A DNA stretch of 41,564 nucleotides from Clostridia bacterium. Its GTDB lineage: Bacteria > Bacillota > Clostridia > Oscillospirales > CAG-272. The DNA is taken from NCBI GenBank assembly GCA_017453365.1, contig JAFTKH010000027.1:1-41564 (forward strand), in the 5' to 3' direction. Positions 1-41,564 of the stretch are shown here, in pieces (position 1 is the stretch's first letter; each line of letters starts with the position of its first letter). Below the pieces are notes generated by a model. The model did not search any database, was not told the origin of the DNA, and saw only the letters and a program-made list of their open reading frames with translations. The position numbers and the translations under genes are program-made.

Positions 1-144
1 TATGACGATTCGTTCAAAATCGTTTATAACGGAAACGGTAAAGAAGAAACTATAAGCCTTGAAGAACTTGAAAGTTCAACCTTGTTTTCACAAGGTGCAC
101 CAAACAAGAAAGCAGTACTTCGGTACTGCTTTTTTGTTTTATAA
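1..144 (+). CDS. 3' end of an unidentified gene (partial)
   Basis: A frame open from the first base runs 47 codons to TAA at 142-144. The first ~30 residues (through KEETISLEELESS) look like ordinary hydrophilic coding sequence. The last ~16 residues (GAPNKKAVLRYCFFVL) are translated straight out of a dispersed repeat and its terminator hairpin (97-148), so the natural stop has probably been lost or replaced by insertion of the repeat. The start and most of the gene lie outside the window. No family can be named from this tail. Confidence 0.5.
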   Translation, partial: YDDSFKIVYNGNGKEETISLEELESSTLFSQGAPNKKAVLRYCFFVL

Positions 145-148
145 GGGT
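97..148 (+). repeat. tRNA-3'-end-like fragment plus terminator, copy 1
   Basis: This 52-bp block begins GCACCAAACAAG and continues through a terminator hairpin to TTTTATAAGGGT. It matches 514-565 with a single mismatch, in the hairpin loop. The GCACCA start looks like the discriminator base plus CCA of a tRNA gene. Confidence 0.8.
109..136 (+). terminator. Rho-independent terminator with UUCG loop
   Basis: A perfect 10-bp stem AAAGCAGTAC / GTACTGCTTT closes a TTCG tetraloop and runs straight into a T-tract. It lies inside the last codons of the partial gene at 1-144. Confidence 0.85.
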
Positions 149-247
149 GGTGGGACTTGAAGTAGGAGCGGTGTAAGCGGACTCTTCTAAACGACGAGTC
201 CGCCCCGCGAACGACCAAGGCGCGCAGTTCGCGCCGCGAGTCACAGT

Positions 248-301
248 CCCGTCTCCCGCACCAAACAAGGACAACTCGAGTTAATCTCGGGTTGTTTTTT
301 G
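248..301 (+). repeat. tRNA-3'-end-like fragment plus terminator, copy 2
   Basis: It begins CCCGTCTCCCGCACCA, which looks like the T-stem/acceptor end of a tRNA with CCA. It then continues AACAAG into a different terminator hairpin: ACAACTCGAG (271-280), loop TTAAT, CTCGGGTTGT (286-295), followed by a T-tract. The first 22 bases match copy 3, but the hairpin does not. Confidence 0.75.
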
Positions 302-503
302 CTTTTCTTCATCATTTTGAATCATTATTTGCGGGACAGAGACCCGTGCCGGCCGTTTTGGCTAACACGGGTCTCTCGGGACTTGAAAGTTCCCCAGTCG
401 AGTCGCATAGTCGACCTTAGACCAAGATTAACTTGGTCTAAATTCTCCTTGCTTTGTCGACAGCGCTACGCAAAAGCGTCGTTTAGACGCTTTTTACTTG
501 CTA

Positions 504-565
504 CCCGTCTCCCGCACCAAACAAGAAAGCAGTACTTCTGTACTGCTTTTTTGTTTTATAAGGGT
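504..565 (+). repeat. tRNA-3'-end-like fragment plus terminator, copy 3
   Basis: The left part, CCCGTCTCCCGCACCA, equals copy 2. The right part, 514-565, equals copy 1 at 51 of 52 positions, including the terminator AAAGCAGTAC / GTACTGCTTT and T-tract. This copy therefore links the other two. Confidence 0.8.
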
Positions 566-660
566 TTGGGCCCCTTAAGTGCCGCGAGCTACTTAAGCCA
601 CGCGTATTCTTACCGTCACAGAGGTTTATAAGCGTGATAAACGGCAAACATTTGTTGACA

Positions 661-730
661 AAACCTCCCGTCAGACGTATGGGCATTCTCCATTAAGGAT
701 AAAACGCATACGTTTAACGGGAGGTTTTTA
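661..730. terminator. Large hairpin terminator behind glyA
   Basis: The arms AACCTCCCGT (662-671) and ACGGGAGGTT (717-726) close a hairpin with a second internal pairing, ACGTATG/CATACGT. It lies 14 bp beyond the glyA stop. T-runs follow on both strands, so it can end transcription from either side. Confidence 0.8.
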
Positions 731-740
731 TATTTTCTTC

Positions 741-1985
741 TTATTCGTAGAGGGGATACTTCGCAAGTAATGCCGCGACACGGGTACGTACCTCGTCCGC
801 GTTCTTCTCAAAGTCGGAGAGGGTGAGGTGAATAAGCTCGGCTACCTCCTCGTAGTCCTCCTTCACGAAGCCGCGAGTGGTGGTAGCTGCCGTACCGAGG
901 CGGATACCGCTGGTTACGAAGGGCTTCTGCTTATCGTAGGGGATAGCATTCTTATTACAGGTGATGCCGACCTCGTCGAGAAGGTGCTCTGCCTCCTTAC
1001 CCGTATCGACCTTCATTCCCGTAAGGTCGACGAGCATGAGGTGGTTATCCGTACCGCCCGAAACGAGACGGAAGCCGCGCTTCGTAAGTCCGTCTGCCAA
1101 GGTGCGGGTATTCTCTATTATTCTCTCGGCATACTGCTTAAACTCAGGCTTAAGCGCTTCGCCGAAGCAGACCGCCTTCGCCGCTATGGTATGCATAAGA
1201 GGGCCGCCCTGCGTGCCGGGGAAAATCGCCTTATTTATAAGCTTAGCTATCTCCTCGTCGTTAGTGAGGATAAGACCGCCGCGGGGTCCGCGAAGCGTTT
1301 TGTGCGTTGTCGTGGTGGTTACGTCGGCATAGGGCACGGGCGAGGGGTGGAGCCCGGCGGCAACGAGACCTGCGATATGAGCCATATCGACCATAAGGTA
1401 CGCGCCTACCTCTTTAGCTATAGCGGAGAACTTCTCAAAATCTATTACTCTCGGATATGCCGATGCACCTGCAAGGATAAGCTTCGGACGGCACTCGAGC
1501 GCAAGTCTTCTTATCTCATCGTAATCGATGGTCTCGGTGTCCTCGGATACTCCGTAGGGAACTATGTTCCAGTACTTACCCGACATATTAACGGGCGAGC
1601 CGTGGCTTAAGTGGCCGCCGTGCGCGAGGTTCATCGAGAGAACGGTATCACCCGGGGTAAGAAGGGCGTAGAATACTGCCATATTTGCCTGTGCTCCCGA
1701 ATGGGGCTGTACGTTCGCATAGCCTGCGCCGAAGAGCTTCTTTGCCCTCTCGATAGCTATTGTCTCAACGACGTCGACGTGCTCACAGCCGCCGTAATAG
1801 CGCTTCGAGGGGTAGCCTTCTGCATATTTATTCGTTAAAATCGTGCTATTAGCCTCCATTACCGTTTCGGAAACAAAATTTTCCGAGGCTATAAGCTCAA
1901 TCTTATTTCTCTGTCTTGCTCTTTCATTTGCGACCGCGGCAAAAAGCTCGGGGTCGTTCGCACGCAAAAGCTCGTATTCCTTCAT
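741..1985 (-). CDS. glyA: Serine hydroxymethyltransferase
   Basis: This cytosolic PLP enzyme interconverts serine plus tetrahydrofolate with glycine plus 5,10-methylene-THF, the main source of one-carbon units. The 414-aa length is normal for bacterial GlyA. Family signatures are plain: LIASENF (res 31-37), [13 protein letters not shown] (54-66), PHSGAQAN (94-101), [10 protein letters not shown] (198-207), and the PLP loop [15 protein letters not shown] with the Schiff-base lysine at about K229. The ATG is preceded by GGAGG at good spacing. It is a monocistronic unit with its own consensus promoter (2019-2047) and a hairpin terminator (661-730). The leader is only about 25 nt, so no riboswitch fits. 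Confidence 0.98.
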
Positions 1986-2018
1986 TTCAGTCCTCCGTTT
2001 TTTTAAAAATACAGATAT

Positions 2019-2047
2019 ATTATAACTATTTATGCATAACTTGTCAA
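2019..2047 (-). promoter_or_regulatory. glyA promoter, full consensus
   Basis: Read on the minus strand: TTGACA (2047-2042), 17-bp spacer, TATAAT (2024-2019). The expected start is about 2012, leaving a short leader before the ATG at 1985. Upstream (2050-2090) there are repeated TTTTTGCA words of unknown meaning. Confidence 0.9.
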
Positions 2048-2109
2048 TGCTATTTGCATTTTTTGCACACGTTTTTGCATTTTTTCAATCACCTCTTATA
2101 AAAAACAGT

Positions 2110-2147
2110 GAGGCCGGCTCAAGTTGTAAAAAGCTTGAGCCGGCCTC
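2110..2147 (-). terminator. Terminator behind the GH109-like gene
   Basis: A perfect 14-bp stem GAGGCCGGCTCAAG / CTTGAGCCGGCCTC has a 10-nt loop. On the minus strand it is followed by ACTG and a T-run. It lies 55 bp past the stop of the gene at 2203-3441. Confidence 0.85.
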
Positions 2148-2202
2148 TTCGCACAGGGGCAGATTAATTTTCAATTGTGCCTAAAGTGCTTTCCTGATAA
2201 TA

Positions 2203-3441
2203 TCAATCAAATTCCACGACGTCAAGCTGCGGTCTTTGCATCCATCTGCCGTTCGTGAAATCGGGAATAGCCTGCGGTGCACCGCCCATAGCTATCGAGC
2301 GCTCGGAGAGTGCGGTTATTGCCATCCAAGAGGCGGCATCGTAGACGTCAACGGGCATTTCCTCACCTGAGAGATAGCATTCGACGAAGCGGCGGAACTC
2401 TACTATATCCATACCGCCGTGTCCGGCCTTAATATCCTCGGGAGTCATTCCGCGCCATTCCTTCGGCAGATATTCCTCGTACTGCGTACCGTTGTCGAGA
2501 AATTCCTTCACGTACTCGAGGGTATTTATACCGTGCTTCTCCTCCATACCGTCGATAAAGAAGGTGTTAGTATCCTGATGATACATACCCTTCGTGCCCC
2601 TGACGGTGAAATTACGGCTGTAAAATCTCGGGAGCGTGGTATCAAGCCTGAGATGTATTGTTTCACCGCCGGCACAGGTGATTACGGTATCGACAATATC
2701 GCCCTGCTTAAAGCGCTGACCGATGAGAGTGGGGTCCTTCTCCGTCTGCTCGGGATTGTCTCTTATGTACTCCTCAAGACCGCAGGCCTTCGACGCTACG
2801 GAAACGAGCGACACCATTCTGTTACCGCGGTTGATATTTAAGAGCTTCGCTATCGGGCCGAGCTCATGGGTGGGATAGTTCTCGGAATTGCGGTTTATGT
2901 AATTACGGAGTCTGTAATGCCTTATAATATTACCGCTCGACACCTCTTTTCTCAAGTCGTGGGCATACGAGCCCTCGCAGTGTACTATAGTTCCAAGCTT
3001 ACCCGCTCTCGCAACGGCGGTAGCCAAAAGCTCGGTCTTATTAAAGCAGCAGTTCTCCATAAACATAAAGGGCATACGGGTCTTCTCATAGGTTTTCACG
3101 AGCTCGTAGAGCTCCTCGATACTATAAGCGCCTCCTACCTCGAGTGCGACGGCCTTCCCCGCCTTCATAGCCTCGATAGCCACCTCGACGTGACTCTCCC
3201 ACGAATTCGCGACGTAGACAGCCTCGACGTCCTCACGCGCGAGCAGCTCGCGGTAATCCTGCGTACCGAAGGGGGTGTTTCCTCTTTTTTCCTTTACGTC
3301 GCGTACAGCGTCCTCGACTCTGTCGGCATAAACGTCGCATACTGCCACAACCTCTATCTCATCTATCTTAAGCAAAACGCCCTTGGTAATTCCGCTACCG
3401 CGCTGACCGTAACCGACGACGCCAAACTTAACAGTTTTCAT
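2203..3441 (-). CDS. Gfo/Idh/MocA oxidoreductase, GH109-like
   Basis: The 412-aa cytosolic protein opens with a Rossmann nucleotide-binding motif, VVGYGQRGSG (res 8-17), and has the two-domain Gfo/Idh/MocA layout. Segments around MENCCFN (128-134) and NYPTHELGP (188-196, with Y189 and H192) resemble glycoside hydrolase family 109, whose characterised members are NAD-dependent alpha-N-acetylgalactosaminidases using an oxidation-elimination mechanism. Substrate assignment is inference; other family members are plain sugar dehydrogenases. There is no signal peptide, so it would act on imported sugars, in keeping with the polysaccharide-lyase genes further along. It has its own promoter (3473-3501), RBS AAGGAG, and terminator (2110-2147). 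Confidence 0.85.
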   Translation of the reverse strand: MKTVKFGVVGYGQRGSGITKGVLLKIDEIEVVAVCDVYADRVEDAVRDVKEKRGNTPFGTQDYRELLAREDVEAVYVANSWESHVEVAIEAMKAGKAVALEVGGAYSIEELYELVKTYEKTRMPFMFMENCCFNKTELLATAVARAGKLGTIVHCEGSYAHDLRKEVSSGNIIRHYRLRNYINRNSENYPTHELGPIAKLLNINRGNRMVSLVSVASKACGLEEYIRDNPEQTEKDPTLIGQRFKQGDIVDTVITCAGGETIHLRLDTTLPRFYSRNFTVRGTKGMYHQDTNTFFIDGMEEKHGINTLEYVKEFLDNGTQYEEYLPKEWRGMTPEDIKAGHGGMDIVEFRRFVECYLSGEEMPVDVYDAASWMAITALSERSIAMGGAPQAIPDFTNGRWMQRPQLDVVEFD

Positions 3442-3472
3442 AACAATCTCCTTTTTGGACAGCTTTTAGTCA

Positions 3473-3501
3473 AGTATATCATTAGGTCTATTTTTTGTCA
3501 A
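3473..3501 (-). promoter_or_regulatory. Promoter of the GH109-like gene
   Basis: On the minus strand, TTGACA (3501-3496), 17-bp spacer, TATACT (3478-3473), about 30 bp upstream of the ATG at 3441. Confidence 0.85.
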
Positions 3502-3577
3502 TACAGGTTTATAAAAAAAGAACGAAAATACAAGGCGGCTGTTCTATTTTACAAAACAAGTTTTTTGTCAGTTTCTA

Positions 3578-3606
3578 TTGCCACCGAGTTAAAAATAATG
3601 TATAAT
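3578..3606 (+). promoter_or_regulatory. Promoter of the nuclease operon
   Basis: TTGCCA (3578-3583), 17-bp spacer, TATAAT (3601-3606). The first gene starts 29 bp later, at 3635, behind AAAGGAG. It is divergent from the promoter at 3473-3501. Confidence 0.85.
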
Positions 3607-3634
3607 AAAGACATGGAAGAGAAAGGAGAAGCTT

Positions 3635-4048
3635 ATGAAAAGAATAACGGTTGCAGTCTGCCTCGACGATGAGGGCGGAATGATGTTCAACAACAGGCGC
3701 CAGAGCCGTGACAGAGTGCTTATTGCAGAGCTTTTGTCTTCGACCGAGGGAAGGATAGTTATCCATCCGTATTCAGCTATGCTCTTCGGTGATTCCGAAC
3801 GGGTTTTTATTTCAGAAAATCCACTCGAGGATGCGGCCGAGGGGGATATATGCTTTATCGAGCAGTTGCCGATAGCTCCCCTGCTCTCTTACGTCGGGCG
3901 CTTTATAATCTATAGATGGAACAGACTCTACCCGAGGGATAAATCCTTCGACGTGGACGTAGCGAGCGCCGGCTTTTCACTCTTGTCCGAAACCGAGTTC
4001 GTCGGCAGCTCACACGAAAAAATAACGAAAGGAATTTACGAAAGATGA
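3635..4048 (+). CDS. Small conserved cytosolic protein partnered with nuclease
   Basis: The 137-aa soluble protein has no signal peptide or membrane segment. Notable stretches are DDEGGMMFNNRRQSRDR (res ~11-27), YRWNRLYP (~93-100) and EFVGSSHEKITKGIY (~121-135). From memory, similar proteins in Clostridia precede EndA-type nuclease lipoproteins and are sometimes labelled ribonuclease Z without a metallo-beta-lactamase motif; none is visible here, so that label should not be used. Its stop overlaps the next start (ATGA, 4045-4048), which implies translational coupling. By analogy with ComJ, which inhibits NucA in Bacillus, it could hold the nuclease inactive in the cytosol. This role is inference only. 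Confidence 0.8.
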   Translation: MKRITVAVCLDDEGGMMFNNRRQSRDRVLIAELLSSTEGRIVIHPYSAMLFGDSERVFISENPLEDAAEGDICFIEQLPIAPLLSYVGRFIIYRWNRLYPRDKSFDVDVASAGFSLLSETEFVGSSHEKITKGIYER

Positions 4049-6318
4049 AAAAAAGGCTTTCCCTTCTGCTTTTAACACTTATAATATCCCTCTCGCTGAT
4101 ACTCACGGGATGTGGCCTGTTTACATTCACGCCCTCGGACGATCCCGGCGGAGACGATACCCCGATAACGAGCGTTCCCGAGAACGTGGTAATAGGCGGA
4201 GAACAGATACCCGCCTACACAACGGAGCCGTACTACGTAGTAAATGGAAATACTCCCTTCTTTACGGCGAGCGAGATTACGTCCGTTGGCTTCTACAATT
4301 ACACCGACCTTGACGAGCTCGGAAGGTGTGGAGTTGCCTCCGCGTGCATAGGCCCGGAAACGCTTCCTACCGACGAGCGCGAGGATATAAACCATATTCA
4401 TCCGAGCGGCTGGTATTACAATGGAAAATCCAATAATAACCGCTACGACAAGTCGACGGGAGTTAACGGGTACATATTCAACCGTGCTCACCTGCTGGCA
4501 AATCAGCTCGTGAGCGAGGACGTAGACGAGAGAAATCTCATAACGGGCACGTCTGCTATGAACCAGCGCCACATGGTGACCTTCGAGAATATGGTAGCCG
4601 ACTACGTCAAGGAGACCGACGGTCACGTTATGTACCGCGTGACTCCCTACTTTGAAGGTAATAACCTCATTTGCTCCGGAGTTCTTATGGAAGGATATTC
4701 CGTCGAGGACGAGGGCGAATCGGTTCTCTTCTGCGTATTCATTTACAACGTTCAGCCCGGTATATACATCAATTATCTGACGGGCGAAAACTGTCTTGCA
4801 TCGGAGATGACGGGCGGTGACACCAACGCGGACGGCGGCCACGAGCATTCCACTACCGCAGATGGCGACCGCGCAGCAACCTGCACCGAGAAGGCGTACT
4901 GCTCGGTTTGCGGTAAGGAGTACGGAAATCTCGCTTCTCACACTCCGAACGCGGATGACGGTGACTGCACGACCGCTGTCACCTGCTCTGTATGCGGTGA
5001 CGTAACTACCGCAGCGGCTTCCGCTCACACGGGCGGCTCTGCGACCTGCAAGGTCAAAGCAAAATGCTCGGCCTGCGGTAAGGAGTACGGCAGTCTCGCT
5101 TCTCACACTCCGAACGCGGATGACGGTGATCCCACAACGGCTGTTACCTGCTCTGTATGCGGTGACGTAACCACCCCGGGTGCTTCGGGCGGTGATAGCA
5201 GCGGCAGCTCCTCTGTGCAGGTGCCCGAAAACGTTACTATCGGCGGAGTTAAGATACCAGCCTACACCTCGTCGGGCTACTACGTTGTTAATAACAACAC
5301 CCCCTTCTTTACACAGAATGAAATAACAACTACTGCGTTCTACACCTTCTCCGAGCTTGACTCGCTCGGGCGTGCGGGCGTTGCGTTCGGTTGTATCGGT
5401 GTCGAGACTATCCCCACAGACGCAAGGGAGGATATAAGCCATATTCATCCCAGCGGCTGGTATTACAACGGCGTATCGAACAACAACTCATATCCCGGCG
5501 TTTCGGGACTTTCCGGTACTGTCTATAATCGCGCGCACTTATTCGCGAATATGCTCGTCAGCGAGGACGTCGACGAGAGAAACTTCGTCACCGGTACGGA
5601 GGATTTCAACCAGACCCATATGCTATCCTTCGAAAACCTGGTACAGGACTATGCAAAGGAGTCGGGCCAGCACGTTATGTACCGCGTAACTCCCTACTTT
5701 GAAGGTAACAACCTCATCTGCTCCGGAGTTCTTATGGAAGGATATTCGGTCGAGGACGAGGGCGCTTCGGTAGAGTTCTGCGTATTTATCTACAACGTTC
5801 AGCCGGGTATATACATTAATTATCTGACGGGCGAAAACTCTCTCGCTACGGAGGACGGTGCTGATAGCGGCGAGGTTTACACCAAGGTTTCAAATCCTGC
5901 GGCAGGCGTTGCCTACAAGCTCGTCGGCACCTATTCGACGGGTGACAAGTATTTTAACGGCGGCGTTTCGTCAAGCGGACTTTCCCACACCTCGGATATC
6001 TCGGGCGCTGTCGACGTATATCTCGAGTCAACGGGTACGAACGGAGAATATTATCTCTATTTTTACTCCGGAACGACGAAATACTATATAGTAATGACAG
6101 GAACAGGAACAAGTAATTTCAAGGCATCTACGACAAAAGACTCCTATTGGATAATGAACTCCAACGGAGCGCTCGTGTCGAATATAGATACAGGCAATTC
6201 AAACGGAAATCGGGCACTCGCCGTAAACAACAGCAGTGCAAACTACTTCCGTGCATACTACGAAAGCGAGGTGACGAGCGGAAAATACACAGCACTTTTC
6301 TTCGCTTTGGCGAATTAA
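4045..6318 (+). CDS. Lipoprotein with two EndA/NUC1-type nuclease domains
   Basis: The 757-aa protein begins with a lipoprotein signal ending LTGC (Cys ~23), so it is surface-anchored. Two homologous DNA/RNA non-specific endonuclease domains follow (res ~45-255 and ~392-605). Each has an NRAH motif in place of the usual DRGH, with the catalytic His at 149 and 498, and then an RNLITGT...MN or RNFVTGT...FN segment that supplies the metal and substrate Asn. The linker (~265-380) carries repeated CSVCG modules (CxxC pairs). A C-terminal beta-rich domain (~615-757, start YTKVSNP) resembles tails on other secreted nucleases. Probable role: degrading extracellular DNA for nutrients or uptake. The catalytic His residues are 349 codons apart, and the DNA of the duplicated parts is nearly identical in places. 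Confidence 0.9.
4621..4800 (+). repeat. Duplicated segment in the nuclease gene (second copy near 5668-5847)
   Basis: The stretch from CACGTTATGTACCGCGT through the GACGGGCGAAAAC region recurs 1047 bp downstream with few differences, including long identical blocks such as TCCGGAGTTCTTATGGAAGG. This shows a within-gene duplication of the nuclease domain, with this part kept more alike than the rest. Confidence 0.85.
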
Positions 6319-6362
6319 CAAGTTCGCTTTCGCGAATTAAAATTATACGAAAGGTATTTAAA

Positions 6363-8432
6363 ATGAACAATATTGATCAAAAGTACGGTGCGCTCTTTAC
6401 TCCGTGGAAGATAGGAAACGTTGAAATAAAGAACCGCATAGTTATGTGCCCTATGGGCGGAACATCTCTTTTCGGCTGGTTCGAGCTCACGGGCTGTCAT
6501 TTCGACCGCGAGGCGGCAAAGCTTTTCCTTAAGAGGGCTAAAAACAACGTCGGTCTCATTATCCCCGGCATCGCTCCCCTGCGCGACACCTTCTTCGGCA
6601 GGTGGCTGTGGCAGAATGAGAAGATGTTCGATGAGCTCCGAGTCTTTATGGACGAGATACATAAGACGGGTGCAAAGCTCTTTATTCAGCTTACCGCCGG
6701 AATGGGGCGCTCATGGGCTATCACGGAGCTCGTCGCACCCCTGCACAAGAACAAATTTACAAGGGCGCTTATAAAGCCCATAATCGACACCTCGCACGAG
6801 CTCGCGAGCCCGAGTCCCCAGCCGTCCCGCTGGGCGCACGATATAGAGTGCCCCGAGATGACGAAGGAACAGATACACGAGATAATCGAGGCGTTCGCGA
6901 AGACTGCGAAGCTCTGCCGCGATGCCGGTGTTGACGGCGTTGAGGTTCACGCGGTGCACGAGGGCTACCTTCTCGACCAGTTCGCAATCGAATTTTTCAA
7001 CAAGCGGACGGACGAGTACGGCGGAAGCTTTGAGAATCGCTATCGCTTCGCAAAAGAGGTTGTTTCCGCTATTAAAGAGGCCTGCGGCGAGGATTTCCCC
7101 GTTTCGCTCCGCTACTCCGTAGAGTCAAAGATGAAGGGCTTCTGCGAGGGAGCTATGCCCGGTGAGGACTACACCGAGGTTGGACGTAATATGGAAGAGT
7201 CGGAAAGAGCGGCAAAATACCTCGAGGAAGCGGGCTACGATATGCTTAATGCAGATAACGGAACCTACGACTCCTGGTATTGGGCTCATCCGCCGATGTA
7301 TATGCCCGAGAACTGCAATCTCGAGGACGTGGCACACATAAAGAAATTCGTTAACATCCCCGTTGTCTGTGCGGGAAGAATGGACCCCGAGGTTGGCGCT
7401 CGCGCCGTCGAGGAAGGAAGAATAGACGCCGTAGGTATAGCAAGGCAGTTTTTGGTCGACCCCGAGTGGGTAACGAAGATGATAGAGGACAGACTCGAGG
7501 ATATCAAGCCCTGTATCTGCTGTCACAGCGGCTGCTTTAATTTCTCTTCCTCGAAGGGACACGCGAACACGCAGGATCTCACGGACACTATGGGTCTTGC
7601 ACGCTGTGCACTGAACCCCGAAACAATGCAGTCGAAGAAATACAAGCTCGAGCCCGCAAGCAAGAAAAAGAAAATCGCCGTCATAGGCGGAGGCATCGGA
7701 GGTATGGAGGCGGCCCTCGTATGTGCGAAGCGCGGACACGAGGTAACCCTGTATGAAAAGAGTGACAAGCTCGGCGGTGTATTTATCGCGGCGGCCGCCC
7801 CCTCCTTCAAGGAGAAGGACCGTGCGCTTATCGCGTGGTATATCCGCGAGCTCTCGAAATATCCGATAGAGCTTAAGATGAACACAGAGATAAGCGATAC
7901 AAGCGCGCTCGACGCTGATGAGATAATAGTAGCAACAGGCGCGGTTGCGAAGAGGATACCCGTTCCGGGTGCTGAACGCGCCGTCGAGGCTATAGACTAT
8001 CTTCTCGGGAATGCCGAGGTCGGTGACAAGGTTGCCGTTATCGGCGGCGGTCTTACGGGCTGCGAGATAGCGTACGAGCTCTACCTTAAGGGAAAGAGCC
8101 CTGTTATAGTGGAGATGCAGGACGACCTTATTACGGCGAAGGGCATCTGCCTCGCCAATACCAGCTACCTGCGCGATTTCTTCAAGACTAATAAGGTTCC
8201 CGTATATCTCGAGACTTCTCTTTCCGAGATAGGCGAGGGCTCGGTTACGGTGAAAAATAAGGAAGGCGTGGAGCTTAAGCTTGATGCTGACTCGGTTATC
8301 CTTTCCGTAGGCTACAATTCTGCGCCCGTCGCGAAACGCGGACGTCACGTACACGTCATCGGAGATGCAAGGAAGGTTGGAAACCTTCGCAGCGTTATCT
8401 GGGGCGCTTGGGACGTATGTATGAAGCTTTGA
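6363..8432 (+). CDS. Old-yellow-enzyme-type Fe-S flavoenzyme (2-enoate/dienoyl-CoA reductase-like)
   Basis: The 689-aa enzyme has three parts. An FMN-binding TIM barrel (res ~8-375) carries [12 protein letters not shown] and the [14 protein letters not shown] signature. A [4Fe-4S] site is formed by C384-x2-C387-x3-C391 and C415. FAD/NAD(P) Rossmann domains show [12 protein letters not shown] (~440-451) and [12 protein letters not shown] (~559-570). This is the architecture of 2-enoate reductase, 2,4-dienoyl-CoA reductase, BaiCD/BaiH bile-acid reductases and trimethylamine dehydrogenase. Substrate is not determinable from sequence. A longer in-frame start at 6147 lies inside the nuclease gene and is rejected; the ATG at 6363 has GAAAGG 8 nt upstream. 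It lies 20 bp ahead of the AcnX genes. Confidence 0.92.
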
Positions 8433-8452
8433 TAAATTAAAGGGAGAGAAAA

Positions 8453-9727
8453 ATGATATTAACAAAAGAACAGCAAGCGATACTCGACGGCGAAAGAGGC
8501 GAAACGCTTGCGAAGGTTATGAAAACTATCGTGATGTACGGCGAGGCCTTCGAGGCTGAAAAGCTCGTACCCATCACCTCGGAGTACAATCACCTCGTAA
8601 CGTCCTTTGGTCTTAAGGTGATGTCACCCGTCTACGACCTTATGCAGAAGCTTCTCGATGCGGGTGTCGTATCGGGGCAGAAGTTCTCCGTAGACCCGCG
8701 TCCTCTCGACAAGAACGTTCCCGCGAATTTCTTACAGAATTTCGTTTTCAACAAGTTTATGTACACGAAGCAGGACTTCTACGAGGAGCAGCTTCGTAAG
8801 CTCGGGCTTCTGGACGACAAGGCCTTTAGCTGCACGTGCTATATGGATGAGCTCGGAAACAAGCCGAAGCGCGGCGACGTGCTTTCGTGGGCGGAGTCGA
8901 GCGCGGTCGTATATGCGAACTCCGTCCTCGGCGCAAGATGTAACAGAAACTCGGGAATTATAGACATAATGGGCTCTATTGTGGGATACGTTCCCTATTT
9001 TGGTCTTCTCACCGACGAGGGACGCCGCGCGAGCTGGGTTGTAAGAGTAAATACTACGAAGAAGCCCGAGGCACAGCTCCTCGGCTCTGCTATCGGTATG
9101 AAGGTTATGGAGGACGTTCCCTACGTTATCGGCCTCGACAAATGGATAGGAAGCGAGCTTAACGACAGTGCGTGCGCGTACCTTAAGGATTTTGGTGCCG
9201 CAACCGCTTCGAACGGCGCTGTAGGACTCTACCATATCGCAGGGCTCACTCCCGAGGCGGTAGAGCTTGGCGAAGAGCTTATAATCGAGGGCGCACGCGA
9301 GTACGTTATCGATGATGCCGAGCTCGAGAGAGTCAAGAAAAACTATCCCGTTATCTGGAAGAAGCCGGATGCAAAGCCGAAGCTCTGCTTCATCGGATGC
9401 CCTCACCTCTCGCTCGAGCAGCTCAAGGATTGGACCAACAGGATAGAGGCCTCCCTCTCAAAGAACGGAAAGAAGAAGGTTACCGTTCCCACAGTGCTCA
9501 CGGCGGCTCCCGGTGTACTCGAGGTGTTTGAAAAGACGGAGTATGCACCGAAGCTTAAGGCGGCGGGTGTTGTTACATCATACATTTGTCCGCTTATGTA
9601 TATGAACAATCCGCTTTGCAAGAAGATGCCCGTTATAACCTCGTCGAACAAGCTCCGTACCTACACGAGCGCGAGATACTACACGGACGAAGAAATACTC
9701 TCTGCTATAACAGGAGGTGAAAAATAA
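8453..9727 (+). CDS. AcnX-type dehydratase, large (catalytic) subunit
   Basis: The 424-aa protein matches the aconitase X catalytic domain (DUF521). It has SEYNHLVTSFG (res 43-53), the Cys-bearing ARCNRNSG (C163) and CFIGCPHLS (C312, C316), plus C379; some of these should hold the Fe-S cluster. Known AcnX enzymes dehydrate cis-3-hydroxy-L-proline (bacteria) or phosphomevalonate (archaea). The substrate here is open. The RBS AAAGGGAG precedes the ATG. The last base of its stop is the first base of the small-subunit ATG. Its position behind an ene-reductase suggests dehydration of a hydroxy-acid followed by reduction of the C=C or C=N product. Confidence 0.92.
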   Translation: MILTKEQQAILDGERGETLAKVMKTIVMYGEAFEAEKLVPITSEYNHLVTSFGLKVMSPVYDLMQKLLDAGVVSGQKFSVDPRPLDKNVPANFLQNFVFNKFMYTKQDFYEEQLRKLGLLDDKAFSCTCYMDELGNKPKRGDVLSWAESSAVVYANSVLGARCNRNSGIIDIMGSIVGYVPYFGLLTDEGRRASWVVRVNTTKKPEAQLLGSAIGMKVMEDVPYVIGLDKWIGSELNDSACAYLKDFGAATASNGAVGLYHIAGLTPEAVELGEELIIEGAREYVIDDAELERVKKNYPVIWKKPDAKPKLCFIGCPHLSLEQLKDWTNRIEASLSKNGKKKVTVPTVLTAAPGVLEVFEKTEYAPKLKAAGVVTSYICPLMYMNNPLCKKMPVITSSNKLRTYTSARYYTDEEILSAITGGEK

Positions 9728-10170
9728 TGAAGCAGTTTAAAGGAAGAGTTATCACCCCCGGCGAGGTAACGGCGGAGGCCGTAGTAACAACGCAGGGCTT
9801 CAACACCCTCGCATCGCTTCAAATGGCGTTGCAGTTCGGTGACAAGGAGGTTAAGTGTGGCGACCAGAATAATGCCGAGCTTCACGGAAAATCACTCCTC
9901 GGAAAGGCTCTTTGCCTGCCGCAGACCATCGGCTCGACGACGGGAGGTCTTGTGCTCTATTGCGCGTGCGCTATGGAGAAGAACCCTGCCTGTATGCTTT
10001 TCTCGGGTCACATTGACTCACTAGCGGCGGCAGGCGCAGTGCTCGCCGACGTATGGGTAGACGGTGTAACAATGCCCGTTATCGACTCACTCGGAGACGA
10101 GTTCTTAAATTACGTCAAGGACGGAATGAAGATAACCGTTTCAGCTGACGGGACGGTCAGTGTTGAATAA
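9727..10170 (+). CDS. AcnX-type dehydratase, small (swivel) subunit
   Basis: The 147-aa protein matches the AcnX swivelling domain (DUF126). It starts with the KGRVITPGEVTAEAVVT segment and has the typical LPQTIGSTTGG loop (res ~64-74), which carries active-site residues. In some lineages this is fused to the large subunit; here it is separate and translationally coupled (TAATG overlap, AGGAGG upstream). Together with 8453-9727 it should form the active enzyme. It is the last gene of the plus-strand run and is followed by a terminator at 10184. Confidence 0.92.
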   Translation: MKQFKGRVITPGEVTAEAVVTTQGFNTLASLQMALQFGDKEVKCGDQNNAELHGKSLLGKALCLPQTIGSTTGGLVLYCACAMEKNPACMLFSGHIDSLAAAGAVLADVWVDGVTMPVIDSLGDEFLNYVKDGMKITVSADGTVSVE

Positions 10171-10183
10171 TTTTCTTAACAGA

Positions 10184-10220
10184 AAGCGCACAGCAATTTC
10201 AACAGAAATGCTGTGCGCTT
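10184..10220. terminator. Bidirectional terminator between convergent genes
   Basis: A perfect 12-bp stem AAGCGCACAGCA / TGCTGTGCGCTT lies between the AcnX operon (plus) and the membrane-protein pair (minus). On the plus strand it runs into TTTTGTT. Confidence 0.85.
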
Positions 10221-10223
10221 TTG

Positions 10224-10937
10224 TTACTTGAGACGTCGCCATTTTATAAGGCTCGCGGCTATTAAGACCTGCGAGGGGAGGTAGAATATCCACGCCATAT
10301 TGAGTCCGGTGTGAGTAATCGAATATATAAAGCCGCTCTCTCCTACGTTAAAATAATCCGAAAGATTATCGAGCCCTATCGACAGGTCGCAGAGTGCAAA
10401 CAGGACAAGCCCTGCGGAAAAGAGGCGAAGCTCTCTGTCAAAAAGCGAGAACACAAGGTTCAGCACAAGCTCGGAATAGTATATAACGCTTATGACGGAG
10501 AGTGTGTCTGCCGAGTCACCGAGTATCATAAAGGGTAGCAGCGCCGCGAGCACTGTCACAGCTAGGCGTACGGCGGTGTGCACGAGGAAGAGCCTTCCCC
10601 GCTCTCTTATAAGTATATATAGAAAATACGAGAGCTGTGCAGCTATAAAAATTACGACCCCCTGTGCTTCACGCGCGGGATCTAAGACAACGAGGCAAAA
10701 ATCGGCGCCGAGAGTAAACGCTAGGGCGAGGTTGACGAGGTAAGAATACTTCTGCCTTTCAGTGAAGAAGGAAGCACACGAAAACGAGAACACAAGGATA
10801 ATCGAGAGATACGCGGGTATACCGAAATACTCCTGCGGTACAGTCTGTATTAAGACGTAGAGCACGAGCTCTAAAAGAAGGAAAAGCAAGAGCAACGATA
10901 TTATTGCCGCTTTACGTGTGGGTACGAAGCCTTTCAT
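10224..10937 (-). CDS. YhhN/TMEM86-like membrane protein (putative lysoplasmalogenase)
   Basis: The 237-aa protein is almost wholly hydrophobic, with about eight membrane segments. Asp-bearing segments TLGADFCLVVLDP (~75-87) and ALCDLSIGLDN (~182-192), and a C-terminal YLPSQVLIAAS, fit the YhhN/TMEM86 family, whose characterised members hydrolyse the vinyl-ether bond of lysoplasmalogens. The match is by pattern only, so the activity is inference. Its start lies within the upstream gene (26-bp overlap), with GGGAGG about 12 nt before the ATG, so the two are coupled. Confidence 0.65.
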   Translation of the reverse strand: MKGFVPTRKAAIISLLLLFLLLELVLYVLIQTVPQEYFGIPAYLSIILVFSFSCASFFTERQKYSYLVNLALAFTLGADFCLVVLDPAREAQGVVIFIAAQLSYFLYILIRERGRLFLVHTAVRLAVTVLAALLPFMILGDSADTLSVISVIYYSELVLNLVFSLFDRELRLFSAGLVLFALCDLSIGLDNLSDYFNVGESGFIYSITHTGLNMAWIFYLPSQVLIAASLIKWRRLK

Positions 10938-11745
10938 ATATCAGGCAACCTCCCTTCGCCGCGCATAAGACCGCAAAGAGAACGAGTGCGGCGGCTGCGG
11001 TAAAGCCAAGTACGTAAATCACAAGAAATACGGGATACGGAACGACGGTATATATCGAGCCGAGCACGGGGAGCGTGCACTCGAAATAAGGGCTTATAAA
11101 GAACATATTAAAGGTTTCGTCTATAGCGTTCGCGTTAAGTACCGCGTGCACCGCGAAATTCAGAGCAAGCGCCGCGAGAACGGAGACTGCGTAGAACGCC
11201 ACACCGCGAAGGAAGTATTTGAAGCCGAGCCTTTTCCTGTATCTGATGGCAAAAAAGACACCGAGTATCACCTGCGAGGAATGATGCACCATAGTCTGAA
11301 TATTTATACCTATAGTAGAAACAAAGACGTCAGAGGGATAAAGCATAACAGCAAGTCCTGCAAACAGCGAGAAGCTCGACATAAAAGCTATCGCACCGTC
11401 GCGCAGCTTTGAGTCAGGGAGAAAGGCTATAAACGGGAGAACGTACATAGGCGTTGAGCAAAATTGAAATGGGAAGGCGTACCACTGATAATCACTGGTG
11501 ACACTGCCGTTTTCGTATTCGAGAGTGAACACTGTCTGCTTATATATTTCAAGGACTACTATAGCTATCCAAGCTACAAGAACCATACGGCTGACTGCCG
11601 GCTCGGAGCTATTTTTCATAAGAGCGCACAGTACGGCAACCGCAGCTACCATAAGCAAAAAAGAGACGATATGGAAGATTCCGTAGGGCTCGGGCTTTAT
11701 CATTTCAGTTTCCAAAAAAACAAGAGTTCGCTCGAAAAAATTCAC
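10912..11745 (-). CDS. YwaF/TMEM164-like membrane protein
   Basis: The 277-aa protein has about seven membrane helices. FPFQFCSTPMYVLP (res 91-104, Cys96) and MVHHSSQ (152-158, His154/155) resemble the YwaF family and its eukaryotic relative TMEM164, a Cys-dependent acyltransferase that forms ether phospholipids. The equivalence of C96 and H154/H155 with the TMEM164 active site is inference. The start is GTG at 11745: a strong GGAGG sits about 8 nt ahead of it, while the next ATG (res 15) has no such site. It is first gene of a two-gene unit with the YhhN-like gene, under the promoter at 11780-11808. Confidence 0.75.
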   Translation of the reverse strand: MNFFERTLVFLETEMIKPEPYGIFHIVSFLLMVAAVAVLCALMKNSSEPAVSRMVLVAWIAIVVLEIYKQTVFTLEYENGSVTSDYQWYAFPFQFCSTPMYVLPFIAFLPDSKLRDGAIAFMSSFSLFAGLAVMLYPSDVFVSTIGINIQTMVHHSSQVILGVFFAIRYRKRLGFKYFLRGVAFYAVSVLAALALNFAVHAVLNANAIDETFNMFFISPYFECTLPVLGSIYTVVPYPVFLVIYVLGFTAAAALVLFAVLCAAKGGCLIYERLRTHT

Positions 11746-11779
11746 GTTTTTACATCCTCCTTTTTTACGTTTCTCCCAT

Positions 11780-11808
11780 ATTCTAGCATATTATACGGTG
11801 TATTACAA
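11780..11808 (-). promoter_or_regulatory. Promoter of the membrane-protein pair
   Basis: On the minus strand, TTGTAA (11808-11803), 17-bp spacer, extended -10 TGCTAGAAT (TAGAAT at 11785-11780), 35 bp before the GTG start. Confidence 0.75.
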
Positions 11809-11846
11809 CCGACTGATTGGGTTTTTAATTTTAATTAATATTCGAC

Positions 11847-11880
11847 AAAAAAGCCTGTCGGGAAATTCCCCGACAGGCTT
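11847..11880 (-). terminator. Terminator of the giant-protein operon
   Basis: The stem AAGCCTGTCGGG / CCCGACAGGCTT (11851-11862, 11869-11880) is followed on the minus strand by TTTTTTGTC. It sits just past the stop at 11886. Confidence 0.9.
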
Positions 11881-11885
11881 TTGGT

Positions 11886-14800
11886 TTATCTGTAGGTTAC
11901 GTCAACCGCAGGCGTTCCCTCAATATAAGGAGGAATAACTCCGCCGTCGGTATAGACGCCGGCCTCATAGCAGTAAGCATAGAGTGCCGCAAGCAGCTCG
12001 GAGAGACTCGGGTCCTCGGCTGCTGTTGAGGTTGCGTAATCTAAAAGCGAATACTCGCCCGAGATTGCAGCTCCGCTCTCTGCACTGCCCGTTATCGCAA
12101 CCGACGCGCTGTACCAAAGAGGCGCATCGGGAGACACCTCGATATAAGCAAGCTCTCCCACACGTCCGTTCGTAACGCTATAGGTTACGCCGGATACCGT
12201 AATCGTTCCCGTAAAATCGGAACGGAGATTGAAGCGGAAGGAGATATTACTCGAAAGATAGAGCTGAACTCCACAGAAGGCTGCGGAGATGTTTCCGAGC
12301 CTACCGAAATCAAGAACTGTGGGTATCTCGTTCATACCGCGAAGCTCCGACGAATATTTCTCACTCACAAGGAGCTCGGAGAAGCTCTCGGGGAGCTCGC
12401 AGCTTCTGTAGGCATAAGCCTTCGCCACGTAGGCCATAGCCGCCGCGGACAGCTTTCTAGCGAGCGGGTCGTTACCGTTGAGCAGCTCGTCAAAATAATC
12501 GATGGGCGAATACTCGAAGCGTGCGCTGTACTCGGCACTGTCAGAGCCCACGAAGCCTACGTGAAGGGTAATAGTTTCAAGGCTGTCAGATGCGGATATA
12601 CCGCCAAGAGACACTACGTAATACTCTGCTCCCTCAATGCTCGTGACCTCAAGCTCGGAGGGCAAGGACCTGCCGAGGTAGGTATCGACGTAGCGTAACG
12701 AGTCGTCCTTACGAATATAGAACTTTGCAACGAAGTCGAGAGAAAGCGCGAGGTTGAATTTCATCTCTACGCCGCTCGGAGCTATCGAATACTTATATCC
12801 GTCGGTGCCGGATGCCAAAACTACGTAGCCCATAGGACATACGACGGTACCGCAGTCGAGGTCTCTCGGGTCGCTTGTAAAGACGCTATCCGAAATATTG
12901 AAGGTCGCTATAACAGAGGGCGTGCCATCGGAGCGTGAGGATACGTCGAAGACCCTTTCCGTCTCAACCTTACATCCATCGAGGGTAAGGTCAAGGGTTG
13001 AGTCCCTGTTAAGCTTATCGGCCACGGAGGAGTAGACCTTAAACACCGAGAGCGCCGTAATTTTATCGCAGTCGGAAATATTAACGTCGATATCCGCCAG
13101 CTCACCGTCGGAGGAGTGAGTCATAAGAGGGCCTGCTACGGACACTTCGGTATTTGAAATATTGACCGCACTTGCACCCCCCAATTTCGAAAGGAGAAAC
13201 GCAGGAACGTTCACGTCATCGGTCCTACCGGTTATCGCGCTGCCGTCGGTACCGACCATATTAACAGCACCCTCTGCGACTGTAAATGCGGGGTAGCTGT
13301 CAAAGGACACCTCAACGTCAGAGAGGTTGAGTGTACCGCCATCGCGAATAGAAACGAAGCCTGTGGTAGAAACATTTATCCTACCGTTTCTCACGTTAAC
13401 CGTTCCGCCGACGATATCAAACGCGGCGATGCTATCCGCCATAGCCTTATTCTTCGTGAGCGTATTACCGCCGAGGTCGAGATTAAGAGTACCTACTACA
13501 ACGGCCGAGCTCTCGGACACAAGCTTCACGTCATCGTAGATGTATAAGTAGGAGCCGTCGGTAAAATTCGCAAGGTCTGCATCACTGAGCGTATTTTCAA
13601 AAATTGCGCTAGTAATACTCTGAAGCTCCATATCTGCGTATTCAACGATAACAGCAGGGCCTACGTCCTCGAGCACCAAATAAAAATTGGAATTTCCGGT
13701 TATTGTCGCATTCTCGGTGTAGGTCGTGCGTTCGGGGGTTGGAGACCAGCCCGCCTGAACTCTTTTAAAAACTCTGTTTCCGACGTTTTCAACGTTCTTT
13801 ATAACGTAGCTTTCATCCAATACGGATATATCGACGGTGACTCCGTCGGCGTAACCCGCATAGCCGTTCATATCTATGGCTATCGGTTCGTTTTCACTGT
13901 TATAAAACGTTGCTGTATAAAGGTAATTACACAGACTGTGAGGATATGCTCCGTCACCCGAGAAGCCCCATATAAGAAGGGGTGTCGAGCCCGGGGTGTT
14001 TGCGTGGCCTACGGGAGCGAGCGAGGTTTTCTCACCGAGGATAAGATACTGTCCGTCAAACTCGAGCGAGTTATAGTAGCTCACGCCGCAATTCGAGTTA
14101 AGACCCTCTATGGGAACCTCGGGATTATTGAACTTTGTACCCTTTTCGATATAGACATTAACATTGCTGTCAAACAAGCCCTCCCAAGAGAGGAAGGAGG
14201 AATTGAGCTCATTAAAGCTCGAGCCGTTTATAAAGGCAATGTCGAGATTAGCGTGAGTATCCTCAATATCTCTGAAATAGATAAAATTACCGCCGCCAAT
14301 GACGTTAAAGTTGGAGTTATCAAACACTATGCTCATAACGTAATCACGGTCTGGGTCGATAAGATACGACTGGAACATACCTATCTCTGCATTATAAGGG
14401 GGAGTTATGTTACAGCCAGTTCCCGCCGCACTGTAATTTATCACGGAGTTGCGGAATACAAAGCTTCTGAAGCTGTCTCCGTAGATGAGGTTACCCCAAG
14501 TAGATCTATCGTTAAGAACAACGTTTTCGATAACTGTTTCGGAGTTGGGCTGGGGCTTAAAAAACTGTGCGGAGACGTGCTCTACCGTACCGTTTTTCAC
14601 GGTGAGATAGGTAGGAGCATTTCCACCGTTGCTTCCGATGGTCAAGTTGCCCGCAGAGGTCAGGGTGTGACCGCCGAGGTCTATAACGACGGTCGCACCG
14701 TTCACAATCTGCACGTTCGTGGTGGATGGCAGGCTTAAATCACCGTAGGCAAGAAGATATGCGCCGTTCTGAATATCCGAAGCTTTTATATCGTTGGAAG

Positions 14801-14963
14801 AGGATTTAATCTTCGGAGAGTTCGGATTCTCGAGATATGCCTCCTCGCTCGCCCAGACGGCGTAGCCGCCTGCGGAGGTCGCGGCCTCCGCAGGAATGAA
14901 GAGGAGAGATACCGCTACCGATATTACGAGTATCGGCAAAAATATTTTAAGTAGCTTTTTCAT
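11886..14963 (-). CDS. Secreted beta-helix-like surface protein, 1025 aa
   Basis: A signal peptide (res 1-28, ending PAEAA) opens the protein. The body begins with the block GGYAVWASEEAYLENP and continues with short beta-strand turns (DLGGHTLTSAGN, TVKNGTVEH, DGGTLNLSDVEV) typical of right-handed parallel beta-helix proteins. The last ~290 residues hold two related modules (start ~734 and ~901) that also end the 2726- and 1692-aa proteins. No LPXTG, SLH, dockerin or choline-binding motif is seen, so the mode of attachment is unknown. It starts 18 bp after the 2726-aa gene with GGAGGG as RBS, so it is cotranscribed. Likely role: adhesion or glycan binding; no catalytic motif is recognised. Confidence 0.85.
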   Translation of the reverse strand: MKKLLKIFLPILVISVAVSLLFIPAEAATSAGGYAVWASEEAYLENPNSPKIKSSSNDIKASDIQNGAYLLAYGDLSLPSTTNVQIVNGATVVIDLGGHTLTSAGNLTIGSNGGNAPTYLTVKNGTVEHVSAQFFKPQPNSETVIENVVLNDRSTWGNLIYGDSFRSFVFRNSVINYSAAGTGCNITPPYNAEIGMFQSYLIDPDRDYVMSIVFDNSNFNVIGGGNFIYFRDIEDTHANLDIAFINGSSFNELNSSFLSWEGLFDSNVNVYIEKGTKFNNPEVPIEGLNSNCGVSYYNSLEFDGQYLILGEKTSLAPVGHANTPGSTPLLIWGFSGDGAYPHSLCNYLYTATFYNSENEPIAIDMNGYAGYADGVTVDISVLDESYVIKNVENVGNRVFKRVQAGWSPTPERTTYTENATITGNSNFYLVLEDVGPAVIVEYADMELQSITSAIFENTLSDADLANFTDGSYLYIYDDVKLVSESSAVVVGTLNLDLGGNTLTKNKAMADSIAAFDIVGGTVNVRNGRINVSTTGFVSIRDGGTLNLSDVEVSFDSYPAFTVAEGAVNMVGTDGSAITGRTDDVNVPAFLLSKLGGASAVNISNTEVSVAGPLMTHSSDGELADIDVNISDCDKITALSVFKVYSSVADKLNRDSTLDLTLDGCKVETERVFDVSSRSDGTPSVIATFNISDSVFTSDPRDLDCGTVVCPMGYVVLASGTDGYKYSIAPSGVEMKFNLALSLDFVAKFYIRKDDSLRYVDTYLGRSLPSELEVTSIEGAEYYVVSLGGISASDSLETITLHVGFVGSDSAEYSARFEYSPIDYFDELLNGNDPLARKLSAAAMAYVAKAYAYRSCELPESFSELLVSEKYSSELRGMNEIPTVLDFGRLGNISAAFCGVQLYLSSNISFRFNLRSDFTGTITVSGVTYSVTNGRVGELAYIEVSPDAPLWYSASVAITGSAESGAAISGEYSLLDYATSTAAEDPSLSELLAALYAYCYEAGVYTDGGVIPPYIEGTPAVDVTYR

Positions 14964-14981
14964 TTTTCTATCCCTCCTTCT

Positions 14982-17900
14982 TTAGTCGTTGGTGTTTTCA
15001 TAAACGTCTGCGTAATAGCAGTAGCTGTACAGTGCCGAAACGAGTGCACGCTCCGTTTCGGTGAGGTTACCGTTTTCGGCGGTTGCATAGGCGTAGCTCG
15101 CGAGGCTGTAGGTAGCCGGCGTGCCGTCTACGCTTATTTCTATAACACTGTCGTACATAGTGTGCGCGGGGAGAGCCAGCTCGACGTAATCGTGGCCTGC
15201 CGCGACGCCGCCTATTACCTCATAGGTAACGCCCGCTATCACAAGCGTGCCGGAATACGTGCTCTTAAGGTTAAAGCGCATCTTCATATCCGCTCCGAGG
15301 TTGAGCTGAACACCGCTGATAGCTCCCTCTGCAGGAGTCATATCGGTATCATCGGCAAGAGCCTCCCACAGCTCGGGAAGGTTAACTATATAGAGCTCGC
15401 TCGCTCTGAGTGCTGTAAGGTCATCACTCGAGCGGTTAGCATACGCGTATGCCGCCGCAATATACTCCGTTGCGGAGACCGCGAGCTGCTTTACTCTCCA
15501 GTTAAGGTCACTGTCGAGAACACTCGAAACGTAATCAAGAACACTGTATGCGGTATCTGCCACGTGAGTGTAGCCATCCTTCGTAAACGTCAGAGTATAC
15601 TCTATAAGCTCTGCCGCCTCCGCAGGAGAAACTACCGCAAAGGTTATTACGTAATGCTCACCGTAGGGGAAGATGTTTATCTTCTCGGTAAGCTCGGATA
15701 CTGTGTAGACAGTGTTTCCAATCTTTATTTCACTGATGTTTGTATTTACGGGGATATAGAACCTAACAGTGAAGTCAGACGAGAGAACAAGATTGTTGCG
15801 AATCGTCGTATCAAGCTTCGTCACGTGATAGAGATACTCGAGGTTATCATCAGTGAGCAGCATAAGCTTCTCACCCTTCGCATACCCGACACCGCTGTAT
15901 GAGGGAGCAGATACGAGGTATGTCTCGGACAGCGTGACGTTAACGGGAAAGTCAATAGCGCCGTCCACGGTTACAAGCTCACCTCTTATATACGAGTTCG
16001 AAACCGTTATCGCGAGGCTGTTCTCCGCCGTCGGGAAGGTCAGGTCGTCATTACCGCCGCGAATTACGTCGATTACGTACACGGCGTTTATTCTACAGTT
16101 GCTTACCGTATACTCAAAATCGGTCGAGCTGTTAACGGAAAGCGAGAGCAGCTTATTCGCAGAGTCTACGGTAACCCTATCGAGCGAAAGAGACTTATAA
16201 ACACCGAGAGGCGAGTTCATATTTATAACACTGCCCGTGCCGTCGTAATCTACAGCCGTATCGGCGATTTTAAGCGAGCCCGAGAGGAGCGTTATCATAT
16301 CGGGAGCCCCCGTGAAGGTTATCTTAAGCCTCTCGAGGGTGAGCAGTCCGTCTGCTCCGAGGTCACCCGAGAAGAGTGCTACATCAGAGGTGGAGCTCAT
16401 CTCACCGTTTTTCACGGTGTATATCCTGTCACCGTCACCGGAGAGGTCGAACGTGCCATCAAAATATAGCTTATGTCCGCCGAGGTCGAAGGTAAGTCCG
16501 TTTGCAAGGCTCGAGATTACCGTGCCCCTGTCGGCAAGAAGTCTTACGTCAGCGGCGAGTATCAAGACCGAGCCCTCGCGGAGTGCAAGGAGCTCCTCCG
16601 GAGTTATTACCGCCTCGGTGATGCCGTCTGCGTTCTTCACAGGAACGGCAAAGATGATATCGAAATCGCGAAGCTCTACGTACCACGCGATATCATCAAC
16701 GGGACGCGTCATAAGAAGCTGTACCAGGTCAGAGACACCGGTATATTTACCGTAAAGCTCTGCACTCTCGGGAGACTCGGTCTCGCCCGCTTCTACTATC
16801 TTCACGTATGCCTTATCGAAAACGTCGAAATAGGCGTCTTCGTTATAATCGTAGGCCTCGGGCGTCATATCAAAGAGGAGTCCCTCGCTTAAAGAACAGC
16901 CCTCCTCAATATAGAGAGTTAAAGAATCTACGGTACCCTTCGCCTCGTACAATCCAAGAAGGAGCGAGCCTGCGGCCGCGCTTATGGACGAGTCCTTATC
17001 AAGACGTATCTCTGCGGTAGCCGTCCAACCGTTCCAGGCCTGATGATATCCGAAGATACCTGCTACCTTATTGCCGTTCGGAGTTCCTATAGCTGCAGAG
17101 GTAAGGATTACATCGGTGTTTACGAAGGATACTATCTGCGTATCCTTATTCGTACCAAGGGAGAACGGAACATTCGAGCCGAGGGTCACGGTCGAGTCGG
17201 TGAAATACATATCCGCGCCCGAGCCGTAGCCGAAGGAGTTCGATGCACTGACATCCACGTTGACAATGCGAAGCGTAGCGCCCTCCTGGAACTGCGACTG
17301 GTGAGAAGAGAGATTCCAAGCACCGTTCTTCACGGTAAGCGAGCAGTTATACCACGTTCCGTAAGCGCCGAGCTTCATCGTCGATTTATTGGTAAGCGTG
17401 TAACCGTTAAGCTCAATAACTATATCCTGTCCCGAGGTGCCGAGATTAATCGAGGTATTGCTGTCTACGGGATAAGACGTGAAGCCGACGTCGGTATAAA
17501 GAACGATGTAGCAGTCACCGAGGGTGTTGATAAACTCGGCACGAATGAGCTTCGCCTCCTCGTCGTCATAGCCGTCGGTGTAGTTGGTAGCGATGGCGGG
17601 AGCGCCTGCCTTATATGCATCCTCGCTCTCGTATACCGCCCACTGAATAAGTCCGACGGTGTGCCACTCTCCGCTCTTTGCTACAAGCACCCAGCCTAAA
17701 GCCTCGTCGGCAGTGCCCTTCTTCACTACGAGAACGGTAGCACCTACCGCCGCGGCATCGGTCTTCTCAACGAAGCCCTCCGAGCCTACGGGGCGTGTCA
17801 GGTAATTAAAGTTTGGCGCTGCGTTCGCAGTGAAGCTGAAATTCTCCTCAAAGTAGAGGGCGGGTAAAGTACCCTCGGGGAGTGCGGCATCGGCAACAAT

Positions 17901-20900
17901 TGCGAGCCATACCGCAGGGGCAGTCATATTGCGCGCCGCAACGGTCGAGTCAGTGTCGAAGCGCACCGTCCAAGCAGCGCCGAGCGTCGCATCGGTGTAT
18001 TTTAAAGTTACTATAGCACTGTTAGCAAGCGTCGCATCCGAGGCCGAGGTCGCGATAGCAGACGAGGTAAGTGTGAGCTCGGTATCGACAAGCGTGAAGT
18101 CCGCTCTGTCAAGCTCTGCCGCGTATCCCTCGAGAACTATCGGCATATCTGCCGAGAGGGTCACGGTACAGCCGTCAAGGGTGACGGGAGATGCTGTCTT
18201 CACAGAGGCCGCGTTTACCGTAACACCCGAGAGGGTCGCGGAGTTTCCGCGTCCGAAGGAGAGCGTGCCTGTTACGTTTAGCACACCGTCCGTAACGGTA
18301 AGGGCCGTGCCCGCGCCGTCAGCCATAAGAATGAGGTCGCCGTCCACCGTAATGGTCATACCGTTGGTGACGACAGTGAAGCTCGAGGTCGCGGGAAGGA
18401 GGTAGTCGTTCCCTGCCGTGTTCGCACCGTCGGCGAGAGTCACGGTAACGTTCTTAAAGAGCTTAAGCACGGTACCGCCGGCATTTCTTATATCGAGATT
18501 GGTAAGCGTTGTCGTGTCACCCGTCAGTATGGGCGAAGCGCTGCTTAAGCTCTCGTAGATTGCCCACGACCAGTTCGGAACGTACACACTGAACGTGCCG
18601 TCGCCGTTGTCAGAGAAAACGTAGGCAGGAACAGCAATCGAGGTTTCGGGGTCAACGACCGTCACCACTGTTCCAGTACATACCGTGAGTGCTCCGTCGG
18701 ATGTCATAAAATCGCCGTCAACGGTAGCGCCTACCTCAAAGTAGATGAGCGGCTTCTGACTGCCGTTCGCGGTATTCTCGATCGTCAGCCTTCCGTTTCC
18801 TGCGGAATTAATTACGCAGCTCTTATCGATATATATCGACGTGGTGTGGTCGAAGGACTTAATGAGTGCCGCACCGCTTTTGACGTTAACAGTAGTTCCC
18901 GAGAGCCGTACTGTGGAGTCGTTATATCCGACACCGAAGACGAAGTTCGCCTCAGAGGTAAGAGTCGAATCGGTAAAAATGAAGGCACCGCCAGACTGAT
19001 AACCCAGCTGAGCGCTCGCAGTCCAATTAACTTTAACAGCAGTCAGCGAGGAATCCGCGCCGTTTACCTGCCACTCGGAGCCGGTAACTATGCTTCCGTT
19101 TTTAACGGTAAGGTGTGAGTTGTTTGCCGTGGTGCCGTATCCGCCTACCCTAAACTTCTTGGGTACGGTGAGGGTGTTACCGTTCAGCTCGAATACCACG
19201 GAGGTATTCTTATTCATCGTTATAGCATCATCGCCGAGCATCATATCCGCATAGAGACGGATGTAGCAGCTGCCGAGAGCCTTAAACTCAGCGGAGGTAA
19301 GGTCCTGTGCGCCACCCGGGTAGTCGAAGTTCGACTTAAGATACGGAGCGCCTGCCTTATATGCATCCTCGCTCTCGTATACCGCCCACTTAATAAGACC
19401 TACGGTGAAGTAGCCGTCGCCCACCGCAACCTTTATCCAGCCCTCAAGAGGAGTGGTAGAGCCGGGTGCTACAATGCTTACAGACGCAGTGGCAGCTGCG
19501 GCGTCAGTCTTCTCGACGAAGGCGGAAGAGCCTACGGGGCGTGTAACGTAATTCTCATTCGGAGCTACCAGCTCCGTGAAGAGGATATTCTCCTCGAAGT
19601 ATATCGCGGGTGCTACTCCCTCGGGGAGTGCGGAATCGGCAACAATTGCGAGCCATACAGCCTGTGCCGTCATGTTCGGAGCAGATACCGTAGTAGCGGT
19701 ATCGAGGCGTACAGTCCAAGCAGCGCCGAGCGTCGCATCGGTGTATTTTAAGGTTACTATAGCACTGTTAGCTGACGTCGCATCCGAGGCCGAGGTCGCG
19801 ATAGCAGACGAGGTAAGTGTGAGGTCAACGTCATCGAGGTTAAAGGCAGCGCCGTCAAGAGTCGGCTCGTATCCCTCGAGCACTATGGGAGTGCCGCCCG
19901 AGAGGGTAAGCGCGGATTTACTAAAGGTTACGGGAGATGCTGTCTTCACAGAGGCCGCGTTTACCGTAACACCCGAGAGGGTCGCGGAGTTTCCGCGTCC
20001 AAAGGAGACCGTGCCGCCTGCGGTAAGAGTGCCGCCCTTCACAGTGAGAGCAGTTCCCTGCCCGTCTGCCATAAGGTTAAGGTCACCTGCTGCGGTAAGG
20101 GTGCACGTGCCAAGGTCGATAATGAAGCTATCGACGTCGGGAAGAATCGCGCCCGTGCCCGAAGCGGTTATTACGGTATCCTTATAAATCTTCAGATAGG
20201 TGTAGCCGGAGCTTCTTATCACCTCGTCGGTAATAGTCGCATCGAAGGAAGAAATCTTCGGCATAAGGTCGGTCGGATTCTCGAAAATACCCCATGCCCA
20301 GTCGGGAATTTCTACAGTATATATTCCCGTCTCGCCCTCTACCTCGGTGAAGATATAGGGGCTGGGTACAGGATTTGTAATATCGGTAACGACGGTGACC
20401 GCGGTGTTACCGCCGTTCGTCGTAAAGCCTGCGGCGTCGCTCGCTGCATCAGCCTTACCTATCGCCTGCCCGTTCACCTTAAAGCCGGGCTCGATATAGA
20501 TATTCTGCTTATTGTCGGTTGTCGCGGTGTCTGCAACGTATATCCAGGTAAGTCCGTCGTAGTGGTAGTTCAGCGAGGACTCGGAGTCGAAGGAGAGCAC
20601 GTAGCTCGCCCTCGCGCGGCCCGAGTTCGATACGCTGAGAAGAGCCGCCTTCGTGCCTGTGAACGCACCTGCAATAGTGATATCGGTGTTATAAACTGCA
20701 AGGCCGCCGACCCAGCCCGTCTTCACGGTGTTACCGCCCCAGAAAAGAGCTGTCAGGTTAGTATCGGTGGTATTACCCTGATGCGTCCAGGTGGAGTCGT
20801 AAATCTCAACCTTACCGCCCGAGTCGTAGCCGAAGCCTGCATTAGTAGTAAGCTCAACACTCTTAAATATAACGGTGGTGGTCGTGTTTACCTGAGTCTG

Positions 20901-23162
20901 TCTGTGCTTAAAGACAACCTTACCGTTCTCGAAAATTACGGTAGCGTTCTCCGCGCCGCCGTAAGAGCCGAAGCAGGTCTGCGTCGGGAAGGTCACGGTC
21001 TTACCGTTAAGCTCGAAGGTTACGGTGGAGTTCGTTGGAAGGATATTCGAGTTCCATACGAGGCTCGCTATCTGTAGGTCGTCGTAAAGAACTACGTAGG
21101 CGTTACCGAAGGTTTTAAGATTCGCGGCGTCGAGGAAGCTATCGTTCACGCCGTCCCCATCGTAATCGTAGGGGGCAAAGCTGAGGTTGGTATAGATGGG
21201 GTCATCATCTGCGAGGTATGCATCCTTGCTCGCGTATGCCTCCCACGTAATTACACCGAAGGTGGAAATACCTTCGCCCTTCGATGCGAGGACGTAGCTG
21301 TCGAGTGCTGTGCCCGTGCCTGCGGCAAGAACACTGAGAGTAACGGGTGCTGTGTCGGTATACGAAATACCGTCCGTAGTCGAGGTCATACGCCTCGGGT
21401 CGGTTGTAGAGGAGAAGCCGAAGTTCTCCTCTACCGCGAGGGTGGGATATGCACCGTCATCGACGGTGACGGTTGCTGCGAGAGAGAGGAATACTGCACC
21501 CTCGGTATCGTTCGGAAGGATGACCGACGAGTCCCCGTCGAGAGCTATGCTCCAGGCAGAGCCGAGGGTCGCATCATCATATACCACGGTGATAACCGCG
21601 TTATTCGTAAGGTGGGTAGTAGCAGAAGCTCCTGCAGAAATAGCGTCCGAGGTCGCATTCAGCGTAGTGCCCGTAAGGGTGAGAGCCGCACTCTCGCCCG
21701 AGTACGCACCGAGCACTACGGGTACGCTGCCCGAGAGGTTAAGCGTGGAGCTCGCGAAGTCAAGAGGGGATGCGGAGCGGAGTGAGGACGCGTTCAGGGT
21801 AGCGCCCGTGAAGCTCGCGGAGTTGCCGCTGCCGAAGGATACGTCACCATCTGCGGTAACAGTACCGCCCGTCACAGTAAGGGCTGTTCCCTGCCCGTCT
21901 GCCATAAGGTTTAACGCTCCGTCTGCCCCAAGCGCGAAGCTGTCAAGCTCGATAAGGAAGCTATCGACGTCGGGGATAAGAGCGCCGTCATCCACTACGG
22001 TGAGCGCGGTGTCCATATAGAGCTTTAGATAGGTTGCTCCGGACTCCCTTATCTGTTCATTCGTTACGGTAGGAGTCGCAGAGGAGAGGACGGGCAGCGA
22101 CGAGCCCTCCGTATAAAGCGCCCACGCCCAGTCGGGTATAGCTATCGATACTGTGCCATCCCCGTTATCCTTAAACATATAAGAGGAGAGGAGAGTCGTA
22201 GTATCGGGCTCAACAACCTTTACCGACGAGTATGCAGCGTCAGAGGTCGCGAGAGTCGCGACACCTGCATCAGCCTTCACGACACTCTCACTCATAGTGA
22301 AGCCGCGCTCAAGGTATATCGTAGATACCGCCGCGTTACCTGTCGTGTACGCCCATACGGGATTCTCGGTCACAGTGGAGAGCGAGGAGTCCGCGTCGAA
22401 GGTTATCTTAAAGGCATTATTCGCACTGCCGTTCCTTATGTAGAAGAGACCCTTCGCAGGATTTATCGTACCTGTGGAGATGATATCGGTATTATTGAAG
22501 CTTATCTCTCCCGTCTTGTTCGAAGTGCCGAGGTCAAAGAGGAAGGAATAAGAGTTATTCCATACCGAATTATAGAAGTAAATCTTTCCGCCCGAATCGA
22601 AGCCAAGCTCACGGGTCGTATTAAGCTCTACCTCATCGAATATAAGTGACGCCGATCTGTTTATCTGCGACTGTTTACCTATCGAAAACTTACCGTGTGC
22701 GAAGGTAAGAGAGGTATCGGTATTCGTAGCGCTATACGCGCCGACCTTCAGAACACTATCCACGACAGTCAGAGTGTGACCGTTAAGCTCGATATAAGCC
22801 GAAGTGCCTACGTTTATAAGCGTTCCGCCGTTCGAGTTCTCGTTCTTAGTCTCGTCGTAGAAATAGCCCTGCAATCCTACATCATCATATATTCTGACGT
22901 AGCAAGAGCCCCAGCCTCTGAAATGCTCGGATAAAATCTTCTTATCCTCTTCGTTATCTGCTCCGTCCGTGAGGTTGGTAACGGTGGGCTCGTCTCCTGC
23001 GAGGTAGGAGTCCTCGCTCGACCAGACGGCATAGAATACGCCGTCACCCTCCGTGGGTGCCCACGGGGTCGGAGTGCTCGAGGCGACTACGGCTACGGTG
23101 AGTATGCCTACCATCGCGACAAGACCGATGATGAGTGTTAGGATTTTTGTGGATTTTTTCAT
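14982..23162 (-). CDS. Giant secreted repeat protein, 2726 aa
   Basis: A signal peptide (res 1-28) is followed by four units of ~600 residues, starting near 41, 637, 1254 and 1837. Each begins with a block such as WAVYESEDAYKAG, then GSCYIRLYDD, FELNGHTLT, LTVKNG, GYDSGGK and YIEEG-type turns, the pattern of beta-helix rungs. Units 1-3 add a second block opening DNGDGTFSVYVPNWSWA and ending FVEKTDAAA. A different beta-helix section follows unit 4. The paired C-terminal modules (~2457 and ~2617) match those of the 1025- and 1692-aa proteins. RBS AGGAG. No cell-wall anchor motif or catalytic site is recognised. Its size and repetition fit an adhesin or matrix protein. Confidence 0.87.
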   Translation of the reverse strand: MKKSTKILTLIIGLVAMVGILTVAVVASSTPTPWAPTEGDGVFYAVWSSEDSYLAGDEPTVTNLTDGADNEEDKKILSEHFRGWGSCYVRIYDDVGLQGYFYDETKNENSNGGTLINVGTSAYIELNGHTLTVVDSVLKVGAYSATNTDTSLTFAHGKFSIGKQSQINRSASLIFDEVELNTTRELGFDSGGKIYFYNSVWNNSYSFLFDLGTSNKTGEISFNNTDIISTGTINPAKGLFYIRNGSANNAFKITFDADSSLSTVTENPVWAYTTGNAAVSTIYLERGFTMSESVVKADAGVATLATSDAAYSSVKVVEPDTTTLLSSYMFKDNGDGTVSIAIPDWAWALYTEGSSLPVLSSATPTVTNEQIRESGATYLKLYMDTALTVVDDGALIPDVDSFLIELDSFALGADGALNLMADGQGTALTVTGGTVTADGDVSFGSGNSASFTGATLNASSLRSASPLDFASSTLNLSGSVPVVLGAYSGESAALTLTGTTLNATSDAISAGASATTHLTNNAVITVVYDDATLGSAWSIALDGDSSVILPNDTEGAVFLSLAATVTVDDGAYPTLAVEENFGFSSTTDPRRMTSTTDGISYTDTAPVTLSVLAAGTGTALDSYVLASKGEGISTFGVITWEAYASKDAYLADDDPIYTNLSFAPYDYDGDGVNDSFLDAANLKTFGNAYVVLYDDLQIASLVWNSNILPTNSTVTFELNGKTVTFPTQTCFGSYGGAENATVIFENGKVVFKHRQTQVNTTTTVIFKSVELTTNAGFGYDSGGKVEIYDSTWTHQGNTTDTNLTALFWGGNTVKTGWVGGLAVYNTDITIAGAFTGTKAALLSVSNSGRARASYVLSFDSESSLNYHYDGLTWIYVADTATTDNKQNIYIEPGFKVNGQAIGKADAASDAAGFTTNGGNTAVTVVTDITNPVPSPYIFTEVEGETGIYTVEIPDWAWGIFENPTDLMPKISSFDATITDEVIRSSGYTYLKIYKDTVITASGTGAILPDVDSFIIDLGTCTLTAAGDLNLMADGQGTALTVKGGTLTAGGTVSFGRGNSATLSGVTVNAASVKTASPVTFSKSALTLSGGTPIVLEGYEPTLDGAAFNLDDVDLTLTSSAIATSASDATSANSAIVTLKYTDATLGAAWTVRLDTATTVSAPNMTAQAVWLAIVADSALPEGVAPAIYFEENILFTELVAPNENYVTRPVGSSAFVEKTDAAAATASVSIVAPGSTTPLEGWIKVAVGDGYFTVGLIKWAVYESEDAYKAGAPYLKSNFDYPGGAQDLTSAEFKALGSCYIRLYADMMLGDDAITMNKNTSVVFELNGNTLTVPKKFRVGGYGTTANNSHLTVKNGSIVTGSEWQVNGADSSLTAVKVNWTASAQLGYQSGGAFIFTDSTLTSEANFVFGVGYNDSTVRLSGTTVNVKSGAALIKSFDHTTSIYIDKSCVINSAGNGRLTIENTANGSQKPLIYFEVGATVDGDFMTSDGALTVCTGTVVTVVDPETSIAVPAYVFSDNGDGTFSVYVPNWSWAIYESLSSASPILTGDTTTLTNLDIRNAGGTVLKLFKNVTVTLADGANTAGNDYLLPATSSFTVVTNGMTITVDGDLILMADGAGTALTVTDGVLNVTGTLSFGRGNSATLSGVTVNAASVKTASPVTLDGCTVTLSADMPIVLEGYAAELDRADFTLVDTELTLTSSAIATSASDATLANSAIVTLKYTDATLGAAWTVRFDTDSTVAARNMTAPAVWLAIVADAALPEGTLPALYFEENFSFTANAAPNFNYLTRPVGSEGFVEKTDAAAVGATVLVVKKGTADEALGWVLVAKSGEWHTVGLIQWAVYESEDAYKAGAPAIATNYTDGYDDEEAKLIRAEFINTLGDCYIVLYTDVGFTSYPVDSNTSINLGTSGQDIVIELNGYTLTNKSTMKLGAYGTWYNCSLTVKNGAWNLSSHQSQFQEGATLRIVNVDVSASNSFGYGSGADMYFTDSTVTLGSNVPFSLGTNKDTQIVSFVNTDVILTSAAIGTPNGNKVAGIFGYHQAWNGWTATAEIRLDKDSSISAAAGSLLLGLYEAKGTVDSLTLYIEEGCSLSEGLLFDMTPEAYDYNEDAYFDVFDKAYVKIVEAGETESPESAELYGKYTGVSDLVQLLMTRPVDDIAWYVELRDFDIIFAVPVKNADGITEAVITPEELLALREGSVLILAADVRLLADRGTVISSLANGLTFDLGGHKLYFDGTFDLSGDGDRIYTVKNGEMSSTSDVALFSGDLGADGLLTLERLKITFTGAPDMITLLSGSLKIADTAVDYDGTGSVINMNSPLGVYKSLSLDRVTVDSANKLLSLSVNSSTDFEYTVSNCRINAVYVIDVIRGGNDDLTFPTAENSLAITVSNSYIRGELVTVDGAIDFPVNVTLSETYLVSAPSYSGVGYAKGEKLMLLTDDNLEYLYHVTKLDTTIRNNLVLSSDFTVRFYIPVNTNISEIKIGNTVYTVSELTEKINIFPYGEHYVITFAVVSPAEAAELIEYTLTFTKDGYTHVADTAYSVLDYVSSVLDSDLNWRVKQLAVSATEYIAAAYAYANRSSDDLTALRASELYIVNLPELWEALADDTDMTPAEGAISGVQLNLGADMKMRFNLKSTYSGTLVIAGVTYEVIGGVAAGHDYVELALPAHTMYDSVIEISVDGTPATYSLASYAYATAENGNLTETERALVSALYSYCYYADVYENTND
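17760..18310 (-). repeat. Internal repeat of the 2726-aa gene, partner at about 19510-20060
   Basis: The two stretches encode the second block of units 3 and 2 of the protein. They share long identical runs such as GCATCCGAGGCCGAGGTCGC and TTTACCGTAACACCCGAGAG, in the same orientation about 1.75 kb apart. Neighbouring repeat pairs are clearly more diverged, so this pair was copied or converted recently. Confidence 0.85.
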
Positions 23163-23225
23163 AGTTTTTCTCCTATACTAGGACTTTGTGGTGTATGTAA
23201 ATTTTTATTATTAATGAATAGTGAA

Positions 23226-23390
23226 TAATGAATAATGATAATCAAACGAAGCGAGTCTGTATGCTTGCATACAATGCAAGAAAAGCATAAATGCTTGTGC
23301 AGATTGCTCCGCGAGCGTTTTGCTATGGGCAAAGCAAGGTGCGTAGCACCCCGTATGTAATACGGGAGCGAGCAAGGAGTAATAATTATG
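23226..23390. repeat. Dispersed hairpin-rich intergenic repeat, copy 1
   Basis: It shares most of its sequence with 29148-29297: both begin TAATGAATAATGATAATCAA, continue through GCTTGCATAC, AGATTGCTCCGCGAGCG and ACCCCGTATGTAATACGGG, and end GGAGTAATRATTA. It contains small inverted repeats (GTATGCTTGCATAC, GGTGCGTAGCACC, CCGTATGTAATACGG). This copy has an extra segment, AAAAGCATAAATGCTTG, not found in the other. Confidence 0.85.
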
Positions 23391-23631
23391 GTTGCTTTCC
23401 ACCGAAGACGGAAAGCTTCTTTTAATTTAGATGCTCGGGTGAAACACCTAAATGATAACTGCCTACAGGTTTAGATTCTTCCCCTTTAACCGAGCGGCAC
23501 CAACCGTGCGGTTCGGTGGTCAGAATGACGAAGGAAGCGGTAGACCTCACGTCGGTGGGTAGAATGACGAAAATTATTCACTATTAATTATTCATTATTA
23601 ATCAGTTGGACTATGTACAACTGTTTTAGTT

Positions 23632-23666
23632 ACGTTCCCCGCCGGCTAATTGCCGGCGGAAAACGT
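23632..23666 (-). other. 15-bp RNA hairpin downstream of the peptide gene
   Basis: As minus-strand RNA, ACGUUUUCCGCCGGC pairs along its full length with GCCGGCGGGGAACGU, using two G-U pairs, across a 5-nt loop. On the plus strand the same two positions would be C-A mismatches, so the structure is one for minus-strand RNA. It lies about 90 nt past the stop of the peptide gene; a second, imperfect hairpin (AGUUUUCGG ... UCGAAAACC, 23667-23755) lies between. No long T-run follows either. Confidence 0.65.
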
Positions 23667-23755
23667 ACGGTTTTCGAGGAAAATTCGGGAGGTAAGCGTC
23701 GAGCGCGACCCAAAAGCGGGAGCGGTCGGCGCTTAGAACCGAAATTAACCGAAAA

Positions 23756-23866
23756 CTACCAGTCGAAGGCGTCAACCAACGGCATATCTCCGCCGGAGGT
23801 AGTAATTACATCCTTATCCTCGACGTAGGTAAGGAGAATTTCGGGGGTTTCATAAGTCTTTTTCAT
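23756..23866 (-). CDS. 36-aa peptide with YxxP / TTSGGD motif
   Basis: This short gene starts with ATG at 23866, preceded by AAAGGAG, and ends with TAG. It begins 20 bp after the stop of the 1692-aa gene, so it belongs to the same transcript. The peptide has a lysine start, YETPEILL (res 5-12), an acidic middle, DVITTSGGD (19-27) and an aromatic end DAFDW. A YxxP element near the N terminus and a Thr-Ser-Gly-Gly break recall leader peptides of ribosomally made natural products, and from memory many Clostridia encode similar short peptides. No modification enzyme is present in the window. Function is unknown. Confidence 0.7.
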   Translation of the reverse strand: MKKTYETPEILLTYVEDKDVITTSGGDMPLVDAFDW

Positions 23867-23886
23867 TTTTATCAATTCTCCTTTCA

Positions 23887-26800
23887 TTAGTTCATTTCGC
23901 CGTTATTTGACTCAACGTAAGATGCATATTCACCGGCATAGCGCGCGTAGGTGTAAAGTGATTGAACAAGAGCCTTCATCTCTGCGGATGCCTCTGCCTC
24001 GGTCTTACCATTAACACTGTTTACATAGCCTGCGAGAGTAAAGCTTCCCTGGTCCGCATCATCTACCTTAACGGAGATTTCTTTTGCGAGGTCCTTCGCA
24101 CGGAGCGATATCTTAAGCTCCTCATTCGCGGTTACGTTATACGTTTCACCGTTCACAGTAAGAGGACCGTTATAGCCACTCTTTATCACAAGGATGAGGT
24201 TAACGCCGGAAGCAAGCTCGAATTTCACCTTGCTTACTGCAGCGGTAAGTGTCTCGGGAAGCGTATCGCCGGGTACCGCTGTGTCAATACCGTCGGTAAC
24301 AAAATCGTTGAGCGCGTCGGGAGCAACCACAGTGCTATCCTGTGTAGCTGCGTATGCGTAAGCCTTCTGAATGTATGCAACAGAAGCCTTCGCAAGGTTA
24401 ACTGCCTCATTCGACATACCGCTCGTCGCTATGAGCTTCTCTGCGTAGGTAAGTACGGAATAATTAAGGATGAAATCACCGAAGACCGTCTCCACGGTAA
24501 AGGTGAGCTCATTTGCTGCCTCGTGTGCCGCGAAGGGTACGGTGTACTTCTTAAGTCCATTATAATCCGTTGCGGTAAGCTCCGTACCGTTAAGAACGAT
24601 ACCCGTTACAACGCTGGGGTCTGCATAGAAATTAACGTTGAAATTGGTCGTGAGCGTGAGGTTAACCTGAAGCTTACCGTCGAGAGTGCCCTCTACAACA
24701 GTAAGGTTAGGAGTAGCGTCGCTATCAGAAATAACCTTCGAGGAAGCGGTAGCGCCTCTCGTCAGTACCACCATAACGTCTGCGTTGAGAACGTAGCCGC
24801 GGTTCGAGGTCCCGTCCGTCTTAATTACGGTGTCGGCAAGGATGGTCGGAGCAGTTACACTGCCGCCGTTAAGAATGAACTTAACAGCAGAGTCTGCTGT
24901 ATCAGTGCCGCTGTAAACTGCAAATGCGGTATTTGCGGTTACGTTACAGTTATTAAGAGTATATGCATCATTAGTACCTGCAAGGGTCTCTTTAATAATA
25001 CCGTAGGTAGTTGCGGTAATATCAGTATTGTTGATCTCTACGACCTGCGTTATACCGGTAAGTCTGATACCGATAGCATAAGCACCTGTGTGATTTATCG
25101 TACAGTTGTTCATTACGAGCTTATCGTCGTAAAGATGAACTGCGATAGAATCATCTTTATCAGACACGAGCTCTACATTATCAAAGGTGAGAACTCCGAA
25201 GCTACCCATAAAGGTAGAAGTATTAGCGAGATAGCTTGCGTTGATAGTACCGTTCTTGAAGGTAAGATTATCAACGGACTTTTCGCCTGCTACGTACCAG
25301 TCGGATGCGAAGTAAAGAGTCTTCGAGTTAAGGTCGAAGGTAAGGTCGCTCGCGTGCTTAGTGTCGACTCTATTAAAGTCGCACCAGAGATCCTGCATAA
25401 CCTTAACGGTAGCGCCGTCGGTAAGTGCAAGAAGGTCGTCAAGCGTTACGGTTGCAAGATTGCCTGCGGAAGTCTCGGTAACGTTAGCCTTGGTTGCTAT
25501 CTGGAAATCGCCTGCGGTGTTACCCTCAACGTACCAAGCAACGTCAGCTGCGTCACCCGTGAGGGTGTACATACCGTCAGCCTCGAGAGCGTAGAGCTGC
25601 GAGGTAACCTCAGTCTTGGTTGCGAGGTCTTCTACAACGACGACGCTAGAGTTGCTACCGTTCGTAGCAAATCCGTCAGCTATAGCCTGACCGTTTACCT
25701 TGAAGCCTTCTTCGATGTAGATGTACTGATGGTTTTTAGTAGTTTCGGTATCAGTAGCAAAAATCCAAGTCAGAGCATCAAAAGGATAATTGATAGAGGA
25801 CTCTGCGTCGAACGTTAAGGTAAAGTTTTTGTACGAATAAGTAGAGTTGCTGGCAACAAGCAGAGCGGAGCGTGAAGTATCTACCGTGGGGAATTGCTTG
25901 ACAATATTTATTTCTGTTCCATAAATGGCCATACCGCCCTTCCACTCACTGGTACTGTCAGTGTTATTACCCGCCCAGAACAAGCAAGCCAAATTTGTGT
26001 CAGTTGTGTTGCCCTTATGCGTCCATGTGGAATTGTAAATCTCAACCTTTCCACCCGAGTCATAGCCAAATCCACCGTAGGTCGTAAGGTCAGCGATATT
26101 CTTAAGAATAAGGGTACTCTTAGTATTAACCTGAACCTGTGAGCTACCGAATTCAACGTCACCGTTCTCGATAGTTACGGTAATACCTTCTTTACCGTTA
26201 TAAGTTCCGATACAAGTCTTTGCCGGGAAGGTAAGCTTATTACCATTAAGCTCAAAGGTTACGTTTGCATTAGCCGCAAACACACTGGTATTTCCATTGC
26301 CGGGAATTTTCATATCCGCGTAAACTACTATGTAGGCATTAGGATAATCGGTAGTGATGCTTACAAGATTTGTAGGAGCCAAACTATTTTCGGTCTGTCC
26401 TTCTTCATCGTAGTCAACGTTAGTCTTTGCAGGATTATTAAACTGGTCGTAATCATCCTTGCTCGCCCATACTGCGTAGTAAATACCTGAATTCTCCTCG
26501 GGAGCCCAAGGAGTTTCCCCACATACGGAACAAGTTCCGCCAGCGAGAGTGTGTCCGGTCGCAGGGATCGTTACATCTGTCGCGATAACAAGTTGCTTAT
26601 CGCAGTGATCCGTACAATTTACAAAAATATTCTTAAGGCCTTCGGTTTCGCAACCAGGAGCGGTAATTATAACATCCGTGGAAGCACTCCAATCGTGGGC
26701 TGCATCTACAACGAAGGATATATCTTCTCCGGCAGAGTAAAGAGTAGCCGAACTTACAGCTGCAAGATTTTCGATATCCTCGACAACATTCACAGTAACC

Positions 26801-28965
26801 CATTCGCTATTCTCTGTATTTAGTTTCCAACTAATAGAGCTATCCGACTCGGAAACGAGTGAATTACCAAAAACGCAACCGTCCTCAACGTAAATATTCG
26901 CCGTTCCTTGATAAGAATCATTTCTGGTTACTATTCTTACGAGTGCAGTATTGCTTACGCTAGATGTTACTTTACAATTCTCATCAAAATTTATTGTTGC
27001 CGCTCTGTTCCAAACTCTGAAAATGGATTCGGAAGAACTCGAAATAATCTCTGTGTTGTAGAACGAAGCAGAGGCAGGACCTTGACCAAAGCTGAAGACA
27101 AACGTATAGGTGGAGGTAATCGTGGAATCATAGAACTCCCATGTTCCTCTGGATTCATATCCGATAGCGCTACCTGTAGTCAAGTTCACGTTTCTCAGAG
27201 TGAATTTAGAGGTACCGTTCATCTGAATCTGTGCGGCATTCCAATTTCCATTCATTACAGTTAGATGGGCTGCTTCACTGTTGGCTCCGTAAGGACGAAG
27301 TAACACTTCGTTTTTAGTCGTAAGAGTATTACCGAGAAGCTCTATAGTTACGCTCTGGTTGTTCGTAAGAGTAACTGAAGAATCGCCAAGCTTCATATCC
27401 TCGTATACGCGGATATAACAACTACCTAAACTCAAAAAATCGGTCGTTGTAAGAAGATTTTCTGCCTGTGCGGTAAAGTCGAGGTTCGTCTTTATAGGAT
27501 CTTCAAGAGCGTTATAATCGTCTTCGCTTTCCCATACAGCGTAATAAATTCCGTCGCCCTCGGTGGGAGCCCAAGGAGTTTCCCCACATACGGAACAAGT
27601 TCCGCCAGCGAGAGTGTGTCCGGTTGCGGGTATCACTTCGGTCGAAAGAATGAGCTTCTTCTCACATCCGTCGTCAGTACAACTAACCACGATGTTCTTA
27701 AGGCCGTCGGTTTTGCATCCGGCAACTGTTACGGTTACGTCCTCAGGATCGCTCCAAGTGTGCTCTGCATCAACAATGTAATAAAGAGCGGAGTCTGCGG
27801 TATAGGTCGTCACCGTTTCGATAGCCGTAAGCGAATCAAGATCCTTTACGAACGAGACTACACAGTAATCGTTTACGTTAACGGATGCAGGATTAGTTCC
27901 CGCACTTACGTTAAGCGAGGGAACGGAAACGTCAGCAACATTTGCGTTAACGGTAAATCCGTCGGCGACGTAAATATTAGACTTAAAGCCGGACTTATAG
28001 GTGTATCTGTCTACGTAAACGTCGTCTTCGGTATTGAGAGTCTTATCATCACCCGGTTTCTGATAATTTGACTGCAAGGTAATGACAGACGTTCCAGCAT
28101 ATTCGAGCCAAAACAGGTCGACGGTGGAAGCTGCCGTAACGGATGAATCGCCGTCGATATAGATATCCCACTTCTTAAACGAATCCCAAGATCTTGTCGC
28201 CCCTTCGGTAAAGTCAGAAGGAACGTCTGCTCCGGGGTCAACATCTGAAGTCGAGGACATCGAGTTGAGGATATAGAACACGGGCTTCGACGATGACAGA
28301 ATTACGTCCGTATTTCTCAACGTCAAGGTTGAAGGACGCGACGTTCTATAATAACCGCCGATGAAAAACACACCGCCACTCGTAGTGCCGGAAGCGTTAA
28401 TGGTACAATCAACGAATTCTATGCTTCCGTCGGCATCGTATCCGATAGGACGCGACGCATTAATAACGAGGTTTTCAGCGCGGAAATTAATTCCGTCGAT
28501 CTGCCACTGAACGCTTGAATTCAAGGTTCCGTTTTTAACCGTGAAATTGTGCCCTACGGTATTTCCCCAGCTACCCATAACGTAAGTTTTGGAGAACGAT
28601 GCTGCATAGCCGTTCAAATCAAGAACTATGGTCGTCGCTGTAGAAGACGAAAATACCGTACCTCCTTCAAGCGCAAGGTCAGAATACGCCCTGATATAAC
28701 AGTCACCATAACTGTTAAGGTCGGCTAGAGCGATTTTCGCTTCAGCGGATACAGTAACCTTCGGTGCAGTACCGTTATTGTAGGCTTCTTCACTGTCCCA
28801 CACTGCATAGAAAATCGCCGACTCGTCGACATCTGCGGTAGCGGCATCGTCGGTAGGAGTCCACGGGGTGGGCGTGGTTTCTTCCGCGAATGCTGCAACT
28901 GCGAGAATACCGCCGAGGAGTGCTACTACTAAGAGGAGCACTAGGTATTTTGCGAGTTTTTTCAT
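23887..28965 (-). CDS. Giant secreted repeat protein, 1692 aa
   Basis: A signal peptide (res 1-28, ending AAFAEE) is followed by TPWTPT and three units opening FYAVWDSEEAYNNG (~58), YYAVWESEDDYN (~478) and YYAVWASKDDYD (~835), with beta-helix-like turns. Units 1 and 2 end in a Cys module, ATGHTLAGGTCSVCG, like that in the nuclease lipoprotein. Unit 3 is closely related to unit 2 of the 2726-aa protein (shared FDSGGKVEIYNSTW-like and EEGFKVNGQAI segments). The last ~260 residues hold the two C-terminal modules (~1432, ~1578). No cell-wall anchor is seen. RBS GAAAGGA. Followed at once by the 36-aa peptide gene. Likely an adhesin or glycan-binding surface protein. Confidence 0.87.
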   Translation of the reverse strand: MKKLAKYLVLLLVVALLGGILAVAAFAEETTPTPWTPTDDAATADVDESAIFYAVWDSEEAYNNGTAPKVTVSAEAKIALADLNSYGDCYIRAYSDLALEGGTVFSSSTATTIVLDLNGYAASFSKTYVMGSWGNTVGHNFTVKNGTLNSSVQWQIDGINFRAENLVINASRPIGYDADGSIEFVDCTINASGTTSGGVFFIGGYYRTSRPSTLTLRNTDVILSSSKPVFYILNSMSSTSDVDPGADVPSDFTEGATRSWDSFKKWDIYIDGDSSVTAASTVDLFWLEYAGTSVITLQSNYQKPGDDKTLNTEDDVYVDRYTYKSGFKSNIYVADGFTVNANVADVSVPSLNVSAGTNPASVNVNDYCVVSFVKDLDSLTAIETVTTYTADSALYYIVDAEHTWSDPEDVTVTVAGCKTDGLKNIVVSCTDDGCEKKLILSTEVIPATGHTLAGGTCSVCGETPWAPTEGDGIYYAVWESEDDYNALEDPIKTNLDFTAQAENLLTTTDFLSLGSCYIRVYEDMKLGDSSVTLTNNQSVTIELLGNTLTTKNEVLLRPYGANSEAAHLTVMNGNWNAAQIQMNGTSKFTLRNVNLTTGSAIGYESRGTWEFYDSTITSTYTFVFSFGQGPASASFYNTEIISSSSESIFRVWNRAATINFDENCKVTSSVSNTALVRIVTRNDSYQGTANIYVEDGCVFGNSLVSESDSSISWKLNTENSEWVTVNVVEDIENLAAVSSATLYSAGEDISFVVDAAHDWSASTDVIITAPGCETEGLKNIFVNCTDHCDKQLVIATDVTIPATGHTLAGGTCSVCGETPWAPEENSGIYYAVWASKDDYDQFNNPAKTNVDYDEEGQTENSLAPTNLVSITTDYPNAYIVVYADMKIPGNGNTSVFAANANVTFELNGNKLTFPAKTCIGTYNGKEGITVTIENGDVEFGSSQVQVNTKSTLILKNIADLTTYGGFGYDSGGKVEIYNSTWTHKGNTTDTNLACLFWAGNNTDSTSEWKGGMAIYGTEINIVKQFPTVDTSRSALLVASNSTYSYKNFTLTFDAESSINYPFDALTWIFATDTETTKNHQYIYIEEGFKVNGQAIADGFATNGSNSSVVVVEDLATKTEVTSQLYALEADGMYTLTGDAADVAWYVEGNTAGDFQIATKANVTETSAGNLATVTLDDLLALTDGATVKVMQDLWCDFNRVDTKHASDLTFDLNSKTLYFASDWYVAGEKSVDNLTFKNGTINASYLANTSTFMGSFGVLTFDNVELVSDKDDSIAVHLYDDKLVMNNCTINHTGAYAIGIRLTGITQVVEINNTDITATTYGIIKETLAGTNDAYTLNNCNVTANTAFAVYSGTDTADSAVKFILNGGSVTAPTILADTVIKTDGTSNRGYVLNADVMVVLTRGATASSKVISDSDATPNLTVVEGTLDGKLQVNLTLTTNFNVNFYADPSVVTGIVLNGTELTATDYNGLKKYTVPFAAHEAANELTFTVETVFGDFILNYSVLTYAEKLIATSGMSNEAVNLAKASVAYIQKAYAYAATQDSTVVAPDALNDFVTDGIDTAVPGDTLPETLTAAVSKVKFELASGVNLILVIKSGYNGPLTVNGETYNVTANEELKISLRAKDLAKEISVKVDDADQGSFTLAGYVNSVNGKTEAEASAEMKALVQSLYTYARYAGEYASYVESNNGEMN
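26500..26559 (-). repeat. 60-bp exact repeat in the 1692-aa gene, partner at 27565-27624
   Basis: The two blocks, coding for the GHTLAGGTCSVCGETPWAP part of the Cys modules, are identical over 60 bases although flanking sequence has diverged. This points to recent conversion or strong constraint. Confidence 0.9.
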
Positions 28966-29084
28966 GAGTTTTTCCTTTCTTTAATTTGGTTTTTTATATT
29001 AATGGTATTGCGAGCTAGATTAATTTCAAAGGCGGGAGCCTTTGGAATACCAAGAAATAATAAATAATGAATAATGAATGATGA

Positions 29085-29132
29085 ATAATTATGGTCATTT
29101 TTCGCGTGAGCGAAAAATTTCTATTATTTTGA
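29085..29132. repeat. Direct repeat of about 45 bp, partner at 29334-29378
   Basis: Both copies run ATTATGGTCATTTTTCGC, a short loop, GCGAAAAATTTCTATT. The core TTTTTCGC/GCGAAAAA is itself a hairpin. They flank the dispersed repeat at 29148-29297. Confidence 0.8.
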
Positions 29133-29147
29133 TGGACTCTGTCCATC

Positions 29148-29297
29148 TAATGAATAATGATAATCAAACGAAGCGAGTCTGTATGCTTGCATACAAGCGA
29201 GCGAGTGCAGATTGCTCCGCGAGCGTTTTGCGTTAAGCAAAACAAGGTGCGCAGCACCCCGTATGTAATACGGGAGCGAGCAGGGAGTAATGATTAA
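29148..29297. repeat. Dispersed hairpin-rich intergenic repeat, copy 2
   Basis: Homologous to 23226-23390. It is bracketed by a 15-bp direct repeat, CATCTAATGAATAAT, at 29144-29158 and 29315-29329, as expected of a small inserted element, although the repeat could also be part of the element. Confidence 0.85.
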
Positions 29298-29384
29298 GAC
29301 AGATGAGCTCTGCTCATCTAATGAATAATTAATGATTATGGTCATTTTTCGCATAAGCGAAAAATTTCTATTGTTTTATAATGT

Positions 29385-29549
29385 TATTGTTCTTTGCTGT
29401 GTTGATAGACGCTATCAAAAGCTTCTTAATATTTACTTCGACAGAACGTACTCCTTCTTCTCTCGCGTTAAATATCCGTGAAGCTTTACTATTCGAGATG
29501 CGAAAGCAATAGATTTATCTATCTGCAAATTTTCTTTAACATCACTCAT
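29385..29549 (-). pseudogene. Four-helix-bundle (23S rRNA IVS-type) protein remnant
   Basis: From ATG at 29549, 38 codons encode a typical N terminus of this family, with IDKSIAFASRIVKLHGYL and REKKEYVLSK, and then a TAA at 29433-29435. In intact members this position continues Q-x-LRSGTSIGA; just past the stop the same frame reads ILRS, then further stops. A TSIGA-like stretch is only faintly visible in another frame. It is therefore a broken, 3'-decayed copy. It lies among dispersed repeats, with no own promoter. Confidence 0.75.
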
Positions 29550-29667
29550 TCTTCATTATCCGATTAGTAAAACTGATTTTTAGCAGTGAATAATGAAGAA
29601 TGAACTCCGAACGAACTATGAATTATTCATTAGATGGCATAGTCATCTGTCTTCATCATTCACTAGT

Positions 29668-29683
29668 GCGCCCAGAGGGGCGC
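29668..29683 (-). other. GC-rich hairpin behind the secreted lyase gene
   Basis: The stem GCGCCC/GGGCGC lies 11 bp past the stop at 29694. It lacks a T-tract, so it may stabilise the 3' end rather than terminate. Confidence 0.45.
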
Positions 29684-29693
29684 CCCCCGCCGA

Positions 29694-32600
29694 TTACTCG
29701 GCGGCAGGCGGGGTCTCGGGCTCGGATGTTTTTATGCCTATGAGTCCCTCCGCGATTGACGCAACGTTTTTCGCGTCGGTGGAAATTTTACCCTGGAACT
29801 TATCGTATTTCGCCTTCGCTCCCACAGAGGTAGCTATAGCGTCTATGAGACCCTGCGAGCTCTGGTTCATGCCATAGAAATTTATCGCATACATCGATTC
29901 GGCGAGGGCCATAAAGAACTTTTCCCTATCCGCGCCGAGGTAAGAGCCCTTCGTCACATAGGACGAGAGCAGTTCGGCGTTTGAGAATATGGTAGAGAGC
30001 TGCGGTGTGCCGCGGAGCTCGACCTCGTCCGTCGTGGCGCCGCCGGTTGTGGCTCTGGAGTCAGGCTGTGGCATCCACTCGTCCATAGGCGGCAGAGCGT
30101 TGGCATTACCGTCCCAGCCGAGGGTGTAGCCTACCTCCTCGGGCTCACTCGGGTCTATCATTTCGATAACTACGGCAATCTCGAATTTCAGCGTATTTTT
30201 ACCCGATATTACGAGCTTTTTGTACTTATCTCTGTTGTTCTCGTCGTTGACTCCGTTCGTAAGCTCGGCGGAGTAACCCTCCTTCGGCGTGGCGTCGAGG
30301 ACGAAATAGTCGCTGGTTGTATCCTGTATTTCAAATTTAAAGCCACGGTTGGCGGTCACGAGGGTAACGCGAAGGGTCTTCGCGTTTCCGTTTGAGTCAG
30401 GATACGATTTCATTATAGCCGTTCTGCCGTTATCGGATATTTCACACGAGGCCACTCTCGACGTATCGTAGTGCGCGTACCAATAGAAATCCTGAACAAG
30501 GACGGAGACTATCTCATCCTGGATTACCACTGTTTTCCTATCATTGGTGACGAGCATTCCGCGCTTCGCATAGGTGACGTTCTCGGCACCGCCGTAGGCA
30601 CCGGAGTTATCTATGACTGTAGCGGAGCCGTGCTCGTTCGAGACAAAGGATACTATTTCTCCTCCGCTATCGAGCACCTGTCCGTGGGGGATAGTGTCCT
30701 GTAGAGAGGCTATGGCGACTACGTTATTACCCTGTGTCGAGTATTTATAGTAACCCATATTAAGGCCGCCGCCCGCGAGGTTATAGTTATCTGCGCCGAG
30801 GTCGACGAACCAACGGACACCGCCGTTCTCATAAATCCAGTTACCCGAGTCGTACTGACCGTGGGCGACGTTATTTATACCGCCCATCATCGCGGCGTAG
30901 AGCGAGCCCGGCTCGAAGGATTCACGAGATATTACGGCATCTATCGAGTCCATTACGTAGTCCAGGTCGAGGTCCACGTTATCCGCACTTATCATCGATT
31001 TATCATAGAAGAGCGCGTCCTCTCGGCTCGTCGAGGTACCGTTAGCCAGAGCTACATATCTGAGATTAGCGAAATCGGGGTTATCAAAGAGCTGTGCTCC
31101 GAGGTAGAGCCAATAGAAGGAGAGGAAGCCCTCCCAGTCGTCGTGGTAATTCCAGCGGCCGTTATCATCGGTATGCATATACGAGCCGAAATAGTTCGAC
31201 ACGTCGATACCGGGGGCATCGAGCAGACCGAAATCGGTGCCGAAGGCATTCTGAATCATCAGGATATCCCACTGTGCGTAGCGTATAGTAGCACACCAAT
31301 AGCCGGAGGACTCACGGTAGGAGCCGTCGAAGGCGAAATAGGTGAAGCCGTTATATCCGAGGTAGTAGATAGTTCTCTCGAGGGTATAGGTTGCTTCCTC
31401 GACGTATGCGGGGTCCTCGAGTGATATGAGGCACGAGGGGATAACGCCGGCGGCACAAACGGGGTTCCAGTTACCGATGTGCGACCAATACTTACCGCTC
31501 TCGCCTCCGTCGTTAGCCTTATACTCTGCGGACATATTATTAACTGCGCGCCACGCGGTGTGGGTACAGAGTCTGTTAAGTCCGTCGCGGATAACGGTGG
31601 AATCGAGGTCCATATCAGCCCATGCATCATAGAGCCAGTCGTAAGCGAGTGAGATATAGTGTGCTGTGGTACCTACGTTGAGGTAATGTGCGGGACCCCA
31701 GTGAGTCCAAGAGGTAAGGGCCGCCGCCCAATCGTAGACAAAGCCGGCGTAATTGGGGTCGCGGGTCATCTGGTAGGCGAAAGCAACCGACTCACAAGCT
31801 ATGGAGAGGCAGGAGTCGCCGTCGGAGAGGATATTAAGTCTGTCGCCGCCGTAGTCGTAGCCGTTATTGAGGGGATATGGCATTGTTGATATGGAGTGAT
31901 TATTCGCTTCGCGGAGAAGCTCACCTGTGTAGGGGTCCTTCTCGTTCTTATCGTCGTCGATGTTCGTTCTCCAAGTAGCCATACCCGATTTAGAGTAGAC
32001 GTACTGACCCTTTTTAAGCTCCTTATAGTTGCCGTTTTCGTCGAGGTTTACGTACTGGAGATAATATTTCTGCGCCTGTTTTACGGCGTTATCGATATAG
32101 GTCCAGAGGTCGGCGTCGTAGATTTCGTCGCCGGGGACGGAATGATAGACGTCGTAGAGGTAATCAAACCTATCCTGATTAACGTAGAGGTAGGGGTGGT
32201 CGAAGTCATTGGTATTTTCCTTTACGGTTTCGTATATGGTTTCCGTATTGACCGCGTCATAGACGAAGGTGCGCATAAGGTTACGCATATAATCCTCGTC
32301 GGTATCGCGGTTCAGGTAATCATCGACGGTGGCTATGGAGATGAAGCCTATCTCGTCGTAGGTTACGTAGTAGCCAGCGAATATCTTCTCGACGTCGTCG
32401 AGGCCTATGTAGATGACCTTATTACCACCGTCGGTTTTTATGGTAGGGGGAGCGGAGAGGAGATATTCGGTATCACCTATCATCATAAGGTCGCGGCCTA
32501 CTGCTATGGAGCGGTACTCACCGTTAGCGTAGACGTCGCAGGCGAGGCCGTCGGAGTTATAGCGGTAGGGGGAACCAACGTAGTCGAGTATGGGCTCGAG

Positions 32601-34367
32601 GGGCACCATTACGACGCCGTTCTCCTTATAGGGTGCGCCGTAGCCGTTCCCTTCCTCATCGGTAAAGAGGAGAGTCTTCTCACCGTTTATGAGGGCGTTC
32701 GGGGTATTGACCTTCATCGTTAGGGACGAGGCGGCTATTTGGGGGGTAGTGAGCTCGGTCACGAAGCCGTCGCTTATCGTAAAGTCCTTCGTGTTATCTG
32801 TTTTGACGAGCGAACCGTAATTATTGGGGTCGATATTTGCGGGGGCTGTTGCCGAATAGAGCTGAACGTTATCAAGACCGTACCAGTCGCCGTCAACATA
32901 GCCTGCTGCGCCGAGACGGCCTATTCTTATCTCCTGAAGGCCGCGGAAGGTAGATTTATCAATGCCTTCACCGTTTACGTACTTTATCGCTTCAACCTCA
33001 ATTGCGGCAGCGCCTACTGTGACGGTATATTTTATAGCGTTCTGCTTACCGTTCGCGGGGCCCCAATCGAAGTCCATCTCGATGATGACGTGGCACCACT
33101 CCTCACCGAGATATCCGACGTTATTTCCGAAGACTATGAGCGAGCCATTCTCTATCGACATGGTATCGGTGATATAGGTGACAGGCCTTCCCGGTGTGAC
33201 TATTTCGAAAATTTTCGGGATAGAGGCACCCGCGGAGGCCTTAATGTCAAACTCGAAGAAGCATTTACCGGTCGAGCGGGGCACGGCGGTACTGGCACTC
33301 AGGTTAACGAAGCCGTTATTCGCATTTCTCTGTATGAACTCGAGATAATAATTAAGAAAGGTTCCCGTGGTGTTCATTTCGGAGGCGTAGTCGGTCTTTA
33401 TCGCGAACTCGTTTCCGCGCTCCGTTGTTCTCGAGGAGGCGAAGCCGTTATCGTAGTTCCAGCCCTCGCCGTAGTTTCTATTATAGTGAACCTGCACGCT
33501 CTCGTCGTTCATATCGAGTCTCTCGATATTCGGGGAGCCTGTCAAATAGCTTCCGCCGGCGCCCGTTCCGAGGACGGCAAAATCGCGGGAGGAGGACAGG
33601 TTAACTGCCGTGCCATAGTCACCGTCGGGGAGCTCGGTTTTTTCATCTGCTCCCCAATAGAGCTTCACATTATCTACGAAATAAGAGTCACCCTCTCTGT
33701 CGTAGCCGAGGAAGTTCTCCTGCGCGCCGATATATATACCCGAGATACCGAAGTCGTCCGCGCTATACACGCGGGTTTCGGTAAGCTCGCCGTAGGTTAC
33801 GGTAACGAGGTATTCGTCAGCGGCTGCGCCGAGGGTATTTTTCGCGTAGTCGAAATCTATCTCAAAGGAGAGGTTAAGCCAATCGAGCGGAACCTCTGCT
33901 ACATCCCGGCCCAAGAGGAAGAGGCGCCCCTCATTAAAGGCGACGATATGCGTAAGGAGGGGGTTCTCTCCGACACCTGCGGTCATTACCACACCGCCGA
34001 TATTATTATCAGCAGTCTCACTCTTCATATCGAGCTCGAAGAAGACCTTTCCTGCTGTCGGAGTATCCTCGCCCATAGGTATATAGAGGTAACCGCCTCG
34101 GTCGCCGGTAGGCAAAAGACGAAGGTAGTAATTATACCAGGTTGGGCTCATTTTCTTATAGGTAAGATAGGCGTCGAGCTCGTTTTTTACGTCAGTATCC
34201 ATACCGTTATAGTAGTTCCAGCCGTCCTCAAAATCGCGGTTAAACACGATATTTACAGTGTCGGAGCTCTCTTCATTTCCCTCTGCTATAGGATAAATCG
34301 CGACGAGTGTTAAAAGAGACGTGAGGATAAGAACCAAAGATGTTATTTTGTAAACCATTCTTTTCAT
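29694..34367 (-). CDS. Secreted multidomain heparinase II/III-like polysaccharide lyase
   Basis: The 1557-aa protein starts with a signal peptide (res 1-29). Two related beta-sandwich (LamG/CBM-like) repeats follow, near 43-260 and 299-510, opening FNRDFEDGWNYYNG and YNRNYGEGWNYDNG. Residues ~547-690 resemble a copper-amine-oxidase-N-like domain (GVVMVPLEPILDYVG). The alpha/alpha lyase domain (~720-1100) contains HIGNWNPVCAAG (~964-975), with the conserved Asn. The beta-sandwich domain carries HGQYDSGNW...GGVRWFVDLGADNY (~1169-1195), the family's HxxxDxG motif. A ~130-aa tail of unknown type ends it. Likely cleaves a uronic-acid polysaccharide outside the cell; the substrate cannot be told. 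It is the last gene of a three-gene operon, 27 bp after its neighbour. Confidence 0.85.
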   Translation of the reverse strand: MKRMVYKITSLVLILTSLLTLVAIYPIAEGNEESSDTVNIVFNRDFEDGWNYYNGMDTDVKNELDAYLTYKKMSPTWYNYYLRLLPTGDRGGYLYIPMGEDTPTAGKVFFELDMKSETADNNIGGVVMTAGVGENPLLTHIVAFNEGRLFLLGRDVAEVPLDWLNLSFEIDFDYAKNTLGAAADEYLVTVTYGELTETRVYSADDFGISGIYIGAQENFLGYDREGDSYFVDNVKLYWGADEKTELPDGDYGTAVNLSSSRDFAVLGTGAGGSYLTGSPNIERLDMNDESVQVHYNRNYGEGWNYDNGFASSRTTERGNEFAIKTDYASEMNTTGTFLNYYLEFIQRNANNGFVNLSASTAVPRSTGKCFFEFDIKASAGASIPKIFEIVTPGRPVTYITDTMSIENGSLIVFGNNVGYLGEEWCHVIIEMDFDWGPANGKQNAIKYTVTVGAAAIEVEAIKYVNGEGIDKSTFRGLQEIRIGRLGAAGYVDGDWYGLDNVQLYSATAPANIDPNNYGSLVKTDNTKDFTISDGFVTELTTPQIAASSLTMKVNTPNALINGEKTLLFTDEEGNGYGAPYKENGVVMVPLEPILDYVGSPYRYNSDGLACDVYANGEYRSIAVGRDLMMIGDTEYLLSAPPTIKTDGGNKVIYIGLDDVEKIFAGYYVTYDEIGFISIATVDDYLNRDTDEDYMRNLMRTFVYDAVNTETIYETVKENTNDFDHPYLYVNQDRFDYLYDVYHSVPGDEIYDADLWTYIDNAVKQAQKYYLQYVNLDENGNYKELKKGQYVYSKSGMATWRTNIDDDKNEKDPYTGELLREANNHSISTMPYPLNNGYDYGGDRLNILSDGDSCLSIACESVAFAYQMTRDPNYAGFVYDWAAALTSWTHWGPAHYLNVGTTAHYISLAYDWLYDAWADMDLDSTVIRDGLNRLCTHTAWRAVNNMSAEYKANDGGESGKYWSHIGNWNPVCAAGVIPSCLISLEDPAYVEEATYTLERTIYYLGYNGFTYFAFDGSYRESSGYWCATIRYAQWDILMIQNAFGTDFGLLDAPGIDVSNYFGSYMHTDDNGRWNYHDDWEGFLSFYWLYLGAQLFDNPDFANLRYVALANGTSTSREDALFYDKSMISADNVDLDLDYVMDSIDAVISRESFEPGSLYAAMMGGINNVAHGQYDSGNWIYENGGVRWFVDLGADNYNLAGGGLNMGYYKYSTQGNNVVAIASLQDTIPHGQVLDSGGEIVSFVSNEHGSATVIDNSGAYGGAENVTYAKRGMLVTNDRKTVVIQDEIVSVLVQDFYWYAHYDTSRVASCEISDNGRTAIMKSYPDSNGNAKTLRVTLVTANRGFKFEIQDTTSDYFVLDATPKEGYSAELTNGVNDENNRDKYKKLVISGKNTLKFEIAVVIEMIDPSEPEEVGYTLGWDGNANALPPMDEWMPQPDSRATTGGATTDEVELRGTPQLSTIFSNAELLSSYVTKGSYLGADREKFFMALAESMYAINFYGMNQSSQGLIDAIATSVGAKAKYDKFQGKISTDAKNVASIAEGLIGIKTSEPETPPAAE

Positions 34368-34394
34368 AATCCAATAATTCCTTTCTCAAGTCTT

Positions 34395-37373
34395 TTACTT
34401 AACAATGCAGTCGAGAATGACGGTCAGCAGGCCGTCTTTTCCATTTGTGTTTGCGAGGTATGCGGCGAGCTCATTTGTTACTGCTATCTCTGCGTTAATA
34501 CCGGCTATGCTCTCGTTATAGGCTGTTATATGCGCATTCAGCGCCGTTACGGACTCAAGGACACCGTCTGCCTGAACATTCGCCAAAGCAATAAGGTCGG
34601 ATGCCTCAACAATAGCTGCGAGGGTCGCATCGGGTGTTTCCTTTATTGCTATCATAGCTACGGCATCATTGAACTTTTTCGCATTCGCTTCAATCTTGCG
34701 AATTTCAGCTCTTCTTCCTACGTAGAGAGCTATAGCATCCTGTGCGGACGCTTCATTCACGTTCATGCTGTAGAAATAGACCGCTGCCTCATCGCACACG
34801 CGCTTCATCGTGGCGTAATCTACCGAGCCTATGAGGCTCTGACACTTTTCGACGAAGAGGGCGGCATTATCCTCAAGCAGCTTCTCATAATTATCCACGT
34901 CGGCAACAAGAGCCGCGAGGTTTTCCTCATTCTTCTTAAGGAGAGGTGCTATTTGTGAGTGGGTGTTATCGACGTCGGGGCTTTTTGCGTACTCTATCAC
35001 CATTACGGTTATAGCGTATTTCTCAAAATAGTTACTCGAAGCGTCGTGACGTGCGATCTCCCCTGCTATATAGACGGCATGGTCGCTTTGCGCCCTTTTA
35101 TAGAAGAACTCGTTCATCTTTGCGAAGGCGACTATTTCCTTATCGAGGTTGTTATAGTAGCCGTCGTAGTTTCCTTCATTAATTATTTCGCGCGCGAGAG
35201 TTGCATAATTCTTTAGGAAATCGTATTTCTCGTTCCATTCCTCCTCGGTCGGATAGTTACCGAGGTATTTAATGAGGGCGAGAAGCTTTTTCGAATTATC
35301 TATCATCGTATTTTCCTTAAGAGTGAGCTCCATATTAAGGGCTCTCTCATAGGCATCGACGAAGCTCGGGAAGGCCTCCTCATTGTAGAGGTAATCAAGG
35401 TTGAGTAGGGGCATAAGCTCAAGGGCGAGCTCATACTTTTCCGTCTGGCTCTCCACGTTATTGGCGTTATAGAACGCATTTACGTAGCCAATAAATTCAC
35501 TCGCGGTATTCTCGTAGTCTATCTGAGTTCTGACGACTGCGAACTTTTCCTTCGCTGCTTCGAAGTCGTCATTTTCCGAATAGAGGCCTGCGAGCTGGCC
35601 GAGGTAGGATTCTATTTTCGCGATAAGGTATTCCCTCTGGCTCTTTGTGCTCTCGCTCGGAACGTAGTTTTCGGTAAGAGTCCTTACATACTCTGCGTAT
35701 TTTGCGGTATTCGCGTTCTTCGCGGCTGTTTCCACGGAGAGCAGAGCTTCTGCGCTTATCGCATCAAAGGCGGCGACAGAGGCAGATGCGGGGTCGGTAA
35801 GGCGGATAGTATCGGCAAGCTTTTTTGCGGACTTATAGTAATCGTATCTTACCGTAGGGGCTATGGAGCTGTCGACAAATCTCGACACGAAGAGGTCGAG
35901 CTTCGCGCTGTCGGTCAGCACCGCGTTTATATCCCTCGGTGCGTAGCCCGAATATGCTCTTACGTTATCTATAGAGAACTCTCCGCCCTCTTTGCCCACT
36001 GCGGGGCTCGCGCCGAGACGTATCATCTTAGGTGTGTAGTTATAGACACCGTTCGCGGTGCTGCGCTCTTCGACGAGCTGATAGTCGACGTAGAGCTTCA
36101 TTATATTATCTAAGGTATCGACGACTATGGATATATGCGTCCATTTTCCGGGGGTGACTCCGTTTTTAACGAGCACCTTACTGCCCGAATCCGAGCCCTG
36201 GCCGGATTTGATATCTCCGTTTGGAGCGATTCTAAAATACATGACGCTCCACGTAGTGTCGACGTAGCTTCCCGTGTCCTCACACCATATATAATTGCTG
36301 GGAAGGGTGCCGAAGGAGGTTATGTCGCACTCGAAGACGAGACTTCCCTGCACGCCCGAGAGATAGAGGTTGGTTCTGAAGTGCTTCGCCGCATCGTAGT
36401 GAACGGTGTAATAGGAGTTAGCTCCGTCCATACCCGTCTCCTTACCTATTCTCGTCAGGGCGACGTTTCCGTCGTAATTCAGCTCCTCGGTGAGAGTGCC
36501 TACGTCGTTTGTATCGTCAAAATCCAGATTAAAGGAGGGAGATAACGAGTAATCGGTGGAGCGTGCCTGCCTTTCGAGGGCCGCCTTGCTTTCGGCAACC
36601 TTTGCTTCATAGGCGGCGAGCTTTACCGCAAAATCGGCATTATACTGCTCGAGCTCGGCACCCGATGTCGGGAGAGGGTGCTCGGTCACGAAGCGCGAGA
36701 GCAAACGGAGAGTTGCCCCCGAGTTTGCATTAAGCGCATTAACGTCGACGCTGTCAAGATAAAGCTTTGCACATACCATATCTTCGGCCTTCACCGCTGT
36801 GTCGAGCTCCTCGGAGAGCGAGAAGCCGTAGGTATTTACGTACGTGAGAAGGCTGTCGAGCTCTGCGTGCTTGTCGTCGGCAGTGGCCTTTCCAGCCGAG
36901 GCCTCAAGATAGAGAGCCACGGTACTATTTTGCTCTGTGAGAAGCTTCGCTCTATAATCTGCTACGGTAATTGTCGCAGATCCATCATTACACCATGCGG
37001 TATCGGCGAAGGGGTGGAGAGCCGTAAAGTCGAAGAGGGTTGACGTTCTGTTCGCCTTCGTTGCAGCATCGGCAGCCGAGCTTACCTGTCCCAAGAAGAG
37101 CCAAGCCGTTTCAAGCTCTTTATTATCCAGCTTCTCGGCGAAGGCGGCGAGTGCGGGGTCAGCAGGATTTACAGTGGTAAGATATTCCACTATCTCGTCA
37201 AGCTTTTTCGCTTTTCTCGCGGGGACAGCGATTTCATCTACCTCGGCAAGGAGCGTTTCCGCACCTGCTACCGTACCTGTATAGGTCGCAGTCTCCGCTC
37301 CGACGAAGAGCACGGTCAGAACGAGGAGAAGCGCCGATAGGGTCACGGCTACTATTTTTCTTTTTGAATTCAT
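34395..37373 (-). CDS. Secreted helical protein with central LamG-like domain, 992 aa
   Basis: A signal peptide (res 1-26, ending VGA) is followed by a mostly helical N-terminal part, a central LamG/concanavalin-like beta-sandwich (~277-475, SFNLDFDD to FSIDNVRAYSGY), and a long helical C-terminal part (~490-992) rich in Ala, Glu, Lys and Asn. The central domain resembles the sandwich repeats of the 1557-aa lyase. No catalytic motif is recognised. It lies between two heparinase-like genes (42 and 27 bp gaps, GGAGG RBS), so a glycan-binding or presenting role at the surface is the simplest reading. Confidence 0.75.
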   Translation of the reverse strand: MNSKRKIVAVTLSALLLVLTVLFVGAETATYTGTVAGAETLLAEVDEIAVPARKAKKLDEIVEYLTTVNPADPALAAFAEKLDNKELETAWLFLGQVSSAADAATKANRTSTLFDFTALHPFADTAWCNDGSATITVADYRAKLLTEQNSTVALYLEASAGKATADDKHAELDSLLTYVNTYGFSLSEELDTAVKAEDMVCAKLYLDSVDVNALNANSGATLRLLSRFVTEHPLPTSGAELEQYNADFAVKLAAYEAKVAESKAALERQARSTDYSLSPSFNLDFDDTNDVGTLTEELNYDGNVALTRIGKETGMDGANSYYTVHYDAAKHFRTNLYLSGVQGSLVFECDITSFGTLPSNYIWCEDTGSYVDTTWSVMYFRIAPNGDIKSGQGSDSGSKVLVKNGVTPGKWTHISIVVDTLDNIMKLYVDYQLVEERSTANGVYNYTPKMIRLGASPAVGKEGGEFSIDNVRAYSGYAPRDINAVLTDSAKLDLFVSRFVDSSIAPTVRYDYYKSAKKLADTIRLTDPASASVAAFDAISAEALLSVETAAKNANTAKYAEYVRTLTENYVPSESTKSQREYLIAKIESYLGQLAGLYSENDDFEAAKEKFAVVRTQIDYENTASEFIGYVNAFYNANNVESQTEKYELALELMPLLNLDYLYNEEAFPSFVDAYERALNMELTLKENTMIDNSKKLLALIKYLGNYPTEEEWNEKYDFLKNYATLAREIINEGNYDGYYNNLDKEIVAFAKMNEFFYKRAQSDHAVYIAGEIARHDASSNYFEKYAITVMVIEYAKSPDVDNTHSQIAPLLKKNEENLAALVADVDNYEKLLEDNAALFVEKCQSLIGSVDYATMKRVCDEAAVYFYSMNVNEASAQDAIALYVGRRAEIRKIEANAKKFNDAVAMIAIKETPDATLAAIVEASDLIALANVQADGVLESVTALNAHITAYNESIAGINAEIAVTNELAAYLANTNGKDGLLTVILDCIVK

Positions 37374-37415
37374 TTACGGTTCCTCCGTTTATTTAATATA
37401 CCGACTCTAACAGTA

Positions 37416-39272
37416 CTACTCAAGCGTAAGAGCACAAGTGTACTCCTTCGCGCGCACCTTCAAGCAGACGCGCCAGAGACAGTCGGTATCCCATTTTGAC
37501 TTAAAGTTCAAGTCCTCGAAGGGCTTGGTATTGACTATTTTCTCTATCACGAGCTCGAGCTCGGGGTTATAGGAGAGGACTCGGCCGTCGGCGAGCTCTA
37601 CTCTTCCCTCTTCGAGGGGCTTCGGCTCGGCGTGGCTCGTTAAGTGGAACTCCATTTCCCTCTCGCGGTCGAGCTTTACCTCGTCGGTGACGGTTATCCG
37701 ACCTGCCTCGAGGTGAGAGGTACGGACGAGGGAGATGACTCCCGCATCCTTCGGGTATGCGCCCGAGATATCCATAGAAACGGTTTTATTATCTACGTCG
37801 CAGACCTCGTTTTTCGATGCGTGGGGATCGCCGTCTCTTCCGCACTCCTGGTCTATGCCGTCGAAGGTTGGGCAGCTATGATACGAGGCATTGGTATACC
37901 AGCGCTCATAGCGGAGCCTACCGAAGTATTCATTATCATAAGTACCTATCGAGGGGTCCACGACGACGGGCTTGCCGTTTGAGAATATAACGAGGCAGCC
38001 GACGTCGTTGTGATTTCCGGGCTCGGAATTAGTTCCGCCCTTCGTTGCAAGGAATAGTCCCTTCGATGTATCCTCGCTCTCGCGGAACACGGCTATCTGA
38101 TGTCCGCCCATCCAGACGGAGGTACGGGCCTTCGGCTTCGTTATCTCCTTTACTACGGGGGTGTGATAATTTTTCAGAATACGGTAGCACATACCGTAGA
38201 AGTAATAGCAATTCTCAGCACCGACGGCGTTCATATGTCCGAATGCCTCGAGCGCAGGCGAGCCGCATTTCCTACCGTAGCGCTCGACGACGTCACCGGA
38301 GTGGTGAAGCTTCGAGCCTGAGTCGGCGAAGCAGGCATACCAGTCGCCGTCGACGTTCATATCAACGACGAAGTTACCCATATTACGGATTATCTCCTCG
38401 CCGTAGACGGTTATCTTACCTCCCGTCATATCCTCGATTATCTCGAGGGCATCAAAGAGGTTTCCGGGAGCGGCGCCCCAATAGGCCGGCCCCTCTGCAC
38501 AGCAGCCGTCCTCGGGATAGGATGCGGTGAAGTTATCAAGGTAGTGCATAGCCTTCGCGAGAAGAAGCTCGCGCATCTCCATATCGCGGACCGTGAGCGC
38601 ACCTGCGTAGAGGATATTCGAGGTTATGTTGGTACACCAGTTCGATACCCTCACGGAATGCTCGCCCGACCACGAATAGTAACCCGAGACGAAGGGACGC
38701 ACGCCGCGAAGATACACGAGGCGGTCAATTCTCTTGCAAATCATCGGCGAGATTTTATCGAGCTCGTCGCCGAGGAGAAATCTTACGGTTGCGAGGGTGG
38801 CACAGGTCTGCGAGGTCTGGAGCTCGAGAGACGCTATGATATCGTTGTCCTGCGACTCGGGAATCTCTGAGAAGGGGTTCGTCGGAGATCTGTCCTGATG
38901 TGCGGGGAGTGCCCACGAGGTCTCCTCGAGCATCGCCCACACTGCATCGGCAATTTTTTCTATGTATTTTCCCTGCCGTTCGTACATCTCGGCCAGCGTT
39001 AAGTAGAAGGCGGTATCGCGGCGTTCGTTGTACGCCGCCTCGAAGCGGGAGCGGACACCCGTCAGAAATCTGTCGCGATAGAGTGATAGAGGCATCAGCT
39101 TAAGCTCAAGGTTCATATAACCCTCTGCCTTCGATAGCACGAACTGTCCGCGCTCGGGCGCTATCTTCGGCTCCTTCATATCAACAAACAGCTTCATCTC
39201 GTCGAGCGGAAGCACGTTACCCTTCGCCAGAAATCCGTTCTTCGCAAATACCCTTATCTCGCTCCTTGCCAT
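37416..39272 (-). CDS. Heparinase II/III-like protein, cytosolic
   Basis: The 618-aa protein has no signal peptide. An alpha/alpha-toroid part carries VSNWCTNITSN (~207-217, with the conserved Asn-Trp). The C-terminal beta-sandwich has GNHNDVGCLVIFSNGKP (~418-434) and RYERWYTNASYHSC (~455-468), hallmarks of heparinase II/III-type lyases. It should act on oligosaccharides after import. An in-frame ATG at 39296 exists, but AGGAGG stands 4 nt before the ATG at 39272, which is therefore the chosen start. First gene of the lyase operon. The promoter is not certain: a TATAAT-like box lies at 39321-39326 without a good -35, just downstream of a palindrome. Confidence 0.85.
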   Translation of the reverse strand: MARSEIRVFAKNGFLAKGNVLPLDEMKLFVDMKEPKIAPERGQFVLSKAEGYMNLELKLMPLSLYRDRFLTGVRSRFEAAYNERRDTAFYLTLAEMYERQGKYIEKIADAVWAMLEETSWALPAHQDRSPTNPFSEIPESQDNDIIASLELQTSQTCATLATVRFLLGDELDKISPMICKRIDRLVYLRGVRPFVSGYYSWSGEHSVRVSNWCTNITSNILYAGALTVRDMEMRELLLAKAMHYLDNFTASYPEDGCCAEGPAYWGAAPGNLFDALEIIEDMTGGKITVYGEEIIRNMGNFVVDMNVDGDWYACFADSGSKLHHSGDVVERYGRKCGSPALEAFGHMNAVGAENCYYFYGMCYRILKNYHTPVVKEITKPKARTSVWMGGHQIAVFRESEDTSKGLFLATKGGTNSEPGNHNDVGCLVIFSNGKPVVVDPSIGTYDNEYFGRLRYERWYTNASYHSCPTFDGIDQECGRDGDPHASKNEVCDVDNKTVSMDISGAYPKDAGVISLVRTSHLEAGRITVTDEVKLDREREMEFHLTSHAEPKPLEEGRVELADGRVLSYNPELELVIEKIVNTKPFEDLNFKSKWDTDCLWRVCLKVRAKEYTCALTLE

Positions 39273-39950
39273 AATTCCTCCTGTAGAAAACCGCACTTAC
39301 AGCAATCAATATTCCCTTCAATTATAAATTATTGAATGCGCGTGAGCGCATGATATAAAGATACAAGTATATTTTACAGGAAAAGGGGATTTGAGTCAAT
39401 GATTAATATGCACGAAAATAATTAATTTTTTATTGCATTATTCACAATAAGTTGAATTTTCAACAGATTTTGGGTAAAAATACGGCAAAATTATTTTGAT
39501 ATTTTTTCCCCTGTTTTAGCCCCATTGTTCTTAAAACAAATTATTCGAACGCGCGATTTAAGTCCGAATTTCTAACCCAATTTCGATTTTTGTAAACATA
39601 AACTTGAGGTTTAAAATTATTTTCTGAAGTTTATAATTGCTTTTTTGCACTTATAGACTCGGCAAAATAATAGCAAATTGCACAAAAAAGCCCCCGTTTT
39701 CGAGAATAACGGAACAACACCGGTCTAAAGACCGCATTTTTATGGTACAGATTTGCGAAATTTTATCAACTTATTTTCTAACTTTTTCTTTTTTTAGCGG
39801 TATTTTTGGTGCAGTTATTTCGCTTTTTCCTTTTTTTATTCTCAAATTCGGCCCACTTGTTTTATGCCGCGGCATTAGATTTCGATACCCTTTTCCTCAT
39901 TTTATGTCTTTTTTTAAGATACGGCATAGGGGCTGTTTCTCTCGGCATAA
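39273..39950. other. AT-rich intergenic region
   Basis: No gene is supported. It holds the leader of the lyase operon, a palindrome at 39336-39351, homopolymer-rich DNA, a small hairpin CGGTCTAAAGACCG (39721-39734) and, on the minus strand, a weak CCGTT/AACGG hairpin followed by GGGGCTTTTTT (about 39687-39712). An open frame on the plus strand at 39637-39981 has low-complexity content and no RBS. Confidence 0.6.
39336..39351. promoter_or_regulatory. Palindrome upstream of the lyase operon
   Basis: ATGCGC-GTGA-GCGCAT is a perfect inverted repeat, 64 bp before the start at 39272 and 9 bp upstream (transcription sense) of the TATAAT-like box at 39321-39326. It overlaps where a -35 would be, a suitable place for a regulator-binding site. 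No regulator gene is nearby. Confidence 0.4.
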
Positions 39951-39953
39951 CCG

Positions 39954-40139
39954 AAAAAAAGAGAAAACCGCAGGTTCTTGAGCCTTAATTTTTTCATATA
40001 CAAGAATACCATACGGCATCTGCTATATCCGAGCCGACAGCAACGTTGCCGAGGGGGCGAAACTCGCAGCAAAAACCGAGTTGTACACTGCTTTGAGCTC
40101 GAGGTATGTATGAATACATATTTCTCCCCCTTAGTTTTT
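39954..40139 (-). ncRNA. Putative structured short transcript (ncRNA or 41-codon ORF)
   Basis: A perfect promoter (40147-40175) points to a start near 40139. About 185 nt later a small hairpin (GAACC TGC GGTT) runs into CTCTTTTTTT (39954-39960), a fair terminator. Within it GGGGGAGAAA can pair with TTTCGCCCCC, and GCAAC with GTTGC, so it is structured. An alternative is a 41-codon ORF starting at a GGGGGAG-preceded ATG and containing VQLGFCCEFRPLGN. Length and promoter would suit a housekeeping RNA such as 6S, but no 6S, SRP, tmRNA or RNase P signature was confirmed. Confidence 0.5.
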
Positions 40140-40146
40140 ATGGTAA

Positions 40147-40175
40147 ATTATACTATAAAGCCCATGGCGTGTCAA
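40147..40175 (-). promoter_or_regulatory. Full-consensus promoter
   Basis: On the minus strand, TTGACA (40175-40170), exactly 17 bp, TATAAT (40152-40147). No long coding frame follows; it drives the short transcript at 39954-40139. Confidence 0.88.
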
Positions 40176-40226
40176 TTTTTCTTTTCTTCAGAATATATGC
40201 TTCGCTATCATCGATTCCCACGCTAT

Positions 40227-40259
40227 GGTAGAGCGCATAACTGTTAACCATGATGTCGC
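40227..40259 (+). pseudogene. Inverted tRNA-Asn fragment
   Basis: These 33 bases match the D-arm end and anticodon arm of tRNA-Asn (41213-41288, other strand) at 30 positions: GGTAGAGCGCA is exact, then ACTGTTAA with the GTT anticodon, and CATGATGTC. The acceptor and T arms are missing, so it cannot be a functional tRNA. Confidence 0.75.
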
Positions 40260-40300
40260 ATAGTGCGCACAAAGCAGGAAAACCAAGCTAAAGAAAAAAA

Positions 40301-40323
40301 AGACACCACACAAGGTGGTGTCT
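40301..40323 (-). terminator. Terminator behind the 99-aa gene
   Basis: The stem AGACACCAC / GTGGTGTCT is followed on the minus strand by TTTTTTTC. It lies about 30 bp past the stop at 40354. Also T-rich on the plus strand. Confidence 0.85.
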
Positions 40324-40353
40324 CTTTTTAGGTTTAGAGGTAAAAATGACGAC

Positions 40354-40653
40354 TCATAGATTTTTGCAATTTACTGTTACAACCTTACAATTTTCCGTAT
40401 GAATCTTACAAATAATACCGTCATAATCTTTATTGCCAATACCAAATATTATTTCTGTTTTATCGGTATCATCTATAAAATGATTTGCCGCGCCCGAAAT
40501 AGCATAGCAAACCTCTTCTTCATTGCACTCTATCCACCATGTACCTAAAAATTCACTTTTCTCAGACGGTCCCGAGAACTTGTCGCAAACATAATTGACA
40601 TACTGCTTGTATTCTAAGGAATCGGAAAACAAAACAACAGTCAGCCTTTTCAT
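40354..40653 (-). CDS. Hypothetical protein, 99 aa
   Basis: A soluble, Cys-rich small protein (six Cys) with no signal peptide or membrane segment. It starts MKRLTVVLFSD and includes GTWWIECNEEEVCYAISG and EIIFGIGNKDYDGIICKI. I do not recognise a family. The ATG has AAAGAGGTG about 8 nt upstream, and the gene begins 14 bp after the stop of the frameshifted four-helix-bundle gene, so both share a transcript. Its base composition is lower in GC than the genes to the left. A terminator follows at 40301-40323. Confidence 0.7.
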   Translation of the reverse strand: MKRLTVVLFSDSLEYKQYVNYVCDKFSGPSEKSEFLGTWWIECNEEEVCYAISGAANHFIDDTDKTEIIFGIGNKDYDGIICKIHTENCKVVTVNCKNL

Positions 40654-40667
40654 TGCTATTCACCTCT

Positions 40668-41017
40668 TTATGATATTCCCTTTAACGTTTTGATCGAACT
40701 TATTAACAATATTTTGATCTTGACCAATTTTTTATGAATAATATCAAAAAGTTGTTCTTCAATCAAATCGGAATTTTTAAAAATAGTTAGCCAATTTTCG
40801 GTTTCATTAGCTTCCTTCAGTGCTATTTCAAATTTTGAAATCATATCACCCAGCTTTGAGAATGATTGCCTTCGGATATATTGGCGCTTATGCTCGTGCC
40901 ACTTCTTTTGATTTGATCGGCAAAACCACGTTCTCCTTTACCACTCAGAATACGAGCTACCTTTATTATATCTACTGCAAACTCTTGCGAAAGCTGTAAT
41001 AATATATTTTCTTTCAT
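40668..41017 (-). pseudogene. Four-helix-bundle protein, frameshifted
   Basis: From ATG at 41017 the frame encodes a typical family N-terminal half, including QIKRSGTSISANISEGN, and stops after 58 codons. The rest, from DMISKFEIALKEANETENW to the end IKTLKGIS, continues in another frame to TAA at 40668-40670. One missing base near GCTGGGTGATATG (about 40843-40855) explains it. The combined ~116 aa is normal for this family, named after proteins found in 23S rRNA intervening sequences. All other parts look intact, so the shift may be recent or a sequencing error. Confidence 0.8.
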
Positions 41018-41065
41018 ACACAGATTATAACGTAAAAAACTTTGCTATGCAATATATTTTAATCA

Positions 41066-41151
41066 ATTCGAACGAAGTGAGTTATAATTCAAATTCGCTG
41101 ATACAAACAATGATATTTGCTACGCAAAATGATAACTCGCTTCGCTCGAAT
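41066..41151. repeat. Long imperfect inverted repeat
   Basis: ATTCGAACGAAGTGAGTTAT (from 41066) pairs with ATAACTCGCTTCGCTCGAAT (41132-41151), with two mismatches. A second pair, TTCAAATTCG / CGAATTTGAA (41088 and 41168), interlocks with it. It sits between the tRNA terminator and the four-helix-bundle gene. Confidence 0.75.
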
Positions 41152-41182
41152 TATAATCAAATTCTAACGAATTTGAAATAAA

Positions 41183-41208
41183 AAATCCAAGCCCGAAGAC
41201 TTGGATTT
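41183..41208 (-). terminator. Terminator of the rRNA-tRNA transcript
   Basis: The stem AAATCCAAG / CTTGGATTT is followed on the minus strand by a T-run. It begins 5 bp past the CCA end of tRNA-Asn. Confidence 0.88.
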
Positions 41209-41212
41209 TTTT

Positions 41213-41288
41213 TGGCTCCCCGAACTGGGCTCGAACCAGTGACATCATGATTAACAGTCATGCGCTCTACCGACTGAGCTATCGAGGA
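41213..41288 (-). tRNA. tRNA-Asn (GTT)
   Basis: A 76-nt cloverleaf with encoded CCA. The acceptor stem TCCTCGA/TCGGGGA, D-arm AGCTCAGTCGGTAGAGC, anticodon GTT in ACTGTTAATC and T-loop GGTTCGAGCCC are all present. It lies 6 nt downstream of tRNA-Lys. Confidence 0.96.
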
Positions 41289-41294
41289 ATATCC

Positions 41295-41370
41295 TGGTGC
41301 ACCTCCAGGGACTCGAACCCTGGACCCACTGATTAAGAGTCAGTTGCTCTACCAACTGAGCTAGAGGTGC
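41295..41370 (-). tRNA. tRNA-Lys (CTT)
   Basis: A 76-nt cloverleaf with encoded CCA: acceptor stem GCACCTC/GAGGTGC, D-arm AGCTCAGTTGGTAGAGC, anticodon CTT in ACTCTTAATC, T-loop GGTTCGAGTCC. It follows the 23S 3' end by about 115 nt. Confidence 0.96.
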
Positions 41371-41484
41371 ATAAAGATATTATATACGTTTCGTGGACAA
41401 CTATCCACAGAAAACCGAACAAGGAGAAACGAAGCAGCATATATCTGCAAAGATTAGCATTACTTGAAAGCCAAAAGCTGTTCA

Positions 41485-41564
41485 AGCCCTCGGTCAATTA
41501 GTATCAGTCAACTGAACACATTACTGTGCTTACATCTCTGACCTATCAAACTCGTAGTCTACAA
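41485..41564 (-). rRNA. 23S rRNA, 3' end (partial)
   Basis: The reverse strand reads the conserved 3'-terminal helix region of 23S rRNA: GATAGGTCAGAGATGTAAGC, TTCAGTTGACTGATACTAAT and GACCGAGGGCTTGAAC. The rest lies beyond the window. No 5S sequence is visible between it and tRNA-Lys. The spacer 41371-41484 contains a small GTGGA/TCCAC stem. Confidence 0.93.

Follow-up and report, generated by a model that had tools for sequence, protein, structure and literature searches.

Only two functions have been assigned to AcnX enzymes, and passages of PMC8184944 describe the type II subclasses IIc-IIf as being without a function. The characterised enzymes act on cis-3-hydroxyproline and on phosphomevalonate. 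According to an excerpt of PMC5882074, clostridial 2-enoate reductases saturate C=C bonds that are in conjugation with a free carboxylic acid, and FldZ accepts aromatic enoates and not aliphatic ones. Fe-S flavoenzymes are presented in part of PMC11574389 as very common in Clostridia and mostly lacking an assigned role. A search of open-licence PMC papers revealed, among the matches listed, no publication that joins AcnX to an ene-reductase.

The window analysed here, a stretch of 41,564 nucleotides from a Clostridia bacterium (contig JAFTKH010000027.1), belongs to a MAG of 1.36 Mb that is 52% complete and in which one AcnX was found. Its relevant features are:

6363..8432, + strand: Fe-S ene-reductase of the OYE/BaiCD/BilR/2-enoate-reductase family (689 aa; Pfam and residue motifs)
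8453..9727, + strand: AcnX large subunit (AcnX-L), predicted hydro-lyase (424 aa; PF04412)
9727..10170, + strand: AcnX small subunit (AcnX-S; swivel, domain 4; 147 aa; PF01989)
10183..10221, strand not assigned: probable terminator, a 13-bp perfect inverted repeat with a 13-base loop followed by a T-rich stretch (read from sequence)

The initial annotation had placed a 2-enoate-reductase-like flavoenzyme 20 bp ahead of coupled AcnX subunits, and both Pfam domains and coordinates bear this out: the ene-reductase and AcnX-L genes are 20 bp apart, and the AcnX-L stop and AcnX-S start overlap by one base. The probable terminator lies between AcnX-S and a convergent YhhN-like gene; it was not returned by the pattern scan, whose loops were limited to 3-8 bases.

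The product of the first gene matched Oxidored_FMN (2.9e-58) and Pyr_redox_2 (2.6e-32) in Pfam. These two domains, together with a four-cysteine Fe-S motif (Cys384/387/391/415), identify it as an Fe-S flavoenzyme (OYE plus FAD/NAD domain), and the name 'Fe-S ene-reductase' that it had been given is correct. Judged by sequence, family membership is certain, and the protein fits no named subfamily: its top NCBIfam models, bilirubin reductase long form (376.5 bits, cut-off 750) and BaiCD (358.1 bits, cut-off 825), both scored below cut-off, and it does not qualify as a BaiCD or BilR equivalog. In the 62 aligned homologues Cys384, Cys391, and Cys415 are kept throughout and Cys387 in 57. Within what we take to be the active-site motif (His196/His199/Tyr202), His199 is present in 62/62 homologues, and His196 and Tyr202 in 61/62 each.

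The two downstream products are AcnX subunits, since both Pfam models were matched above the curated cut-offs (AcnX-L against PF04412, 2.6e-93, 313.3 bits, cut-off 31.5; AcnX-S against PF01989, 2.9e-12, 46.7 bits, cut-off 27). The nearest solved structure is 7cnr, with the AcnX-L profile matching 7cnr_A at 1.6e-60 and the AcnX-S profile matching 7cnr_B at 5.1e-15. Residue roles were taken from passages of PMC8184944. The predicted [4Fe-4S] ligands are Cys127/Cys316/Cys379 of AcnX-L, and the catalytic-base motif of AcnX-S is Gly69-Ser70-Thr71-Thr72. Conservation is deep: in the AcnX clade of the window, the catalytic columns of AcnX-L (Glu, Lys, Tyr, and the three Fe-S Cys) are invariant in 101/101 core rows, and in AcnX-S Ser70 and Thr72 are found in 100/100 and Thr71 in 99/100. 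Core rows are 101 of 103 clade rows, L118 and L119 having been set apart as degenerate before counting; in these two the Glu, first Ser, Lys, and Tyr are changed, and neither has a linked reductase.

Phylogenetic placement against the characterised clades had been suggested as a check. In the tree, the window's clade is separate from both the cis-3-hydroxyproline and the phosphomevalonate enzymes (support 100/100). Within it the Fe-S cysteines and the catalytic residues of AcnX persist, the substrate-specific residues of the characterised enzymes do not, and a near-invariant Arg83 is peculiar to it. A cis-3-hydroxyproline function is very improbable. The superfamily is the same, and the NCBIfam hydroxyproline model is the only NCBIfam match of AcnX-L, but at 138.1 bits it is far under its cut-off of 700. 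The clade leaves out AtAcnX as well as the Paracoccus AcnX located near a 4-hydroxyproline epimerase gene, the ring-nitrogen-binding Asp203 of AtAcnX is replaced by Val49 in 101/101 core rows, and that pathway offers no obvious place for an ene-reductase. The tree, Val49, and the proline racemase search (no hit over cut-off in any of 20 carrier genomes, weak sub-threshold hits in three) led us to reject this function. We give next to no credence to the window's AcnX being a phosphomevalonate dehydratase (type IIb) of the archaeal mevalonate pathway. The heterodimeric form, the Cys ligands, which are those of type IIb, and 7cnr as closest structure would fit such an enzyme, but the window's AcnX falls outside the TkAcnX group, the phosphate-contact residues Gly48-Val49-Ser50 of TkAcnX align with Thr-Ser-Phe, Asn79 corresponds to Asp81, and HMG-CoA reductase was found in 0/20 carrier genomes. 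The tree position, unconserved phosphate contacts, and missing HMG-CoA reductase in carriers were taken as grounds for rejection. The racemase and HMG-CoA reductase counts agree with the earlier remark that no usual pathway genes accompany the locus. Class I fumarase is present in 6/20 carrier genomes, a count that decides nothing about AcnX as a fumarase stand-in.

Ene-reductase and AcnX genes are paired much more often than chance would give. In 78 of 80 close-relative loci (80 among the matches listed, of 578 confirmed), an ene-reductase gene on the AcnX strand is located no more than 2.5 kb away. A search of the order yielded 27 additional loci, 7 of which repeat AcnX genes of the close relatives; 18 of the remaining 20 have the reductase beside AcnX on the same strand, as do 13/21 more distant loci of the same clade (L100-L120). 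In the control, 19 non-clade AcnX loci of the phylum (L121-L139), a same-strand adjacent ene-reductase was seen in 0/19, and no match to it occurred anywhere in these stretches, one of which (L122) ends just upstream of AcnX. Flanking genes are otherwise not common to the loci; an antisense ORF cluster aside, the largest neighbour cluster is a MarR-type regulator (11 loci). Linkage to AcnX is seen in three reductase lineages, and the linked state changes at least five times on a reductase tree whose 24 linked rows were hand-chosen from linked loci; lineage-III reductases were collected because they are linked, so their all-linked state is no count of exclusivity. The link to the window's clade is not wholly exclusive: in L141 (Burkholderia, non-clade AcnX) the AcnX strand carries another OYE-family gene 1.6-1.7 kb downstream, past an ORF on either strand. 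The product of this gene is 28% identical to the window's reductase and nearest to unlinked lineages.

Where the two genes are unlinked, most of the clade genomes searched have the same reductase lineage at another site (59-70% identity in G053, G455, G564, G608, G660, G723, and G740; 54-55% in G461; 67-82% in G003, G006, and G017; 57% in the genome of L066). Among 391 genomes of the class, 25 have the clade AcnX, 23 the reductase, and 14 both (Fisher p 1.6e-13, including the window's genome and uncorrected for kinship; cut-offs of at least 41% identity for AcnX and at least 54% for the reductase were chosen after viewing the lists). The neighbourhood search proposed for the three-gene order thus revealed that the reductase co-occurs with the window's AcnX clade, linked or unlinked. 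Exceptions were observed. In Rhodococcus opacus the clade AcnX (48%) is accompanied by a LysR gene, and no ene-reductase adjoins it; the genome of L053 (completeness not given) has no such reductase (best 27%). Of the genomes with partial AcnX hits, G049 and G482 gave no reductase at E 1e-30 and G495 and G651 gave matches of 36-37% at best, while L227 and L228, searched in their short flanks alone, have no reductase there. Nine of the 23 class genomes with the reductase lineage are without the clade AcnX, including three of genus g298 (four other g298 genomes have both), and the reductase therefore has an independent life. These nine genomes, along with R. opacus and L053, whose AcnX has no linked reductase, would suit a different reading, in which the genes are co-regulated but have separate substrates, the enoate or tautomer made by AcnX feeding another enzyme and the reductase acting on a different compound. 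Linkage of three reductase lineages to one AcnX clade, and its occurrence in 0/19 other AcnX loci of the phylum, argue against it, and we consider separate substrates unlikely, though a serious contender.

We infer, with moderate confidence, that the three genes encode a CoA-independent two-step reductive dehydroxylation. In the first step AcnX, as a [4Fe-4S] enzyme built from a large and a small subunit, would dehydrate a free beta-hydroxy carboxylic acid, with Ser70 of the small subunit as the putative acceptor of the alpha-proton, the [4Fe-4S] cluster, Glu148, and Lys400 removing the beta-hydroxyl, and Ser149, Lys400, Tyr404, and Thr71 holding the carboxylate. Electrons would then pass through the ene-reductase from NAD(P)H via FAD, [4Fe-4S], and FMN to the 2-enoate. 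The end product would be the saturated acid, with one hydroxyl lost and one NAD(P)H used, and the route might serve a fermenting gut bacterium as an electron sink. Because catalytic residues are kept in both enzymes, it is coherent for C=C reduction to follow dehydration. The clostridial 2-enoate reductases are a precedent for the second step, although the failure of FldZ to accept aliphatic enoates counts against the reading. The original proposal of this order of steps, with net hydroxyl loss, is strengthened by these residues and by co-occurrence, and the computational checks suggested for it brought up nothing that refutes it; its 'new pathway' stays a prediction.

Neighbouring genes bear on the role of the unit. 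In G660, a single case, a fumarate-reductase-type set (FrdA-like, FrdB-like) adjoins AcnX, and one unlinked ene-reductase adjoins a 2-hydroxyacyl-CoA dehydratase set, so the pattern of a dehydratase beside a C=C reductase appears again. Aconitase-type reactions are reversible, and the genes could conceivably run backwards, the flavoenzyme desaturating a saturated acid and AcnX hydrating the enoate to a hydroxy-acid. However, NAD+-linked desaturation of a simple acid is unfavourable in an anaerobe, and the G660 neighbours of AcnX and reductase are of the reductase and dehydratase type. BaiCD does perform one oxidative as well as reductive step (part of PMC11574389); we nevertheless regard the reverse run as distinctly improbable.

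Returning to reductive dehydroxylation, TAXI-TRAP genes adjoin the AcnX/reductase unit in two genomes (L188 and L053), and in L115, L116, and L117 chemoreceptor genes follow the unit on its own strand after 13-30 bp. These neighbours hint at an external organic acid as substrate; such links are few, and TRAP genes are also near the non-clade AcnX of L122 and L134. TAXI-TRAP genes in L041 were ruled out as part of the unit, since TelA-type and other unrelated genes intervene. An aminotransferase gene beside AcnX in G006 and G017 (Pfam Aminotran_5; presumably 'SerC', by eye) was set aside as one related pair, as were the aromatic-acid genes that lie close to AcnX in R. opacus, which indicate no single substrate. 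Quinate/cyclohexanecarboxylate was also among the candidates considered. Arg83 and the one dicarboxylate-type fumarate-reductase set beside AcnX prompt the guess, a doubtful one, that the hydroxy-acid used as substrate bears a second negative charge.

More broadly, we tentatively suggest, short of calling it probable, that a CoA-independent pathway of dehydration and reduction is widespread and moves horizontally among gut Clostridia, with an external hydroxy-acid serving as electron acceptor. This acid is perhaps a forage hydroxy-di- or tricarboxylate, e.g., citrate or isocitrate converted via aconitate to tricarballylate, which is mentioned as a rumen product in portions of PMC4392294 and PMC5830445. 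If true, AcnX would gain a third function, placed in anaerobic energy metabolism. Should the reductive dehydroxylation itself be correct, gut bacteria would strip a hydroxyl from a free organic acid by an undescribed route, as an electron sink. The AcnX clade is tied to flavoenzymes across many genomes, and one coupled assay can probe both functions.

Among known systems, phosphomevalonate dehydratase (A. pernix; T. kodakarensis homologue solved) shares with the window's AcnX the heterodimer, three Cys, Ser base, Glu/Lys/Tyr, and carboxylate recognition, but differs in its clade (100/100), in the phosphate contacts, which are not kept here, and in the recurrent flavoenzyme partner of the window's clade. 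AtAcnX (type I) has in common the fold family, catalytic Ser/Glu/Lys/Tyr, and two Cys ligands; type I enzymes are fused and contain a [2Fe-2S] cluster (passages of PMC8184944), whereas the window's AcnX has two subunits. FldZ, BaiCD, BilR, and other Fe-S flavoenzymes share Oxidored_FMN, Pyr_redox_2, and the four-Cys motif with the ene-reductase, the likeness to FldZ being drawn by description at the family level. The last two cysteines are separated by 23 residues here and by the 11-13 quoted for the family, and BaiCD/BilR/FldZ-type flavoenzymes differ in their partner dehydratase. The reductive branch of Stickland fermentation follows the same logic, dehydration and then C=C reduction as an electron sink, but employs a CoA-dependent radical dehydratase acting on 2-hydroxyacyl-CoA (part of PMC11574389), while the dehydratase here is aconitase-type and would act on a free 3-hydroxy acid.

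The coordinates and domain matches confirm the arrangement noted in the initial annotation, an Fe-S ene-reductase gene 20 bp ahead of tightly coupled genes for the large and small AcnX subunits (AcnX-L and AcnX-S), the latter two overlapping by one base. The window is contig 20 of a MAG of 1.36 Mb that is 52% complete. The unit and its flanks are as follows:

4045-6318, plus strand: upstream of the unit, gene for a protein of 757 aa, two segments of which match models of DNA/RNA non-specific endonucleases
6363-8432, plus strand: Fe-S ene-reductase (domain matches)
8453-9727, plus strand: AcnX-L (domain match)
9727-10170, plus strand: AcnX-S (domain match)
10183-10221, after AcnX-S: 13-bp perfect inverted repeat with a T-rich tail (read from the sequence)
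10224-11745, minus strand: adjoining genes for YhhN-like and TMEM164-like membrane proteins, downstream of and convergent with the unit

Four other loci of the unit share an ORF cluster, one member of which (in L020) is of the YhhN type. Further along the window (11886-39296, minus strand), six large ORFs lie in a row (1025, 2726, 1692, 1557, 992, and 626 aa); the 992-aa ORF is the only one with a Pfam match at 1e-5 (Laminin_G_3, 5.1e-9), and the six possibly encode giant surface proteins.

A protein scan of genome_contigs yielded at least 578 confirmed relatives, mostly from ruminant or deer gut where record titles name a source, and 80 of these were kept. A same-strand ene-reductase gene, 70-88% identical, adjoins AcnX (within 2.5 kb) in 78 of the 80. 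The exceptions are L053, where a TRAP-type gene lies ~50 bp ahead of AcnX and whose genome has no such reductase (best match, 27%), and L066, whose genome carries an unlinked reductase (57%) elsewhere. A search of the order added 27 loci, the best of 43 rows, seven of which repeat AcnX genes of the 80; in 18 of the remaining 20, whose flanks extend ~1.5 kb only, an ene-reductase is linked on the same strand. Neighbour clustering revealed no gene beyond the three of the unit common to most of the 80 loci. When distant AcnX of other clades are counted in, AcnX is patchily distributed, occurring in 15/59 relatives, 30/398 genomes of the phylum, 36/391 of the class, and 42/394 of the order. Genomes of other families of the order carry AcnX 83-87% identical to that of the window, whereas some members of its own genus carry only 64-78% identical versions, which makes horizontal transfer of AcnX likely.

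In a tree of 62 reductase rows, the linked reductases fall in three lineages: I, the window type (~689 aa); II (L103, L116, and L117); and III (L101, L102, L104, L106, L108, L109, L115, L120, and L182). The starred branches of this tree force at least five changes of linked state. This indicates that one AcnX clade was repeatedly joined to an ene-reductase, or swapped its partner. Among 391 genomes of the class, clade AcnX (41% or more, two partial) was found in 25 and the reductase (54% or more) in 23, with both in 14 (Fisher, 1.6e-13, with cut-offs set after seeing the lists and kinship uncorrected). Counting against the association, 9 of the 23 reductase genomes lack clade AcnX; three of these nine are members of genus g298, in which both are present in four other genomes.

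The link is present in 13 of 21 distant clade loci (L100-L120). In the genomes of six of the eight unlinked ones (L100, L105, and L111-L114), a reductase of the window's lineage (59-70% identity) is encoded at another site; that of L119 carries it at 54-55%, and that of L118 has only a 36% relative. The reductase is likewise present and unlinked in G564, G003, G006, and G017. The AcnX relatives (41%) of L118 (8065-9351, minus strand) and L119 (5277-6590, minus strand) have changes in the catalytic Glu, Lys, and Tyr, and are possible non-enzymatic paralogues.

In one genome (L188), the reductase and both AcnX genes are followed consecutively, on one strand, by genes for a PF16868 binding protein of the TAXI type and a DctM-type TRAP protein. 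The same two types precede AcnX in L053. When 163 clade loci, representing 135 distinct AcnX and with flanks of differing length, were searched in translation, these transporter genes turned up in only one more, L041, with unrelated genes intervening; TRAP genes also occur near non-clade AcnX (L122 and L134). Chemoreceptor genes lie 13-30 bp downstream of the unit on the same strand in L115-L117, and genes for sigma-54 activators lie ahead of it in L103 and L120, as well as ahead of a non-clade AcnX in L129. Behind AcnX in genome G660 (L105) come genes for a short protein with no significant Pfam match, an FrdA-type flavoprotein, and an FrdB-type Fe-S protein; in alignment, the flavoprotein retains the His, Glu, Arg, His, and Arg residues that bind dicarboxylate in E. 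coli FrdA, with Thr replaced by Ser. G660 also has two unlinked lineage I reductases, one adjoining a 2-hydroxyacyl-CoA dehydratase set. These neighbourhoods, although each was seen at only one to three loci, suggest that a carboxylate is imported and that dehydration and reduction are coupled.

In L149 (G660 contig 7, 2547-10179), the lineage I ene-reductase beside the 2-hydroxyacyl-CoA dehydratase pair is accompanied by genes for a BadFG-type activator, a ParA-like ATPase, and a small protein resembling CdhC. Two other arrangements were observed. In L202, an AcnX-L open frame of 599 aa (7052-8851, plus strand), ~170 aa above the usual length, lies directly behind a DAO/Rieske flavoprotein gene. 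In L198 (6300-9222, minus strand) and L199 (8380-11221, plus strand), AcnX has an exonuclease/phosphatase-family gene ahead of it and a class V aminotransferase gene behind it, the latter resembling SerC on visual inspection; the domain scan covered the L198 copies only.

The known AcnX pathways (hydroxyproline and phosphomevalonate) were considered and excluded: among 20 carrier genomes, none has a proline racemase family match above cut-off (three have weak sub-threshold matches) and none has HMG-CoA reductase, in line with the initial view that the usual substrates are unsupported. Class I fumarase is present in six. Within the limits of sequence evidence, the proposed scheme, in which one substrate is dehydrated and then undergoes ene-reduction, is supported, and we regard it, with moderate confidence, as the best reading. 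No report of the pairing was found in the open-licence PMC literature searched.

A midpoint-rooted tree built from 59 large subunits places that of the window in a 34-row clade. Support of 100/100 divides this clade from the other 25 rows, which comprise the phosphomevalonate-type TkAcnX (7cnr), the cis-3-hydroxyproline-type AtAcnX (7cnp type), three AcnX rows of plasmid origin, and 20 rows representing 19 loci of the phylum. An ene-reductase is linked in 24 of the 34 clade rows and in none of the 19 non-clade phylum loci. Phylogenetic placement and gene neighbourhood both support the initial annotation. For two of the plasmid rows, nothing nearby matches the reductase; the remaining one (L141, Burkholderia arboris, 7992-12897) has a non-clade AcnX pair and, 1.2-1.7 kb downstream and non-contiguous, a same-strand OYE-family gene (FadH/BaiCD-like) of a lineage other than the window's. 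The aerobe Rhodococcus opacus PD630 carries on a plasmid (L140, 14001-15730) a same-clade AcnX (48%) that adjoins a LysR gene, with a 3-carboxyethylcatechol dioxygenase gene close by and no adjacent ene-reductase.

Residues were mapped on solved structures, with roles taken from PMC8184944. Cys127, Cys316, Cys379, Glu148, Ser149, Lys400, and Tyr404 of AcnX-L are invariant in all 101 core rows (103 clade rows minus L118 and L119), and small-subunit Ser70 is kept in 100/100. The three cysteines are the type II ligand set, which was shown to bind [4Fe-4S] in A. pernix (PMC10040528). The Fe-S cysteines and the His/His/Tyr set of the reductase are also kept in alignment. Arg83 occurs in 100 of the 101 core rows (Lys in one); of the 19 rows outside the clade, at least 17 have Thr, Gly, Ala, Ser, Ile, or Cys at this position. 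Our guess is that Arg83 may interact with a second negatively charged group of the substrate. Asn79 of the phosphomevalonate enzyme corresponds to Asp81 in the window's clade (100/101), and Asp203 of the hydroxyproline enzyme is replaced by Val49 in 101/101 core rows, a Val found in only 1 of 19 rows outside it.
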